DNA of 64,000 nt. It comes from Zhongshania aliphaticivorans. GTDB lineage: Bacteria > Pseudomonadota > Gammaproteobacteria > Pseudomonadales > Spongiibacteraceae. Shown piece after piece: positions 1 to 64,000 of this stretch (the first letter of the stretch is position 1; every line of letters begins with the position of its first letter). Location: the NCBI RefSeq assembly GCF_902705875.1, contig NZ_CACSIK010000001.1, forward strand, positions 2,909,166-2,973,165, in the 5' to 3' direction. Below the pieces are notes generated by a model. The model was given only the letters and a program-made list of their open reading frames with translations. It ran no database searches and was not told where the DNA came from. Both the position numbers and the translations under genes were made by a program.

Positions 1-31
1 GCGGCCATTAACGCCATCAATATTGATAATT

Positions 32-568
32 TCATAGCGTGGGCCGCCAGTCTCGTAATGCCAACTCTGCGCTACCCATCATATTTGTCATGCCGTTACT
101 CACAACACCTAACTCTATGTGTGTTTCACTATTAACACTCACCATTTGATCTAATCGCAGAAAGGTACGGTCAGCATTCGGCCCAGCATCATTTGGAAGG
201 GCAATAATTTCAGCTCGGATTCGGTAATTTCCAACAGGTAATCGTAATTTTTCAATTTCGTGAAGGCCGCCATCTAACAAAACATTAGATTCAATTTTAC
301 TGTAGGCATAACGCACTGGGGTGCGATCATCAATTTGTATCTTAGCCGCTTGCACAACAAGGGTTTCAGCATTATTTCCAACATAGACTGAAACACGATT
401 CAGCTCACCCGAATTGGCATTTTCTGCAGCCTTAATTGTTGCGTAAAAGCGCAGGGCTTCAGCCTTCACATCCACTAATTCTGTATCACTCGCAAGACCA
501 CTTTGCGACCCCACGACCAGAATTGAAATCAGGAGCTTTTGTATTTTTTTCCATGAAAAATACATCAT
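32..568 (-). CDS. secreted protein of unknown function
   Basis: I do not recognise this family. The 178-residue product starts with a basic stretch followed by a hydrophobic segment (about residues 9-24) and a plausible signal-peptidase site before SDTELVD, so it is probably exported to the periplasm. The mature part looks like a small beta-rich domain (SVYVGN, LPVGNYRIRAEI) without cysteines or catalytic motifs; the phrase LPVGNYRIR resembles carbohydrate-binding or transthyretin-like folds, but this is only an impression. Two ATGs lie in tandem at the start; AGGTGG about 10 bases upstream supports either. No neighbour gives a functional clue. Confidence 0.6.
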   Translation of the reverse strand: MMYFSWKKIQKLLISILVVGSQSGLASDTELVDVKAEALRFYATIKAAENANSGELNRVSVYVGNNAETLVVQAAKIQIDDRTPVRYAYSKIESNVLLDGGLHEIEKLRLPVGNYRIRAEIIALPNDAGPNADRTFLRLDQMVSVNSETHIELGVVSNGMTNMMGSAELALRDWRPTL

Positions 569-904
569 AATTTATTCGCCACCTAGATTAATTACGCTCA
601 CTTTGCGACATTAAAATTCGTCCTAAGTATTACAACAACTACAACTCTGCAAGAGCCGCGCCAATGAGTTTTAAAGCTGAGGTTATTACCTAGCCAAACC
701 GTAATTGAAAATATGAAGGCAAGAAAAATGAGGAGTAGCACACAAAACCAAGCGGAACAAAAACGTATCGTCAACGTATTGGACGACCTATCTCGCCCAA
801 AGAATTAGCAAACGCACCACTTTGGAACAAATTTATATCTACTGTAAAAATCCACGACGCACCACTAGGACACAATTATTCCACTGCGTGACAACTAGGG
901 TGCG
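569..904. other. gene-free stretch between two minus-strand genes
   Basis: This 336-base stretch separates the kinase/phosphatase gene from the secreted-protein gene. It must hold the promoter of the latter, but I see no clear -35/-10 pair. A 27-codon ORF at 728-811 (+) has a purine-rich sequence ahead of its ATG but no recognisable product. The inverted repeat at 858-904 is listed separately. I see nothing else. Confidence 0.5.
858..904 (-). terminator. possible terminator after the kinase/phosphatase gene
   Basis: CGCACC-A-CTAG (858-868) pairs with CTAG-GGTGCG (895-904) with one bulged base and a loop of about 26 bases. It sits directly after the stop codon of the minus-strand gene. Only a short T-run follows on the minus strand, several bases away, so this is a weak candidate and could simply be an mRNA-stabilising hairpin. 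Confidence 0.3.
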
Positions 905-2623
905 CTACTTCAGCAGCGACCACAGCAAACACAAAAATAAAACGAGAGATGTTAACTGCCAAGCCAATAGAGGGTTGCGACCAAAAAGTGGCTGAAATTC
1001 ATCACTCATAAACTGGGGATTAGGATGCTCCAAGTCATAAACAAACTCCGAAACATCACTATAGCGTAGCTCAGGTGTAACACTTAACGCACGGCTCAAT
1101 GCAGCGTCTAGCCACAGCGGCACATGCGGATTGTAATGACAGGCAGATACGTACTCTAGACGAGAAAACGCGGCCACACTTGTGCAATTTGGCAATTTTC
1201 CTCGGTATGGCGCATGCCCCGTTAGCATCTCAAACACAATCACCGCCAGAGAGAATTGATCCGAGCGAGCCGTCGGACGCCGCCCCAAAACATGCTCAGG
1301 AGCAGAGTACTGCGCTGTACCCAACACAATATCACGCTCAATAGGCACAGCAATCTCAGCCAACCCAGCAACATAGCAGGAACCAAAGTCAATTATTTTA
1401 ATCGCACCATCATCACCCACGAGTATATTGTCAGGCTTTATATCTTGGTGGTATGTATCGCGTCGATGCATGCTCTGCAGCCCTTTCGCCACCGGCACGA
1501 TCATTTTCAACATACTCTGAGTGGCAGGCATAGGGTTACTTTCCATCCATTGCCCTAAGGTCAAACCCGGCGAATAGGCAGACAGATAATACAGACAACT
1601 AGGCGGCTTGGGAGGCTCAACAATATCAATCACGTATTCGCTCTGAATACGCCGACCAATCCAACCTTCCAATATAAATCGCTCTATGTACGCCGGGTCA
1701 TCATTATAATTAGCCGACGGCGTCTTCATCACATAATGCTGGTCAGCGGTAGCATCATAAACCTTATACAGCTGACTCCGAGGACTGGCATGAATCTCTT
1801 CCTCTATCACCAAGCCATCCAGAATCATGCCTGCGTTCAAGGGGGGCGGAAACGACAACTTCGTTAATTTGCGGTATACATCACCCGCATCCTCCAGAGG
1901 TAAAGCGTCAACTCGCAACAACTGACAACTCAAATTATCATCACTGCCCGCCGCCAAGGCCTCATCGATCAAACTCTGCGCCGCCGCGCTTAAAACCCCA
2001 CCGCAACTGTTAAGAATAGTTAGCATACCAGCACTACTAAGTACGTCGTGAATACCATCCGTACTTAATAAAAAAACATCGCCAACGGCAACATCCGTAG
2101 CGCGATAATCTACATCTAAATTAATATCCAGCCCCATCGCCCTCGTCAAACAAGGACGACCACGACCTATTGGCATAGCATGATCTCGCGTAAGCTGTTC
2201 AAGAACCCCGCTTCTTAAACGATATATGCGACTATCACCAACATGAAATAAATGCGCTGTTTGAGATTTAAAGATCGCAATACTTAGCGTAGAAACATAA
2301 CCTTTCTCCGCCTGCAAATAATGCTGCCCCTGGCCGTAAAGCCAACGATTTAAGGCATTGAGCACTTGTTGCGCAGACCGCTTAACCGACCAAGAGTCTG
2401 GCGTAGAATAATAATCACTTAAAAAACTTGTGACACACGCTTCTGCAGCCTCCTTTCCTGCCTCTGACGTAGACACGCCATCAGCGATTACCGCCACCGC
2501 ACCCTTGGTAGTAAGTTGTTGATTATCAGGAACGCGAATGCCAAGACTATCTTCATTAACACGCTTTTGCCCAGCACTGCTGTACTGGGCAATCGACAAC
2601 GTCAAGCCGCCACTAAAGTGCAT
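905..2623 (-). CDS. PP2C-type phosphatase / Ser-Thr protein kinase fusion
   Basis: One polypeptide carries both a protein phosphatase and a protein kinase. Numbering from the ATG at 2623 (572 residues): the PP2C domain spans about 7-240 with metal-binding signatures ADGVS (D48), HVGDSR (D130), STDG (D189) and SDDN (D228). The kinase domain spans about 268-535 with VMK lysine K300, catalytic loop HQDIKPDN (D394), DFG (D412) and an APE-type SAPEH. The usual HRD arginine is Gln and the glycine-rich loop is poor. A C-terminal hydrophobic segment (about 548-569) should anchor it in the inner membrane. The ORF can be extended to a TTG at 2644, but the ATG has GGGG upstream. It lies 38 bases behind the nitrate transporter. 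A homologous gene sits beside nasA-nirBD in Pseudomonas aeruginosa (from memory, PA1782). Substrate is unknown. Confidence 0.9.
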   Translation of the reverse strand: MHFSGGLTLSIAQYSSAGQKRVNEDSLGIRVPDNQQLTTKGAVAVIADGVSTSEAGKEAAEACVTSFLSDYYSTPDSWSVKRSAQQVLNALNRWLYGQGQHYLQAEKGYVSTLSIAIFKSQTAHLFHVGDSRIYRLRSGVLEQLTRDHAMPIGRGRPCLTRAMGLDINLDVDYRATDVAVGDVFLLSTDGIHDVLSSAGMLTILNSCGGVLSAAAQSLIDEALAAGSDDNLSCQLLRVDALPLEDAGDVYRKLTKLSFPPPLNAGMILDGLVIEEEIHASPRSQLYKVYDATADQHYVMKTPSANYNDDPAYIERFILEGWIGRRIQSEYVIDIVEPPKPPSCLYYLSAYSPGLTLGQWMESNPMPATQSMLKMIVPVAKGLQSMHRRDTYHQDIKPDNILVGDDGAIKIIDFGSCYVAGLAEIAVPIERDIVLGTAQYSAPEHVLGRRPTARSDQFSLAVIVFEMLTGHAPYRGKLPNCTSVAAFSRLEYVSACHYNPHVPLWLDAALSRALSVTPELRYSDVSEFVYDLEHPNPQFMSDEFQPLFGRNPLLAWQLTSLVLFLCLLWSLLK

Positions 2624-2661
2624 CAGCTCTACCCCAAAGGCCAAGTCATAAGATGGACACT

Positions 2662-4134
2662 TTAGCTTACTTCGATCAAAGCAACACTACCATCCTCATT
2701 CAACTCGGCAGTGTGACCTTGCGGCTCCTCCATGAACTGGACAGCTGCAAATACAATGGCCGCACACGCTGCAATCACCATAAAGAAATCAGCATTACTC
2801 ACAAAAGATAAAACGGTTAGAAAAATAACTGCTCCCACATTACCGTAGGCTCCTGTCATCCCCGCAATCTGACCAGTCATACTGCGCTTAACCAATGGCA
2901 CAATCGCAAACACCGCACCTTCACCCGCCTGAACAAAGAACGAGCAGCACATTGTCGCTACTACCGCCAACCAAACCGGCCAAGCTGAATCAATCTGACT
3001 CAACACCATATAGCCTACCGCCAGACCAGCAACAAGAATCGATAACGATTTACGACGACCAAAATTGTCAGACAAATAACCACCACCAGGACGAGCAGCA
3101 AGATTCATAAACGCAAAACCCGAGGCCAACATACCTGCCGCAACAGCGCTCAATGTGAATGTTTCCATAAAGAAAAGCGGCAACATGGAGACTACGGCCA
3201 ACTCAGAGCCAAAGGTCACAAAATACGCAACATTAAGAATAGCAACCTGTTTAAACTTGTACTGCTGCATTGGCGGTGTAGGAACATTATTCAATACATC
3301 ACTATTAACACGCAGAATTTGACTAACCTGAACAACAAACAACACCGCCAAAACTATATACAAGCCCAGCGAAGCCATTTCGTTAAGCATGCCCAAATTT
3401 GCCGGTGACAATTTCCAAGTCAGCACAGCAAGCGCTAAGTACATCGGTACGCACATGATTATGTAAAACACCAAATCACGTTTATTACTAACAACTAGAC
3501 CACCAGACTTTTTAGGTTTGAAATATGTCGAACCCTTTGGCGTGTTGCGAGCGCGCCAATAAAAGAAAAAACCATACGCAAACGCGAGCAGACCCGTGGT
3601 TGCTATAGCATAACGCCAACCGTTTTCCCCGCCATAAATTAACGCCAACGTGGGCAAACTCATTGCAGCCACCGCCGACCCAAAATTACCCCAACCGCCA
3701 TAAACACCTTCAGCCAAGCCAACCTGACGAGCAGGGAACCACTCCCCAACTAGACGAATACCAATAACGAAGCCGGCACCAATGAACCCCATCAAAAACC
3801 GCAACAAAGCTATCATTTCATAGCTATTCGCCATGGCGAAGGCCACACAAACAAGGCCACCCGAAATCAATAAGGCGCTAAAAACAATACGAGGACCAAA
3901 TCTATCTACCAACATCCCCACAATAACTCGCGCTGGTATTGTTAATGCCACATTCAAAATCATTAACGCCTTAACCTGCTGGGTATTCAGGTCGAACGCT
4001 TCTTTAATAGCCGACAACATCGGCGCAAAGTTAAACCACACAACAAAAGTTAGGAAGAAAGCAAACCAACTCAGATGCAGTAGCCGAATCTTATCTTGCT
4101 TGAGATCAAGCACATTTAAGGTCGAGGAAGACAT
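2662..4134 (-). CDS. narK: NarK/NasA-type nitrate/nitrite transporter (MFS)
   Basis: A 490-residue, 12-helix major facilitator of the nitrate-nitrite porter family, in the inner membrane. Two glycine-rich nitrate signatures are visible, GGWGNFG in the first half and GAYGNVG in the second, together with the MFS loop motif DRFGPR after helix 2 and an equivalent DNFGRRKS in the second half. The central cytoplasmic loop is enlarged, as in several assimilatory members. It faces away from nirBD and leads an operon with the kinase/phosphatase gene, so uptake of nitrate or nitrite for assimilation is the likely role. GGAG eight bases before the ATG supports the start. A -24/-12 promoter lies 43 bases upstream. 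Whether it moves nitrate, nitrite or both cannot be read from sequence. Confidence 0.93.
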
Positions 4135-4176
4135 TCACCGCTCCATTTTAAGTAAAAGGGTATCTTCCGAGCGATG

Positions 4177-4192
4177 AGCAATCACTATGCCA
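4177..4192 (-). promoter_or_regulatory. sigma-54 (-24/-12) promoter of narK
   Basis: Read on the minus strand this is TGGCATAGTGATTGCT. The GG and GC doublets have the canonical spacing (G to G 12 bases), with full TGGCA and TTGCT boxes. Transcription would start near 4166, giving a leader of about 30 bases before the narK ATG at 4134. Confidence 0.7.
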
Positions 4193-4456
4193 AGCAGCTC
4201 CGCGACCACACAAAAAATAAACTAAACCGTTGATTCAAAAGAATTATTTTTATATTAAAGAGCTTAAGTCCATATTTTGCACCAAAACAGATCACCGGAT
4301 ATTACCCCTCAAACCAAAACAAGCGCACCACAAACGAACATTACGCCCTATCAAACCCCACTCCCGATGCTAAAACCGCTAGGCTTACGCACCTTAAATG
4401 GGCCGAAAAAACAAAAAAACCTTAAAAAACAACAGATTAAAATTCAACAAAACCCA

Positions 4457-4472
4457 TGGCACAGACCTTGCT
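4457..4472 (+). promoter_or_regulatory. sigma-54 (-24/-12) promoter of nirBD
   Basis: TGGCACAGACCTTGCT matches the RpoN consensus TGGCAC-N5-TTGCW with exact -24/-12 spacing. Transcription would start near 4483, about 78 bases before the nirB ATG at 4561. An NtrC-type enhancer-binding protein is the expected activator, which fits nitrogen-limitation control. Confidence 0.75.
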
Positions 4473-4560
4473 AATCTGATCACGAAAGCCTAAAACAGCC
4501 TAGCATCAAAGTGACAAGCATCACCGCACGAACAAAAGAAAGTATTAAGGATGTATGTAA

Positions 4561-7110
4561 ATGACTGACAAACAACGCCTGCTCATCATTGGTAACGGCC
4601 CAGTTGGCCACCAATTTATCGAATCTATTGTCGAGAGCGGTCAGTCTGATCAATTCGACATTACCGTTATTGGTGAAGAGCCACGTCATGCTTATGATCG
4701 CGTCCATTTAACGGCCTGGTTTGAAACCCGCAAAGCGTCTTCTTTAAACATGGTGAAAGAAGGCTTTTACCAAGACAACCACATCACGGCTCTATGCAAT
4801 GAAAAAGTAACTGAAATTGATCGAGCTGCAAAAACCGTAAGCACCGACAAAGACCAGAAATACACCTATGACAAGCTTGTCTTAGCCACGGGCTCCTTCC
4901 CCTTCGTCCCTCCCGTGCCTGGACATGACCGCAAAAACTGCTTTGTTTACCGCACTATTGAAGACTTAGAAGCCATTACTGCTGCAGCTAAAAATGCAAA
5001 AGTCGGCGCCGTTGTCGGTGGCGGCTTACTCGGCCTAGAGGCCGCAAAAGCTATCAAGGACCTCGGTTTAAAAACCCATGTTATAGAATTTGCACCTAGA
5101 CTCATGGCGGTGCAAGTCGACGACGGTGGCGGCACGTTGCTGCGACGCAAAATAGAAGATTTAGGTGTATCAGTACACACACAAAAAAATACCCAACACA
5201 TTATTGATGGCGATGACTGTATTCATAAGCTGCAATTTGCTGACGGTGCTGAATTAGAAACGGATATTTTAGTATTTTCTGCAGGTATTCGCCCACAAGA
5301 CGCCCTTGCCCGCCAGTCTGAACTCGATATAGGCGAGCGCGGCGGTATTGTTATTAACGACAACTGCCAAACTTCTGACCCTGCAATATACGCTATCGGC
5401 GAGTGCGCCCTATGGGGCGGCCGCATATACGGCCTAATCGCACCCGGTTGGGACATGGCTCGCGCCGCTGCTGATCACGTACTAGGCGGCATCGAACAAA
5501 ATACGTTTACAGGTGCTGACATGAGCACCAAATTAAAACTTATGGGTGTTGATGTAGCCTCCATTGGCGACGCTCATGCAAGCACTCCCGGTGCAAAGTG
5601 TTACACCTTTATTGACGAACAAACCGAAATTTACAAAAAGATTGTTGTTAGTAATGACGGCCAGCATTTACTTGGTGCCGTACTTATTGGCGATGCCAAC
5701 GACTATGGCACCTTACTGCAATTTGCACTCAACAAAATCACGTTGCCCGAGCAACCTGAAGGCATGATACTACCCAGCCTAGATGGAAGCGCCAGCGCCG
5801 GTCTCGGTGTTGATGCCCTTCCTGATACAGCGCAAATATGCTCTTGTAATAATGTTAGCAAAGGTGATCTCTGCGCCGCGGTACAAGACGGCGCTTTAAC
5901 AGTAGGCGACCTAAAAGCCTGTACAAAAGCCGCAACTACCTGTGGTGGCTGTACTGCGCTTGTTGGACAAGTTCTCAACGCCGAACTCACAAAAATGGGC
6001 GTTGAGGTTAACACCGATCTTTGCGAACACTTTCCTTACACCCGCCAAGAAATCTATCACTTGGTTCGTGTTAGTCAAATCAAGTCATTTGACGAACTCC
6101 TTGAGAAGCACGGCAGTGGCCATGGCTGTGAAATTTGTAAGCCAACCGCAGCATCTATTCTAGCGTCTTGCTGGAATGACCATATTCTTGAGCCACAGCT
6201 CGCGAGCCTGCAAGATACTAATGATCGCTATTTAGCCAATATGCAAAAGAACGGGACGTATTCTGTGGTCCCACGCATGGCAGGCGGTGAAGTTACACCA
6301 GATGGTTTAATCGCTGTTGGTCAGGTTGCCAAAAAATACCAGCTCTATACCAAGATAACAGGAGGGCAACGCGTCGATTTATTTGGAGCTACTCTTGATC
6401 AACTCCCACTCATTTGGGAAGAGTTAATTAGCGCAGGATTTGAATCTGGGCACGCCTACGGTAAGTCGCTGCGAACCGTCAAATCTTGTGTTGGCTCAAC
6501 ATGGTGTCGCTACGGTGTTCAAGACAGTGTTGGCAAAGCCATCGATCTCGAAAATCGCTACAAGGGATTGCGCTCACCACATAAATTAAAAATGGCGGTT
6601 TCTGGCTGCACCCGGGAATGTGCAGAAGCGCAGAGTAAAGATGTTGGCGTTATCGCAACCGAAAAGGGTTGGAACCTCTATCTTTGCGGAAACGGTGGCA
6701 TGAAACCTCGGCACGCAGACCTTTTCGCTTCAGATATCGACACTGACACCATGGTTAAGTACATCGACCGTTTCCTGATGTTTTATATTCGCACAGCAGA
6801 TCGTTTACAACGCACATCAGTATGGATGGAAAATTTAGAAGGCGGTATCGACTACCTACGCAAGGTCATTATCGAAGATTCCCTAGGAATCTGCGCTGAC
6901 CTTGAAGCAGAAATGGAACACATTGTCGACACTTATCAGTGCGAGTGGAAAACAGCGATTGAAAATCCAGAAAAAGTGAAACAATTCCGCAGCTTTGTTA
7001 ATGCAGACAAAAGTGACAAAGAAATTGTATTCATACAGGAGCGAGGTCAAATCCGGCCCGCAACCGAAGCTGAAATAAATACTGGCGCCGACTTAATCGC
7101 CGTCGCCTAG
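4561..7110 (+). CDS. nirB: NADH-dependent assimilatory nitrite reductase, large subunit
   Basis: Catalyses six-electron reduction of nitrite to ammonium with NADH in the cytoplasm. The 849 residues show the full family order: an N-terminal FAD-binding GNGPVG motif (about 11-16), an NADH-binding GGGLLGLEAA motif (about 158-167), a BFD-like [2Fe-2S] cysteine cluster (CSCNN at 427-431 and a CGGC at about 460-463), and the sulfite/nitrite reductase ferredoxin-like half with the siroheme/[4Fe-4S] cysteines SCVGSTWC (642-649) and SGCTREC (681-687). Length is normal. AAGGA precedes the ATG. nirD follows after 73 bases. No catalytic nitrate reductase gene lies in the window, so it must be elsewhere if nitrate is used. 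Confidence 0.97.
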   Translation: MTDKQRLLIIGNGPVGHQFIESIVESGQSDQFDITVIGEEPRHAYDRVHLTAWFETRKASSLNMVKEGFYQDNHITALCNEKVTEIDRAAKTVSTDKDQKYTYDKLVLATGSFPFVPPVPGHDRKNCFVYRTIEDLEAITAAAKNAKVGAVVGGGLLGLEAAKAIKDLGLKTHVIEFAPRLMAVQVDDGGGTLLRRKIEDLGVSVHTQKNTQHIIDGDDCIHKLQFADGAELETDILVFSAGIRPQDALARQSELDIGERGGIVINDNCQTSDPAIYAIGECALWGGRIYGLIAPGWDMARAAADHVLGGIEQNTFTGADMSTKLKLMGVDVASIGDAHASTPGAKCYTFIDEQTEIYKKIVVSNDGQHLLGAVLIGDANDYGTLLQFALNKITLPEQPEGMILPSLDGSASAGLGVDALPDTAQICSCNNVSKGDLCAAVQDGALTVGDLKACTKAATTCGGCTALVGQVLNAELTKMGVEVNTDLCEHFPYTRQEIYHLVRVSQIKSFDELLEKHGSGHGCEICKPTAASILASCWNDHILEPQLASLQDTNDRYLANMQKNGTYSVVPRMAGGEVTPDGLIAVGQVAKKYQLYTKITGGQRVDLFGATLDQLPLIWEELISAGFESGHAYGKSLRTVKSCVGSTWCRYGVQDSVGKAIDLENRYKGLRSPHKLKMAVSGCTRECAEAQSKDVGVIATEKGWNLYLCGNGGMKPRHADLFASDIDTDTMVKYIDRFLMFYIRTADRLQRTSVWMENLEGGIDYLRKVIIEDSLGICADLEAEMEHIVDTYQCEWKTAIENPEKVKQFRSFVNADKSDKEIVFIQERGQIRPATEAEINTGADLIAVA

Positions 7111-7183
7111 CTCATTTTAAAGACCAGCCAGGAACCCTGAGTACCTGACTGACGCAATAATTGATACTACAAAGGATTAGCCA

Positions 7184-7507
7184 ATGTCGTGGACAACTAT
7201 CTGCCGGCTCGATGACATACTGCCCAACACTGGTGTTGCTGCTTTAATTGATGAAACTCAAGTAGCGATATTCCGCGTTGACAATACGGTTTACGCGCTC
7301 GCTAATAAAGACCCGTTTAGCAATGCCAACGTGCTTTCGCGAGGCATTATTTGTAGCGTAAAAGGCACTCTTGCCGTTGCCTCTCCAATCTACAAACAGC
7401 ATTTCAGTCTAGAAGCTGGACAATGCTTAGAAGACGACAGCGTTTCAGTAAAATCTTACCAAGCACGCACTGAAGGTGACACAGTGCAAATACACGTTTC
7501 CCATTAA
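7184..7507 (+). CDS. nirD: nitrite reductase small subunit
   Basis: The 107-residue partner of NirB. It has the Rieske-like fold sequence pattern (VYALANKDPFSNANVLSRG, then ASPIYKQHFSLEAG) but, as usual for NirD, lacks the Cys/His pairs that would bind a 2Fe-2S cluster. It is second in the nirBD operon, with a typical ribosome site (AAAGGA) nine bases ahead of the ATG and a strong terminator downstream. In this family NirD is needed for NirB activity or stability. Confidence 0.94.
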   Translation: MSWTTICRLDDILPNTGVAALIDETQVAIFRVDNTVYALANKDPFSNANVLSRGIICSVKGTLAVASPIYKQHFSLEAGQCLEDDSVSVKSYQARTEGDTVQIHVSH

Positions 7508-7560
7508 ACCACGACCTAAAGAAAGAAACTGTCGGGTTTACACTAAGTCTCCCCCCTCGT

Positions 7561-7593
7561 CCGGCCACCACTTAACGTGGTGCCGGCTTTTTT
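7561..7593 (+). terminator. Rho-independent terminator of nirBD
   Basis: CCGG-C-CACCAC, loop TTAAC, GTGGTG-CCGG, followed by CTTTTTT. The stem has 10 pairs with one bulged C. It lies about 50 bases after the nirD stop, so the nirBD operon ends here. Confidence 0.88.
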
Positions 7594-7680
7594 ACATATT
7601 TTAACTTTCTTCTCGCCACAGTAATGTAGTTAGAGCTTAACGCTACTAGCTCGACCAGATACTAGGTATCGAAAACATAA

Positions 7681-8265
7681 TCAAGCCACGCCCTCCGTAA
7701 ACAAAGGCAGTATACTTAACACAACTTGCTTTGACTCCTGCTGCGACTGCCCATTCACAGCACCATCACCTTGCGCCAAAAAATGAAAACTATTATGCAA
7801 AGCTGAACCTAAAAAAATGGTTGCCAACACCCCAGCATCGGTTTTAGAAGATAGGGTGCCACTCTGCTGTAACTCAAGAAATCGCGGTAACAACATCGCA
7901 TGAAGAGAATAATGCTCCGCCATTGCCCCATCGTTAAAATTCTTTCGTCCCCACAATGAAGCCGTCAACGGAATAATAGCAATATAAAATGATTTGGCTG
8001 CCATATAAACCGATTGCAACCATGCAACTATGTCGTCATCAAGCTCCGCTTTAATGGCAAACTTTACCTCCCTTACTTCAGGTAGGCGCTCTCTAATTAA
8101 GGCGTATAACAAACCGGTTTTATCACCAAAATTGTTGAACACACTCGCTTCTGTCGTACCGGCACAATGCGCAATATGACGTGTTGTCATAGCGGTGACG
8201 CCATTTTGCTGAAGCAATCCGTAAGCGGCATCTAACAACTTTTCTCTAACCCTTGGCCTAGCCAT
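7681..8265 (-). CDS. TetR/AcrR-family transcriptional regulator
   Basis: A 194-residue repressor-type protein. Residues 1-50 form the TetR helix-turn-helix (KLLDAAYGLLQQNG, then TTRHIAHCAGTTEASVFNNF with the DKTGLL helix after it). The C-terminal ligand-binding half is divergent and gives no clue to the inducer. GAGGG eight bases before the ATG supports the start. It is divergent from the crotonase gene across 198 bases, so that gene is the natural target and an acyl-CoA or fatty acid is a reasonable but unproven ligand. Confidence 0.88.
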   Translation of the reverse strand: MARPRVREKLLDAAYGLLQQNGVTAMTTRHIAHCAGTTEASVFNNFGDKTGLLYALIRERLPEVREVKFAIKAELDDDIVAWLQSVYMAAKSFYIAIIPLTASLWGRKNFNDGAMAEHYSLHAMLLPRFLELQQSGTLSSKTDAGVLATIFLGSALHNSFHFLAQGDGAVNGQSQQESKQVVLSILPLFTEGVA

Positions 8266-8463
8266 TCATTTATCCCTCAAAGCACTGGCACTCGCTAAGA
8301 TGAGTAAAAATCCAGTGACAAAATCCATTTAAATACGATGACAAAGCCTATAAAGCACATTACTTCAACATGAGGCCACAATACACGACCTGACTACTAA
8401 AAAAGTTGAATAGCAAATATCATATCGGCAACTTAATCAAAATAATGACTAGGGTAACGCAAA

Positions 8464-9267
8464 ATGCCTCACTCACACACTGTAAAGATAGAGCGCCAGC
8501 CACCACTATTATGGGTAACAATTAACCGTCCACAAGCGCGCAACGCTGTAGATGGAAAAACCGCTAGCGCACTCGCCAGTATTTTTACAGATTTCGATGC
8601 CGACCCAGACTTATCGGTGGCAATCTTAATGGGTGCAGAGCAAAACTTCTGCGCTGGAGCAGACTTAAAAGCCATAGCCAGTGACAACCCTGAACTCCGC
8701 AACCCACTAACCAGTGACGGTATTGGGCCAATGGGCCCAAGCCGACTAACCTTGAGCAAACCTGTTATTGCCGCTATTGACGGATATTGCGTTGCCGGTG
8801 GATTGGAACTCGCGCTTTGGTGTGACTTGCGCGTTGCCACTGAGCGAGCAGTTTTTGGCGTATTCTGTCGACGCTTTGGCGTCCCGCTTATTGACGGAGG
8901 CACAGTTCGCCTGCCGCGTCTAATAGGCATGAGCCACGCAATGGACATGATTCTTACCGGACGTGCTGTAAACGCCAGCGAGGCCCTAAACATCGGCCTT
9001 GCAAATCGCTTAGTGGCGCCAGAAAATTTACGTGCCACAGCCGAGGAACTTGCGCTGCAAATAGCCAACTTCCCTCAACAATGCCTACGCAACGACCGCC
9101 AGAGTGCTTATCAACAATGGGGGATGAATGAAGATGCCGCCATAAACAACGAATTTCAATTAGGTCTCAAGACCCTCGCTAGCGGTGAAACAAATGCCGG
9201 CGCAAAGCGTTTTGAACAAGGCAACGGACGTCAGGGGCGTCAAGAAAAGCCACCAAAACCACAGTAA
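8464..9267 (+). CDS. crotonase-superfamily protein (enoyl-CoA hydratase-like)
   Basis: A 267-residue crotonase fold enzyme. The oxyanion-hole segments are present: FCAGADLKAI (62-71) and GYCVAGGLELAL (107-118). The general acid/base positions are unusual. Aligned by eye to rat mitochondrial enoyl-CoA hydratase, the residue matching Glu144 is Cys135 and the one matching Glu164 is Asp161, while an Asp (D144, LIDGGT) replaces the Ala of the GAGGT segment. The block CRRFGVPLIDGGTVRLP is recognisable as a separate crotonase subfamily commonly annotated only as enoyl-CoA hydratase. The reaction on the acyl-CoA substrate (hydration, isomerisation or other) is therefore not predictable. It is divergent from the TetR gene. 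Confidence 0.85.
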   Translation: MPHSHTVKIERQPPLLWVTINRPQARNAVDGKTASALASIFTDFDADPDLSVAILMGAEQNFCAGADLKAIASDNPELRNPLTSDGIGPMGPSRLTLSKPVIAAIDGYCVAGGLELALWCDLRVATERAVFGVFCRRFGVPLIDGGTVRLPRLIGMSHAMDMILTGRAVNASEALNIGLANRLVAPENLRATAEELALQIANFPQQCLRNDRQSAYQQWGMNEDAAINNEFQLGLKTLASGETNAGAKRFEQGNGRQGRQEKPPKPQ

Positions 9268-9378
9268 ATAAATGCCAATACCACAAACAAAATACGCACA
9301 AGGATATTTGCCGAAATAGTGTGGACACACAAGACCGATAGACATGACTTAGCCAAAAGCCCCCGATGCGCGCCCAGA

Positions 9379-10062
9379 CTAAGCATCCGGTGATCTAGCA
9401 TCGTACTCTGGCCATTCAGGGGGCAAATAGGCAAGATCCTCGGCGTCATCTATATCGCGCACAACATGACGTTCAATATAAGACATTCCGCATTGATCTA
9501 ATCGCTGACGAGTTTGATCCGCCACACTTGCGCTGCTCCAAGAAATATTATGAAAAACCTCAGGGCGAAAGTGCCGCATGCCAAGTAAAGCATAACCGCC
9601 ATCAACACAGGGCACCAAGCAAGCATCATGCTCTTTTAATGCACTAGCAGCCCAATGCAGTACCTCGACATCTATTTCTAAGCAATCGCTACCAATGACC
9701 AAAACTGCATCAACATTAGCTAATCCATGGCGTACTGCAAATGACATACGCTCACCTAAATCACCACTGCACTGACCATGTAATTCAACACAGCTAGGGA
9801 TGACTATATCCCGCCAACTTGGTGAATCTGGTGCGGGAGTCATCCACAAATTAACAAAAAACTGGTAGTTGTGCTCCGAATCTTCAACGGCAATCTCACA
9901 ATGCCCCAGCATTCTAACAAGCATTTTTTTTGCTAAAGCCGCTGCGCCATGCGCACCTAAAGCTGGAATCAACCGTGTTTTCGCCAAGCCCGCAACAGGA
10001 GCCTTGGCAATAACTTGAATTCCAATTCGCCGTAACAACCGGCTAGACTCAGCACTAGTCAT
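9379..10062 (-). CDS. TIGR04282-family glycosyltransferase (DUF2064)
   Basis: A nucleotidyltransferase/GT-A-like protein of the family named for arsenosugar biosynthesis. Motifs: IAKAPVAGLAKTRL near the N terminus (phosphate-binding loop of the fold), VIGSDCLEID in the middle and CVDGGYALLGM, the usual active-site region. I start it at the ATG at 10062 (227 residues), which overlaps the end of the upstream gene by eight bases; the ORF can be read from a TTG at 10095. GGCGAAG lies just upstream of the ATG. The family name rests on co-occurrence with arsenosugar genes in some genomes; no arsM or arsS is visible in this window. Confidence 0.85.
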   Translation of the reverse strand: MTSAESSRLLRRIGIQVIAKAPVAGLAKTRLIPALGAHGAAALAKKMLVRMLGHCEIAVEDSEHNYQFFVNLWMTPAPDSPSWRDIVIPSCVELHGQCSGDLGERMSFAVRHGLANVDAVLVIGSDCLEIDVEVLHWAASALKEHDACLVPCVDGGYALLGMRHFRPEVFHNISWSSASVADQTRQRLDQCGMSYIERHVVRDIDDAEDLAYLPPEWPEYDARSPDA

Positions 10063-10765
10063 AACGCTTCGCCAATTTATCTGCCGATACCCCAAGCCAA
10101 TACAAAAGACGTAATCGCCACATTAATATCACGGTCTTGCAAATGCCTCGTCGTTGCCAACGACGCCCCGAGGTTATGATCTTTAAGCGCAAACATGCGG
10201 GGGCGGATCGCTTTCGCAGCTTAGTTGACAAGGCGATATCCTCCATCAAATCCTGCTCAGGAAAACCACGTAATTCTTCAAAAACATCACGGCGCACGAA
10301 AATTCCTTGATCACCAGTAGCAATACCCGTTAAACGAGAACGCCAATTCATAAACCAAGCAATCACGAAAAATATCGTCGCATCGCCACTGATACTGACA
10401 TCAAAGCGCCCCCACTGATGTTTTTTAACACCCTCCAGCAATGCTTTGAAACCCAAGCTCGGCAGCAGACTATCGGCATGCAAAAATAATAATATAGGGC
10501 TCTTCGCCGCTGCCGCACCAAGATTCATTTGTTTCGCTCGCCCACGCTCACTTGATAAGCACGAAAACCCATAATTCATGATCATTGCTTCCGAACCATC
10601 CACACTCCCACCGTCAACGAATATCACGTCTACACGACATTGCTCTTCCGTTATCTGCGTAGCTAAACGCGTACAAAACTGAGGTAAACCCTGAATTTCA
10701 TTAAGCACCGGAACTACCACAGTCAAAGCCGGACTTTGTGCTTTACGCAGCTCAGATTTACTCAT
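10055..10765 (-). CDS. TIGR04283-family glycosyltransferase (GT2)
   Basis: A 236-residue GT-A glycosyltransferase. It has the family-2 start VVVPVLNE (14-21), the VDGGSVDGS segment, the ERGRAKQMN motif typical of TIGR04283, a DXD-like LHADSLLP, and GDQGIFVRRD and the acidic LMEDIAL. A hydrophobic stretch near the middle and another near the C terminus suggest membrane association. It is translationally coupled to the DUF2064 gene downstream (eight-base overlap), so the two act together on the same small glycoside or lipid. The acceptor and donor are unknown. Confidence 0.86.
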   Translation of the reverse strand: MSKSELRKAQSPALTVVVPVLNEIQGLPQFCTRLATQITEEQCRVDVIFVDGGSVDGSEAMIMNYGFSCLSSERGRAKQMNLGAAAAKSPILLFLHADSLLPSLGFKALLEGVKKHQWGRFDVSISGDATIFFVIAWFMNWRSRLTGIATGDQGIFVRRDVFEELRGFPEQDLMEDIALSTKLRKRSAPACLRLKIITSGRRWQRRGICKTVILMWRLRLLYWLGVSADKLAKRYD

Positions 10766-10806
10766 TCCGCTCTTCAGCTCTCGAAATCACGGCGAGGATA
10801 AACTTA

Positions 10807-11646
10807 CTAGCGAGCAACATCATTTAAATCCCAATTATAATCGGTATAACTTATACCAATACTGTCTTCACTTAACCGTTCTGACACAAGCTTGCCATTA
10901 ACAATAATTCCCGAACCTGAATCCTGCAACCCTAATGCATCAGCATAAGCTGCTAAAAACTGAGACACTGAATGTACGCCATTCCACCCTTGCTCAAAAT
11001 CAGCTTTATACCACTTGAAAATAGGTGAGATATGAAGCTCTCCATTAGCAAAATAATGGCGATTGCGATCACGCAGAAAATTTTCAGTCACCGCTGCCAA
11101 TTGTTCGTCTAATTTATCGCCAGCATAGGCATCATTAAGTAATGCTGGACAGCCGATGCTTGCACAGTTCACAGCAAAATGAATCCTAGGCTCATTATAC
11201 CGCCCCGACCCTCGAATCAAGTTATGCTCTATGTCATCAAGACTGCGAACCTCTCCTAGCAAATTGACAAACTCTTTCTTCCACGGTGACGTAAAAAATG
11301 ACCCCAAATCCTTTATAGAATCAATATCGGGATAGCGGCTCAAAATCAATTCGACTGTCCACGCGTTGTAGGCATTAATCAAAAAAGCGAGTTGCTGCAT
11401 TTTTGGCCAGCTATCAAAGCTCTTTTTCGTCACTTTCGACATATCAGTTAAATAGGTAAGCAATAACAAGCGATCTTTTTTTATTCCCGCGTAATCGACT
11501 CGACTTTCCCGCCCATCTCGAACCATTTCAACATGTTGCTGTAAAATAGTTGCCCATGGCGTATGGGAAAAGGTGTTGGCAAACGAAGAGTTTGCGGCCA
11601 ATATCGCCATTAATATAAAACCTACCCTTTGTAGACTGTTCATCAT
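10807..11646 (-). CDS. DUF547 domain protein, exported
   Basis: The ORF can be read from a GTG at 11688, but the ATG pair at 11646/11643 with GGGGG upstream begins a proper signal peptide (MNSLQRVGFILMAILAANSSFA), giving about 279 residues. The DUF547 core is clear: FLINAYNAWTVELIL and HFAVNCASIGCPAL, whose two cysteines and the preceding histidine are family-conserved. The biochemical function of DUF547 is not established. It lies 41 bases ahead of the two glycosyltransferase genes on the same strand, and such genes are often neighbours of TIGR04282/04283 proteins in marine bacteria (from memory), so a shared envelope-glycoside pathway is likely. Confidence 0.85.
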   Translation of the reverse strand: MMNSLQRVGFILMAILAANSSFANTFSHTPWATILQQHVEMVRDGRESRVDYAGIKKDRLLLLTYLTDMSKVTKKSFDSWPKMQQLAFLINAYNAWTVELILSRYPDIDSIKDLGSFFTSPWKKEFVNLLGEVRSLDDIEHNLIRGSGRYNEPRIHFAVNCASIGCPALLNDAYAGDKLDEQLAAVTENFLRDRNRHYFANGELHISPIFKWYKADFEQGWNGVHSVSQFLAAYADALGLQDSGSGIIVNGKLVSERLSEDSIGISYTDYNWDLNDVAR

Positions 11647-11793
11647 CCAGCTGATCCCCCCATACCTAGACCTCTCAAGCAATAGCACAAAACAAAGCTA
11701 TTGCGCATTTACAAACCATTCCTATAAACTCAATACATGCTCACTATTTGTTATTGCCTTAACCACACGGGCCATGACACAGAATGGATTGCA

Positions 11794-12924
11794 ATGACTC
11801 GTAAATGGACTTTACTCAATCACACCCTAATTAGCCCGCTGCTACCGCGACGTCCCGGCGTTTCCGATTTGCAAAAGAGTCGCGACCAGTTTGTTATTTG
11901 TATTCTACTCAGCGCCTATTTATACATTCTGTTTATCAATCTATTTAGCCGCTTTGCGCTCTCCCCAATTGAGCCAATACACACCATCATTAGTGTATTT
12001 TCTCTAATCGTCCTGATCGGCGCCACTGTCTCTGTCGCTATTCTCAAATTCACAGGTCAGCGGGCTGTTGCGCTTAATACATTTATAGCTGCTTTAAGCG
12101 CTGCTTTTACCTGGGCTGCCTTACAAACAGGAGGACTATTCTCACCAATTAACCCCTGCGTCATTATTTTACCAATTTTGGCTATTATGGGGATTAGTGT
12201 TCGCGCGGGTATTGCCTGGTCCATTGCATTATTTCTCGCCGCTTACACGCTGTTCAGTGCTGATCAACAAGGCATTCACTTTCACAGCGTTATTCCAGAA
12301 AAAGACCTGAGTATAGCTGTGTTTGCGGGTTTATCCACCGCAACCTCATTTATCATATTCATTACGATTTACTACGATTTAACATCACGCACACTGCACA
12401 AGCAATTTGAAGATGAACACAATAAATATATTCATCTGGCACACCATGATAGTTTAACTGGCATCGCAAATAGACGACATTTTATTAATGAAATTGAAAG
12501 TGCTATCTATAACGCTAAACTCGTTAACACCTCATTTAGTGTGTTATTTTTTGACTTAAACCAATTTAAGGAAATCAATGACACTGGCGGCCACCACATC
12601 GGCGACACAATACTGGTGGAATTTGCTAAACGACTGCGCTCGCATACCCGTGCGACCGATGTAGTTGCTCGTCTTGGTGGCGATGAATTCAGCATATTAC
12701 TGCTTGGCCTCTGCGATAAAAATATTATTAAACAAAAAATATCCACGTATTTATTATCTCTTGACGAGCCAATACATATTGAAAATATAACTTACCTAAT
12801 CAGTGCGAGTGTGGGTTATGCCATTTACCCAGACAACGGCCACGACTATGAATCTTTATTAAGAGCTGCTGATCAAAATATGTATAAAGTTAAAAACACG
12901 CACAAAAATGCAATCACAAAATAA
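11794..12924 (+). CDS. membrane diguanylate cyclase (GGDEF)
   Basis: Synthesises cyclic di-GMP from two GTP. The N-terminal half has about six hydrophobic segments, so the sensor region is a membrane bundle without a recognised ligand domain. The C-terminal GGDEF domain is intact: SLTGIANRR at its start, DLNQFKEIND for metal/substrate, and RLGGDEFS as active site. An RxxD inhibitory site (RATD) lies five residues before GGDEF, so product inhibition is expected. I prefer the ATG at 11794 (376 residues); an in-frame ATG at 11737 would add 19 residues that look non-coding. Neither has a strong ribosome site. Confidence 0.88.
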   Translation: MTRKWTLLNHTLISPLLPRRPGVSDLQKSRDQFVICILLSAYLYILFINLFSRFALSPIEPIHTIISVFSLIVLIGATVSVAILKFTGQRAVALNTFIAALSAAFTWAALQTGGLFSPINPCVIILPILAIMGISVRAGIAWSIALFLAAYTLFSADQQGIHFHSVIPEKDLSIAVFAGLSTATSFIIFITIYYDLTSRTLHKQFEDEHNKYIHLAHHDSLTGIANRRHFINEIESAIYNAKLVNTSFSVLFFDLNQFKEINDTGGHHIGDTILVEFAKRLRSHTRATDVVARLGGDEFSILLLGLCDKNIIKQKISTYLLSLDEPIHIENITYLISASVGYAIYPDNGHDYESLLRAADQNMYKVKNTHKNAITK

Positions 12925-12928
12925 TTAT

Positions 12929-13723
12929 TCACCAATCTAAATATCCCGCCACTGCTTGCAAAATATCTGGCTGCTCCATTCCTGATACCCAAACAACTAA
13001 CACCGAGGCGTCCTGCCCCCTATCAGGAATATCCGGAGCGGTAACACGTTTATGTATTGTGCCTTTTATAATGTCACCAAACGGATAGATACCATGAGAT
13101 AGTACGACAAAATCGTGGTGTAATAATCGACCTTTATTTTCTCCATGCCGCACGTCTGTTTTTAAGCCCATACCAACTATCGCAATATGTAACTGTAAGT
13201 TATCTGTTTCTAAAGAATCAGGGGTAAAACTAAGCGTTAGCATTTGCGCCCCCTCAGGCCATCGAGCCCTCAGTACACCCACCGTCCTATCACTCACTGG
13301 GAGCTGGTTTGCGGTTACTTGACTACCACCGCTAAACCAGCCACGCCATTCACGACTATTTACCACAAATCCCGGCGTGTAAACTTGCGACACCATACCG
13401 ATGCGACTCATATCACGCTGCCGACGAGTATTCCCTGGGAGCGCAAAACGATCTTGCCAACCAAGTTGATCCCAGTAATCAACATGAAATGCGATCGGTA
13501 TAAACTGTGAAAACAAGTTTGGGGCCCGCTTTAAAGATGACAGCCATGCATCAGCATTAGGGCAACTACTACATCCTTCTGAGGTATATAGCTCAACCGT
13601 GGTGGTAGCATGATTCGCACTACGTAGCGTCAACGCCCGTGCCGACAACGGTATCGAACTACAAATAAATAGCAGGCACATTGCGACAACACACCGCTCC
13701 AAAAGGTATCGCTGCAACAACAT
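12929..13723 (-). CDS. DUF1223 exported thioredoxin-fold protein
   Basis: A 264-residue exported protein with a signal peptide (about 1-29) and a very strong ribosome site, AAGGAGAGG, before the ATG. The DUF1223 signature is clear: VELYTSEGCSSCPNAD near the start of the mature part, with a CSSC pair in a thioredoxin-like position, then IPIAFHVDYWDQLGWQD and RQRDMSRI. The family has a thioredoxin-like fold; its redox partner or substrate is not known to me. The 3' end is only four bases from the end of the convergent diguanylate cyclase gene. Confidence 0.88.
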   Translation of the reverse strand: MLLQRYLLERCVVAMCLLFICSSIPLSARALTLRSANHATTTVELYTSEGCSSCPNADAWLSSLKRAPNLFSQFIPIAFHVDYWDQLGWQDRFALPGNTRRQRDMSRIGMVSQVYTPGFVVNSREWRGWFSGGSQVTANQLPVSDRTVGVLRARWPEGAQMLTLSFTPDSLETDNLQLHIAIVGMGLKTDVRHGENKGRLLHHDFVVLSHGIYPFGDIIKGTIHKRVTAPDIPDRGQDASVLVVWVSGMEQPDILQAVAGYLDW

Positions 13724-14082
13724 ATCCTCTCCTTAATTATTAACAACTAATTGACTACAACCTTCGTTACGGATTGAGACGCACACGCAATACAAGTGTT
13801 ACAAAAAAACGTAGCTAGTTTGGATTAATAGTAAAAAAGAAATTAATAAAAGATGACTAGAACAGGAAACGATTAGCTTTCTTAAGCACAATTACAGGTA
13901 AATATAGACTTTTATGACAATTACACCCACTGCTGAATCAACGTAGTTACAGCGAACCAGAGCGCATCTTTATAAAAATGAGCTACATTGCCAAGATATC
14001 ATCTAAAAATCAGCCTTGAGAGCAGGACCATAGCCCGTTAAGCTGGCAGTATTAACTAACACACTAATATCTGAGGCTATGT
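13724..14082. other. gene-free stretch before the Kazal-like lipoprotein
   Basis: 359 AT-rich bases between divergent genes, which must hold the promoters of both. I see no ORF with codon use like the neighbours, no strong hairpin and no clear promoter pair. Confidence 0.4.
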
Positions 14083-14424
14083 ATGGCAATATTCAGCAGA
14101 CTCCCTAAGCACCTTGCCAGCATCGCTCGGCGTTGCATTATTTTATTGGCGTTTTTAATAGTCAGTGCTTGTACAAGTACTGACACCCAAGCACCTGCCC
14201 CGCCAACCATGCAATCTGGTTTCACTGCCTGTGAATCTACTCGGCCTGAGATGTGCACACGGGAATATCGTCCTGTCTGTGGTCATATTGATACCGGCGT
14301 ACGCTGTGTCACAGCGCCCTGTCCATCAGAGCGACACAACACCTATGGCAACGCCTGTAGTGCCTGCGCAGACGAAAATGTGATTGGTTATGAAATCGGT
14401 GATTGCGCGAGCTATGGCAAATAA
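14083..14424 (+). CDS. small Kazal-like lipoprotein
   Basis: A 113-residue lipoprotein. A basic N terminus and hydrophobic core end in the lipobox IVSAC (Cys at about 30), so it is lipid-anchored. The rest is cysteine-rich: CESTRPEMCTREYRPVC, then GVRCVTAPC, YGNACSAC and a final GDC. The order CTREYRPVCG...TYGNAC is the Kazal serine-protease-inhibitor pattern, with an extra insertion between the PVCG and TYGN parts. Bacterial members are usually annotated Kazal-type inhibitor domain proteins; a role in protecting the cell surface from proteases is inferred only. It stands alone. Confidence 0.8.
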   Translation: MAIFSRLPKHLASIARRCIILLAFLIVSACTSTDTQAPAPPTMQSGFTACESTRPEMCTREYRPVCGHIDTGVRCVTAPCPSERHNTYGNACSACADENVIGYEIGDCASYGK

Positions 14425-14431
14425 ACACGCC

Positions 14432-14468
14432 ATAAAAAAAGGGCCCGGATTTTACATCGGACCCTTTC
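14432..14468 (-). terminator. terminator of fadI (possibly bidirectional)
   Basis: AAAAGGGCCCG pairs with CGGACCCTTT (one mismatch) around a loop of about 10 bases. Read on the minus strand the stem is followed by seven T, so it ends the thiolase transcript; it also lies just after the lipoprotein stop on the plus strand. Confidence 0.75.
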
Positions 14469-14489
14469 GCTTAGCCTTGTAAATTCCGA

Positions 14490-15788
14490 CTAGCGTTCAA
14501 TAATCGCCGTAACGCCCTGACCACCAGCGGCACAGATCGAAATTAAGCCACGACCACTGCCCTTTTCTTCCAGCATTTTGGCCAAGGTGGCAACAATTCG
14601 ACCACCTGTTGCCGCAAACGGGTGACCCGCCGCCAAAGAGCTGCCATTCACATTTAACTTGCTGAGATCAATACTACCCAGCGGCTTATCCAAGCCTAAC
14701 TTTTCCTTGCAGAAAGCGTCGTCTTCCCAAGCTTTAAGTGTTGCTAAAACTTGGGCGGCAAAGGCTTCGTGAATTTCATAATAATCGAAATCCTGTAGCG
14801 TCAGCCCTGCTTTTGCCAGCATACGAGGCACAGCATAAGCGGGGGCAAGTAATAACCCTTCTTTTTCAGAGGCACCATCTTTACCAAAGAAATCAACTGC
14901 GGCTGTCTCAACAATCGTCAAATAAGCTCGCACGGGCAAACCACGCTCTTTTGCCCACTCTTCACTAGCCAAAAGAACCGCTGAGGCACCATCAGTCAAT
15001 GTAGAGGAGTTACCCGCCGTTAATGTTCCCTTGCCACTTTCCTTATCGAACGCTGGCTTCAAACCAGCCAATTTTTCAATCGTGGTATCTGCACGCAAGA
15101 TATTATCTTTTTCCACGCCATTAAATGGGGTGACCAAATCATCAAAAAATCCGCGAGCATAGGCCTCACCTAATTTCTTATGGCTTGCACACGCCAGCTC
15201 ATCCTGCTGATCACGAGGAATCTGCCATGCTTTTGCGGTAATTTCAGTATGCTCACCCATAGACTTATGAGTGCGTGGCTCGGCATTGGCGGGAATTAAT
15301 ACACCCACATCCTTAGGGCGCAACTGCATAAACGGTTTTACGCGATCACCAAAACTACGCGCTTTATTCACTTGCAAAAGGATTTTACGTAAGCCCTCAC
15401 TCACGCCAATAGGCGCATCTGAAGTGGTGTCTACACCACCGGCAATACCCGCATCAATTTGTCCCAATGCAATTTTATTAGCAACCACATTGATAGCCTG
15501 CAAGCCCGTACCACACGCTTGCTGAATATCAAAACACGGCGTATTGGGGTCTAGTGATGTGCCCAGCACTGACTCACGCGTTAAATTAAAATCGCGGCTG
15601 TGCTTCATTACAGCACCCGCAACAACGTCGCCAAGACATACATTTTGCAGGCTATAACGCTGCACCAAACCCTCTATTGCCGCTGTGAGCATAGTCTGAT
15701 TGCTCACACCAAAGTAAGCAGTGTTAGAACGTGTAAACGGAATACGGTTACCACCAATGATCGCAACGCGTTTAATTGCTTGGGACAT
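14490..15788 (-). CDS. fadI: acetyl-CoA C-acyltransferase (FadI-like thiolase)
   Basis: A 432-residue thiolase, the length of FadI rather than FadA. The nucleophilic cysteine is in DIQQACGTG (about residue 92), the catalytic histidine in AAGHPFAATGGR, and the second cysteine in SICAAGGQG. It would cleave 3-oxoacyl-CoA in beta-oxidation, or condense acetyl-CoA in the reverse sense. It faces away from a large FabG gene across 225 bases, and a MaoC hydratase is nearby, so a fatty-acid or hydroxyalkanoate set is likely. No fadJ partner is adjacent, so the symbol is by similarity. Confidence 0.88.
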   Translation of the reverse strand: MSQAIKRVAIIGGNRIPFTRSNTAYFGVSNQTMLTAAIEGLVQRYSLQNVCLGDVVAGAVMKHSRDFNLTRESVLGTSLDPNTPCFDIQQACGTGLQAINVVANKIALGQIDAGIAGGVDTTSDAPIGVSEGLRKILLQVNKARSFGDRVKPFMQLRPKDVGVLIPANAEPRTHKSMGEHTEITAKAWQIPRDQQDELACASHKKLGEAYARGFFDDLVTPFNGVEKDNILRADTTIEKLAGLKPAFDKESGKGTLTAGNSSTLTDGASAVLLASEEWAKERGLPVRAYLTIVETAAVDFFGKDGASEKEGLLLAPAYAVPRMLAKAGLTLQDFDYYEIHEAFAAQVLATLKAWEDDAFCKEKLGLDKPLGSIDLSKLNVNGSSLAAGHPFAATGGRIVATLAKMLEEKGSGRGLISICAAGGQGVTAIIER

Positions 15789-16013
15789 AATCTGACCTCA
15801 GAAATCGTACTAGGAGTAATGGGAACGCAGTTTATCAAGCTTATCTGTGCCGACATTGGCTGAATCGACCACGCTACAAGTCTGCACTGTCAATCACCTC
15901 GTGGCGCAGTAAGGCTACAATGCCAAAATAAAGGGAACTACACGCCTTTTCTATGGCCACACGGCAATGTAAACCTAATTGATATCAATCACACCCCTAA
16001 TGGAGACCTGAAT

Positions 16014-17399
16014 ATGAGCGATAAAATTGAAGAGCTGATTAATTCAACGGCTGGTAAAAAGTTGCTGGGGGCAATGGGGGTAACCGTAGCAACAGACTTA
16101 CAGCGCTACAATGCCAATCAAAGCAGCTATTTCTCCGGTGCAGTGCTAGTTGGCGCCGGTCAAAATGCAAAACTACTTAGCGCGGTTCAAAAAAACCTAG
16201 CCGACAGCGATGCACAAGTCACTTATAGCCCTGATGCGGCCCAACAGCTTGGCGACAGTATCACAGATAATACCAATGGCGACCGCTACCAAGCCTTGAT
16301 ATTTGACGGAAGTGGCTTTATCGATGCCACCGAGCTTATTTCCGCTTACCACTTTTTTAATGCCAATATTCGCAAGCTAAAAAGCAGCGGTCGCATCGTC
16401 ATTCTGGGCCGTCCTCACATGCAATGCGCCACACCAGAGGCTGCCGCCACGCAGCGAGCACTAGAAGGCCTAAGCCGCTCACTTGCTAAAGAAGTCGGAG
16501 CCAAAGGTGCTACCGCCCAATTAATAACGGTTGCCGAAGGTGCCGAAGCAAACCTAGACAGCAGCCTACGCTTTATTCTTTCACCCAAATCAGCCTATAT
16601 CAGCGGACAAGTCATCACAGTTCGTGCCGCCGAGATCGTCAATCTTGCTGACTGGCACAAACCACTTGCTGGGAAAATAGCCTTAGTCACCGGCGCATCT
16701 CGTGGTATTGGTGAGGCTATTGCAGACACCCTAGCCCGAGACGGCGCAACTGTTGTTGGCGTAGATGTCGCCCCCATGGAGGCGGATCTAAACAAAGTGA
16801 TGGCACGTTTAAACGGCAAAGCCGTAGTGGCCGATATCACCAACCCAGATGCCCCCGCCACAATCGCTAAAGCCCTAAGCGATCTAGGTGGCGTAGACCT
16901 TATTGTTCACAACGCGGGGGTCACCCGAGACAAAACCATTGCCAACATGACAGAACAGCAATGGCTGATGACATTAGACATTAACTTAGCTGCCGCGCAA
17001 CGGATTACCAGCGAGCTGTTAAAAACCAATACGATTAACGACGGCGGCAGTATTGTTGGCGTTTCATCAATGAACGGTATTGGCGGTCAACGCGGACAAA
17101 CAAATTACGCGGCATCCAAAGCAGGTGTCATTGGCTATGTCGATTTTATGGCCCAATCTAAAGAGCTTGCGGCTAAAAACATCACGGTTAATGCTGTTGC
17201 TCCAGGCTTTATCGAAACGGCCATGACTGCGGCAATCCCGTTATTTACCCGTATGTTTGGTCGTCGCCTCAACTCTTTGTCTCAGGGTGGCTTGCCCCTA
17301 GATGTTGCTGAAACCATTTCGTTCTTTGCGAACCCCGCATCACGCGGTGTCAGCGGCAATACCGTCAGAGTTTGTGGCCAATCTTGGTTTGGCGCTTAA
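16014..17399 (+). CDS. 3-oxoacyl-ACP/CoA reductase, high-molecular-weight FabG type
   Basis: A 461-residue short-chain dehydrogenase. Residues 1-about 210 are a degenerate Rossmann/flavodoxin-like domain; the active domain follows with the cofactor motif TGASRGIGEA (about 226-235), NAG (HNAGVTRD), the catalytic serine in GVSSMNG and YAASK (Tyr and Lys). This architecture is that of FabG4-like enzymes, which reduce 3-oxoacyl-CoA as well as ACP thioesters with NADH. GGAG lies 11 bases ahead of the ATG. Divergent from fadI, followed by a strong hairpin. Confidence 0.9.
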   Translation: MSDKIEELINSTAGKKLLGAMGVTVATDLQRYNANQSSYFSGAVLVGAGQNAKLLSAVQKNLADSDAQVTYSPDAAQQLGDSITDNTNGDRYQALIFDGSGFIDATELISAYHFFNANIRKLKSSGRIVILGRPHMQCATPEAAATQRALEGLSRSLAKEVGAKGATAQLITVAEGAEANLDSSLRFILSPKSAYISGQVITVRAAEIVNLADWHKPLAGKIALVTGASRGIGEAIADTLARDGATVVGVDVAPMEADLNKVMARLNGKAVVADITNPDAPATIAKALSDLGGVDLIVHNAGVTRDKTIANMTEQQWLMTLDINLAAAQRITSELLKTNTINDGGSIVGVSSMNGIGGQRGQTNYAASKAGVIGYVDFMAQSKELAAKNITVNAVAPGFIETAMTAAIPLFTRMFGRRLNSLSQGGLPLDVAETISFFANPASRGVSGNTVRVCGQSWFGA

Positions 17400-17426
17400 A
17401 CCTTAGCCCTAAACAAGGCTGACCTA

Positions 17427-17458
17427 GCCTTACCCTAATTTTATAAGTAGGGTAAGGC
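17427..17458. terminator. strong hairpin after FabG gene
   Basis: GCCTTACCCTA (17427-17437) and TAGGGTAAGGC (17448-17458) form a perfect 11-pair stem with a 10-base loop. On the plus strand it is followed by a pyrimidine-rich CGCTTTCCTTTC rather than a clean T-run. It sits between the convergent FabG and NYN genes and probably ends both transcripts. Confidence 0.65.
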
Positions 17459-17518
17459 CGCTTTCCTTTCGATTCACAACACATCCGAACTTAGCGCACC
17501 GCTATCAACTCAGTCGTG

Positions 17519-18244
17519 TTATGAAGTTTTTCTTTTTCGGACATCTCTAAGCAAATACGAGTTATTGGGTCCGCGTTTCAGCTCAAACAAATCTATTGCC
17601 TTTATTAAACTGCTTAAATTTTTATAGCCGTAATTTCTGGTATCAAAGGATGTTTTATTCGAGATATGAGCTCCCACTGGGCCAAGGGCAGCCCATCCAC
17701 TGTCCTCTTCCGTTGCCTCTATGGCTTGGCGGAGCAGGTTTATTAGCTTGGTATCAGATTTTATATTTTTGGGCTTTTCCTGACTGTCATCGCAGGATTT
17801 AGATTTTTGATCTAAAAACAAGAACTTAGAGCATGCATTAACAAAAGGGGTAGGTGTTTTGCGCTCGCCAAAACCCAACACCACTTTACCTTCTGCAAGT
17901 GCCCGAGTAACCATGGGTGTAAAATCACAATCGGACGATACAAAGCACATTACATCGATATTTTTGGTGTACATAACATCCATTGCGTCAATAACAAGTG
18001 CAATATCTGACGCGTTCTTGCCCTTGGATAAATCATATTGCTGCACTGGCTGAATTGCATATTCATGCAACAAATCTTCCCATGGTTTAATAGACGGCTT
18101 TTTCCAATTCCCATAAGCCTTTCTTATTGTTACTACACCGTATTTTGCTACTTCACTTAGCACATCTTCAAATTTGTTGGCGGGTGCATTATCGGCATCA
18201 ATAAATAATGCGATTTTTTGTTTAGAATCATCCATTGTCATCAT
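17519..18244 (-). CDS. NYN ribonuclease-like domain with C-terminal LOTUS (OST-HTH) domain
   Basis: A 241-residue cytoplasmic protein. The N-terminal PIN-like NYN domain has its acidic set: FIDADNAP, NASDIALVIDAMD and SSDCDFTP. The C-terminal part (about 163-235), with GWAALGPVGAHI and GYKNLSSLIKAI, matches the OST-HTH/LOTUS winged helix, an RNA-binding fold. Together these are the LabA/DUF88-like family, predicted RNA endonucleases. Several ATGs cluster at the start (18244, 18241, 18235). It splits the lipid-metabolism genes and has no obvious functional partner. Confidence 0.87.
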   Translation of the reverse strand: MMTMDDSKQKIALFIDADNAPANKFEDVLSEVAKYGVVTIRKAYGNWKKPSIKPWEDLLHEYAIQPVQQYDLSKGKNASDIALVIDAMDVMYTKNIDVMCFVSSDCDFTPMVTRALAEGKVVLGFGERKTPTPFVNACSKFLFLDQKSKSCDDSQEKPKNIKSDTKLINLLRQAIEATEEDSGWAALGPVGAHISNKTSFDTRNYGYKNLSSLIKAIDLFELKRGPNNSYLLRDVRKRKTS

Positions 18245-18369
18245 CTCTTAATGAAGCTTCACCTCAGCGTTTTCTGTATCTATTTACACTATACACCCAA
18301 GTATTTTTATTTTTCTGTTGAGTGACGCTATGATGGCATTCGCATCGTTTGAATCAAGGAGGATTCACA

Positions 18370-19272
18370 ATGCCATCAGCTCGCAACTTAGTGATACCTA
18401 TAAGTGTCCGCGTAGTGCCTGTAATGACGCTTTTACTGCTATTAATATCTTATCCAACGCCGACCCTGTTGCATGCCGCTGCTAGCACCACTGGCACCCC
18501 CCCTTTGATGCTAGCCAATCGGTATCACAGCGACATTGATATAACCGCCTATTGGGTAAGTGAAAAGCTTGATGGTGTACGCGCATACTGGGACGGGCAT
18601 CAACTCATTTCCCGGCAAGGGAATAAATATCATGCGCCAAAATGGTTTATTGCAGACTTCCCCGCCACACCACTTGATGGCGAGCTTTGGATGGGGCGCG
18701 GACAATTCGATGCCTTATCTGCCGCCGTGCGTAAAACCGTAGCCCTAGACTCAGAATGGGAAACCATTCGTTTTATGGTATTTGATCTGCCGAACGCTGA
18801 CGGTGACTTTGACAACCGTTTAATTAAGCTTTCACATATTATCAATGAGCAAGCTTCTCCGTTTTTAGCCCTAGTAAAGCAAAGAAAATTCAGCAGTCAC
18901 ACGACACTGCAACAACACTTTGATGAAATCATCGCTCTTGGTGGCGAAGGGCTAATGCTGCATTTGGGAAGCTCAACCTATCGCAGCACTCGTAGTGACG
19001 ATTTACTAAAATTAAAACGCTATCAAGATGCTGAGGCCACCGTATTAGCCCATTTACCAGGTAAAGGGAAATACCAAGGCATGCTGGGTTCCCTGCTGGT
19101 TGAAACGCAAGACGGACGAAGATTTAAAATCGGAAGTGGTTTTACAGATGCTCAGCGCCGATCTCCACCAGCCATCGGCAGTATCATTACTTATAAATAT
19201 TACGGCTTAACAAATAAAGGCACACCGCGATTTGCTAGCTTTTTACGGCTCAGAATGATGAATTCACAATAA
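18370..19272 (+). CDS. ATP-dependent DNA ligase, Lig E type, exported
   Basis: A minimal ATP-dependent DNA ligase of 300 residues. Motif I EKLDGVRAYWDG carries the adenylated lysine (K66); motif III is LDGELW, IIIa RFMVFDLP, IV GGEGLMLH and V LLKLKRY, followed by a compact OB domain. No extra zinc or BRCT domain is present. The start at 18370 is fixed by an ideal AGGAGG at 18357-18362; an earlier in-frame ATG (18349) would put the ribosome site inside the gene. The N terminus (about 1-37) is a signal peptide ending ...LHAAA, which matches the known leader of Lig E enzymes and predicts a periplasmic ligase. Such ligases have been linked to extracellular DNA or competence. Confidence 0.92.
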   Translation: MPSARNLVIPISVRVVPVMTLLLLLISYPTPTLLHAAASTTGTPPLMLANRYHSDIDITAYWVSEKLDGVRAYWDGHQLISRQGNKYHAPKWFIADFPATPLDGELWMGRGQFDALSAAVRKTVALDSEWETIRFMVFDLPNADGDFDNRLIKLSHIINEQASPFLALVKQRKFSSHTTLQQHFDEIIALGGEGLMLHLGSSTYRSTRSDDLLKLKRYQDAEATVLAHLPGKGKYQGMLGSLLVETQDGRRFKIGSGFTDAQRRSPPAIGSIITYKYYGLTNKGTPRFASFLRLRMMNSQ

Positions 19273-19289
19273 ACATTAATAACAAGGGC

Positions 19290-20342
19290 TTAATCGCCGC
19301 TTGTCGGTTTTGCTGCTTTTTTTAACTGCCGGTATTCTATTGGTGTAAGCTCGGTCCAACGCTTAAAGGCGCGATAAAATGTACTGGGCTCAGAAAAACC
19401 GGTTAGATACACAACATCGGCAATGCTCTCATCTGTCCGGGCTAATAGTCGCTTAGCCAGTACACAGCGATAATCGGCCAAAACCTGATTAAAGCTCGTG
19501 CCCGCTTCTGTTAAACGTGAGCGCAAAACCCGTTCGTTCATTTCTAAACGCGCGGCGACAGTCTCTAAACTAGGCTGACCCAGCTCAAGCATTTCAGCAA
19601 TGATTTGTCGCACATCACCCACCACATCTTGGCGCGATAAACGCGCCAATTGTTTACTCGCTAGCTTTTCATGTAACTTGAGCAAATCTGGCTCTGCATG
19701 GGTAGACGGCGTAGCAAGAATAGATGTCGCAAAAACCAAAGAGGATTCAGCGCTGTCAAACTTAACATTGCAGCCAAATACTCGCTCATACTCAGCAACA
19801 TCACCCACTGCGGAATGACTAAGATTAACCGTCTCGACTACAAAAGCACCTTCGGTCACAGCCTGAAAATAGCGAATTAAAAACCGCGCAAAACACTCAT
19901 TACGATGTCGAAACCCTGGGTCATCGCCGCCAGCAAACTCCAAACACACACGGGAAAGCTGCTCACTAACTTGCAGCTCAAACTGCATGGCGTCCGTCAC
20001 TAGGCGCTGATAATTTTGAGCTCGCTTTAAGCCCTCACCAAAATTCGGGCTGCTTAGAAACAGGTATTCTAATACCTGACCTCGATACACTTGCACGGCC
20101 TCTGCCAGGTGCAAGCCAATATGCTGATCTCCGCTAACCGCTTCAAGCACACGCCAAAACTGCAGCTGAGCGGTATGAGGAAAGCGCGCGCTGCGATCCT
20201 GCAATAAAGAGGGAGAGATCCGACATTCTTCTACAATACGCTCGACATCCAGCCCCATATTTTGCATGGCCGGATATACCAGCTGAATCAAGAAACTGGA
20301 ATCACTTAAATCTGAAAAATGCTTAGTGTTTGATGCTGTCAT
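19290..20342 (-). CDS. AraC-family regulator with arabinose_bd-type N terminus
   Basis: A 350-residue regulator. Residues about 25-205 match the PF12625-like sensor half found in OruR/ArgR-type members (AVQVYRGQVLEYLFLSSPNFGEGL), and the C-terminal 85 residues are two AraC helix-turn-helix units (FNQVLADYRCVLAKRLL, then IADVVYLTGFSEPSTFYRAFKRWT ending TPIEYR). It is divergent from the MaoC hydratase gene across 172 bases, so it probably controls that gene and perhaps fabG/fadI. The ligand is unknown, likely an acyl compound. Confidence 0.9.
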   Translation of the reverse strand: MTASNTKHFSDLSDSSFLIQLVYPAMQNMGLDVERIVEECRISPSLLQDRSARFPHTAQLQFWRVLEAVSGDQHIGLHLAEAVQVYRGQVLEYLFLSSPNFGEGLKRAQNYQRLVTDAMQFELQVSEQLSRVCLEFAGGDDPGFRHRNECFARFLIRYFQAVTEGAFVVETVNLSHSAVGDVAEYERVFGCNVKFDSAESSLVFATSILATPSTHAEPDLLKLHEKLASKQLARLSRQDVVGDVRQIIAEMLELGQPSLETVAARLEMNERVLRSRLTEAGTSFNQVLADYRCVLAKRLLARTDESIADVVYLTGFSEPSTFYRAFKRWTELTPIEYRQLKKAAKPTSGD

Positions 20343-20514
20343 TCAAGCTGGTATCTGCTGTACTAATAAGCAATGCTGGTACGCATTGACCGAACTGCCG
20401 TAAACGACACTGAGGCTGGGCAAATTAATGATGCCACGTTTTTCATTATACTCTAAGGTCTGTCGAAATTTGCAACAAACTACTGTGCCAAGCTCAGTAT
20501 GGAGATAGTGTCGA

Positions 20515-21384
20515 ATGACCGCAAGCAATGAGTTAAGGCTAAAAAAATTACCTAGCACACCGCCGATGCTACTACAGGCCGCTATTACTCGGAAAAAACC
20601 GAGTAAATCACCTCGCTTTCCTCAACATACCATAGAAGTAGCCAATATTCGCAACCGCACCAGCCAACTGCGCCGCTACAACCAAGCCTGCGGTTTTGCT
20701 GACAATACCAAGACTCTATCAATTAGCTTTCTTCATATTCAAGCCTTTCGCCTTCATATGAAAATGATGCTAGACAAAGCCTTCCCCCTCGCGCCTATGG
20801 GCTGCGTACATTTAAGCAACATCATTGTGCAGCACCGCCCTATAGCGACTGATGAAGTGCTGCGCCTGAGCTGCTGTATTGCAGATAACAAAATCACAGA
20901 TAAAGGTTATGAATTCACCTTTCACTGTGAAGCATTTTGCGGCGATGAATTAGTATGGGAGGATGACAGCCGTTACTTATCTCGCGCTAAGACCAGTGTA
21001 GCGAGCGCCCCCAAAGCTGCGCGCGCAGAGCCTCGCGACTACGCACACTCGCAAATTATGCCAATCTCTCGGCGCGATGCCCGCAATTACGCCCGTGCCT
21101 CTGGAGATTTCAACCCAATTCACCTTCATGACATTAGCGCCAAAGTACTCGGTTTTAAACGCATGGTCATTCACGGTATGTGGAGCAAAGCCGCCTGCCT
21201 CGCGGCGCTGGCACCGAAAATAGACAGCCCAGCGTATCGCTGCCAAGTGGAATTCAAAACCCCCATCTTTTTGCCCGTTAATGTGCGCCTAGATTACGAA
21301 CCCCAAGGCAAGCAGCTCGATTTTGAATTACGAGACAAAAAAGGCGTAAAACCCCATTTAATAGGTAGTATTCAGCCACTTTAA
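20515..21384 (+). CDS. MaoC-family hydratase (hot-dog fold)
   Basis: A 289-residue protein of the MaoC/R-specific enoyl-CoA hydratase superfamily. The second half carries the hydratase-2 motif ASGDFNPIHLHD (Asp and His catalytic pair) followed by RMVIHGMWSKA. The first half is a degenerate hot-dog domain, giving the double hot-dog layout of this group. It would hydrate trans-2-enoyl-CoA to (R)-3-hydroxyacyl-CoA, which links to the large FabG and thiolase nearby. Expression is presumably under the divergent AraC regulator. A CoA rather than ACP substrate is inferred. Confidence 0.87.
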   Translation: MTASNELRLKKLPSTPPMLLQAAITRKKPSKSPRFPQHTIEVANIRNRTSQLRRYNQACGFADNTKTLSISFLHIQAFRLHMKMMLDKAFPLAPMGCVHLSNIIVQHRPIATDEVLRLSCCIADNKITDKGYEFTFHCEAFCGDELVWEDDSRYLSRAKTSVASAPKAARAEPRDYAHSQIMPISRRDARNYARASGDFNPIHLHDISAKVLGFKRMVIHGMWSKAACLAALAPKIDSPAYRCQVEFKTPIFLPVNVRLDYEPQGKQLDFELRDKKGVKPHLIGSIQPL

Positions 21385-21582
21385 GACAGGCCTAGTCAGG
21401 GCAGCCTTCGAGAGTAAAACCACCAACCATGGCGCGAAGTGTTTGCGCCAACTCACCTTGGCTAATCGATTAGCGCAAATATATGGTATTAAGATGCGGC
21501 CAAGAATGCACTATAAGCAGGGATAGATTAAAAGAAGTGACATTTATCGCCCTCCGAACGGACGGCGATAAAATAGCGGACG

Positions 21583-22362
21583 CTAAAGGTAGCTTTCCAG
21601 TTCGCGCAACCAATCTTGCACTTTCTTCATATTTTCAGAACCAAGACGCCACATCCACTTGCTAAGCGGGTCTGCATTTTCTAAAACCGGATCTACATAC
21701 TCATAAAACACTTTGGGACGCTTAAGTGCGGCGTCATCAGGAATCGCCTCTACCATTAACAAGTGCTCTATCATCGTACGCAACTGGTTATCGAAGGACT
21801 GCGGGTTACCCAGCTCGTTGTATGTACCCTCTAGAAACGGCGACCATTTTTTGTAATAAATCGCTAAGCTCTTTGGATCAACTGCCGTTACTGTCGCAAC
21901 TAGGCCGTTCCAGCGCTGATAATTACCCGGATCGTTCTTAAAGCCTTTCTCGGTCTCAACAGCCAAAAACGGCTCTTTATTGTAGACAATGGGCAAATGC
22001 TTGGTTGGAAAACGGTATCCGGCCAACTGATCTACAATCGACACCCATTTACGTACCTGCTCAGTAGGTTGTAATAAGCCAGCCAAAGGTTCAGACAGCG
22101 TTGCCGCCGCATCGCGAATTTGCTCATCACTGCCATTAATCGCCGCAGGGGGAGCTGGCGCCTCAGCAGACTTCTCGCTGTAATCTTCTTCCGACTCGAC
22201 AGCAAGGGTTTCTTTTACCGTTTTCTTCGGCGTCGTTGTGTCCTCCACCATCTCTACAACGGTGTCTTTAAACTCACCACCTGTAGATTGATCCAGAACA
22301 TACCATACAAAACCCGCGACCCCGATTATCACCACCACTGCAGACAAGGCTTTCCAATTCAT
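21583..22362 (-). CDS. DUF3014 membrane-anchored protein
   Basis: A 259-residue protein with a single N-terminal membrane anchor (about 5-24), an acidic, Thr/Pro/Ala-rich linker (about 25-75), and a DUF3014 domain from about 80. Family-typical phrases are KWVSIVDQLA, YNKEPFLAV, YQRWNGLVA and RPKVFYEY. It should sit in the inner membrane with the domain in the periplasm. Function is unknown. It precedes the PA3496-family gene region on the same strand but is 246 bases from it. Confidence 0.85.
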   Translation of the reverse strand: MNWKALSAVVVIIGVAGFVWYVLDQSTGGEFKDTVVEMVEDTTTPKKTVKETLAVESEEDYSEKSAEAPAPPAAINGSDEQIRDAAATLSEPLAGLLQPTEQVRKWVSIVDQLAGYRFPTKHLPIVYNKEPFLAVETEKGFKNDPGNYQRWNGLVATVTAVDPKSLAIYYKKWSPFLEGTYNELGNPQSFDNQLRTMIEHLLMVEAIPDDAALKRPKVFYEYVDPVLENADPLSKWMWRLGSENMKKVQDWLRELESYL

Positions 22363-22608
22363 TACATCATCCTATTTAATTCATGACCCAAGCGCGTTGC
22401 TTTACCGACATGCCTAGTAATACCCAGCCAACAACCCTAACGCCGACCGCTATTACATGCAAATTATCTCAGCATGTTATAACCGCCACCGATAATCAGC
22501 AACACAGTCTGCAAGAACAGTGCACTCAATGTCATAAATTATTAAGAAAAACGCCACAGAACGTGACGTTAAGACATAGCCTCCACCTGCGGTGGTGGTT
22601 TCGCGATA

Positions 22609-22791
22609 CTAAAGGTCGAAATCGTCCAGCATGTCCAATTCATCCATTAGCCGCTTACGCTCTAAGCGCTCTTCGATTTTGCGGCGGATACTACTGTCGC
22701 CACCGCCCATCAATCGTCGTTCTTCAAAGTCAGAAGACGAATCGTCATCTAAGATATCGTCGATATCATCATCCGCTAGATCACTTGCCAT
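22609..22791 (-). CDS. PA3496-family small acidic protein
   Basis: A 60-residue protein from the ATG at 22791 (MASDLADDD...), preceded by GGAGTGGG. It is rich in Asp at the N terminus (DDDIDDILDDD) and carries a basic central helix (RRKIEERLERKRLMDEL), ending LDDFDL. The layout matches the PA3496 family, described as putative envelope-integrity proteins; there is no signal peptide. It lies downstream of sthA on the same strand, as is common in Pseudomonas-like genomes (from memory). Confidence 0.75.
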   Translation of the reverse strand: MASDLADDDIDDILDDDSSSDFEERRLMGGGDSSIRRKIEERLERKRLMDELDMLDDFDL

Positions 22792-22933
22792 TACTTGCCC
22801 ACTCCAGTACGTCATAGATACAGAATGAACCCCTCGGCTAACCGGGTTGTTCAGGGCACTATTTATGATGATATCGATTTTCTGTCAATAAAAATTTATA
22901 CCTATTGCGTAAATAATTTAAAACGCTCGCCAA

Positions 22934-24325
22934 CTATAAACGATTCAGACCATTTAACGCTGCTGTTCGGTAAGCCTCCGCCATCGTGGGGTAATTAAAC
23001 GTTGTGGTAACGAAATAACGCAGTGTATTACCACCATTCTCCTGCTTCATTATTGCCTGACCGATATGAATAATTTCTGCCGCTTCAGCACCAAAACAAT
23101 GGATACCTAATATTTCGAGGGTATCCGGATGGAATAACAATTTGAGCATACCGACGGTCTCTCCGCTGATCTGACCTCTGGCCGTATCTTTGAAAAAAGC
23201 CCGTCCAACTTCGTAGGGAACCTTGGCTTCCGTCAACTCTCGCTCTGTACGTCCCACCGAGCTTATTTCAGGCAAGGTATAAATACCGGTAGGCACATCG
23301 TCAACGAAACGACACTGTTCCTTACCTCGCGCGTGCGCTGCCGCAGAGCGCCCCTGATCATAAGCGGCGCTAGCCAAACTTGGCCAGCCGATTACATCGC
23401 CCGCGGCATAAACACCAGGGACAGCGGTTTGATAATGTTCGTCGACCACCAACTGACCGCGGTGATCCGTTTCTAAACCGATATTCTCCAAGCCAATTTG
23501 CTGGGTATTACCACTGCGGCCATTACACCAGAGCAAAGCATTTGCGTGTATACGCTTACCAGACTCCAGCAGTATCTCAACCCCACTATCACTAGCCTCC
23601 ACGGTTTTATACACTTCTCTATGACGAATCATTACCCCCATATTTCGCAATTGATAGCTCAGGGCATCCGAAATTTCATCATCCAAAAACTCCAATAATC
23701 GATCGCGGCTATTAATTAACTCAATTTTTATACCGATGCCTGAAAAAATGGACGCGTACTCACAACCAATTACTCCCGCACCATAGATAATAAGCTTGGC
23801 CGGGGTATTAACCATTTTCAAAATCGTATCGCTGTCATAAACCCGAGGGTGAGAAAAATCAATATTGTCTGGTCGATATGGTCGCGAGCCCGTAGCAATA
23901 ACCACTCTTGCCGCTGTCAGAGCCTCCACTTGGCCTTCTTCCGATAACACCTCAACGGTATTTTTGTCTACAAAGCGACCATGTCCGAAGATAACCTTTA
24001 TTTGATTGCGGTAGTAAAACCGGCTGCGCATATTTACCTGCCGTGAAATAACTTCATTGGCATGACTCAATAAGCGGGGATAAGTCAGCGTTCTTGGATC
24101 GCCAATATCACGAAAAGCAGGTGTTTTATTGTAGCGAATAGCTTGTCGCACCATATGCCGCAATGCCTTGGATGGAATTGTACCTTGGTGGGTACACGCA
24201 CCACCGACGGCACTCTGCGCTTCAATTATCGCCACACTGTGACCATGCTTCATTGCATTGAGCGCCGCACTTTCACCCGCTGGACCACTACCCAACACTA
24301 AAACGTCATAATCAAATGTTGTCAC
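22934..24325 (-). CDS. sthA: soluble pyridine nucleotide transhydrogenase
   Basis: A 463-residue flavoprotein that transfers hydride between NADPH and NAD+ in the cytosol. FAD motif [10 protein letters not shown] (about 12-21), NAD(P) motif [11 protein letters not shown], and a second FAD site [11 protein letters not shown] are clear. The disulfide-reductase CxxxxC is replaced: the segment reads [14 protein letters not shown], with Thr for the second cysteine, which is diagnostic of SthA against lipoamide dehydrogenase. It starts with GTG preceded by GAGGGA. No partner gene is needed. Confidence 0.95.
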
Positions 24326-24487
24326 CGATTCTGTCCCTCACATTAGATTAAACTCGTTGCACCCAAGACTTAGCCTACACCTCTTTTAATGTAGATAATG
24401 GCAATACAACATTTTCGCCATTACTATTTCAGCCATTATTGCCGCAGTGCAAAATATTCATCAAACCAACTTCACTGAGAACCCTAT

Positions 24488-25111
24488 ATGCCAAGTGCAA
24501 AGACAAAGCACATTCGAGATTATTTTGGGGTGCGCACACTGCTAGCGTCACACCCCGACATGCGCCGCCTAAAGCGCATGTCAAAATCTACTGAATTACA
24601 TGGCAATAAGCTTTGGGGAAGCGCTTACTTGCTCATTGATTACTTACAAGAAAACCCCTTACCTACGGCAAGTAAAGTACTAGATTTAGGGTGCGGATGG
24701 GGCCTTGCAAGCATATATTGCGCCAAATATATGGACGCCATCGTTACCGGTGTCGACGCTGACCCAGCAGTCTTTCCCTACCTGTCGCTAATAGCTAGCC
24801 ACAACCACGTTCACATAGGCACTTTCTGCGCGCACTTTGATGAGCTAAGCATAGATACCCTAGGCCAATACGACGTGATCATCGCCAGTGATGTCTGTTT
24901 TTGGGACGAAATGAGTCAAAGCATATTTGATTTAATCCAACGCGCAATCAATGCCAACATAAAGAAAATCATTATCACCGACCCGCATCGACCTCCGTTT
25001 ATAGCCGTTGCCGAAGCCTGTATTGACGAATACTTTGCCGAACTTACGCCTCGAGACGTTACCACCAACCGCCGCCATCAGGGCAGCGTACTGGTCATTG
25101 AAAATGCCTAA
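24488..25111 (+). CDS. class I SAM-dependent methyltransferase
   Basis: A 207-residue methyltransferase. Motif I is LDLGCGWGLASIYCA, motif II has the acidic VDADPAV, and motif IV reads IIASDVCFWDEM. The pattern LWGSAYLLIDYL before motif I and the D-V-C-F-W motif resemble the METTL21/lysine-methyltransferase-like branch, so a protein substrate is possible, but I cannot name it. It is divergent from sthA and precedes the PAP2 gene by about 90 bases. Confidence 0.85.
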   Translation: MPSAKTKHIRDYFGVRTLLASHPDMRRLKRMSKSTELHGNKLWGSAYLLIDYLQENPLPTASKVLDLGCGWGLASIYCAKYMDAIVTGVDADPAVFPYLSLIASHNHVHIGTFCAHFDELSIDTLGQYDVIIASDVCFWDEMSQSIFDLIQRAINANIKKIIITDPHRPPFIAVAEACIDEYFAELTPRDVTTNRRHQGSVLVIENA

Positions 25112-25201
25112 GACATAATTTGCACTGTCTTCAAACTGCAATATCGTCGTCACAATACTGAAAACACATGGGCGTATTGTTTCAGGTGTGAGGATAAAAC
25201 T

Positions 25202-25732
25202 ATGCGCTTAATACAGTCGATAAATAAGTTCGATGTGCGAATGTTCCTGGCTTGCGTCAATACTCGCCACCAGCAACAATTGTCTCGTGTAGCCCGCAGT
25301 ATATCAAAAACCGGCGACGGCTACGCCCAACTAGGCCTTCCATTATGTGTTTATGTAATGGGAGTAAGCCAAGGCCTAGCGTATTTTGGTGCCGTGATCA
25401 TCAGCTTCGCTGCATGGCTGCCCGCCTACTGGGTGCTTAAAAATACCTGCCGCAGAAAACGCCCTCCCGCGGCCATACCCACCTTTAGCGCGGCCATCAT
25501 TGCCTCTGACGAATTTAGCTTTCCGTCTGGACACACCGCCGCCGCATTTTTGCTCGCCACGATGACCGTATTATTTTTTGGCGCCGTGGGAATACCCCTG
25601 TTTATATGGGCTACCGCAGTAGGAGCCTCTCGCGTTATTCTCGGTGTGCATTTCCCCACTGACACTCTGGCAGGCGCCAGCTTAGGTATCGGGATTGCTC
25701 ATTTAGGACACTCTATTGTCACCGCGATTTAA
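25202..25732 (+). CDS. PAP2-family membrane phosphatase
   Basis: A 176-residue integral membrane phosphatase. The three-part PAP2 signature is present: KNTCRRKRP (KX6RP), PSGHT (catalytic histidine) and SRVILGVHFPTD (SRX5HX3D). About four hydrophobic segments surround them. Substrates in this family are phosphatidate, phosphatidylglycerophosphate or undecaprenyl diphosphate. GTGAGGATA precedes the ATG. It lies 125 bases before a glycosyltransferase operon, so a lipid-linked pathway is likely. Confidence 0.88.
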   Translation: MRLIQSINKFDVRMFLACVNTRHQQQLSRVARSISKTGDGYAQLGLPLCVYVMGVSQGLAYFGAVIISFAAWLPAYWVLKNTCRRKRPPAAIPTFSAAIIASDEFSFPSGHTAAAFLLATMTVLFFGAVGIPLFIWATAVGASRVILGVHFPTDTLAGASLGIGIAHLGHSIVTAI

Positions 25733-25857
25733 ACACGACCAATCGCCGTATCTGACAATAGAGATAACGCTATAAAATATTCAAATAGTAGCATTGCAGA
25801 CCGAGCCAGTATGAGCAAAAAACTATCCGGCTGTCGCGACAACGCAAGAGAAACAAT

Positions 25858-26919
25858 ATGAAATTGCTTTACGGCGTACAGGGGACCGGCAACGGTCACA
25901 TTTCTCGCGCCCGCATGATGGCGAAACACCTCGCAGAAAAAAACATAGATGTGCAATTTTTATTTTCTGGCCGCGCCCCAGAACAATATTTTGACATGGA
26001 CGTCTTTGGCAACTATCAGCTTCGTGACGGCCTCAGCTTTGCGACCAGCAATGGCAGCATAAGCGCACTAAAAACCTTAGCGCAAACTAAGCCACTCAAA
26101 TTTATTCGAGATATTCGCGCATTAGACCTTAGTAGCTACGACGCCATCATTACTGACTTTGAACCTGTTACCGCCTGGGCTGGTCGCCTGCAAAGCAAAC
26201 CAGTTATCGGTATCGGCCACCAATATGCTTTTGGCTACCCCGACGTACCACAAAGCGGTGTAGATTTACGTAATCGTTTGATTATGAAGTTCTTCGCGCC
26301 TGCTCGCTACCAACTAGGCCTGCACTGGGATCGCTTTAACGCCAGCATTGCTCCACCCATCATCAACCCCGATGAAGTTCGCCAACCCAATAACGCGACG
26401 CCGCATATTGTGGTCTACCTGCCTTTTGAAGATCAACAGCTGGTTAGCGACACTTTGGCGCAATTTCCCAATCAGAAATTTATCCAATATGCCCCACAGC
26501 TTCAACACGAAGAACGCGGTAACATCAGCCGTAGACCAACCAGTTTGCACAACTTCAAACATGACCTTTGCCAAGCCAATGGTGTTATTTGCAATGCCGG
26601 TTTTGAGCTTATTAGTGAGTGTTTGCACATGGGAATTCCCGCACTTGCAAAACCTGTTGCGGGTCAATCAGAGCAGCAGGGGAATGCGGCAGCCTTACAA
26701 CAGCTAGGCGCAGCCACTGTCATGCAAGAATTTTCGGCAAGCCGAATTGAAAAATGGTTAATGCACACCCCGTCGTTAACTCCTCGCCATTATCCTGATG
26801 TTGCAGCCGCCATTTGCGACTGGGTCATCAGCGGTCAATGGCATGACAGTTCTCAATTGGTATCCGAACTCTGGAAACAAACTGGACGTCCCGCAAACGC
26901 GATGACAGCCGCAGGTTAA
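25858..26919 (+). CDS. MJ1255/VC2487-family glycosyltransferase
   Basis: A 353-residue GT-B-like glycosyltransferase. The N-terminal motif LLYGVQGTGNGHISRA is the family hallmark, and the second half has NAGFELISECLHMGIPALAKPVAGQSEQQGNA, the donor-binding region resembling MurG and UGT-type enzymes. It is first in an operon with an M14 peptidase and an alpha/beta hydrolase (10-base gap, then a stop/start overlap). The acceptor is unknown; glycolipid synthesis is a guess. Confidence 0.86.
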   Translation: MKLLYGVQGTGNGHISRARMMAKHLAEKNIDVQFLFSGRAPEQYFDMDVFGNYQLRDGLSFATSNGSISALKTLAQTKPLKFIRDIRALDLSSYDAIITDFEPVTAWAGRLQSKPVIGIGHQYAFGYPDVPQSGVDLRNRLIMKFFAPARYQLGLHWDRFNASIAPPIINPDEVRQPNNATPHIVVYLPFEDQQLVSDTLAQFPNQKFIQYAPQLQHEERGNISRRPTSLHNFKHDLCQANGVICNAGFELISECLHMGIPALAKPVAGQSEQQGNAAALQQLGAATVMQEFSASRIEKWLMHTPSLTPRHYPDVAAAICDWVISGQWHDSSQLVSELWKQTGRPANAMTAAG

Positions 26920-26929
26920 CTTTCCCACC

Positions 26930-28060
26930 ATGGCACACCATAGACCTACTAGTGCTCACAGCCAACAAGCTGCTGGGGAAAACGAATTTTACGGTCCCCA
27001 GTTACCGGATTTCACCACCGTAATGGATGCCTGTAGAGGCCCCCTAAGACACCGCTTGTCTGAGCTTATCTCTATGGAGCAGCTATGCCGGCAAGCAGGT
27101 GACTTGATTTCCACCCGCACAGAAGCCCTTGTTAAGGTGGATGATTTCACCCTGCCGTTAATTTCACTGACCATTGGCAATCCAAGTACCGCAAAACATT
27201 GCTTAATGCTTACCGGCGGCATTCACGGCGTAGAGCGCATTGGCACCCAAGTTTTATTAGCATGGCTAGAAACCGTGGTAGAGCGCTGTCGCTGGGACAG
27301 TCATTGGCGCGCGCAATTCACCTCTGACATCGCTATCGTCGCCGTTCCCATTGCCAACCCCGGTGGCATGCTGAAAGACTCGCGTTGCAATCCAAATGGC
27401 GTAGATTTAAACCGTCACGCTCCCATTGACGCAGAAGACAAAGTCCCATTTTTAGTCGGCGGTCAGCGGATGTCCAAACGACTCTCTTGGTATAGAGGCA
27501 AGCGCGGTGCAGATTATGAAATTGAATTCATCGCCCTGCAAAATATTATTAATCGCTATTGCCATCCGTCACGGCCAAGTATCGTGGTAGATTTTCACTC
27601 AGGCTTTGGTTTCCAAGATCATATATGGATTCCCTATGCCTACCGTCGCCAACCCATAGACGACATTGGCAGTTACGTCGCACTAAAATTATTATGGGAA
27701 AGAAATTTTCCGCATCACAATTATGTCTTTGGCCCCCAGGCCATGCACTACTTAAGTCACGGTGATATTTGGGATTATTTTTATCGTCAGTGCCGAGCCA
27801 AGGGAATCACATTATTACCACTTACCCTAGAGATGGGCTCTTGGCTGTGGGTTAAAAAACACCCTCAACAACTCTTTAGCTTTGCGGGCTTATTCAACCC
27901 AACGGTTCCCCACCGTCACTCCCGAGTATTGCGTGGCCACTTATTATTAATTGACTTCCTACTCGCGGCGACGAGAAATATGGCACATTGGCAACCCAAA
28001 GGTGAACAAGAACGAGGGATGCAACAGATGGCACAAAGCCTGTGGTATCGACAGCTATGA
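26930..28060 (+). CDS. M14-family zinc carboxypeptidase-like protein
   Basis: A 376-residue, apparently cytoplasmic metallopeptidase. Zinc ligands are GGIHGVER (His and Glu of HxxE) and VDFHSGFG (His), the substrate-carboxylate region is NPGGM...DLNRHAP, and a late Glu in LTLEMGSW is in place for the catalytic base. No signal peptide is seen. It is second in the operon with the VC2487-type glycosyltransferase, 10 bases downstream, and its stop overlaps the next start (ATGA). Deacylase or amidohydrolase activity, as in succinylglutamate desuccinylase-like members, is equally possible. Confidence 0.83.
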   Translation: MAHHRPTSAHSQQAAGENEFYGPQLPDFTTVMDACRGPLRHRLSELISMEQLCRQAGDLISTRTEALVKVDDFTLPLISLTIGNPSTAKHCLMLTGGIHGVERIGTQVLLAWLETVVERCRWDSHWRAQFTSDIAIVAVPIANPGGMLKDSRCNPNGVDLNRHAPIDAEDKVPFLVGGQRMSKRLSWYRGKRGADYEIEFIALQNIINRYCHPSRPSIVVDFHSGFGFQDHIWIPYAYRRQPIDDIGSYVALKLLWERNFPHHNYVFGPQAMHYLSHGDIWDYFYRQCRAKGITLLPLTLEMGSWLWVKKHPQQLFSFAGLFNPTVPHRHSRVLRGHLLLIDFLLAATRNMAHWQPKGEQERGMQQMAQSLWYRQL

Positions 28061-28857
28061 CCAAGCCTCGCCCAACTAGCGGCATGGCCAGCCAAGCAAT
28101 TAAACACTGGATATTTCTTCGCGGCCTAAGTCGCGAACATGCCCATTGGGGTGATTTTATTCAGCGCTGTGAGATTGAATTAGGCTGGCATTGCTACACC
28201 ATTGACCTACCAGGCTTTGGCAGCGAACATCAGCGCCCCTCACCCACCTCCATTGCTGAAATACGACAAGATGTTCAATCCCGTCTTCCCAAGGAGCTAA
28301 GCGCTAACACCCAGCCCATTGGTATCATCGCACTTTCATTAGGGGGAATGGTTGCTCTAGACTGGTTAGCCAATGATCCAGAAAATATCTATGAAGCGAT
28401 ATTGATAGGGACCAGCGCTGCCGATTGCGGACTGAGCAAGCGTCTAAAATTTAACGCCATACCCTCTACTCTATACGCCTTATTTGCGATGACAGCCCGC
28501 AAACAAGAACATGCAATATTAACCATGGTGAGCAATAACCGTCACCGCCATGCAGAGGCATTGGATCTGTGGTGCCGTATTCGCGAACTTCGCCCCACGA
28601 AAAAGCAAAATGTTATTCGCCAACTTATTGCCGCCTCACGGTTTAACTCACCGTCCGCTCAGAGTCTTAACAATATAAAAGGGCATTTCATAAGTAGCCG
28701 CGCTGACCGCATGGTCTCATTTCAATGTAGCGAATATCTTGCCAAAAAATATCACTGGCCATTAACGCTACACAACACCGCTGGGCATGACCTACCCATT
28801 GACGACGCCGACTGGTTAATACACACGCTGAAATCTATAAGCGGTCAAACTTGTTAG
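28057..28857 (+). CDS. alpha/beta hydrolase
   Basis: A 266-residue alpha/beta hydrolase. The nucleophile elbow is ALSLGGMVAL (Ser), with late catalytic residues SRADRMV (Asp) and NTAGHDLP (His). The oxyanion segment FLRGLSREHAHWGDF lies near the N terminus, where a typical HG motif is replaced by RGL. I start at the ATG overlapping the upstream stop as ATGA; an earlier in-frame start at 28042 is less likely. It closes the glycosyltransferase-M14 operon. Substrate unknown. Confidence 0.84.
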   Translation: MTKPRPTSGMASQAIKHWIFLRGLSREHAHWGDFIQRCEIELGWHCYTIDLPGFGSEHQRPSPTSIAEIRQDVQSRLPKELSANTQPIGIIALSLGGMVALDWLANDPENIYEAILIGTSAADCGLSKRLKFNAIPSTLYALFAMTARKQEHAILTMVSNNRHRHAEALDLWCRIRELRPTKKQNVIRQLIAASRFNSPSAQSLNNIKGHFISSRADRMVSFQCSEYLAKKYHWPLTLHNTAGHDLPIDDADWLIHTLKSISGQTC

Positions 28858-28997
28858 TCACTAGCTACCATTCGGGCTTAGCTGTCTGCGGAAGACAAAA
28901 ACATATAACCGCGATTTACCATTTATTTATTCAATATTTTTGGCCCAAGGTAGTTAAGATGCCATCTCTTAAACAACCCCCGAGCCAAACAATACAG

Positions 28998-30728
28998 CTA
29001 AGCAGCTTTAGTCTCGGCTGCCGGCCCTTCTAAATAACGTTTGCGCTTTGCAGGTTTCATTTTTTCAATATCCACCAACACCAAGCCATCAATACAATCT
29101 GCAAAATCTGGATCGACATTGAAAGCCGCAAAACTCACACCACCCTCATCACAAAGCTCTGTATATTGCTTATACAATGTAGGAACCGCACACCCCATTT
29201 CCGCCAATTTCTCTTTTAACTCCGTGAACTCCGCACGGTAGTCATTGCCACTAAAAACCGTTTCAGCCAATTCACTTTTATAGGGGCTGTTTGCACTGGC
29301 CCATGGCTGTGTAGCGGGGAAATGTCGCTGATAAAATTGGATCAATAAATCCTTAGCGCCTCGGGGTAAACTATCACTCAAACTAACTGGGCCGAATAAA
29401 TAACGAATTTCCGGATAACGCCGCAAATAAGTCCCCAGACCTTGCCACAAATAATCAAGGCCGTTTCGTCCCCAGTAGCGAGGCTGCACAAAGCTGCGAC
29501 CCAACTCAGCACCACACTCAAAATATTCTTCAGCGTAGGCTATTTGGTATTCAAACAATGATTCGCTATAAAGTGTTTGATCGTCAGCCAAATCTGCAAC
29601 CCGCTTCAATCTATATGCGCCCACCAATTCGAGTTGATTTTCATCCCAAAGCACAATGTGGTCGTAATAGGCATCAAAGGCATCAACATCTCGACGACGA
29701 CCTGTGCCTTCTCCCACCGCCCTAAAACTCACTTCGCGCAACCGGCCCAATTCACGCATAACGGTGCAATCACCACTGTATTGATAACAGTAGATTTCCA
29801 TCCCATCACGGGTACTGCCCAAATGGTCACACTGACGAATAGCGCGGCGTAACTCCTGACGATCCTCTGGATGTGCGACTGCCTGTGCAACTGGCATAAA
29901 ACATGGCTCGCCACCCCGCTTGCGGCGCCCCAATTTATAAATATGTTTTTTAAATAAACGGACTTTTGCTGGCGCTGTTAACGGCAACTTTTGATATACA
30001 TCCGTTTCAATAGCAGGCCCAATGGTAACGCGCACGGTACGATTATTTTGCTTAAACATTTCGCGAATTAACCACAGCGTCGACAAGGGTTTAGCGAGCA
30101 GAGACAACGCATAGAAAAACACTGAGTTACGGGCGTTTATATGCACAGGCAGGATTGGCGCCTTCGCTTTACTCGCAAATTTAATAAACCCGTTACGCCA
30201 ACGGCCATCGCGAATACCCGCCGGACTAAACCGTGACACTTCGCCTGCAGGAAATATAATTACCGCACCTTCACTATTTAAATGCTGGTGAATAGCCTGC
30301 AAGTTCTCTTTTCGGTTTCGCTTACCACTCATATTGTCTACAGGCAATAATAAGGAACGCAGCGGTTTGATTGCGTACAACAACTCATTGGCAATGACTT
30401 TGACGTCTCCACGCACCTCTGAGACCAGCTTTAATAGCGCCAAGCCATCCAGACTGCCAATTGGGTGATTGGAAATGATCACTACTCGTCCAGTTACCGG
30501 TATACGCTCTTTATCAAGTGCGCTAATTGCGTAACCAAAATCGAAATAATCGAGGGCTTTCTCAACAAAATCTAAACCCTGAACATAGGGGTAGTCTTTT
30601 CCAAACTGCTTAAATTCTGCTTCGTGAAACAAATATTTTAATAATGCAGATAACGTCCTTTTAATCCGCGGATTACCTTTGGAAATTTTGGGGAATTGTT
30701 CGTCAATTACCGAATCTACAGAAATCAT
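28998..30728 (-). CDS. olsF: OlsF-like bifunctional acyltransferase (PlsC + GNAT)
   Basis: A 576-residue two-domain protein. The N-terminal PlsC-type domain (about 45-265) has SNHPIGSLD for the catalytic His/Asp, FPAGEVSRF and ILPVHINARN. The C-terminal domain (about 285-555) is the GNAT/hemolysin-like N-acyltransferase, with MRELGRLREVSFR, DHIVLWDE and YFECGAELGRSFV. This order matches OlsF, in which the C-terminal part makes lyso-ornithine lipid and the N-terminal part O-acylates it. The product would be phosphorus-free ornithine lipid. It follows the PlcP-like gene by 18 bases, in the operon with the PHO box, which supports the reading. I infer function; other lysophospholipid acyltransferases share the fold. 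Confidence 0.72.
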   Translation of the reverse strand: MISVDSVIDEQFPKISKGNPRIKRTLSALLKYLFHEAEFKQFGKDYPYVQGLDFVEKALDYFDFGYAISALDKERIPVTGRVVIISNHPIGSLDGLALLKLVSEVRGDVKVIANELLYAIKPLRSLLLPVDNMSGKRNRKENLQAIHQHLNSEGAVIIFPAGEVSRFSPAGIRDGRWRNGFIKFASKAKAPILPVHINARNSVFFYALSLLAKPLSTLWLIREMFKQNNRTVRVTIGPAIETDVYQKLPLTAPAKVRLFKKHIYKLGRRKRGGEPCFMPVAQAVAHPEDRQELRRAIRQCDHLGSTRDGMEIYCYQYSGDCTVMRELGRLREVSFRAVGEGTGRRRDVDAFDAYYDHIVLWDENQLELVGAYRLKRVADLADDQTLYSESLFEYQIAYAEEYFECGAELGRSFVQPRYWGRNGLDYLWQGLGTYLRRYPEIRYLFGPVSLSDSLPRGAKDLLIQFYQRHFPATQPWASANSPYKSELAETVFSGNDYRAEFTELKEKLAEMGCAVPTLYKQYTELCDEGGVSFAAFNVDPDFADCIDGLVLVDIEKMKPAKRKRYLEGPAAETKAA

Positions 30729-30746
30729 GGCGCTTACTCCTAATTA

Positions 30747-31571
30747 TTATCCAGCTCTACGCAGCGGGAATACTTCCGCTTTAGCTGGGCCACCATTGCT
30801 GGTCATGCTTTGCAGTAGGGTTTGATGCTCAGTCCACTGGACAAGCTCCAACGTGCCGTCATACGTCTCGCCCAGCAATGTACAGTTTTCTATCCAATCA
30901 CCATCATTGCAGTACAACAAACCTTTAACATTCTTGAGTGCAGGTTGATGAATATGGCCACAAATAACACCATCTAATCCCCGTCGAGACGCCTCTTTAA
31001 CTGCTGCATCTTCAAATACGCTAATAACCTGCCTAGCATTGGGTATCCGCTGTTTAATATAGGTTGCCAAGGACCAGTAATTACGGCCAAAGCGACGGCG
31101 AAAGAAATTTGCCCACCGGTTTAAAAACAACAAGAAATCATAGGCCGCGTCACCAATGAGGTTTTCCCATTTACTTAAAAGAATGTGTTCATCCAGGCAA
31201 TCACCATGAAACATCAGCAAACGTTTACCATCCACCGTGGTATGAATTGCCTCGCGCTTAATCTCAACGGGGCCAAGAATATGGCCAACATAATCACGCA
31301 TAGGTTCATCGTGATTACCGGGAATATAAACAACCCGAGTACCGTCGCTGGCTTTAGAAAACAACGCCCTAACTACTTCGTAGTGGTTTGCTGGCCAGTG
31401 GAAAGTACGCTTGAGCGCCCACAGATCGACAACATCGCCTACAAGATAAAGTGTCTCGCACTCAATATTATTTAAAAAATTAAGGAGGTAGTCAGCGCGA
31501 CAGTCTTTAAAGCCGAGATGAATATCGGACAACCAAATGGTTTTATATCGTTTCCTAGTTTCCATGCTCAT
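30747..31571 (-). CDS. plcP: PlcP-like metallophosphoesterase (LpxH superfamily)
   Basis: A 274-residue calcineurin-like phosphoesterase. All five metal-site motifs are present: SDIHLG, GDVVDLW, PGNHDE, FHGD and CGHIH. Phrases such as DCRADYLLNFL and YLVGDVVD and the NDGDWIEN ending are those of PlcP, the phospholipase C of Sinorhizobium and marine bacteria that strips headgroups from phospholipids during phosphate starvation. It is often mis-annotated UDP-2,3-diacylglucosamine diphosphatase. It is followed by an OlsF-like gene 18 bases away and preceded by a PHO box, which favours PlcP. Start: ATG at 31571 or 31565. Confidence 0.78.
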   Translation of the reverse strand: MSMETRKRYKTIWLSDIHLGFKDCRADYLLNFLNNIECETLYLVGDVVDLWALKRTFHWPANHYEVVRALFSKASDGTRVVYIPGNHDEPMRDYVGHILGPVEIKREAIHTTVDGKRLLMFHGDCLDEHILLSKWENLIGDAAYDFLLFLNRWANFFRRRFGRNYWSLATYIKQRIPNARQVISVFEDAAVKEASRRGLDGVICGHIHQPALKNVKGLLYCNDGDWIENCTLLGETYDGTLELVQWTEHQTLLQSMTSNGGPAKAEVFPLRRAG

Positions 31572-31634
31572 GCATCCTCGTTATGCATTTGTGGCAAGAT
31601 TAGGACTTTATAGTGACAAATAGAGGGCTTTTTA

Positions 31635-31652
31635 AAGACAAATTTATGACAA
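31635..31652 (-). promoter_or_regulatory. PHO box of the plcP-olsF operon
   Basis: On the minus strand: TTGTCAT-AAAT-TTGTCTT, two 7-base repeats spaced by 4, against the PhoB consensus CTGTCAT-N4-CTGTCAT (6 of 7 and 5 of 7 matches). A further TTGTCAC at 31613-31619 is in the same 11-base register, two units on. The site is 64 bases before the plcP ATG. Confidence 0.62.
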
Positions 31653-31785
31653 CTGCCATCACATAAATTGCAGCTAGTGCGGTGCGCACACCTATATTGA
31701 TTAAAAGAACTTTATCTCTATGATGTTACAAGAGATTGAAATTAAACAAACTTATGGTGTTAATAATCGCACAATAACACCGCAG

Positions 31786-33093
31786 TTATTGAGCCTGTGA
31801 AGGTCGAAATAAGGCCGCAATTGCGCTGGGATTTGACGGGAAAAATAAATGTAAATATGACGCGGTTAAACCTCTGCTTTGGTAGATAGGCTCACCCGGT
31901 GCGGGGTGGCGCTGACGGCGACCATACGCTACGGGGTCAGGAGTATTTTCCGCTTGTGAGCGATGATGCGCATGTCCTCTAATATCTCCCTCAGGCAATT
32001 GGGCATATTGCATGCCCTGACAACCACCGCGAGGACGCATACAGGCATCACCGTTTAACAGGCCCAGCATTTCAACACCCTGCCCGTCTAAATCTTTTAT
32101 GCTTTCAAGGCAATACATAAACCCACCGCACTCAGCCAAAATCACTTTATTGTCAGCGTGAAATGCGCGAATAGCCGCTAGCATTTTGCTATTTTCAGAA
32201 AGCGATTTCAGATGCAACTCTGGGTAGCCGCCAGGTAACCACAATGCATCTGCAGGCGGCAACTCTGTATCACCTAATGGCGAAAAGAAGCTTATCTCCG
32301 CTCCCATATCAGTGAGTAGATTTAGGTTTGCAGCATAGATAAAGCTAAAAGCACTATCCCGTGCCACCGCTATTTTCACACCGGATAATAAAGGGAGTGG
32401 CTCAGGTAACTCTCGGCTATCAAACGCAACTGGGGCGGGTAAGTCGGCAAGGTTACTAACACCTATCATTGCCGCGGCTTTAGTAAAACGAGTCTCGATC
32501 AGCTCACTTACTTCGCTAGCTTGCACCAAACCCAAATGGCGCTCTGGCAGGCTAATCTCTGGATCTCGACTGATACTAGCAAGCAAAGGCAAGTTGTCGG
32601 GTAAGGCCTCTGCAATTAGGCTCCGGTGCCGCTCCGAGGCGCAGTTATTGGCAATAAGACCTACAACTTGAACATCATCACGGTAATTAGCCAAGCCACA
32701 TGCGAGTGCAGCAGCAGTCTGCGCCATGCCTTTAACATCCATGATTAAGGCTATGGGGATATTAAAAACCGACGCCAAATCAGCGCTTGAGGGTTCGCCA
32801 TCGAACATCCCCATTGCGCCTTCGACTAAAATCAAATCAGCGGTTTGCGCTGCAATATAAAATTGTTGCCGGCAATAGTCTTCACCCGCCATCCACAGAT
32901 CTAACTGCACCACCGGATAACCACAGGCTTGTTCTAAGATTTGTGGATCAAGGTAGTCTGGGCCCATTTTAAAAATACGCACCTGCCGACCTTGGGCATG
33001 GTGATAACGGGCTATCGCCGCTGTTATTGTGGTTTTACCTTGACCTGAAGATGGCGCAGCAAGAAACAGTGCAGGGCAAAAAATACGGCTCAT
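31786..33093 (-). CDS. cobB: cobyrinate a,c-diamide synthase
   Basis: Uses ATP and glutamine to amidate cobyrinate (CobB) in cobalamin synthesis. The 435 residues show the dethiobiotin-synthetase-like ATP loop SSGQGKTT (15-22), MGPDYLDP, a central LWLPGGYPEL and the glutaminase nucleophile ECGGFMY. Length and order are standard. Only 71 bases separate it from the next gene upstream and no cobalamin riboswitch fits there. No other cobalamin gene is in the window. The anaerobic enzyme is called CbiA, and sequence alone does not separate the two. Confidence 0.92.
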   Translation of the reverse strand: MSRIFCPALFLAAPSSGQGKTTITAAIARYHHAQGRQVRIFKMGPDYLDPQILEQACGYPVVQLDLWMAGEDYCRQQFYIAAQTADLILVEGAMGMFDGEPSSADLASVFNIPIALIMDVKGMAQTAAALACGLANYRDDVQVVGLIANNCASERHRSLIAEALPDNLPLLASISRDPEISLPERHLGLVQASEVSELIETRFTKAAAMIGVSNLADLPAPVAFDSRELPEPLPLLSGVKIAVARDSAFSFIYAANLNLLTDMGAEISFFSPLGDTELPPADALWLPGGYPELHLKSLSENSKMLAAIRAFHADNKVILAECGGFMYCLESIKDLDGQGVEMLGLLNGDACMRPRGGCQGMQYAQLPEGDIRGHAHHRSQAENTPDPVAYGRRQRHPAPGEPIYQSRGLTASYLHLFFPSNPSAIAALFRPSQAQ

Positions 33094-33164
33094 AACAATA
33101 CATCACTAATACATTTTCAATTTTGAAGGCGTATTAGAAATCAATTCACTGAAAATTGCGATCA

Positions 33165-33590
33165 CTAAGGCAATTCACGCACACAGTCTGCGTAATATTC
33201 GGTCAAAACACTGTCTAATTTCTCCATCGTCAATGGCTTGCTCGAAAATGTATTTACATCCTCTATTGTATTAGCAGTAGACTCATCATCAGGATTCAAC
33301 GATGTTGTTAGCATCACCACAACCACCCCCGCATGTTGTTCCTTAGGCAGAAGTTTGTATTCATCTAGAAATTCCCAGCCATTCATCACCGGCATATTAA
33401 GATCGAGAAATATCAAATCAGGCTGAGGGAAAACGCCGTCTACTGCTGTTGTTAGATAATCCATCGCTTCACGACCATTCATAAACTCGGTGATCGATTC
33501 AGTAAAACCATACTTTTCTATAATTAAGCGGTGTATATAGTTAGTGGCTTTACAGTCATCGATTAACAGCACACTTTTTAGCTTATTCAT
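33165..33590 (-). CDS. single-domain response regulator (Rcp1/CheY-like)
   Basis: A 141-residue receiver without an output domain. The acid pair is LLIDDCKA, the phosphoacceptor Asp is in IFLDLNMPVMNGWEF and the late Lys is in FSSKPLT. This is the Rcp1-like group that partners phytochrome-like kinases. The ATG at 33590 overlaps the kinase stop (ATGAATAA); a GTG six bases earlier is less likely. It should receive phosphate from the kinase immediately upstream. Confidence 0.9.
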   Translation of the reverse strand: MNKLKSVLLIDDCKATNYIHRLIIEKYGFTESITEFMNGREAMDYLTTAVDGVFPQPDLIFLDLNMPVMNGWEFLDEYKLLPKEQHAGVVVVMLTTSLNPDDESTANTIEDVNTFSSKPLTMEKLDSVLTEYYADCVRELP

Positions 33591-35577
33591 TTTCACTGTC
33601 CCTCAAACTAAAATAGAACGCGGACCCCTCGCCAAGACACGACTCTAACCAAATCCGTCCACGATGCATTTGAACAATCTTCTTACAATGTGCGAGACCA
33701 ATCCCGGTGCCCTCGTAATCGTCACGATTATTTAAACGCTGAAAAATACTAAACACTTTATCAAAATGCGCATCACTTATTCCAATGCCATTGTCACGCA
33801 CACAAAACACCCACTCACAACCTTGTCGAACCGCGCTGATATGCACCACGGGGGAGACGTCTTTCCGAGAAAATTTTATGCCATTAGAAATCAAGTTCTG
33901 AAACAACACCCGTAATTCAGTTCGCCTACCGGTTAAGCAAGGTAAATCGACATAGTGTATCTCTGCCTGCACACCCTCAATTTGGGTACGCAAATCACTA
34001 CAGACAGCCTCAACCAGCGCCTGACAATCTACCTTTTCACTCTGTGATTCTGCACCCAGCCGGCTAAAATCTAACAACCCAGTAACCAGTTCACGCATAC
34101 GCCGTATAGCATCGTCTATAAAGCCGTGAAACACTTTCACCTGCTCATCTTGTTGCTCTATATTATGCTGAACAAGTAAATCGACAAAACTCGCCACGGT
34201 CCGCAAAGGCTCTTGTAAATCATGGGACACAATATAGGCAAATTGCTCCATCTCCTGATTTAAGGCAATCAACTTATCATTATTATCCTCTAATGCGGCT
34301 TGCGCTCCTTTGCGCTCGTGTACCTCTTCGCGCAGAATGTTTTGTCGATGCGATAGCTCTGTAATAAATTTATCAAAAACTCGGGCCAGATCACCCACCT
34401 CACCTCGGGCCGATAATGGCAGGGCATTGCTATCAGTATTCAGCCCTTTATCTTTAAGGACATCACGCATTCGCTTTATTGGTTTTGCTATCCGCCGTGA
34501 GATAACAATTGCGAGCACAATTGCAATCACGACAATAAGAAATACCAACAAGTAGATCTTTTTCAATAACGACTCTCTCACCTGCAAAACATCGGACAGG
34601 TGATGTGTAGCGGCGACGATCAGACGATCCTTTTCAAGGTCAGGACCATAATTTATAGCCCTTATCGAATATATTTTTTCCTCAGCGCCCACCCCCGAAA
34701 TCCCAGCGCGATAGCTATCAGCTTTTTCGCTAAGAATAGCGTTTGCAACTGGAAAATCATCGACAATATTTGCGCTACGTCCATATTCAAATTGAAAATT
34801 TTTATTGGCATCATTATGCAAAATATACTCGCCGCCACTATTACCAAGCAGTACATTGGTGTCTTCACCTGCTAAATCGCGCAATTCCGCAAAACCTTCG
34901 AGAAAACTTTGATTAAAAATCAACACCCCAAATAACTGTCCGCCGTCGGTGTATAGCGGCATTGATGCCCGAATCATCGGATTTAGCGGTAAGGTAATGT
35001 CACCAAACTCTCGGTTTAATTCAATATTAGACAGGGCGACAGAGCCAGCTTTGGTTTTGATTGCCGCCTGAAAATATGACGTTGAGCCTTTGTTTTGTAA
35101 TTCATCGGCAGGGACGATTCTTATCGTGTTATCTCGCCCATAGCGATCGACTCTCAACCATTCTGAGCCATCTGCAAGCACTAAGCGGATTTGGTCGTAT
35201 CGGCTTTTAAAATTGAGAATTTCAAAAAATATCTTTGCCAGCTGAGCACGCCAAGCCTTAACAGATAAGCCATCTTGAATCTCACCGTCACTATATATCG
35301 AGGCATTTATGATCGCTTGGACAGGCGCGGTACGTGACACAATTCGAACATCATTGACTAACTCCTCAATGTTAGAAGTGAATTTTACCGCTTGTAACTC
35401 TGATATCTGATCAAGTTTATTCTGCCCAACGGTTAGCAATTGAGCATCGAGTTGTCGCATGACAATGGATATCACGAGAATATTGCTAACAATAATCAAC
35501 GCCACCAAGGGGCATAGTATCTGCCAAGCAATACCACCCATGCCAACCTTAGCCGATAAGCGCGACCAACCTCCCAT
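33583..35577 (-). CDS. membrane sensor histidine kinase with Cache-like input
   Basis: A 664-residue kinase. A first membrane segment (about 16-40) and a second (about 335-357) frame a roughly 295-residue periplasmic region of dCache style (IRLVLADGSEWLRVDRYG). HAMP and a coiled coil follow, then HisKA with phospho-histidine H452 in VSHDLQEP, and HATPase_c with N-box NLISNGIKF, DNGIGIS and GTGIGLAHC. The ending is the Cph1-type kinase core that works with Rcp1-like receivers, and the next gene encodes such a receiver. Ligand unknown. Confidence 0.9.
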   Translation of the reverse strand: MGGWSRLSAKVGMGGIAWQILCPLVALIIVSNILVISIVMRQLDAQLLTVGQNKLDQISELQAVKFTSNIEELVNDVRIVSRTAPVQAIINASIYSDGEIQDGLSVKAWRAQLAKIFFEILNFKSRYDQIRLVLADGSEWLRVDRYGRDNTIRIVPADELQNKGSTSYFQAAIKTKAGSVALSNIELNREFGDITLPLNPMIRASMPLYTDGGQLFGVLIFNQSFLEGFAELRDLAGEDTNVLLGNSGGEYILHNDANKNFQFEYGRSANIVDDFPVANAILSEKADSYRAGISGVGAEEKIYSIRAINYGPDLEKDRLIVAATHHLSDVLQVRESLLKKIYLLVFLIVVIAIVLAIVISRRIAKPIKRMRDVLKDKGLNTDSNALPLSARGEVGDLARVFDKFITELSHRQNILREEVHERKGAQAALEDNNDKLIALNQEMEQFAYIVSHDLQEPLRTVASFVDLLVQHNIEQQDEQVKVFHGFIDDAIRRMRELVTGLLDFSRLGAESQSEKVDCQALVEAVCSDLRTQIEGVQAEIHYVDLPCLTGRRTELRVLFQNLISNGIKFSRKDVSPVVHISAVRQGCEWVFCVRDNGIGISDAHFDKVFSIFQRLNNRDDYEGTGIGLAHCKKIVQMHRGRIWLESCLGEGSAFYFSLRDSENE

Positions 35578-35723
35578 TACACCGCCTTTCTAAACCATGA
35601 ACTATCCCACCACTATAGATTGGAGAAACTATATTGACCATGGTAATAAACGAAAAGCTGATAAGGGTTACTACGAATACCCTAATACAATAGTAACAAG
35701 CAAGCTCAATAGACTACGCCACG

Positions 35724-36419
35724 CTAGTTGGCCAGCAACATCGAAAAGCAATCCACCAAAAGGTCTGGGGACGCAGACGCTATTGGCGCACCATGGTTAT
35801 AACCATAACTGACACAGGCTACAGGCATACCGGCTGCTCTCGCTGCCTGCACATCGTTAACTGAATCACCGACCATCACAACATTTTCCGCCGATACCCC
35901 CAGTTGCTCACAAGCCAATAATAACGGCGCAGGATCAGGTTTTCGCACCGCAAGCGTATCACCACCCACAAGCACCGGCATAAACTCATCCATAGCAAAA
36001 TGAGTAAGAATTGGTCGACTAAACCGCGCTGGTTTATTTGTGACACATGCCATTTTAACGCCCTGTTTATGCCACGCCGACAAGGCGGCCATAACACCAG
36101 GGTAAACGACCGTGTGATCACAGGTTTTTTGGCCATAATGGTCAAAAAAGACCGATTGTAGCTGGTCTATTAACTCATTACTGACGGCTGATTCTGGGAC
36201 CTCTAGAACAAACGATAATGCCCGTTGGATGAGTTTTCGGGCACCATTGCCTACCCATGAGCGGGTGCGCTCAAGGCCGGCAGAAGGATAATTTAATTGC
36301 GCTAAACTTGTATCTAAAGCGGCTGCCAAATCCGGCACGCTGTCTATTAGCGTGCCATCTAAATCAAATAGAATCGCCTTAAGTTGACGCCCCTGAAGCA
36401 AGCCTTCTAGCTTCTTCAT
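35724..36419 (-). CDS. gph: phosphoglycolate phosphatase (HAD family)
   Basis: A 231-residue HAD hydrolase. Motif [12 protein letters not shown] (Asp nucleophile), motif II TNKPARF, motif III Lys in RKPDPAP, and motif [12 protein letters not shown] are all present. It removes phosphate from 2-phosphoglycolate formed in DNA repair. The start overlaps the end of rpe by four bases (ATGA). The rpe-gph pairing is common in proteobacteria. Confidence 0.93.
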
Positions 36420-37084
36420 ACTCCGGCCAACTCACTTCGCATTTTGTCGATAACTTCCGTGTAATCTCCGCCATTAAATATAGCGGAACCGGCCACAAAG
36501 GTATCTGCACCAGCCGCGGCAATTTCGGCAATATTTTTAGCCGAGATACCACCGTCAACCTCTAAACGAATATCTCGCCCTGAAGCCTCAATAAGCGCTC
36601 GCACTTCTTTTACTTTGCCAATGGTAGAGGGAATAAAGCTCTGCCCACCAAACCCCGGGTTCACCGACATCAATAAAATCATGTCTAACTTGTCCATGAC
36701 ATACTTAAGTACGTCGGGGCCAACAGCTGGGTTCAGTACAAGTCCCGCTTTACAGCCCGCATCACGGATCATCTGTAAAGAACGATCCACATGCGTTGAT
36801 GCATCAGGATGAAAAGTGATGATACTTGCACCTGCTTCAGCAAAATCACCGATCAAACGATCTACCGGCTTTACCATTAAGTGAACGTCTATGGGTGCTT
36901 TTACGCCATGTTTCCGTAAGGCTTTGCAAACCATAGGCCCAATCGTCAAATTGGGTACATAATGATTATCCATGACATCAAAATGCACGATGTCGGCACC
37001 GGCCTCAAGCACAGCATCAACCTCTGCCCCCAAACAGGCAAAATTTGCCGACAATATTGAAGGGGCTATCCAGTAATCTGCCAT
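36416..37084 (-). CDS. rpe: ribulose-phosphate 3-epimerase
   Basis: Interconverts ribulose 5-phosphate and xylulose 5-phosphate in the pentose phosphate pathway. From the ATG at 37084 it has 222 residues in a TIM barrel: [44 protein letters not shown] and LEVDGGI carry the metal ligands. A GTG at 37096 would add four residues. GAGTGAG precedes the ATG. It is translationally coupled to gph. Confidence 0.95.
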
Positions 37085-37209
37085 AGTCGTGCTCACTCTA
37101 TTAGTCTTTCAAATAATATCCCTGGTACCGAAACGTACAAGGGCGATAAATTGGGCCGCATTTTACGACAAACCCCTTTCAGATTCAGCTATCACGTCAC
37201 GCTCACTCT

Positions 37210-37914
37210 TCAAGCACTTAACATGGCATCCAAGGCCGCAAGTCGCTCTGGGGTTCCAATATCCCACCAAGCCCCAGCATGCAGACGACCACTGAGTCGC
37301 TGTTTTTCCATAGCCGCCAACATCACCGGCTTTAAAGGGCGCTTACCCGGGTTAAAATCTTCAAATACCGATGGCCGCCAAACGCTAATACCTGAAAAGG
37401 TATAAACCGGACTGGCAGTATCTTCGTTGTCATGTGAACCCTGCCGTTCGCTGATCAGGCCCTCGGCGCTAAGCACAAAATCGCCACTAGGGTTATGAGG
37501 TGGGTTCTCTACCATCACCAAATGCCCGGACTCTGGCCGACAGTTCAGTAAATCTGCAAAATCAAAATCAGTCCAAATATCACCATTCACTAAAATAAAA
37601 GGCTCATCCTTTTGCATGTCGTCAAGCAGCAGCGGCAAAGCATTAACAATACCGCCAGCTGTCTCTAATGGCTGATCTTCACGAGAAACAATAATATTCA
37701 AACCATAGCGGCTGCCATCACCTAGGTAATGCGCTAGCTGATCTGCCAGCCAGGAACAATTCACGACAATATTGCTAACCCCAATCGCCGCCAGTTTCTC
37801 AATATGGTAATCAATTAAGGCTTTGCCGCCAGCTTGTAATAATGGCTTTGGCGTATGATCCGTCAACGGCCGCATGCGTGTTCCTAGGCCTGCCGCTAGA
37901 ATCATAGCCTTCAA
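37210..37914 (-). CDS. murU: N-acetylmuramate-1-phosphate uridylyltransferase
   Basis: Converts MurNAc-1-phosphate to UDP-MurNAc in cell-wall recycling. The nucleotidyltransferase signature LAAGLGTRMRPLTD lies at the N terminus, with TPKPLLQAGGK, LVNGDIWTDFD and AGAWWDIGTPERL. I start at the TTG at 37914 (234 residues): it has AGGAGC eight bases upstream, gives the usual MKAMILAAG beginning, and overlaps the amgK stop as TTGA. Together with amgK it bypasses de novo UDP-MurNAc synthesis, which is linked to fosfomycin tolerance in Pseudomonas. Confidence 0.92.
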   Translation of the reverse strand: MKAMILAAGLGTRMRPLTDHTPKPLLQAGGKALIDYHIEKLAAIGVSNIVVNCSWLADQLAHYLGDGSRYGLNIIVSREDQPLETAGGIVNALPLLLDDMQKDEPFILVNGDIWTDFDFADLLNCRPESGHLVMVENPPHNPSGDFVLSAEGLISERQGSHDNEDTASPVYTFSGISVWRPSVFEDFNPGKRPLKPVMLAAMEKQRLSGRLHAGAWWDIGTPERLAALDAMLSA

Positions 37915-38945
37915 TGCTCTAGCTCCTGATACCAAAACTGCTCAACAATGATTGGCATCAACTTTTCTGCAAACCAATCACAAAATCCGTCAAACTCTGG
38001 GTATTGACTAGCCACACTCAGGGTGTAACTAATAACCAAGGGTAAATCAGGTAAATACCCCGATTTATTGTCCCGCAGGTGGAGGCGCGCAAAGATACCC
38101 AATACTTTGATATGTCGCTGCAAGCCCATCCAGTCGGCATCTTGTAAAAACTCAGACTCACTCTTATCACCCAACAAACCCGCACGCTGGGCCATAAGTC
38201 GATAAACACCAATCCACTCTTCGACCTGTTCCGGCGACCAACTGATATAGCAATCCCGAACCAAAGATACCAAGTCGTAGGTAATTGGCCCCACCACAGC
38301 ATCCTGAAAATCAATCACGCCTAACTGCTCATCAGCTAGCACCATAATATTGCGACTGTGAAAATCTCGATGAACCACCACCTGCGCCTGCTGCTCCGCT
38401 CGCTGGCTAAGCAACTCAAAGACATTCGCCAACATCTCACGCTCTTCGCTGTTTAATGAATAGCTCAGCAGCCCTTCGACAAACCATGTGATGAACAAGG
38501 TCATTTCATCGTTTAGACGGGTATTATCGTAGTGCGGAAGTGCGTGAGCCGAAGCCGGAATAGCCTGCATAGCAAGTAAAATACGGAAAGCTTGGCGGTA
38601 ATAATGGTCAGCAGCTGCGCTGTTTACCAATAATGGATGCAACAATTGATCGCCAAAGTCTTCTTGCAATAAAAAGCCACGGTCTTCATCCCAAGCCAAT
38701 AATTTGGGCACCCGCGCACCGTGGCGATGTAGAAGGTCTTGTACCGTCGAGAATGCGAGATTATCTTCCTTTTCCGGCGGGGCGTGTACAACAATCACGC
38801 TGCCCCCCGCTTTGAGCATCAGACGATAATAGCGCCGAAAACTCGCATCACCCGACACCACATCTAAGTCTTCTGCCGCTTGATCTGCCGACAAAGCCAA
38901 TTTCTGCAAGCTCCAGCTATGTAGCTCACCAAGAATTTGATCCAT
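37911..38945 (-). CDS. amgK: N-acetylmuramate/N-acetylglucosamine kinase
   Basis: A 344-residue aminoglycoside-phosphotransferase-fold sugar kinase that phosphorylates MurNAc and GlcNAc at the anomeric position. The catalytic loop is VVHRDFHSRNIMV and the metal Asp follows in GVIDFQDAVVG. It precedes murU with a four-base overlap and is divergent from lptD, the arrangement known in Pseudomonas. Cytoplasmic. Confidence 0.93.
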   Translation of the reverse strand: MDQILGELHSWSLQKLALSADQAAEDLDVVSGDASFRRYYRLMLKAGGSVIVVHAPPEKEDNLAFSTVQDLLHRHGARVPKLLAWDEDRGFLLQEDFGDQLLHPLLVNSAAADHYYRQAFRILLAMQAIPASAHALPHYDNTRLNDEMTLFITWFVEGLLSYSLNSEEREMLANVFELLSQRAEQQAQVVVHRDFHSRNIMVLADEQLGVIDFQDAVVGPITYDLVSLVRDCYISWSPEQVEEWIGVYRLMAQRAGLLGDKSESEFLQDADWMGLQRHIKVLGIFARLHLRDNKSGYLPDLPLVISYTLSVASQYPEFDGFCDWFAEKLMPIIVEQFWYQELEH

Positions 38946-39094
38946 ATATTTTTCCGTAAAAGGTCAGTGTAAGCGCCAGACGAGAACTAGAATTTTTCGC
39001 CTTTTATACACTCAAACGGGCATCCTAGCAGAGAATGCTTTATTATCCACCTTCGCCAATCCGGGCTCCACCGCCAGAATAAAATCACTATCTA

Positions 39095-41500
39095 ATGTCA
39101 GTGTTTCGCTTATCCATATTTACCGTGCTAATCGCCTTCACTGGGCCAGTGTTAGCGCAGATAACTACCACTGATGATTGTGGTAATACGGATATCCCAA
39201 AACTCAGCGCTGACATTTCTGATCTACCTCTTTATTACCAACACTGGCATTGGGTCCCCAATAACTACCTAAGTGCATCGTCACGCTGCGGCATAGCCAC
39301 CGGTTGCCAAGGGCGCTTCGTTGAGCCTGAGAGAAACTGGGAGGGAGCTAATCAATCGCCACTCAGCGCCCCGCTTAACGTATCAGCTGACACCATTGAA
39401 TCAGTCGGCACCAAGGCAACCATGACCGGTGATGTGCAGCTACGCAAAGGCGACCTAAGCCTTGATGCAGGTTATGCGCAATATAATCGCAGCAATAGCA
39501 CTGTCATGCTCAGAGATAATGTTGTACTACGTCAACCCGGCATCTTATTGCGCGGTCAATTCGCGCAAATTGATACCAACAAAGGACTTGGCGAACTACA
39601 GCAGGCTGAAATATTAAGCTTTGCAACCGGTGCACGCGGTACGGCGGGGCGCATCGCCCGTCCCGATTATGATCGCTTTGAACTCGAACAGGCTAGTTAC
39701 ACCCAATGTACACCAGATAATGAAACTTGGTCATTGCACGCCGACAGTATTGTACTTGATTACGATAGCGGTCGCGGCGTGGCTAGAGGAACCAGCATAA
39801 GAGTTTATGATATTCCGGTGTTCTACAGCCCCTACCTAAATTTCCCTGTAGATGACCGCCGCGCAACGGGGTTTTTATTCCCCTCGATCGGGGTTTCCGA
39901 TGGCAGCCTAGATATTTCTACACCGTATTATTTAAATCTTGCCCCCAACTACGACGCCATTATCACTCCCCGCTTTATTGAACAGCGCGGTGAGGCGCTG
40001 GAAACCGAGCTCCGTTATTTAAATCAATACAGCGAGTGGTTAGTCAACACCAGCTTTCTGGGTAACGACCAAAAAGAAGATATTGACCGCTGGCTACTCG
40101 GTATCAGCGAAAAGGGCTATATAAATGAGCGCTGGAGCACCGAAGTAGACTTTACAAAAGTTAGCGACGACGACTACTTCAGCGATTTAGGCCTAGCTAA
40201 CTTGGCCGTAAAACGTAGCACCCACCTTAATCAGCAGGCCGCCATCAACTACAACTCTGACGATTGGAGCGGTCGAATTGAAGTGCAACGCTACCAAACC
40301 ATTGCAGCGGTTGAAGACCCCTATCAAAAACTGCCTCAACTAAGCTTAAATTACCAATCACCTGCTAAAAATTTCCAGCTAGAACCTAGCATGGAGCTTG
40401 AGTACACCCAATTTGATCACCGAGACAGTATCGAAAACGGAGGCACAGAAGTGACTGGTCAGCGCGTATACGGCACTGCTGGGGCTAGCCTGCCAATGCG
40501 CTGGCGGTGGGGGTTCATTGAACCCGCAGTCAAAAGTCGTCATGTTGTTTATGAGCTAGAAAACACCAATGTAGCGGGTGCAAATTCCAATCCTGACGCC
40601 AGCAGTAATCAGTTTAGTATCGACAGTGGCTTATATTTTGAACGCGATTTAATCATCAGCAACCAAGACTGGACGCAAACACTAGAGCCCCGGTTATTTT
40701 ATCGCTACGCTGAATATGAAGACCAAAGCGATCAACCCGACTTTGACAGCGCTGCACTGACCTTCACCTATCAGCAGTTGTTTCGCGATAACCGCTTTAC
40801 CGGCCATGACCGGCTAGACGACGCCAATCAGATTGCCATCGGTATGAGTAGCCGCTTTATTAATAATGACGCTGGGCGAGAAATTTTAACCGCCAGCATC
40901 GGCCAACTTCACTATTTTGACGACGGCAAAGTTCAACTTCCCGGTGATGAAGTGCGTAAAAGCAGCAATTCTGATTTAGCCGGTCAAATTCGTTTATTAC
41001 CCAACGACAATAGCTGGATCAGCCTAGATATTTTATACGATGCACGTCAAGGGGTGCTCAATCAGTCCAATCTAGGCTACCATCAGCGCAGCGACAACGG
41101 CACACTGTTCAATGCAAACTACACCTTCCGACGCGAAGGCAGTGATCTTGGCGGTCTAGAAGACGACATTATGCAAGGCGATATGTCCCTAAGTCTGCCA
41201 TTGAATGATCAGTGGAAGATATTTGCAAAAACTCAATATGACTTCGAAGACAATCGTCCTATAGAGAACCTTGTCGGGGCGGAATACCAAAACTGCTGCT
41301 GGCTAACTCGTGTAGTTTATCAGCGAGCTTTGGAACCTGACGACGACAATGAGTCTAACGTCAGTGGCATCAGCAGCACCGGCACTCAGAACACGACCGC
41401 CGTGTTAATAGAATTTCAGTTAAAAGGATTGGGGGGCTTAGGCACCGCAGTCACCAGTGTTTTAAAGGACAGTATTTTTGGCTACTTATCTGATGAATAA
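39095..41500 (+). CDS. lptD: LPS-assembly outer-membrane protein
   Basis: An 801-residue outer-membrane protein that, with LptE, inserts lipopolysaccharide. Signal peptide ends at about VLAQ (residue 21-22), a LptA-like jelly-roll follows (about 95-225), then a 26-strand barrel. Cysteine positions fit the known disulfides: an N-terminal group (DDC, RCGIATGC), the QCTPDN cysteine and a C-terminal CC pair in YQNCCWL. The first cysteine cluster is larger than in E. coli. It leads the conserved surA-pdxA-rsmA-apaG-apaH operon and overlaps surA. Confidence 0.96.
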   Translation: MSVFRLSIFTVLIAFTGPVLAQITTTDDCGNTDIPKLSADISDLPLYYQHWHWVPNNYLSASSRCGIATGCQGRFVEPERNWEGANQSPLSAPLNVSADTIESVGTKATMTGDVQLRKGDLSLDAGYAQYNRSNSTVMLRDNVVLRQPGILLRGQFAQIDTNKGLGELQQAEILSFATGARGTAGRIARPDYDRFELEQASYTQCTPDNETWSLHADSIVLDYDSGRGVARGTSIRVYDIPVFYSPYLNFPVDDRRATGFLFPSIGVSDGSLDISTPYYLNLAPNYDAIITPRFIEQRGEALETELRYLNQYSEWLVNTSFLGNDQKEDIDRWLLGISEKGYINERWSTEVDFTKVSDDDYFSDLGLANLAVKRSTHLNQQAAINYNSDDWSGRIEVQRYQTIAAVEDPYQKLPQLSLNYQSPAKNFQLEPSMELEYTQFDHRDSIENGGTEVTGQRVYGTAGASLPMRWRWGFIEPAVKSRHVVYELENTNVAGANSNPDASSNQFSIDSGLYFERDLIISNQDWTQTLEPRLFYRYAEYEDQSDQPDFDSAALTFTYQQLFRDNRFTGHDRLDDANQIAIGMSSRFINNDAGREILTASIGQLHYFDDGKVQLPGDEVRKSSNSDLAGQIRLLPNDNSWISLDILYDARQGVLNQSNLGYHQRSDNGTLFNANYTFRREGSDLGGLEDDIMQGDMSLSLPLNDQWKIFAKTQYDFEDNRPIENLVGAEYQNCCWLTRVVYQRALEPDDDNESNVSGISSTGTQNTTAVLIEFQLKGLGGLGTAVTSVLKDSIFGYLSDE

Positions 41501-42758
41501 TATGCGTTTATTACAAGTTTTAACCTCCGCGTTGCTTATCGCACTCGCGCCGCTTGCTCAAGCAGAAACTCAATGGCTTGATAGCGTAGCAGCCATCGTC
41601 GATGACGATATCATTCTTACTAGCGAGCTAGACGAGCGCATCAAAAGCATCAAGTCTAATATTGCCCGCTCTGGCAGTCAGTCACCGCCAGAAGAACAGC
41701 TGCGTAAAGAAGTGCTAGACCTACTGGTGCTAGAAAATATTCAGCTGCAAATGGCAAATCGTTACGGCCTGCGTATTGAAGACGAAGAGCTTAATGCTGC
41801 CGTTGCACGTATCGCTGCCAGTAACAATTTGACCCTAGAGCAATTTCAGCAAACGGTTACCGAGAGAGGCGGTTCCTATCTCGCCATCCGCGAACAGATT
41901 AGCCGCGAAATGATTCTTCAGCGGGTCCAAATGGGCAACGTCAATCAGCGGATTCAGGTCACTGAACAAGAGATTCAGAACTACCTGCAATCGTCTGAAG
42001 GCAAAGAAGTGACTTCACCCGAATTCCACTTCTCGCACATTCTTATCCCCGTTAGCTCAGATGCTACCGATGCTGAACGCAAACAAGCTGAGAACAAAGC
42101 AAACTCGTTAAGCGCTAAATTGCGCAAGGGCAGCAATATTGACAATGCCAATGACGACATCAGCATTAGCGATCTAGGCTGGCGAAAAGGCACCGCACTT
42201 CCCGCTTTGTTCCAAGGCGTTGCCGCAAAAATGACCGATGGCGACGTATCTGATCCGCTGCAAAGCGCCAGTGGCTTTCATATCATCAAGCTATTAGAAA
42301 GCCGTGGCGTTAAGCAAATGGTAAAGCAGACCCGCGCCAGCCATATCTTGCTAAAACCCTCAGCAATACGTGATGAAGCACAAACCTTAGCCTTAGCCAA
42401 AGAGCTTCGTCAACGCGCCCTGAATGGTGAAGACTTCGGTGACTTAGCCAAAGAATTCTCTGAAGACATAGGGTCAGCTCAGGAAGGTGGTGATCTTGGC
42501 TGGACTAGCCCCGGACAACTGGTTGCCGAGTTTCAACAGGCAATGGATGAAACTGCACCAGGTGAAATACACCCTCCAGCCAAAAGCCAATATGGCTGGC
42601 ATGTCATTAAAGTGATAGACCGCCGAAGTAAAGACGTGACAGATGACATGCGTAAGCAAATTGCCCGCAATGCACTACACGAACGCAAATACGCTGACGA
42701 ACTCGATATTTGGCTACGCAAAATCCGCAGCGAAGCCTTTGTCGACATTAAAATTTAA
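41493..42758 (+). CDS. surA: periplasmic peptidyl-prolyl isomerase / OMP chaperone
   Basis: SurA folds outer-membrane proteins, including LptD. From the ATG at 41493 it has 421 residues: signal peptide to about APLAQA, the N-terminal chaperone domain, then two parvulin domains (about 170-270 and 280-385; the second with [10 protein letters not shown] and [13 protein letters not shown]). The ATG overlaps the lptD stop (ATGAATAA); a second ATG at 41502 is also possible. Coupling to lptD is typical. Confidence 0.95.
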
Positions 42759-43753
42759 TGGCAGTACGCATCGCGATTACCCCCGGCGAACCCGCCGGGG
42801 TAGGACCGGAACTCCTTGTTAAACTCGCTCAGCAAGATTGTGACGCAGAACTCATTGCCTTTGCCGATGCAAACTTACTACTTCAGCGCGCCAAAGCCAT
42901 TGGCCTACCTTTACACCTCAGTAACGCAGATTTTAGCAAGCCACCAAGTAGCCACCATGCGGGCCACTTAAGAGTAGTTGATATTGCATGCCAGACTCAG
43001 GCAACCCCCGGTATATTAAATACCGACAACGCCAACTACGTGCTAGAAACCCTGCGCCAAGCTACTGACGCCTGCCTCAATAAAGATTGTCACGGCGTTG
43101 TCACTGGTCCAGTCCAGAAATCTATCATTAACGATGCCGGCATCCCATTCAGTGGCCACACAGAGTTTCTTGCTGAACGCTGCCATGTCGATAAAGTCGT
43201 TATGATGCTAGCAAGTGAAAAACTACGTGTAGCCCTAGTTACTACCCACCTGCCACTCAGCGCAGTTCCAGCGGCGATCACGAATGACAATTTACAGCGC
43301 GTAACTGAAATTTTACATCAAGCGTTACGCCAGCAATTTGGCTGCCAGCAACCCCGCATAATGGTACTAGGCCTCAACCCTCATGCCGGTGAAGGCGGCC
43401 ATATGGGTTGCGAAGAAATCGACACGATTATCCCCTGTCTTGAACAACTCAGAAAAAAAGGCTGGCAATTAATAGGCCCTCTGCCCGCTGACACCGCATT
43501 TACACCGCACCATCTAGCTCAATGCGACGCGGTTCTTGCCATGTACCATGACCAAGGCTTGCCCGTATTAAAATACCAAGGCTTTGGTCGTGCAGTTAAT
43601 ATCACACTTGGCCTGCCCATTATTCGCACGTCGGTAGACCACGGTACAGCTTTAGATCTAGCAGGCAGCGGCCGCGCAGACTGCGGTAGCTTTGAGGCCG
43701 CGTTAACCACCGCCATCTCTATGGCCAAGCACAGCATCAGGAACCCCAATTAA
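42758..43753 (+). CDS. pdxA: 4-hydroxythreonine-4-phosphate dehydrogenase
   Basis: A 331-residue NAD-dependent enzyme of pyridoxal phosphate synthesis. Motifs [39 protein letters not shown] and [11 protein letters not shown] hold the metal ligands and substrate phosphate. The start overlaps the surA stop by one base (TAATG), and its stop overlaps rsmA the same way. Normal length. Confidence 0.96.
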
Positions 43754-44550
43754 TGCAGTCGCCACCGCAACACCAAGCGCGTAAACGTTTTGGTCAAAAC
43801 TTTCTCAATGATCAGGGCATCATTCGCCGCATCGTTCGCGCAGTATCCCCACAAGAGCATCAGCGTGTATTGGAGATTGGCCCCGGCCAAGGCGCAATAA
43901 CCGCCTCCATTTTAGCTACTGACTGCCAGCTAGATGTCATAGAACTAGACCGCGACCTCATACCAATCTTAGAAGATAAATTTGGTGTCGAAAAAAACTT
44001 CACCCTTCATCAGGGTGATGCGCTGAAATTTGATATCACCGCGCTCGCTGCCGGAGAGCAATTAAGGGTTGTGGGCAATCTTCCTTACAATATTTCAACC
44101 CCTCTCATTTTTCATCTACTCACCGCCCACAGCTGCATTAAAGATATGCATTTTATGCTGCAAAAAGAGGTGGTAGACCGGCTGGCAGCCAAGCCTGGCA
44201 GCAAGACCTACGGCAGGCTGGGTATCATGGCGCAATATTATTGCGAAGTAGAATCACTTTTTGACGTCCCACCAGAAGCTTTTACCCCCCGCCCCAAGGT
44301 ACAATCCGCCATCGTTAGGCTAACCCCTTACGAAAAGCCGCCATGTCCAGCTAATAATGTCGACACCTTGCAAAAGGTATTGCGAAGCGCATTCAATCAG
44401 CGCAGAAAAACCTTACGCAATACCCTTAAAGGGGTTATCGATAGCACCGAGATAGAACGCCTTGGAATCGACTCAGGCCTTCGTCCCGAGCAGCTGGGCT
44501 TAGCGGAATATGTTGCCATTGCCAATGCAGTGAACAGCAACAGCGAGTAA
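43753..44550 (+). CDS. rsmA: 16S rRNA dimethyladenosine methyltransferase
   Basis: KsgA/RsmA dimethylates two adjacent adenosines near the 3' end of 16S rRNA. The 265 residues show KRFGQNFLND, SAM motif EIGPGQGAIT, NLPYNIST (catalytic IV motif), and QSAIVRL with a C-terminal helical domain (FNQRRKTLRNTL). It overlaps pdxA by one base and precedes apaG by 15 bases, as in many gammaproteobacteria. Confidence 0.97.
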   Translation: MQSPPQHQARKRFGQNFLNDQGIIRRIVRAVSPQEHQRVLEIGPGQGAITASILATDCQLDVIELDRDLIPILEDKFGVEKNFTLHQGDALKFDITALAAGEQLRVVGNLPYNISTPLIFHLLTAHSCIKDMHFMLQKEVVDRLAAKPGSKTYGRLGIMAQYYCEVESLFDVPPEAFTPRPKVQSAIVRLTPYEKPPCPANNVDTLQKVLRSAFNQRRKTLRNTLKGVIDSTEIERLGIDSGLRPEQLGLAEYVAIANAVNSNSE

Positions 44551-44565
44551 TTTGCGGAGCACATA

Positions 44566-44943
44566 ATGCCAGAAACAGCACCAGTAGATATTCAGGTAGA
44601 AAGCCAGTATCTACCTGACCAATCAGAACCAACCCAGCAACGCTTTGCGTTTGCCTATACCATCACCATTCAAAACACAGGCGATGAGGCCGTGCGCCTA
44701 TTAAACCGCCACTGGATTATTACCGACGGCGACAACCAAGTTCAAGAAGTACAAGGTGAAGGCGTTATTGGCAAACAACCACTAATTCCACCAGGAGAGT
44801 CTTTTAGCTACACCTCTGGCGCAGTGATTGATACCGCGGTTGGCACAATGGAAGGCAGCTATGAAATGATTAGCGCTTCCGGTCGTCCATTTATTGCGCC
44901 AATAGGAATTTTCTCACTTGCCCAGCCTTCGGCGCTTCATTAA
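44566..44943 (+). CDS. apaG: ApaG domain protein
   Basis: A 125-residue protein with an immunoglobulin-like/FN3-type fold. Family phrases FAYTITIQNTGDEAVRLLNRHWIITD, GVIGKQPLIPPGE and FSYTSG are clear. The molecular role is not settled; it binds nucleotide phosphates in some reports. GCGGAG lies nine bases before the ATG. Between rsmA and apaH, with eight bases to apaH. Confidence 0.95.
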   Translation: MPETAPVDIQVESQYLPDQSEPTQQRFAFAYTITIQNTGDEAVRLLNRHWIITDGDNQVQEVQGEGVIGKQPLIPPGESFSYTSGAVIDTAVGTMEGSYEMISASGRPFIAPIGIFSLAQPSALH

Positions 44944-44951
44944 CTAGTGTT

Positions 44952-45764
44952 ATGAGTAACTATGCCGTAGGTGATCTACAAGGCTGCCTAAAGCCACTGC
45001 AACGTTTGCTAAAGCAAGTTAATTTCGATGCCAATGTAGATCAGCTATGGCTTGTCGGCGACCTAGTGAATAGAGGGCCAGACTCACTAGATACCCTGCG
45101 TTTTTTATATAGCATGAAAGACAGCCTGCGTATTACCTTAGGCAATCATGACCTGCACACCATTGCCTTAGCCCGCAAAGCCACAACACGCGGGCGCCAT
45201 CCCACATTAGAAGCACTGTTAAACGCCCATGATTGCGATGAACTCACCCAGTGGCTGCTACAGCAACCCTTGGTGCGTAAATCAGATGATGGCCGCTATT
45301 TAATGAGCCACGCAGGTATTCCTCATATCTGGAGCAGTCATCAAGCGCTCTCGCTCAGCAAAGAAGTAGAGTCCACGCTGCAAAGCGTCAAGGTCGACGA
45401 CTTCTTTCATAATATGTACGGGGATTCACCCTTATGCTGGCGAGATGACTTATGCGGTAATGAACGTCTCCGCACCATAACAAACTACCTTACTCGAATG
45501 CGCGCCTGCGATGCCCATGGCGAACTCGAATTAAGCTTTAAAGGCAGCCCCGCTGACATTCCCGCCCCCTACCGCCCGTGGTTTGAGTGGCAGCCATTAA
45601 ACCAACGGCAAGAAACCTTGATCTTTGGACATTGGGCCGCATTGGAATGCAACACGGGACGCAATGATATTATCGCCCTTGATAGCGGCTGCGTTTGGGG
45701 CCGTCACATGACCATGCTAAATATGGATACACAGCAATTGTATCGCTGCGAGTGCAAGCCCTAG
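44952..45764 (+). CDS. apaH: symmetrical diadenosine tetraphosphatase
   Basis: A 270-residue metallophosphatase that splits Ap4A to two ADP and also removes NpN caps from RNA. Motifs VGDLQGC, VGDLVNRGPDS, GNHD, SHAGI and FGHWAALE hold the metal ligands. Normal length. It ends the lptD operon. Confidence 0.96.
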   Translation: MSNYAVGDLQGCLKPLQRLLKQVNFDANVDQLWLVGDLVNRGPDSLDTLRFLYSMKDSLRITLGNHDLHTIALARKATTRGRHPTLEALLNAHDCDELTQWLLQQPLVRKSDDGRYLMSHAGIPHIWSSHQALSLSKEVESTLQSVKVDDFFHNMYGDSPLCWRDDLCGNERLRTITNYLTRMRACDAHGELELSFKGSPADIPAPYRPWFEWQPLNQRQETLIFGHWAALECNTGRNDIIALDSGCVWGRHMTMLNMDTQQLYRCECKP

Positions 45765-45855
45765 CACTATAATACCTTGGCAGCTATTTTCGAAAACCCG
45801 CCCATAGTCAATGCTATACTGCCAGCCTATTTACAAACCCTTAGCACAGGTCTCC

Positions 45856-46947
45856 ATGAAAACGTATCTCGTCGGCGGCGCAGTACGCGATAAATTACTA
45901 AACTATCCCTATCACGAACGAGATTGGGTGGTAGTCGGTGCACACCCAAAAGATCTGATCGAGCAAAATTATCAACAAGTAGGCAAAGATTTCCCCGTAT
46001 TTCTGCACCCCACAACCAAAGAGGAATACGCCTTAGCTCGCACCGAGCGAAAATCTGGCGCGGGTTATCATGGATTTATATGCGATTTCAGCCCAGACAT
46101 TACCCTAGAAGAAGATTTAAGCCGTCGTGATTTGACCATCAACGCAATGGCAGAAAGCGACAAGGGCGACATTATTGACCCCTACGGCGGCACTAAGGAT
46201 TTACACAACCGCGTACTCCGCCACGTCTCACCCGCATTTAGTGAAGACCCCTTACGCATTCTTCGTGTCGCAAGGTTTGCTGCTCGCTACGCCCACCTAG
46301 GATTTGTGGTCGCTGACGAAACCCAAGAATTAATGCGTGAGATGAGCGATAACGGTGAATTATCAACCATTGCCGCCGAGCGTATCTGGGTAGAGTTAAC
46401 TAAGGCACTAAACGAAAAATCTCCCGCCACCTTTTTTACAACATTATTAGATTGCGGCGCCTTGCGGGCATTATTTCCTCTGTGGCCAGCCGCCCTAAAC
46501 ACCCAAGTACTAACAAGCTTAAATCATGCCGCTGATTTAAATTTAGATATTGATATTCGCTTTGCCATCACTTGCAGTGAATTAAACACCAAGCAATGCC
46601 AAACCCTGTGCAAACAACTTCGCGCCAGTAATAGTGCGACATGGCTAGCAGAGCGATGCGCCGCCAACATTCCACTTCCATCGCTTAATACCGCAGAAGA
46701 CTGGCTGACACTGCTTGAGAATTTTGACTACGTTCGTCGGCCACAGCTATTAACCGCGTTCATCACCGCAGCAACACAATTAACACCCGAGGAAGAACGC
46801 CTAAACAAATTACAGAACGCCGCTACCGCCCTGCAAGAAATCCAAGCCGCTAACTTGATTAGCCAGGGGTTTAAAGGTCCGGCTCTGGGGCAGGCACTAC
46901 GTGCAGAACGCTTAAAAAAATTGACCGAATTAGCTTGCTACAAATAA
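45856..46947 (+). CDS. cca: tRNA CCA nucleotidyltransferase
   Basis: Adds or repairs the 3' CCA of tRNAs. I start at 45856 ([12 protein letters not shown]), 363 residues, rather than an in-frame ATG at 45811. The class II polymerase head is complete: [40 protein letters not shown] and the [11 protein letters not shown] region. There is no HD-domain motif in the C-terminal part, unlike the E. coli enzyme. A TATACT box at 45815-45820 could be its -10 element, but the -35 is poor. Confidence 0.94.
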
Positions 46948-46952
46948 AAGAA

Positions 46953-47462
46953 CTAAGTCGCTGAAAGGTCCCGGCCCTGCCATAAAAAGGACACAGGCCA
47001 TAATTTTTGATCTGAGGCGTAAGCACGCCACAACTCTTGATAACTGCGACCATCTAGTGGATGCCTGTGGTTGGGCGCGAGCTCACTCAACGGTAACAGG
47101 ACAAACGCGTTATACAGAATTTCTTCACGGGGCAACTCTATACCGGCATGATAACCACAGAGCTCGCCATAACTTAAAATATCGATATCTAAGGTTCGGG
47201 GGCTAAACTTTAACGCGTCTAATTGACGACCGTTATTCAACTCAATGGCCCGCATTTGCACGGCAAGCTCACTTAAGGGCATATCGGTAGAAAACCCTAC
47301 CGCCATATTCAAGAATAAACTACCACGAAACCCAACCGACTCACTCTCATACACCCTAGACAACTTTAAGGGACCAAATAGCTCGGTTAAGCTATCTAGC
47401 GCAATGGTGAGATGACGGTAGCGAGCGGTATTACTGCCCAAACTGAGAAAAACGTCAGCCAT
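46953..47462 (-). CDS. folK: dihydropterin pyrophosphokinase
   Basis: A 169-residue HPPK of folate synthesis. SLGSNTARYRHL (substrate/ATP) and the TLDIDILSYG and LPREEILYNAFVLLPL segments are typical. It lies two bases behind folB on the same strand and is convergent with cca (five bases apart). The two folate genes form an operon. Confidence 0.94.
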   Translation of the reverse strand: MADVFLSLGSNTARYRHLTIALDSLTELFGPLKLSRVYESESVGFRGSLFLNMAVGFSTDMPLSELAVQMRAIELNNGRQLDALKFSPRTLDIDILSYGELCGYHAGIELPREEILYNAFVLLPLSELAPNHRHPLDGRSYQELWRAYASDQKLWPVSFLWQGRDLSAT

Positions 47463-47464
47463 CG

Positions 47465-47818
47465 CTATCGTTGACCACGCTCAATGACAATGCCAACTTC
47501 ACTGGCTTGCCGCATGGCCCCAGGCTTACTCAGGGTTAACCGCAGCCAAGGTACAGCAAACTCTGTCATTATCATCTCTGCACAACGCTGCGCCAGCGTT
47601 TCTACTAACGCAAACTCACTTGCCTTAACAAACGCTTCAACGCCTTCAGTGATCGCCTTGTAATTTAAGGTAAGCTTAATATCATCATCCGCAGCGGCGG
47701 GACGAATATCTGTACCCAATTCAAGATCAAGTACCAATGTTTGATGATGTGCGCGCTCAAAATCATAGATACCAATAACCGTATCTACTCGTAAACCACG
47801 TATAAAAACAATATCCAT
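47465..47818 (-). CDS. folB: dihydroneopterin aldolase
   Basis: A 117-residue aldolase of folate synthesis, starting MDIVFIRGLRV at 47818 with GGGG upstream. The ORF can be read 38 codons further (to 47932) but that part overlaps tsaD and looks non-coding. Motifs GIYDFERAHHQTL (usual GVYDWE), LNYKAITEG and FALVETLAQRCAEMI are in place. Followed by folK. Confidence 0.92.
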   Translation of the reverse strand: MDIVFIRGLRVDTVIGIYDFERAHHQTLVLDLELGTDIRPAAADDDIKLTLNYKAITEGVEAFVKASEFALVETLAQRCAEMIMTEFAVPWLRLTLSKPGAMRQASEVGIVIERGQR

Positions 47819-47847
47819 AAACTGCCCCATGCCTAGCCAAGCGTCAT

Positions 47848-48873
47848 TCAGACTGGCGTCAATTCTGTCATCGGCCAACGAGGCCGTATCGATACACCAA
47901 GCCCCTCCGCCTGCCCAACCTGTAAGCGACAATGACCTGCATATGCGATCATCGCACCATTATCAGTACAAAACTCGGGACGTGGATAGAAGACGTGACC
48001 ACCTGTTTTGGCTAACTTTTGGGCTAAACGCGCTCGCAGCACGGTATTCGCACTCACCCCCCCCGCCATCACCAAAGTATTTAAATTTTCTTGCACTAAG
48101 GCTCGCGTGCACTTAATAACCAACGTATCAACGACCGCCTCTTGGAAAGCAGCGGCAATATCCGCCTTATCTTGAGCATCATGGCCGCCAGCTTCGCGGC
48201 TAGCTGCCACCGTATTTAATGTAAAGGTCTTTAAACCGCTAAAACTAAAATCCAAACCCGGACGATTTACCATAGGTCTTGGGAATTTATATCGCCCAAC
48301 CGTGCCCTGCTCTGCAGCCTTTGCCACTTGCGGCCCACCCGGGTAACCCAAGCCCAGCATTTTTGCGGCCTTATCAAAGGCCTCTCCAGCGGCATCATCA
48401 AGTGACTCACCCAAAATACGATACCGGCCAATTCCATCAACCCGTACTAGCTGGGTATGACCACCAGAGACCAGTAGCGCAATAAAAGGAAAGTCAGGCG
48501 CGTTTTCTTCCAGCATTGGCGCCAGTAAATGGCCTTCCATATGATGCACCGCAACAGCGGGAACTCCCCAGCCATAAGCCATTGCCCGCCCAGCGCAGGC
48601 ACCAACCATTAAGGCACCCGCAAGCCCAGGGCCATTAGTGAAGGCAACCCCGTCTAACTCTTCGCCACGCATACCCGCCTTTGTCAAAACCTCGCGGACC
48701 AACGGAAGTAACTTTCTAACATGGTCTCGCGATGCCAACTCTGGCACCACACCACCATATTCGGCATGCAAATCAATTTGACTGTACAAGGCCTCCGCAA
48801 GTAAACCTTGCTCAGAGTCGTATATCGCCACACCCGTTTCATCACAAGAGGTTTCAAGTCCCAAAACACGCAC
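47848..48873 (-). CDS. tsaD: tRNA N6-threonylcarbamoyladenosine transferase subunit
   Basis: TsaD transfers threonylcarbamoyl to A37 of tRNAs reading ANN. From the GTG at 48873 (341 residues), which has GGGAAG seven bases upstream and gives the usual [13 protein letters not shown] start; a TTG at 48918 would add 15 residues. The metal site AVHHMEGHL, the ATP region LVSGGHTQL and [12 protein letters not shown] are present. It shares a promoter region with rpsU, divergently. Confidence 0.95.
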
Positions 48874-48950
48874 TTTCTGACTTCCCACGCTAATTGAGCG
48901 CGCATGATACTGGCTCAACAGGATTCACACCAGTTATCGCCTTAATGGCT

Positions 48951-48979
48951 TTGCTTTTTGCCACAACAGAGTATAGAAT
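48951..48979 (+). promoter_or_regulatory. candidate sigma-70 promoter of rpsU operon
   Basis: TTGCTT (48951-48956), 17-base spacer, TAGAAT (48974-48979), about 80 bases before rpsU. Spacing is ideal and both boxes match 4 or more of 6 bases. Position fits the start of the macromolecular-synthesis operon. Confidence 0.35.
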
Positions 48980-49058
48980 TCAGCGCCCTTGGAGTACCGC
49001 TTTGAAATTTGCGGTGCAAACAGCAATTTTTGCACATTGATTAGGACAGGTTTAACGA

Positions 49059-49274
49059 ATGCCTTCAGTCAAACTCAAAGAAAACGAACCATTTGATATC
49101 GCTCTACGTCGTTTTAAGCGTTCTTGCGAAAAAGCAGGCGTACTGGCAGAAGTTCGTCGTCGCGAATTCTACGAAAAGCCAACTTCAGTTCGTAAGCGTC
49201 AAGCTGCCGCTGCTGTTAAGCGTCACGCTAAAAAAGTATCACGCGACAACAAAAAGCAACAACGCCTCTACTAA
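49059..49274 (+). CDS. rpsU: 30S ribosomal protein S21
   Basis: A 71-residue, highly basic protein of the small ribosomal subunit. The family sequence is evident: [28 protein letters not shown] with the [14 protein letters not shown] region. First gene of rpsU-yqeY-dnaG-rpoD. A short hairpin (UAAGGU/ACCUUA, 49272-49294) lies just after it and might adjust read-through to the downstream genes. Confidence 0.97.
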
Positions 49275-49350
49275 GGTCTCTTCGCAGAACCTTAAGTAGT
49301 GCCTTGCGCTTTGCTCTACCCTCCTTAAATCAAAGGAATCTTGCGAGACC

Positions 49351-49803
49351 ATGGCTGATCAAACGCTGAAGCAAACTCTCACAGACGCGATGAAAACCGC
49401 GATGCGAGCCAAAGATAAAGCGACATTGAATGCCGTGCGACTTATACTCGCCGAGATAAAACGCATTGAAGTTGATGAGCGCATAGATGTAGATGATGCA
49501 CGTGTGCTTACTGTACTCGACAAAATGTGCAAACAGCGTCGAGACTCGATCAGCCAGTATGAAAATGCTGGCCGTGAAGAACTCGCCGAGCAAGAACGCT
49601 TTGAAATGAGCGTCATCCAAACCTATATGCCCACCCCGTTAAGTGACGACGAGCTTGAGAGTCTTATTAAAGCCGCCATCAGTAACAGCGGTGCAACGGC
49701 AATGAAAGACATGGGTAAAGTTGTAGCCGAACTAAAACCTAAAGTTCAGGGTCGCGCAGATATGGCCGCTGTCAGCAAAAAAATCAAAGCATTACTCGCT
49801 TAA
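49351..49803 (+). CDS. GatB/YqeY domain protein
   Basis: A 150-residue YqeY-type protein with a YqeY-like tail (MKDMGKVVAELKPKVQGRADMAAVS) related to the C-terminal part of GatB, a tRNA amidotransferase subunit. The exact role is unknown; it may bind tRNA. It lies between rpsU and dnaG, as in many gammaproteobacteria. Confidence 0.93.
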   Translation: MADQTLKQTLTDAMKTAMRAKDKATLNAVRLILAEIKRIEVDERIDVDDARVLTVLDKMCKQRRDSISQYENAGREELAEQERFEMSVIQTYMPTPLSDDELESLIKAAISNSGATAMKDMGKVVAELKPKVQGRADMAAVSKKIKALLA

Positions 49804-49885
49804 CAAAGACAAACCCACTCCGGCCAATTGCTAGCATCGGCATCAACTGATACGCTCACCCAACTGCTTTTTCGGAAATACTGAC

Positions 49886-51748
49886 GTGGCCGCAAAAGGA
49901 CGTATCCCCCAATATTTTATCGATGACCTGCTCTCAAGGGTCGACATTGTCGACGTCATCAACCGCCGCGTTTCTTTAAAAAAGACCGGTAAGAATTATA
50001 GTGCTTGCTGCCCCTTCCACGAGGAAAAAACCCCTTCTTTTAGCGTAAACCCAGACAAACAGTTCTATTATTGCTTTGGCTGCGGCGCTGCGGGAAATGC
50101 GGTTGGCTTCATTATGGATTACGAGCGCCAGGATTTTCCCAGCGCCATAGAGAGCCTCGCTCACGTTGCGGGACTAGAAGTCCCTCGCGAAGAATTAAGC
50201 CCTCAGCAGCAAATCAAACAAGAACGCCGTAAAACCATTTACGACTTAATGGAGCAAGTTTCCGCCCATTACCAAAAACAACTTCGAGTCTCCCCGCAAT
50301 CCCAGCGCGCCGTCGACTACCTGAAACGCCGCGGTCTCAGCGGCCGAATCGCCAGAGACTTTAACATTGGCTTTGCCCCACCGGGCTGGGACAACCTCTT
50401 AAACACATTTGGCAATACCGACGAGCAAAAGCAGCAACTTATTGACGCCGGCATGCTCATTGAGAAAGAAGACGGCAAGCTCTACGATCGCTTCCGTGAC
50501 AGAATCATGTTCCCCATCCGCGACAACCGCGGACGCGTCATTGCTTTTGGCGGCCGGGTTTTAGGTGACGACAAACCTAAATATTTAAACTCCCCCGAAA
50601 CCGATATTTTTCAAAAAAACAGAGAGCTTTATGGGCTCTACCATGCTCGACAAAATAACCGCCATTTAGAACAGCTCCTTATCGTAGAAGGCTATATGGA
50701 TGTTGTTGCCTTGGCGCAACATGGGATTATGACAGGCATTGCCACCCTCGGCACAGCCAGTAACACAGAACACCTTCGCACGGCTTTTCGCTATGCCAGC
50801 GAGCTTATATTTTGCTTCGACGGTGACGCTGCTGGACGCAAAGCGGCTGAGCGCGCCTTAGAAAACGCCCTCCCAGTAATGGAAGATGGCAGACGAATTC
50901 GCTTTTTATTTTTACCCGAAGGAGATGACCCCGATAGCGTGGTCAACCGCGATGGCGCAGCAGGCTTTCAAAAACTACTCGCCAAAGCCACACCTCTTGA
51001 GCGCTATTTTTTCGAATCGCTACACGAGCAAACAGACCCCGACACACTGGAAGGCAAGGCGCGCCTGAGTAAACTAGCACTACCCAAGCTGCTAATGCTA
51101 CCCGATGGCGTTTTTCGCCAACTCATGCTCGACTCCCTAGCGGAGCGGACCGGCCTCAGCCGCCAATCCGTAGACCAACTACTTAATGAGTCAAATGCCG
51201 AAAAACCAATTACGGAGAATACCGCTCCCACAGCTCCGCAACGCCGCGACGCCACTCAAAACCTAAAGGTACAATTACCAAAGGGACGCCGCGACCCCCT
51301 TTTATTTGCATTGGCCATGCTGCTCTACAACCCGAGAGGCGTTACCACGGGTACAAGCAATATCACCCATTCAGACTCTTCACCGGTAGCCGCACTGCTA
51401 AATAACACTATCGCGTTGCTGCGTAAGCGTCCCGAGTCCAGCACAGCGATGCTGTTAGGGCACTGGTACGGGCAACCTGAATACGAGGTTTTGACAGAGG
51501 CCCTAAAAACCATCGAACTGCTTGGCAACGAATTAACCGACGAAAAAGCCGAAGCCGCCTTTTTCGACACCCTAACTCACCTCGAAACCCAGCAATCCAG
51601 CGAAATATTACGCAATCATGTTGATAAATTACGGGGCGACAGTGAAGTCGACAAACCACCAAACAGCAACTACGCTGAGCTTAGTGAGTCAGAAAAACAG
51701 CAGCTGCTCACAATTCAACAGCTGCTAAAACAAAAACACCGCTTGTAA
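49886..51748 (+). CDS. dnaG: DNA primase
   Basis: A 620-residue primase making RNA primers at the fork. CHC2-type zinc finger CPFHEEKTPSF...FYYCFGCGAAG (about 40-64), RNA-polymerase core with IAFGGRVL, Toprim IVEGYMDV and CFDGDAAGRKA, and a C-terminal DnaB-binding region. The start is GTG (VAAKGRIPQ). Third gene of the macromolecular-synthesis operon. Confidence 0.97.
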   Translation: MAAKGRIPQYFIDDLLSRVDIVDVINRRVSLKKTGKNYSACCPFHEEKTPSFSVNPDKQFYYCFGCGAAGNAVGFIMDYERQDFPSAIESLAHVAGLEVPREELSPQQQIKQERRKTIYDLMEQVSAHYQKQLRVSPQSQRAVDYLKRRGLSGRIARDFNIGFAPPGWDNLLNTFGNTDEQKQQLIDAGMLIEKEDGKLYDRFRDRIMFPIRDNRGRVIAFGGRVLGDDKPKYLNSPETDIFQKNRELYGLYHARQNNRHLEQLLIVEGYMDVVALAQHGIMTGIATLGTASNTEHLRTAFRYASELIFCFDGDAAGRKAAERALENALPVMEDGRRIRFLFLPEGDDPDSVVNRDGAAGFQKLLAKATPLERYFFESLHEQTDPDTLEGKARLSKLALPKLLMLPDGVFRQLMLDSLAERTGLSRQSVDQLLNESNAEKPITENTAPTAPQRRDATQNLKVQLPKGRRDPLLFALAMLLYNPRGVTTGTSNITHSDSSPVAALLNNTIALLRKRPESSTAMLLGHWYGQPEYEVLTEALKTIELLGNELTDEKAEAAFFDTLTHLETQQSSEILRNHVDKLRGDSEVDKPPNSNYAELSESEKQQLLTIQQLLKQKHRL

Positions 51749-51869
51749 AAACGAAAACAGGCTTCATTAATACACTACTACCTAGTCCAATTACGCAGAA
51801 CCGCACAATTTACCAAACTACAACCTGAACAAGTCTGGAATTTACTGGTCGTATAGGGGGTAGATGGGG

Positions 51870-51875
51870 TATAAT
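51870..51875 (+). promoter_or_regulatory. candidate -10 element upstream of rpoD
   Basis: A consensus TATAAT followed by a GC-rich discriminator (CCGCGG), 45 bases before the rpoD ATG. No good -35 sits 17 bases upstream. It could allow expression of rpoD separate from dnaG. Confidence 0.4.
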
Positions 51876-51919
51876 CCGCGGCTATTTTTCAACCTGCACC
51901 CAACGAGTAATTTGAAAGA

Positions 51920-53707
51920 ATGAGTGACTCAAAGCATCAATCGCGCCTCAAACAACTCATTGCCAAAGGCAAGGAGCAGGGTTATTTAACGTACTCTGAG
52001 GTCAACGACCACTTACCGGAAGATATTTCGGATCCAGATCAGGTCGAAGAAATCATCCAAATGATCAATGACATGGGGATTCAGGTGTTTGAACACGCGC
52101 CTGATGAAGACACATTGATCATGGCCGGCAGCGATTCACCTGACGACATCGCCGCCGCAGAAGCTGCAGCCGCGCTTGCCGCAGTAGAAACTGAAACGGG
52201 CCGCACAACCGACCCTGTCCGCATGTATATGCGGGAAATGGGCACCGTTGAACTCCTTACCCGTGAAGGCGAAATTGTCATTGCCAAACGGATAGAAGAA
52301 GGTATCCGTGAAGTAATGGCGTCACTGGCCTATTACCCCGGCGTGGTTACTGGTGTTCTAGCTCAATACGACAAAGTTGCTACAGAAGAGCGTCGCCTCG
52401 GCGATATCATGAGCGGCTATTTAGACCCAGCAGACAATGTACCCTCACCGCAAGCTCAAGCAGCAGCCGCTGCAGAAGCCAGTGATGACGATGAAGATGC
52501 CGTCTCCGGTCCAGATCCAGAAGAAGCACGTATTCGCTTTGCGGCATTACAAAAGCAATCGGATAAGGTTGAAAAATGCATCGCTGAAAACGGTCGCTAC
52601 AGCAAGCAAACCGCAAAAGAATTAAGCGCCTTAGGCGAACTATTCAAATTCTTTAAGCTGACCCCAAGCATTTTTGACCCCCTCATAGAAGAGGTGCGCA
52701 CCACACTTAGCTCCATTCGTGCAATGGAACGTGAAATCATGTCCATCTGCATCAAAAAAGTGGGCATTGATCGCAAAGAGTTCATCCGTAGCTTCCAAGG
52801 CAACGAAGCCAACCTTAAATGGGCTGATGAACTGTTAAAGAAACACCCAAAATTAGCAGAATACAACGACGTTATTCGCCGTATTCAGACTAAAATTGCC
52901 TATATTGAAGAACGCCAAGACTTAACTATTTCTGACATCAAAGAAATTAATCGTCGCGTTTCTATTGGTGAGGCTCGCGCCCGCCGCGCTAAAAAGGAAA
53001 TGGTAGAAGCCAACCTACGATTGGTTATCTCTATTGCCAAAAAGTACACCAACCGTGGTTTGCAATTCCTCGATTTGATTCAAGAAGGCAATATCGGCTT
53101 GATGAAAGCGGTAGACAAATTTGAATACCGTCGCGGTTACAAGTTCTCAACTTATGCAACATGGTGGATACGCCAGGCCATTACTCGCTCTATTGCTGAC
53201 CAGGCGCGTACTATCCGTATTCCGGTACACATGATAGAAACCATCAACAAGCTAAACCGTATCTCTCGCCAGATGCTTCAGGAAATGGGACGCGAACCCA
53301 CACCAGAAGAACTCGGTGAGCGTATGGAAATGCCTGAAGATAAAGTACGTAAAGTACTTAAAATCGCCAAAGAACCTATTTCAATGGAAACACCTATTGG
53401 TGATGATGAAGACTCTCACTTAGGTGATTTCATCGAAGACGGCACCATCTCTTCACCCATTGAATCGGCCACAGGCGAAGGTCTACGCGAAGCCACTAAA
53501 GATGTGCTTTCAGGGCTGACTGCTCGGGAAGCAAAAGTGCTGAGAATGCGCTTTGGTATTGATATGAATACCGATCACACCCTAGAAGAGGTCGGCAAAC
53601 AATTTGACGTTACCAGAGAACGTATTCGTCAAATCGAAGCCAAAGCATTGCGTAAGCTACGTCATCCAACACGCTCGGACCACCTCCGCAGCTTCTTAGA
53701 CGAATAA
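51920..53707 (+). CDS. rpoD: RNA polymerase sigma-70 factor
   Basis: The primary sigma factor, 595 residues. Region 1.1 is at the N terminus, an acidic nonconserved stretch follows (about 185-210), then regions 2 ([33 protein letters not shown]), 3 and 4 ([20 protein letters not shown]). The length is normal for proteobacterial RpoD. Last gene of the rpsU operon, followed by a perfect 11-pair hairpin. Confidence 0.98.
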
Positions 53708-53720
53708 CAACACAGAAAAC

Positions 53721-53747
53721 CCGAACTTGCCTACTCGGCAAGTTCGG
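53721..53747 (+). terminator. hairpin after rpoD
   Basis: CCGAACTTGCC, loop TACTC, GGCAAGTTCGG: a perfect 11-pair stem 14 bases after the rpoD stop. No T-run follows (CTCAAAATC), so it may act as a 3' stability element or a Rho-assisted terminator rather than a classic one. Confidence 0.6.
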
Positions 53748-53776
53748 CTCAAAATCTACAATTGGATGTATCTACG

Positions 53777-54328
53777 ATGCTCGCCAACGTAACTCGGCAG
53801 CTACATGCAGCCAGTATCTATATTGCATTTACCAGTATTATTATCAGCGGCTGCCAAAGCCAACCGCCTTCAGCTGACTCAGACCAGCTTGCCCCACCCA
53901 CGTTAAATACTGAAACGAGCACATCTAGTTTATTTATTGCTCAACAGCTACTTAGCTCGCAGAATTTTTTAGACGCTGAAGCTACCTATCAGAATTTACT
54001 CGAAACAAGCACGGATCAAAACACGCTCCAACAATCCTTGGCTGGGCTTGCGCTATGTTACTTACACCCTAATAGCCCAATCTTTAATTCAGCTCTTGCC
54101 ACTGCATCAATAGATCGTCTTTATCAGCAAATGATGCGCTGGCCACAAAATGAGCCCAGCTTAGATATACTCTTTTTTAGCCTAAGCCTTAGCCTAGAGC
54201 AGCTAGCCCAACAGCAAGAAGAAATTGCGCTACGAGAAAAAGCTGAAATTCAGCAACGACTACTAGCCCGTGAAATCACAACCCTGCAACGTGCCATAGA
54301 AAAACTACGCCAATTAGGTTTGCAGTAA
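53777..54328 (+). CDS. lipoprotein with TPR-like and coiled-coil parts
   Basis: A 183-residue lipoprotein from the ATG at 53777. The hydrophobic leader ends in the lipobox ISGC (Cys at about 27). A Ser/Thr/Pro-rich linker follows, then helical repeats resembling tetratricopeptides (FLDAEATYQNLLETS, then LAGLALCYLHP), and a C-terminal coiled coil (EIALREKAEIQQRLLAREITTLQRAIEKLRQL). The ending recalls QseG-type lipoproteins, but no QseE/F genes are adjacent. It is convergent with the hybrid kinase gene. Function unknown. Confidence 0.72.
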   Translation: MLANVTRQLHAASIYIAFTSIIISGCQSQPPSADSDQLAPPTLNTETSTSSLFIAQQLLSSQNFLDAEATYQNLLETSTDQNTLQQSLAGLALCYLHPNSPIFNSALATASIDRLYQQMMRWPQNEPSLDILFFSLSLSLEQLAQQQEEIALREKAEIQQRLLAREITTLQRAIEKLRQLGLQ

Positions 54329-54339
54329 ATTCCTGGCTA

Positions 54340-56535
54340 TCACGCGCCACGATCCAAATACGCGCCCAATTGACCGCGTAAACTCTGAATTTCCAACTCG
54401 GTTTGCGCCATCAAGACCGGCACATTCCGCCAATGCTCTGTACGCAAATGCGTCACTAAACGGCTCACCTGTCCGCTATCGCTATGGGGTCCCATCACAA
54501 TTAACTGCCAGGGCAACTCAGTAAGCAGTTCGGCCACCCGAGTTAAATCAGCACTTTGGTAAACCTTCCAATGTTCGGCACCAGATAACTGTTCAATCAC
54601 CTCTGCAAGGATGTCGCCCTCTTCAATAACCAGCATGTTTCCCACCGCAGTCGCTGGCAGCAAATCTCGCACCACTGCGACCAACTCGGCACTCTCCACG
54701 GGCTTGACTAAATAACCACTTGCACCCAGTAACAAACCTAGATCACGCTCATTCAGCATTGACAGCATCAACACCGGCACACTCCCCAGCACGACATCAC
54801 TTCGCAAACTATGAAGTACCTGCCAACCATCCAAGCCCGGCATCATAACGTCCAGCACCACCAAGTCAGGCCGATGTTGCCGCGCCATTACCAAGCCTTC
54901 TGCGCCCGATGATGCGGTCCGAACACGGTAGCCCTCACGACTTAAGGCGCGATGGCTCAAATCCAACGCAGCTAAATCGTCATCTATCACTAAAATATCA
55001 CCCGTGGCACTTTTATCTAAGGTTGCCGACGACTCAGCTTCACCCACCGGCAAGCTAAGTCTAAATGTGGAGCCTACTCCCAATTCGCTATCAGCGGTAA
55101 TCGTGCCGCCCAATAGCTCGGCAAACTTGCGTGAAATCGTTAAACCTAAACCAGAGCCACCATATTGCTTTGTTGTTGACTGATCAGCCTGCACAAACGC
55201 ATCAAACACACGACTTAACTGCTCAGTATTCATCCCAATACCGCTATCTCGGACTTCTGCAAGCAAATAGCCATTCCCGTTCTCAACTTCCTCCGTTACC
55301 GACAGGTATATATCGCCAGATCGGGTAAACTTGGCCGCATTACTCAGCAGATTTAATAAAATCTGCCGCAGGCGCGTCACATCCGTTCGGATACGATCAC
55401 TTTTTAAGGCGAAGTGACAATGCAAGGTATCCCCATTTTTTTCCATTAATGGCGCAACCGTAACCTCCACATCCCTGAGAACAGGCTCTAAGGCGACATC
55501 TTCCCAGAACACCGCCATACGACCAGATTCAATTTTAGAGATATCCAGCACATCATTAATTAATGCCAGAAGATGCTTACCGGCTAATTGAATTTTTTCA
55601 AGGTCTGGCTGCAGATCGCTGACCGACAAGTCATCTTCTTCAGCAATCTCTTCCAGCAACATTTCCGAATAACCAATGATCGCATTCATTGGCGTACGCA
55701 ACTCATGGCTCATATTCGCCAAAAAGCCACTTTTTGCCTGATTGGCGGCGTCTGCGCGTCGACTTGCTTCACGCACTCGCCCCATCGCCTGGCGCAAACT
55801 AGACGCCATATCATTAAATGAGTTCGCCAACTGACCAAACTCATCATGCCCCATGTCTGCAATGCTGTAATCAAAATTACCTTCACGCCACTCAGCCGTA
55901 CCCTTTTGCAGCTGTCGAATTGCCCGCCGGGTGTAACGCGTCATGTAATAGCCAAGAACAAAGGTCGTAATTAGCGCTAATAAAAACACGGCCAACGCCA
56001 CTTTGTTTGTCATACTGACAATTTCACGAAGGTCAGCATTAATTTGGTCAGAGCGTGACAGCAAATACCATTCGTTTGCTGTAATCCGCGAACTCAGGGC
56101 CTCGTACTCACGAAGTAACCCGCTTGCACTATGCGTGTCATTTGCCTGCAAAAATGATCGCCAATGCTCAAACAAAGCCGCTGCATTTAACGGTTCATAA
56201 CTTCCCGCTTCTAAGTACTCATGCAAATCACTATTAAGCTCTTCTTCAAGTGCCGACAAAGCATCAATACCGCTGAGCAACTCATTTCGCTCAGATGAGG
56301 TAATACCATTCTGTCCGCCAGATTCCGACAGCGCATCCACCACTAATATTTTTCGATGCGTGCTATACATCCGCTGACTAAAGTCATTCAACTCAGACTG
56401 CGAGCGAATCACATGCTGTAACAACCAAACATTGCGACGTCTAGTGTCATTGCCCCACACTTGAACCAAGACGCTACCCAACGACAACACCAAAATAGCG
56501 ACAAAAGACAGTGTTAAACGGCGGGTAAAACTCAT
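54340..56535 (-). CDS. hybrid sensor histidine kinase with two receiver-like domains
   Basis: A 731-residue kinase. Two membrane segments (about 8-28 and 178-198) frame a helical periplasmic domain of about 150 residues. HAMP (about 200-250), HisKA with H277 in [10 protein letters not shown], HATPase_c ([24 protein letters not shown]) and a receiver (about 512-626, DVMMPGLDG with Asp) follow. The last 100 residues look like a second receiver with no phosphoacceptor: the position reads [11 protein letters not shown], Gly for Asp. The start overlaps the stop of the receiver gene by four bases. Confidence 0.9.
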
Positions 56536-56903
56536 CCTTTAGTACCAAGTAGGTATTCGATTTTTCCAAGCAGGCGCGGTAAATCAACAGGCTTGGTATC
56601 GTAATCATCGCAACCCGCCAACAACGCTCGTTGGCGATCATCGGCCATCGCATGGGCGGTTAAGGCAATAATAGGGATAGCCTGTAGCGACGGCGTTGCC
56701 TTCATTTCTCTGGCCACCTGCCAGCCATCTTTGATCGGCAAACTCATATCCAATAGCATTAAATCTGGCTTGTCACTAAGACTCATATCAATACCAAGCT
56801 GGCCATCAACAGCTAGTAGTACCTCATACCCCTTGCGTATTAACCGTCGGCTGAGCATATCTCGATTCATTTCATTGTCTTCAACGAGCAATATTTTTGG
56901 CAT
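56532..56903 (-). CDS. stand-alone response-regulator receiver
   Basis: A 123-residue CheY-like receiver from the ATG at 56903 (a GTG at 56909 would add two). Acid cluster [11 protein letters not shown], phospho-Asp in [13 protein letters not shown], switch Thr in ALTAHAM and Lys in TKPVDL. The style is that of receivers in multi-step relays (DivK-like, EDNEMN). It sits between the cyclase and hybrid kinase genes and overlaps the latter, so it probably moves phosphate between them. Confidence 0.92.
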
Positions 56904-56918
56904 CACCACACCTACACC

Positions 56919-58784
56919 TTATTCACTAAACGCACGCTGCAAAACCCCTTGCAGCTCAGGACTGGTCGACGTCATAGTGACGACATATTCACGCTCCGTG
57001 TTCTGGGTGGTGATTTTCGCATAGCAAGCCTCAAAGCCATCGATACGAACATCAGCCAAAACCGGTAACGCCTCGCTGCTGATAACCCGCAGCTTGTCGC
57101 CAGCACGTGCATCCAGCGTCACAGTATATTGACTCGCCCCAGCCTGCTTCCCAGCCATTAAAGTGAGCTGCAAACACAATTTATTACTACAGCCCTGCCA
57201 TTGAACTGAGCTTGGGTTTAGCAATAAATCATAGGGCATACCCACCCCCAGAACCTCAGACAGCTGTACCGCATCACCCATGCCTTTAAGCGAAACGCTA
57301 ACTTGCTCTCCAGCTAACACCTCAACAGAAGCCCCCGCCATGGTGGCAGGCGACGCCAATATTTGCCCCCCCACAGTACAGGACTCAATCCGGCCCGTTA
57401 AATTCACATTATGACCAACCACGCCATATTTTGAGCGCAATTCAGAGCCCACATTGCCGGCCACTACATCACCGGTATTCAAACCAATACCCATACTGAT
57501 TTCGGGTAAACCATCAGCCACGTTAAGCGCATTCACATCTTTTATGGCGAGCTGCATCGCAACAGCACAAGCCAACGCTCGATCGCAATCGTCCTTATCA
57601 CTAAGGGGGGCACCAAAAATAACCAGAATGCCATCGCCGACAAACTCGTCAACGGTGCCCCTAAAGCGCTGTATTACCTCTGTCATTTTGCCAAAATAGT
57701 TATTCAGCAAGGTCACACATTGTTCAGGCCCTAATTGCTGGCTTAGAGCCGAGAAACCACGAATATCCGCCATTAATACCGTCACTTGACGAAGCTCACC
57801 GCCCAGCTTTAGGCCGTCATTATCATCAAGTAAACGCTGAACTATTTCATCTGATAGGTAGCGACCAAATATTTTGCGAATAAAGCGCTGACTTTTCTCT
57901 AGCTCAGCAAGGTACTCACGCTCGCGATCTCGCCATTGCTTGGTCTCCAACGACGCGCTAATTCTCGCTCTTAGCAACGTACCGTTAACGGGCTTAAGCA
58001 AATAATCACTAGCACCCGCATCAATGCAACGTACCGCCCCTTCTTCATCTTGCATACCACTAATGACAACGACCGGAATGCGCCGCAAGGCCTCATCGCC
58101 ACGAATAACTTGAAGCACCTCGTAGCCGTTCATATCGGGCATCACCAAATCTAATAACACCACATCTGGCTCTGCACTGCGCATAATCTCTAAGCAGCGC
58201 TCACCACTGGCAGCTTCTATCACCATATAGTTTTGACGTTGTAACTGATGAGCAAGTAAGTCACGGCTACTATCATTATCATCAACCACCAAAATACTTG
58301 CCGCCATATGCTCACGATCATCGCGCAGAATACCGCGCTTAAAGCTCTTGAAAATGGCCTCTATGGGGTCAGCCGCCACAGCACCGTCATTACCCAAGGT
58401 AAACTGCTCTAATCGAGCTTGAAACAATTGGGACTGGTGCCGAATCTGGCCAATATACTCGCTGGCAATTTTATCGTCACAATCTTCTAAAAGGATTTCG
58501 CTAAAACCATCAACCAAACCAATGGCATTGCGTAAATCGTGCCGTAAGCGGGACAACTCCGTTTGCGAACTCGGTGTTAACGCTGAAATAGACGCCAACA
58601 TCTCCATCATGGACGACGACGCATTCGCAATCTTCTCTACGTCCGCCTTTAAGCTCTCTAATTCAGAGATCACACTTAATTCAAGCAATGACTCAGTAAA
58701 CGCAAAGACAGACCCAAGCGGCGCCTGCAGCGACTGACGCTGATCATCTAAATACGCTTTAAATATACGGTCTTGATTACTCAA
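56919..58784 (-). CDS. receiver-class III nucleotide cyclase with HisKA-like N terminus
   Basis: About 621 residues from a TTG at 58784, which has GGAGG six bases upstream; a GTG at 58811 is the alternative and lacks a ribosome site. The N-terminal helical part has RLRHDLRNAIGLV, like a HisKA phospho-helix (H82), but no ATPase domain. A receiver follows (about 162-280; Asp212 in LLDLVMPDMNG), then a helical linker and a class III cyclase domain (about 333-510) with metal aspartates in MADIRGF (D340) and GDGIL (D384) and the VN..R pair. The purine-selecting Lys is Glu (VDEFVGDG) and its partner is Gly (KYGVVG), so cAMP or cGMP as product is unclear. A C-terminal 120-residue part is unassigned. 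Confidence 0.88.
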   Translation of the reverse strand: MSNQDRIFKAYLDDQRQSLQAPLGSVFAFTESLLELSVISELESLKADVEKIANASSSMMEMLASISALTPSSQTELSRLRHDLRNAIGLVDGFSEILLEDCDDKIASEYIGQIRHQSQLFQARLEQFTLGNDGAVAADPIEAIFKSFKRGILRDDREHMAASILVVDDNDSSRDLLAHQLQRQNYMVIEAASGERCLEIMRSAEPDVVLLDLVMPDMNGYEVLQVIRGDEALRRIPVVVISGMQDEEGAVRCIDAGASDYLLKPVNGTLLRARISASLETKQWRDREREYLAELEKSQRFIRKIFGRYLSDEIVQRLLDDNDGLKLGGELRQVTVLMADIRGFSALSQQLGPEQCVTLLNNYFGKMTEVIQRFRGTVDEFVGDGILVIFGAPLSDKDDCDRALACAVAMQLAIKDVNALNVADGLPEISMGIGLNTGDVVAGNVGSELRSKYGVVGHNVNLTGRIESCTVGGQILASPATMAGASVEVLAGEQVSVSLKGMGDAVQLSEVLGVGMPYDLLLNPSSVQWQGCSNKLCLQLTLMAGKQAGASQYTVTLDARAGDKLRVISSEALPVLADVRIDGFEACYAKITTQNTEREYVVTMTSTSPELQGVLQRAFSE

Positions 58785-59089
58785 GCTCAGCCTCCAACTT
58801 ATAAAGTTCACGGCTCAGATTATTGCACTTCAATGAAGAAATAGCATTTACGTCTGCGATATCTGCAACGCAAATAGCATCAAGCACTGGCCAACCCCGC
58901 CAACGCACACTATAATGCGCCCACGTTTTAAGCGTGGTAGGGGATTTTTCTCCAGTACTTGATTATCCAGCAGTGAAATTGACTGCCCTAAGAATCAGTA
59001 TTAGCACGTAATATACTGCTTACTGCGAACATGATGACGACGGCAACCGTTATAGGTACGTCCAAAAAAGCATGTCATCATTCTTATAA
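58785..59089. other. gene-free stretch upstream of the tRNA gene
   Basis: About 305 bases. It contains the candidate promoter at 58888-58916 and a small hairpin (CCACG-TTTTAAG-CGTGG) just after it. A TATACT at 59012-59017 lacks a partner -35. I see no ORF. Confidence 0.45.
58888..58916 (+). promoter_or_regulatory. candidate sigma-70 promoter for the tRNA gene
   Basis: TGGCCA (58888-58893), 17-base spacer, TATAAT (58911-58916), then a GC-rich discriminator GCGCCC, which is typical of stringently controlled stable-RNA promoters. The tRNA starts 173 bases after the -10, so a long 5' leader is required. Confidence 0.4.
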
Positions 59090-59166
59090 GGGCCTTTAGC
59101 TCAGTTGGTTAGAGCATCCGACTCATAATCGGCAGGTCCGCAGTTCAAGTCTGCGAAGGCCCACCA
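59090..59166 (+). tRNA. ileX: tRNA with CAU anticodon, probably tRNA-Ile2 (lysidine-modified)
   Basis: A complete 77-base cloverleaf with encoded CCA. Acceptor GGGCCTT/AAGGCCC, D arm GCTC/GAGC, anticodon loop CTCATAA (CAT at 59124-59126), T arm CGCAG/CTGCG with TTCAAGT loop. Position 27-43 is a T-C mismatch. A CAU anticodon may be Met or Ile2. C4-G69 and C5-G68 in the acceptor are the TilS recognition pairs of tRNA-Ile2, the CGACTCATAATCG segment matches E. coli ileX, and the gene follows rpoD as ileX does in E. coli. I therefore read it as tRNA-Ile2, not elongator Met. Confidence 0.85.
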
Positions 59167-59170
59167 TATC

Positions 59171-59203
59171 AAAGCCCCGCACCGAAAGGTGTGGGGCTTT
59201 TTT
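59171..59203 (+). terminator. Rho-independent terminator of the tRNA
   Basis: AAAGCCCCGCACC, loop GAAA, GGTGTGGGGCTTTTTT. An 11- to 13-pair stem with one G-T pair, a GNRA loop and a T-run. Only five bases after the CCA end. Confidence 0.93.
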
Positions 59204-59517
59204 ATGACCGCGAAATATGGATGATTCACGACTGGATTTTATTCCCAACCGTAGAGGCAAGAGAAAGCTTAGAGCGTATTGACGAATCTTCCCAAGTTTC
59301 TTAAAACTTAATAAGACTTTCACGTAAAAGCTAGGAGAGCGCCCGCCTCAATATCAGCACTAAAATAAGTACTGATATTTTATTGAATATTGAGGCAGTG
59401 GCAACGCGACATTCCCAATCGCTACATTCGTCTTAGGAGCAGCTAAGCTGAATATAAGTAGCTGCTCGCTCGGAGAGGGCCAATATTATCGACATAATAA
59501 ATTCACAGGTGCTTTGA
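59204..59517. other. gene-free stretch between tRNA and MFS gene
   Basis: 314 bases with no convincing gene. It holds a nested inverted repeat (59345-59396, listed separately). No integrase or attachment-site repeat of the tRNA end is visible, so there is no evidence for an integrated element. Confidence 0.5.
59345..59396. repeat. nested inverted repeats
   Basis: GCCTCAATAT (59345-59354) pairs with ATATTGAGGC (59387-59396), 10 of 10. An inner pair ATATCAG (59351-59357) and CTGATAT (59372-59378) shares four bases with the outer left arm, so the two hairpins compete. No T-run follows. Function unknown: a protein site, an RNA switch or chance. Confidence 0.55.
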
Positions 59518-60831
59518 TTAGTCAGCCGCTTCCATATGCTTGCTAATTCGCAGCGCCATAAGCGTACAAAAGGTGCCGGAAATCAAATACAAGCTAACGG
59601 CAAATAACCCGAAATGCACAGACAAACCAAGGGCAATTAAAGGTGCGAATGCAGCGCCAAACAACCAGGCAAAATCAGATGTTAATGCCGCACCAGCATA
59701 GCGGAAGCGGCGTTCAAAGTTGGCCGTTAAAGTGCCGGACGCTTGACCATAGGAAACCCCAAGTAGTGCAAAACCGACTAAAATAAAGGTGTCTTGCATC
59801 ACTGCCGAACCACTCATCAGCAGCGGCGTGAACAGTGCAAAGATACCGATTAATACTGCCATTAACGACACGGTGGTGCGCTTGCCAATACGGTCGGCAA
59901 TAATCCCAGAAACAACGGTGGCGATTATCCCAATACAGGCACCAAAGACCTGCACTATTAAGACATTGCCAATTAATTGTGACTCACCCAATGAGATCCA
60001 TGAAAGCGGAAAGATCGTGACGATATGAAATAGCGCATAGCTCGCCAGTGCCGCAAAAGCACCCAAGAAAATATTAGGCCCTTGTTTTTCAAGCATTTCA
60101 CTTGTGCTTATTGGTTCCAGCTCGCTCTCTTCCAATGCCGCCGTATATTCTTCGGTGAGCACCAAACGCAGACGCGCAAATAACGCAACCACGTTGATGG
60201 CCAAGGCAACAAAGAAGGGATAGCGCCACGCCCACGCCTGAAAGTCTTCTGGACTAACACTGCTAATCAGGTAGAAAAACAATAAATTTGCGATAAGAAA
60301 ACCAATTGGGGCACCGAGCTGACCAATCATGGCGTACCAGCTGCGTTTCGACTGAGGCGCATTCAGTACTAACAACGAGGGCAGACCATCCCAAGAGCCG
60401 CCGAGTGCAAAACCTTGTAGAATACGGAAGATGGCGAGAAAAAATATTGAGCTGCCGCCAAGGGAATCATACCCCGGCAAAAAGGCGATGCCCGCGGTGG
60501 CAGTGCCCAACAAGAACAAAGACGAACTCAATTTAACACTGCGACCCCAGCGCCGCTGTATATTCATAAATAGAGCGGTACCAAAAGGCCGTGCCACAAA
60601 TGCCATTGAGAATATGGCGAAGCCGTACAACATGCCCTCTAGTGTGCTGGCGAAAGGGAAAAACACACTTGGGAACACCAATACGCAGGCCATGCCAAAC
60701 ACGAAAAAGTCGAAATGTTCCGAGGCGCGGCCAATAACCACACCTATGGCGATCTCGCCGGGGGCTACCGGCGAATGACCGGCCGGCGTTTGCATATCGG
60801 CTGCAAGAGCAGAGTTTGTTGTACTGGCCAT
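59518..60831 (-). CDS. MFS transporter of the metabolite:H+ symporter type
   Basis: A 437-residue, 12-helix carrier. The N-terminal part has VIGRASEHFDFFVFGMA and the loop-2/3 region ARPFGTALFMNIQRRWGR, and IADRIGKRTT in the second half, all of the metabolite:H+ symporter group (sugar or organic acid carriers). The long cytoplasmic middle loop is typical. It is divergent from cyoA across about 148 bases. The substrate cannot be read from sequence; in some proteobacteria such a carrier lies beside cyo genes. Confidence 0.86.
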   Translation of the reverse strand: MASTTNSALAADMQTPAGHSPVAPGEIAIGVVIGRASEHFDFFVFGMACVLVFPSVFFPFASTLEGMLYGFAIFSMAFVARPFGTALFMNIQRRWGRSVKLSSSLFLLGTATAGIAFLPGYDSLGGSSIFFLAIFRILQGFALGGSWDGLPSLLVLNAPQSKRSWYAMIGQLGAPIGFLIANLLFFYLISSVSPEDFQAWAWRYPFFVALAINVVALFARLRLVLTEEYTAALEESELEPISTSEMLEKQGPNIFLGAFAALASYALFHIVTIFPLSWISLGESQLIGNVLIVQVFGACIGIIATVVSGIIADRIGKRTTVSLMAVLIGIFALFTPLLMSGSAVMQDTFILVGFALLGVSYGQASGTLTANFERRFRYAGAALTSDFAWLFGAAFAPLIALGLSVHFGLFAVSLYLISGTFCTLMALRISKHMEAAD

Positions 60832-60898
60832 GGTGAGGCGCTCATCCCTAGTTTTGTGAATTATGAAAGACTACTCCGATTCACCCGAGCCAGCCATA

Positions 60899-60911
60899 GG
60901 ACAAATTGTCC
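60899..60911. promoter_or_regulatory. palindromic candidate operator upstream of cyoA
   Basis: GGACAA-A-TTGTCC, a perfect 6+6 inverted repeat around one base, in the region between the divergent MFS gene and cyoA, 69 bases before the cyoA ATG. It resembles a dimeric repressor site but matches no regulator I can name. Confidence 0.35.
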
Positions 60912-60979
60912 AATTCTTTCCACGCGGTAATTCGCTTAAAGTTTGCGCCTCTCATTACTATCTGGACTTGCGAGTGGCG

Positions 60980-61969
60980 ATGTCGATTTCCAAAACTCTG
61001 CGTACAACTTCCATAGGCACTATCGGACTAGCCCTTCTGGCTGGCTGCGATACCGTGGTTATGTCTCCCTCTGGCGATATTGCAGCGCAGCAGGCCAATC
61101 TCATTATCTGGGCCACCATTTTAATGCTGATCGTGGTGGTGCCCGTTATTGTACTTACCCTGTGGTTTGCATGGCGCTACCGCGCGTCTAACAAAGACGC
61201 AACCTATGCCCCAGACTGGGATCACTCCACTAATTTAGAACTAGTCATCTGGGCTGCACCGCTAGCGATTATCATCGCCTTGGGAGCATTAACGTGGGTG
61301 AGCACCCACCAACTTGACCCCTACCGACCGCTGGATCGCATCAGAGAAGGCCAGCCCGTCGCCGAAGATGTTGAGCCACTCATTATAGAAGTGGTTGCCA
61401 TGGACTGGAAATGGCTGTTCTTTTATCCCGAGCAAGGTATCGCGGCCGTGAACCAACTGGCCGCGCCGGTAGACCGGCCAATCAAATTCAAAATCACCGC
61501 CACCACGATGATGAACTCCTTTTATATACCGGCACTGGCGGGTCAAATTTACGCCATGGGCGGCATGGAAACCCAATTACACGCGGTAATTAATGAACCG
61601 GGAAGCTACGACGGTTTCTCAGCGAATTATTCTGGCGCCGGCTTTAACGGCATGCGCTTTAAGTTTTTAGGTATGAGTGAAGCCGACTTTGATCAGTGGA
61701 CAAACAAAGTCAAGAACGAAGGCGAGCTACTTAGCCGTCCCGTCTATCAGGCCTTGGCAGAACCCAGTGAATACAACCCCGTACAGTATTACAGTGAAGT
61801 AGCGCCAGATCTGTACGACGCGATTCTCAATCGCTGCGTAGAACCCGGCACGCTGTGTATGAAAGACATGATGAAGCATCACGGCCACCATGGCAGTGAT
61901 AACGCTGAGTCTCATGCCGCGCCGTCGACAACCCCCAACACACATGATGAGGGTCACCATGCCCACTAG
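60980..61969 (+). CDS. cyoA: cytochrome bo3 ubiquinol oxidase subunit II
   Basis: Subunit II of the quinol oxidase. From the ATG at 60980 it has 329 residues; the ORF can be read 39 codons further upstream but only this start gives the lipoprotein leader (lipobox LLAGC, Cys23). Two transmembrane helices follow (about 42-65 and 86-108), then the periplasmic cupredoxin-like domain with NSFYIPALAGQIYAMGGM. The CuA cysteine motif is absent, as in quinol oxidases. Odd: the C terminus carries nine histidines in its last 32 residues (KHHGHHG...GHHAH), longer than in E. coli CyoA (315 residues). cyoB follows after 77 bases. Confidence 0.95.
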   Translation: MSISKTLRTTSIGTIGLALLAGCDTVVMSPSGDIAAQQANLIIWATILMLIVVVPVIVLTLWFAWRYRASNKDATYAPDWDHSTNLELVIWAAPLAIIIALGALTWVSTHQLDPYRPLDRIREGQPVAEDVEPLIIEVVAMDWKWLFFYPEQGIAAVNQLAAPVDRPIKFKITATTMMNSFYIPALAGQIYAMGGMETQLHAVINEPGSYDGFSANYSGAGFNGMRFKFLGMSEADFDQWTNKVKNEGELLSRPVYQALAEPSEYNPVQYYSEVAPDLYDAILNRCVEPGTLCMKDMMKHHGHHGSDNAESHAAPSTTPNTHDEGHHAH

Positions 61970-62046
61970 CTACCCTTGTGCAATTACCGTGGTCGCAATG
62001 CGTCCGTCTCATTCACTCATAGCGCGTCAGAGCGTCGGTAACGTTC

Positions 62047-64000
62047 ATGTCTGATCTCAGTACACTAGTATTTGGCCGTTTAAGCCTAGATTCGATCCCC
62101 TTTCACGATCCTATACTGATAGGAACCTTTGTGGTGGCCGCTATTGGTGGCATCGCCCTGCTCGCTGCACTCACCTATTACAAGGTCTGGGGATACCTCT
62201 GGAGCGAATGGTTTACCAGTATCGATCATAAGCGTATCGGCGTGATGTATATGATTCTGGGCTTGGTCATGCTTCTGCGCGGTTTTGCTGATGCCATTAT
62301 GATGCGCATCCATCAGGCCATGGCCTTTGGTGAAGCCACGGGGTATCTGCCACCGGATCACTACGATCAAATCTTTACCGCCCACGGCGTGATAATGATT
62401 TTCTTTGTGGCGATGCCCTTTGTTGTTGGCTTAATGAACTACATTGTGCCGCTGCAAATCGGTGCCCGCGACGTGGCGTTTCCCTTCTTAAACAACCTCA
62501 GCTTCTGGATGACCAGCGCCGGTGCGGCATTGATCATGGTGTCGCTGTTTGTTGGCGAATTCGCTAAGTCTGGCTGGCTAGCCTACCCGCCACTCACCGG
62601 GATACTGCAAAGTCCGGGGGTTGGTGTCGACTACTATATTTGGTCATTGCAGATAGCCGGGGTCGGCACCCTGCTATCTGGTATTAACTTTGTTGTCACC
62701 ATTGTAAAAATGCGCGCACCCGGCATGAATATGATGAAAATGCCGATTTTCACCTGGACGGCGCTGTGTACTAACATTTTGATTGTGGCGGCATTCCCCA
62801 TACTTACTGCCGTTATGACGCTACTGTCTTTAGACCGCTATCTCGGTATGAATTTCTTCACCAACGACCTTGGCGGCAACGCCATGATGTATGTAAACCT
62901 AATATGGATTTGGGGTCACCCAGAGGTTTATATTCTGATTTTGCCGATCTTTGGGGTGTTCTCAGAGATCGTCTCGACGTATAGCGGTAAGCGTTTGTTC
63001 GGCTATTCGTCTATGGTTTATGCCACGCTGGTAATCACCATTCTGTCCTACTTGGTATGGTTGCATCACTTCTTTACTATGGGTTCTGGTGCAACGGTGA
63101 ATAGCTTCTTTGGCATCACCACCATGATTATTTCGATACCGACCGGCGCCAAGATCTTTAACTGGTTGTTTACCATGTACCGTGGCCGCATTCAGTTTGA
63201 AGTGCCCATGCTGTGGACTATCGGTTTTATGATCACCTTTGTCATTGGTGGGATGACTGGCGTACTGCTCGCGGTGCCACCCGCAGACTTTGTGCTGCAT
63301 AACAGCCTGTTTTTAATCGCTCACTTCCATAACGTTATTATTGGTGGCGTGGTATTTGGGACATTTGCTGCCATTACATTCTGGTACCCCAAGGTCACCG
63401 GCTACAAGCTAGAGCCTTTCTGGGGCAAGGTCTCCTTCTGGTGCTGGTTTATCGGCTTCTATTTGGCGTTTATGCCGCTCTATATGCTCGGCTTTATGGG
63501 TGTCACCCGTCGTATGAGTCACTTCGACGATCCCTCACTGCAGATATGGTTCCAGATTGCACTGGGCGGTGCGGTGTTGATTGGTATGGGTATCATCAGT
63601 TTCTTGATCCAGCTTTATGTGAGCTACAAGCGTCGCGACTCGCTGCGCGATGAAACTGGCGACCCGTGGAATGGCCGCACCTTGGAGTGGTCAACCTCGT
63701 CTCCACCACCCAAATACAACTTTGCGTTTACACCTAAGGTATACGATCTCGATGCGTGGTGGCATATGAAGAGCAACGGCTTTAAGCGCGCAAGCGATGG
63801 CTTCTTAGCGATCCATATGCCAAAGAACACCGCCGCGGGTATGGTGATATCAGGCCTAAGCGCAGCATTTGGTTTTGCCATGATCTGGCATATGTGGCTA
63901 ATCGGCGGACTGACGTTTGCCGCGCTAATGATCGCCATTATTGCTCACACCTTTAACTACAAGCGCGACTACTACATACCTGCAGATGAGGTAGCACTAG
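62047..64000 (+). CDS. cyoB: cytochrome bo3 ubiquinol oxidase subunit I (cut at window edge)
   Basis: The catalytic proton-pumping subunit. It starts at ATG 62047 and is open to the right edge, 651 complete codons of an expected 660 or so. E. coli CyoB landmarks are all present: [20 protein letters not shown], the quinone-site RGFADAIMM (Arg, Asp) and [12 protein letters not shown] (Gln, and the low-spin haem His), [12 protein letters not shown] (His-Tyr pair and CuB), LVWLHHFF (CuB His pair) and [10 protein letters not shown] (haem ligands). The [11 protein letters not shown] segment follows. cyoC and cyoD are expected just beyond the window. Confidence 0.97.

Follow-up and report, generated by a model that had tools for sequence, protein, structure and literature searches.

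A conserved plcP-olsF gene pair behind a PHO box: a predicted lipid-replacement operon of the Pho regulon in Spongiibacteraceae

When phosphate runs out, might the marine bacterium Zhongshania aliphaticivorans (GTDB class Gammaproteobacteria, order Pseudomonadales, family Spongiibacteraceae) exchange phospholipid for a phosphorus-free lipid by means of one small operon? The question is raised by a feature at positions 28,998-31,652 of the window, a stretch of 64,000 nucleotides from assembly GCF_902705875.1 (NZ_CACSIK010000001.1, 2,909,166-2,973,165, forward strand). Two open reading frames were found there on the minus strand, in the order that a first, sequence-only reading had given: a plcP-like gene (30747..31571) encoding a calcineurin-type metallophosphoesterase of 274 amino acids, and, 18 bases behind it, olsF (28998..30728), encoding a bifunctional acyltransferase of 576 amino acids. 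The gap (30729..30746, minus) contains AGGAG, by eye the likely Shine-Dalgarno sequence of olsF. The observation itself, a PlcP-like and OlsF pair behind a PHO box, is confirmed; our interpretation, to which we assign a probability of about 0.84, is that the two genes form a Pho-regulon operon that would swap membrane lipids upon phosphate exhaustion, with phospholipase activity, ornithine as the head group and PhoB binding as predictions from sequence. Both enzymes are of known kinds, but no description of the plcP-olsF pairing came to light in the literature searched; a search for aminolipid reports on Spongiibacter relatives gave no paper on that genus by title.

The phosphoesterase has to be distinguished from LpxH. 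PlcP and LpxH have a common fold, and a structure prediction could hardly tell them apart. The profile libraries searched (Pfam and curated NCBIfam/TIGR-type models) yielded no PlcP model, and membership in PlcP therefore rests on tree, identity and motifs. The best curated matches of the protein are in fact LpxH models; yet the scores of 40.5 bits (NF003743, cut-off 134) and 36.2 bits (TIGR01854, cut-off 190.35) fall far under the cut-offs, whereas a separate true LpxH elsewhere in the genome reaches 321.8 and 308.1 bits. A second LpxH serving lipid A synthesis, with the pair making lipid A and an aminolipid, would agree with the public records, which call most named relatives LpxH or UDP-2,3-diacylglucosamine diphosphatase, and LpxH is also the best solved-structure match, although this match is weak (27 bits), as are those to the models. 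We regard this as extremely improbable, since LpxH is present in 37 of the 38 relatives whereas PlcP has a patchy distribution (111 of 293 genomes of the order), and since PlcP-like proteins and LpxH part 100/100 in a tree whose bootstrap had not settled. From the 21 family genomes this tree took 9, and from the 20 LpxH sequences fetched it took 8; four loci were left out as duplicates of genomes present, and one genome (G037) was entered twice, as L100 and L238. The metal-binding motifs DxH, GD, GNHD, HGD and GHxH are intact, with their fixed positions kept in 203 or 204 of 204 PlcP-like rows; the variable residue of GNxD is His in 204/204 of these rows and Arg in 8/8 LpxH rows, all of the latter from the host family. 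Scores, tree and the GNHD motif thus lead us to reject an LpxH identity, and the PlcP-like assignment proposed from sequence alone stands.

On the PlcP side of the same split lies the plcP of a plcP-glycosyltransferase-cyaB block of P. aeruginosa, to which the protein is 44.9% identical. This is a plasmid gene, equated here with PA3219 by gene order and by the numbering of cyaB, which we take to be PA3217. Chromosomal PA3219 has been tested by deletion (PMC8528852).

The second protein matches the OlsF equivalog NF052615 nearly end to end (830.5 bits, cut-off 620; residues 1-567 on model positions 1-570), and this equivalog, not a non-ornithine acyltransferase, is its best profile. The domain order proposed earlier for OlsF was likewise recovered, with an N-terminal O-acyltransferase (PF19576, residues 7-247) ahead of a C-terminal GNAT N-acyltransferase (PF13444, residues 330-429); PMC9938194, where it describes OlsF, gives the N-acyl and O-acyl halves in the reverse order. 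Among 87 aligned OlsF sequences, 85 to 87 conserve each position of the NHPxGxLD core. A search of solved structures gave no match at E <= 0.1. The switch could be real and its product still carry another head group, such as lysine or glycine: a homologue of OlsF is suspected of taking part in the formation of lysine lipid (PMC11631085), and the amino acid used cannot be read from a family model. We consider this unlikely in view of the full-length equivalog match and of the glycine-lipid models, both of which score below their cut-offs (GlsB, 153.1 against 300; GlsA, 168.9 against 260). The contrary sequence outcome named beforehand, best profile hits to LpxH together with a non-ornithine acyltransferase, did not appear, which supports the reading of the locus as a predicted switch between phospholipid breakdown and ornithine lipid synthesis at low phosphate.

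Would both genes answer to phosphate? Upstream of plcP lies TTGTCAT-AAAT-TTGTCTT (31635-31652, minus) in the 7-4-7 layout claimed for PhoB, formed by unit 1, TTGTCAT (31646..31652, 7/7 match), and unit 2, TTGTCTT (31635..31641, 6/7). The sequence-only reading had also seen a third unit in the 11-base register, which corresponds to TTGTCAC (31613..31619, 7/7), two 11-base steps (22 bases) downstream of unit 2 and counted here as unit 4; the intervening unit 3, AAGCCCT (31624..31630), is degenerate, matching at 3/7 here and at 5/7 or better in 10 of 21 family genomes. A predicted -10 element, TAATCT (31597..31602), follows unit 4 at a distance of exactly 10 bases; all of these elements are on the minus strand. 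A genome-wide pattern allowing two mismatches proved too loose (380 sites, with 240 for its reversed control) and a tighter one was adopted: with one mismatch allowed, YTGTCATNNNNYTGTCAT occurs at 12 places in the 3.98-Mb genome, the PHO box among them, and its reversed control at 2. None of 200 dinucleotide shuffles of this genome's 250-bp upstream region reached the observed box score.

Conservation points the same way. The upstream alignment comprised 35 loci; 14 of these seem, for the most part, to repeat species represented by other genomes, and the counts of boxes, units and -10 elements use the remaining 21. A box with at most two mismatches is found upstream in 20 of these 21 family genomes compared with 0 of 20 lpxH controls, and all 21 share units 1, 2 and 4 together with a TANNNT -10 at the same distance of exactly 10 bases from unit 4, a conservation that is partly shared ancestry because the family genomes are related. 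These sequence comparisons indicate that the PHO box is real and more than chance. PhoB control of plcP-olsF is supported in addition by a PhoB in the genome above its profile cut-off and by a similarly built PHO site ahead of a pstS-like gene in the same genome. PhoB promoters generally lack a -35 element, and a sigma-70 scan of positions 28800-31900 that stayed at chance level (6 promoter-like sites, mean 5.4) is for this reason not counted against the PhoB model. The terminator scan of the same interval also gave a chance-level result only, with 4 terminator-like sites against a mean of 3.9, and shows no terminator behind olsF.

Within the family, plcP directly precedes olsF in 21/21 genomes. 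Of 58 genomes outside it that carry both genes, 18 have them no more than 300 bp apart. Adjacency takes three forms (plcP-olsF, olsF-plcP and divergent) and reaches 9 other families of the order plus 4 others of the class. In one of the five olsF-plcP rows (L237) the OlsF-like protein scores under the cut-off, and one locus (L228) is counted as plcP-olsF with two hits that share one base. The genes do not need each other: of the 61 genomes of the order outside the family whose OlsF passes the cut-off, 28 keep PlcP elsewhere and 18 are without it. These separated genes, together with PHO boxes ahead of plcP that are patchy outside the family (box with at most two mismatches at 7/13 order and 4/27 class loci examined where plcP lies apart, and in 5/13 plcP-olsF pairs), could be taken to mean that plcP and olsF are neighbors by ancestry only and constitute no single lipid-replacement module. 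We judge this very unlikely given the recurrence of adjacency in three arrangements and in these further families, and the frequent PHO boxes of olsF genes lying apart from plcP (box with at most two mismatches at 22/25 order and 7/16 class loci examined). Well supported branches of the tree moreover force at least four changes of the plcP-olsF label and at least five of the olsF-plcP label, counts in which gains and losses are not told apart and 45 rows in no group are uncounted. The joint of L230-L232 with L119 was flagged as a possible long-branch artefact; a further linked pair, L227, was kept out of the tree as too short (179 residues) and stands outside the 13 pairs scored for boxes, its own stretch containing no box within two mismatches.

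If the two genes do act as a lipid-replacement operon, phosphorylated PhoB would bind the tandem 11-base units and recruit RNA polymerase to the -10 element 10 bases downstream. PlcP, whose family suggests an intracellular phospholipase C with a metallophosphoesterase fold, would convert phospholipid into diacylglycerol and a phosphorylated head group, while OlsF would N-acylate ornithine and then O-acylate the product, yielding an ornithine lipid in place of the phospholipid lost. Such a replacement lipid would not be built on the diacylglycerol released by PlcP, unlike in the plcP-agt and plcP-btaAB designs, so that transcription would be the only link between the breakdown and synthesis arms. 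For the diacylglycerol the cell would need some other route: renewed phosphorylation, degradation, or consumption by an enzyme not recognised in the genome. An Agt1-like enzyme was not found in this genome at E <= 1e-10, nor was the BtaA family (PF11899) matched in any of the 21 family genomes, this one included, so that none of the known phosphorus-free outlets for the diacylglycerol from PlcP is apparent here. We tentatively suggest, as a possibility somewhat short of even odds, that the cassette represents a second remodelling design, joined by transcription only and assembled several times in Gammaproteobacteria, which would need another outlet for diacylglycerol: re-phosphorylation, reuse of its acyl chains for ornithine lipid, or a glycosyltransferase that escaped recognition.

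Known systems share parts of this design. In the plcP-agt operon of P. aeruginosa (PA3219-PA3218), Methylosinus trichosporium OB3b and SAR11, PlcP is likewise the first of two genes and is followed by the enzyme for a phosphorus-free lipid, as it is by olsF here, and a Pho box has been reported for the P. aeruginosa operon (PMC8528852); the second gene there makes a glycolipid from PlcP's diacylglycerol, whereas here it would make an aminolipid without using it. The plcP-btaAB type 1 context described by Sebastian et al. (PMC4796936) also places PlcP beside genes for a phosphorus-free lipid, but its product is the betaine lipid DGTS, for which the family genomes give no BtaA match. The OlsF of V. 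cholerae (VC0489), a bifunctional enzyme of the same kind, is reported to make ornithine lipid when phosphate is low, a response that depends on PhoB (PMC12186959); compared by text alone, the main text of that paper contains no PlcP, phosphoesterase, phospholipase, VC0490 or VC0488. In P. putida BIRD-1, plcP and olsBA are both raised at low phosphate in a PHO-dependent manner (PMC5082522), as we propose here for plcP and olsF; it uses the two-gene OlsBA, not OlsF, with olsA/olsB at 0974-0975 and plcP distant at 1390.

Signals from the ocean touch both genes. According to PMC6298996, the abundance of olsF in ocean metagenomes is not significantly related to relative phosphate supply, in contrast to that of olsB and glsB, an observation that counts against our interpretation. 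The host family could offer a system for asking about the fate of diacylglycerol where both known phosphorus-free diacylglycerol lipids looked for seem unavailable. Counts of PlcP in ocean metagenomes have been taken as a mark of glycolipid or betaine-lipid remodelling (PMC4796936); if the plcP-olsF pairing is as frequent as our sample suggests, part of the PlcP signal from Gammaproteobacteria may reflect ornithine lipid instead.

The minus-strand plcP-like gene (30747-31571; 274-amino-acid protein) is followed by olsF (28998-30728, minus strand; 576 amino acids), and the ORF coordinates confirm the 18-base gap that had been described between the phosphoesterase and acyltransferase genes. The gene downstream of olsF is convergent, and the same-strand ORF upstream of plcP ends at 31786, so that 214 bases remain for a promoter; judged by this layout, the two genes are predicted to form an operon. 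The genome comprises 3.98 Mb in 7 contigs, and its closest named relatives by OlsF are records of Zhongshania (88-93% identity), a genus of the Spongiibacteraceae. We propose that low phosphate would lead PhoB to switch on both genes, that PlcP would liberate diacylglycerol along with a phosphorylated head group, and that OlsF would make ornithine lipid. The compact phosphate switch put forward in the sequence-only reading is supported by the DNA sequence, and the lipid breakdown and ornithine lipid steps are predicted from family membership.

The suggestion that the phosphoesterase is PlcP-like rather than LpxH held up on several grounds. An LpxH identity was rejected. The 274-amino-acid protein scores 40.5 bits on one LpxH model (cut-off, 134) and 36.2 bits on another (cut-off, 190.35), and a separate locus encodes the genome's own LpxH, which scores 321.8 and 308.1 bits. 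In a 92-row tree, 8 LpxH rows were split from 84 PlcP-like rows at 100/100, and the third position of the GNHD motif is His in all 204 PlcP-like rows (the 84 tree rows plus the best 120 database matches) and Arg in 8/8 LpxH rows. LpxH was detected at E <= 1e-20 in 37 of 38 relatives and PlcP, at E <= 1e-30, in 111 of the 293 genomes of the order sample, as expected of a housekeeping versus an accessory gene. The protein shares 44.9% identity, across 89% of the query, with a protein of the Pseudomonas aeruginosa plasmid pPALO11, whose block plcP-glycosyltransferase-cyaB resembles, judging by gene order, a copy of a chromosomal segment. Because of that gene order, with cyaB taken to be PA3217, the plasmid plcP, which falls among the PlcP-like rows, corresponds to PA3219. 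PA3219 itself is reported to share 46-47% identity with the PlcPs of Sinorhizobium meliloti and Phaeobacter (PMC8528852). Public records name most named PlcP-like relatives LpxH or UDP-2,3-diacylglucosamine diphosphatase.

The acyltransferase had been called OlsF-like, and a profile search bears this out: NF052615, the model for the bifunctional ornithine lipid synthase OlsF, aligns with the protein over its full length at 830.5 bits, against a cut-off of 620. The protein falls short on the models for glycine-lipid enzymes (168.9 and 153.1 bits; cut-offs, 260 and 300) and on those for OlsB (63.0 and 62.5 bits; cut-offs, 350 and 320). PF19576, the domain assigned to the OlsF N terminus in PMC11631085, covers residues 7-247, and PF13444 covers residues 330-429. 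Across 87 aligned OlsF rows, drawn from the loci retrieved and with some species present twice, 41 positions are invariant and the NHPxGxLD core is conserved in 85 to 87 rows, depending on the position. The order and class also contain a recurrent second group of OlsF-like proteins (for example, at locus L053), which score about 345-440 bits and so fall below the cut-off; their alignments mostly begin at model position 15-55, and their genes sometimes adjoin plcP or run divergent from it.

Upstream of both genes lies a PHO box in the 7-4-7 PhoB layout (31635-31652, minus strand), which was corroborated by a motif scan and by conservation in 20 of 21 Spongiibacteraceae genomes (the family genomes). 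In those 20, the closest match to YTGTCAYNNNNYTGTCAY in the 250 bp next to plcP differs at no more than two positions; it differs at three in the last genome and, in one of the 20 (L034), lies off the aligned place. Upstream regions of lpxH carried a box at up to two mismatches in 0/20 cases and at three in 1/20, and a shuffle test gave p <= 0.05 for plcP in 20/21 genomes versus lpxH in 1/20; this control is to be read with caution, since lpxH in the window's genome trails another ORF by 7 bases and its upstream DNA is therefore coding. The promoter is more precisely laid out than first described: four 11-base units are readable in an array position chosen for the highest sum over all of them. 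A match of at least 5 in 7 bases is seen in 21/21 family genomes for units 1, 2, and 4 and in 10/21 for unit 3, which has 3 of 7 in the window. The third unit noticed earlier in the 11-base register is unit 4. The motif TANNNT, which had no part in that choice, follows unit 4 at a distance of exactly 10 bases in 21/21 genomes (31597-31602 in the window); one further offset, 2, is seen in 5/21. The E. coli phoA promoter has the same 10-base distance. This spacing implies a predicted transcription start near 31590, and the leader would then be about 20 bases long, with, by eye, GAGG ahead of the ATG. The start codon may be that of either the first or the third residue of the ORF.

The genome encodes a PhoB (337.3 bits; cut-off, 296.2) and holds 12 sites within one mismatch of YTGTCATNNNNYTGTCAT, against 2 for the reversed pattern. 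Besides the window's box, three of them precede phosphate-binding-protein-like (about 1.4 kb from phoB), purple-acid-phosphatase-like, and porin genes; the other eight are variously placed inside an ORF, a long way from any start, across a divergent start, or ahead of a gene without an evident phosphate role, and because of such placement several are probably due to chance. Seven sites of this genome were compared for TANNNT at 10 bases after the last unit: besides the window's box, the motif is there at the pstS-like gene, the purple-acid-phosphatase-like gene (after the unit at +44), and L131, and it is absent at that distance at the porin gene, L121, and L123. The purple-acid-phosphatase-like site (contig C1, 2382787-2382804) is followed in the same register by CCGTCAA at +22 and TTGTCAT at +44, and the PHO-like L131 site (contig C2, 218539-218556) extends over the beginning of a divergent ORF, the product of which resembles, by eye, adenosylhomocysteinase.

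OlsF exceeds the cut-off in 21/21 family genomes, which span two genera, and PlcP is encoded immediately upstream in each, with gaps of 8-91 bases. In the order sample, 74 genomes have OlsF above the cut-off. The genes are adjacent in 13/13 family members; of the 61 remaining genomes, 14 carry the two no more than 300 bp apart (13 plcP-olsF and one olsF-plcP), one has PlcP at 1.9 kb, 28 have it elsewhere, and in 18 PlcP is absent at E <= 1e-30. Besides the window's own genome, the class sample (369 genomes) contains 20 with OlsF above the cut-off, 15 of them with PlcP (E <= 1e-40); counted by hand, the distance is at most 300 bp in four (one plcP-olsF, two olsF-plcP, and one divergent) and 3.8-12.5 kb in three, and the genes are on different contigs in eight. 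Outside the family, the genes are thus adjacent in 18 of 58 genomes holding both, spread over 9 additional families in the order and 4 in the class; by our estimate, random placement of two genes in 4 Mb would give adjacency in well under 1 in 100. Well-supported branches require at least four changes of the plcP-olsF label and at least five of the olsF-plcP label, gains and losses being pooled. At four more loci, PlcP adjoins an OlsF-like protein below the cut-off (one olsF-plcP and three divergent).

In the plcP-agt context, the new lipid is built from the diacylglycerol that PlcP releases (PMC8528852). This Agt route is unseen in the window's genome, where an enzyme like P. aeruginosa Agt1 has no match at E <= 1e-10; weak matches occur in 2/21 family genomes (7.5e-11 and 3.7e-12). 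In the plcP-btaAB context, diacylglycerol likewise serves as precursor, by a betaine route. This route is unseen too: PF11899 has matches in 0/21 family genomes. The plcP-btaAB context is described in PMC4796936, where Sebastian et al. distinguish six kinds of plcP context; olsF figures in none of them in the main-text section on contexts. Judged by titles and abstract openings, the open-licence papers listed yielded no report of a plcP-olsF operon, and the original OlsF papers and others may say more; the pair goes unmentioned in the parts available of PMC12186959, PMC4796936, PMC9239053, PMC5082522, PMC8528852, PMC11631085, PMC6298996, PMC9938194, PMC9804370, PMC5193443, and PMC11828411. In Tara Oceans data (PMC6298996), olsB and glsB abundance was significantly related to relative nitrogen and phosphate supply and olsF abundance was not, which speaks against phosphate scarcity as a general driver of olsF and leaves a Pho-controlled olsF in Spongiibacteraceae uncontradicted.

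Where the genes are separate, a box with at most two mismatches precedes olsF in 22/25 order loci (the best matches listed, 25 of the 47 with non-adjacent genes) and in 7/16 class loci (all 16), and precedes plcP in 7/13 order and 4/27 class loci among the best matches listed, which are not a random draw; shuffled controls give boxes at 0.5-3%. Among the best matches listed, the box stands before plcP in 5/13 plcP-olsF pairs outside the family, and olsF-plcP pairs have it before olsF in 2/5 and before the inner plcP in 0/5. Two more non-family plcP-olsF pairs (L223 and L233) have a box in the gap before olsF. From these counts at separated and paired loci, olsF is the more regularly boxed of the two genes, and plcP has boxes patchily, above all outside the order. 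Among 14 named loci, 13 have the order plcP-olsF; the exception, Psychrosphaera sp. B3R10, has olsF-plcP, with a PHO-like box ahead of olsF.
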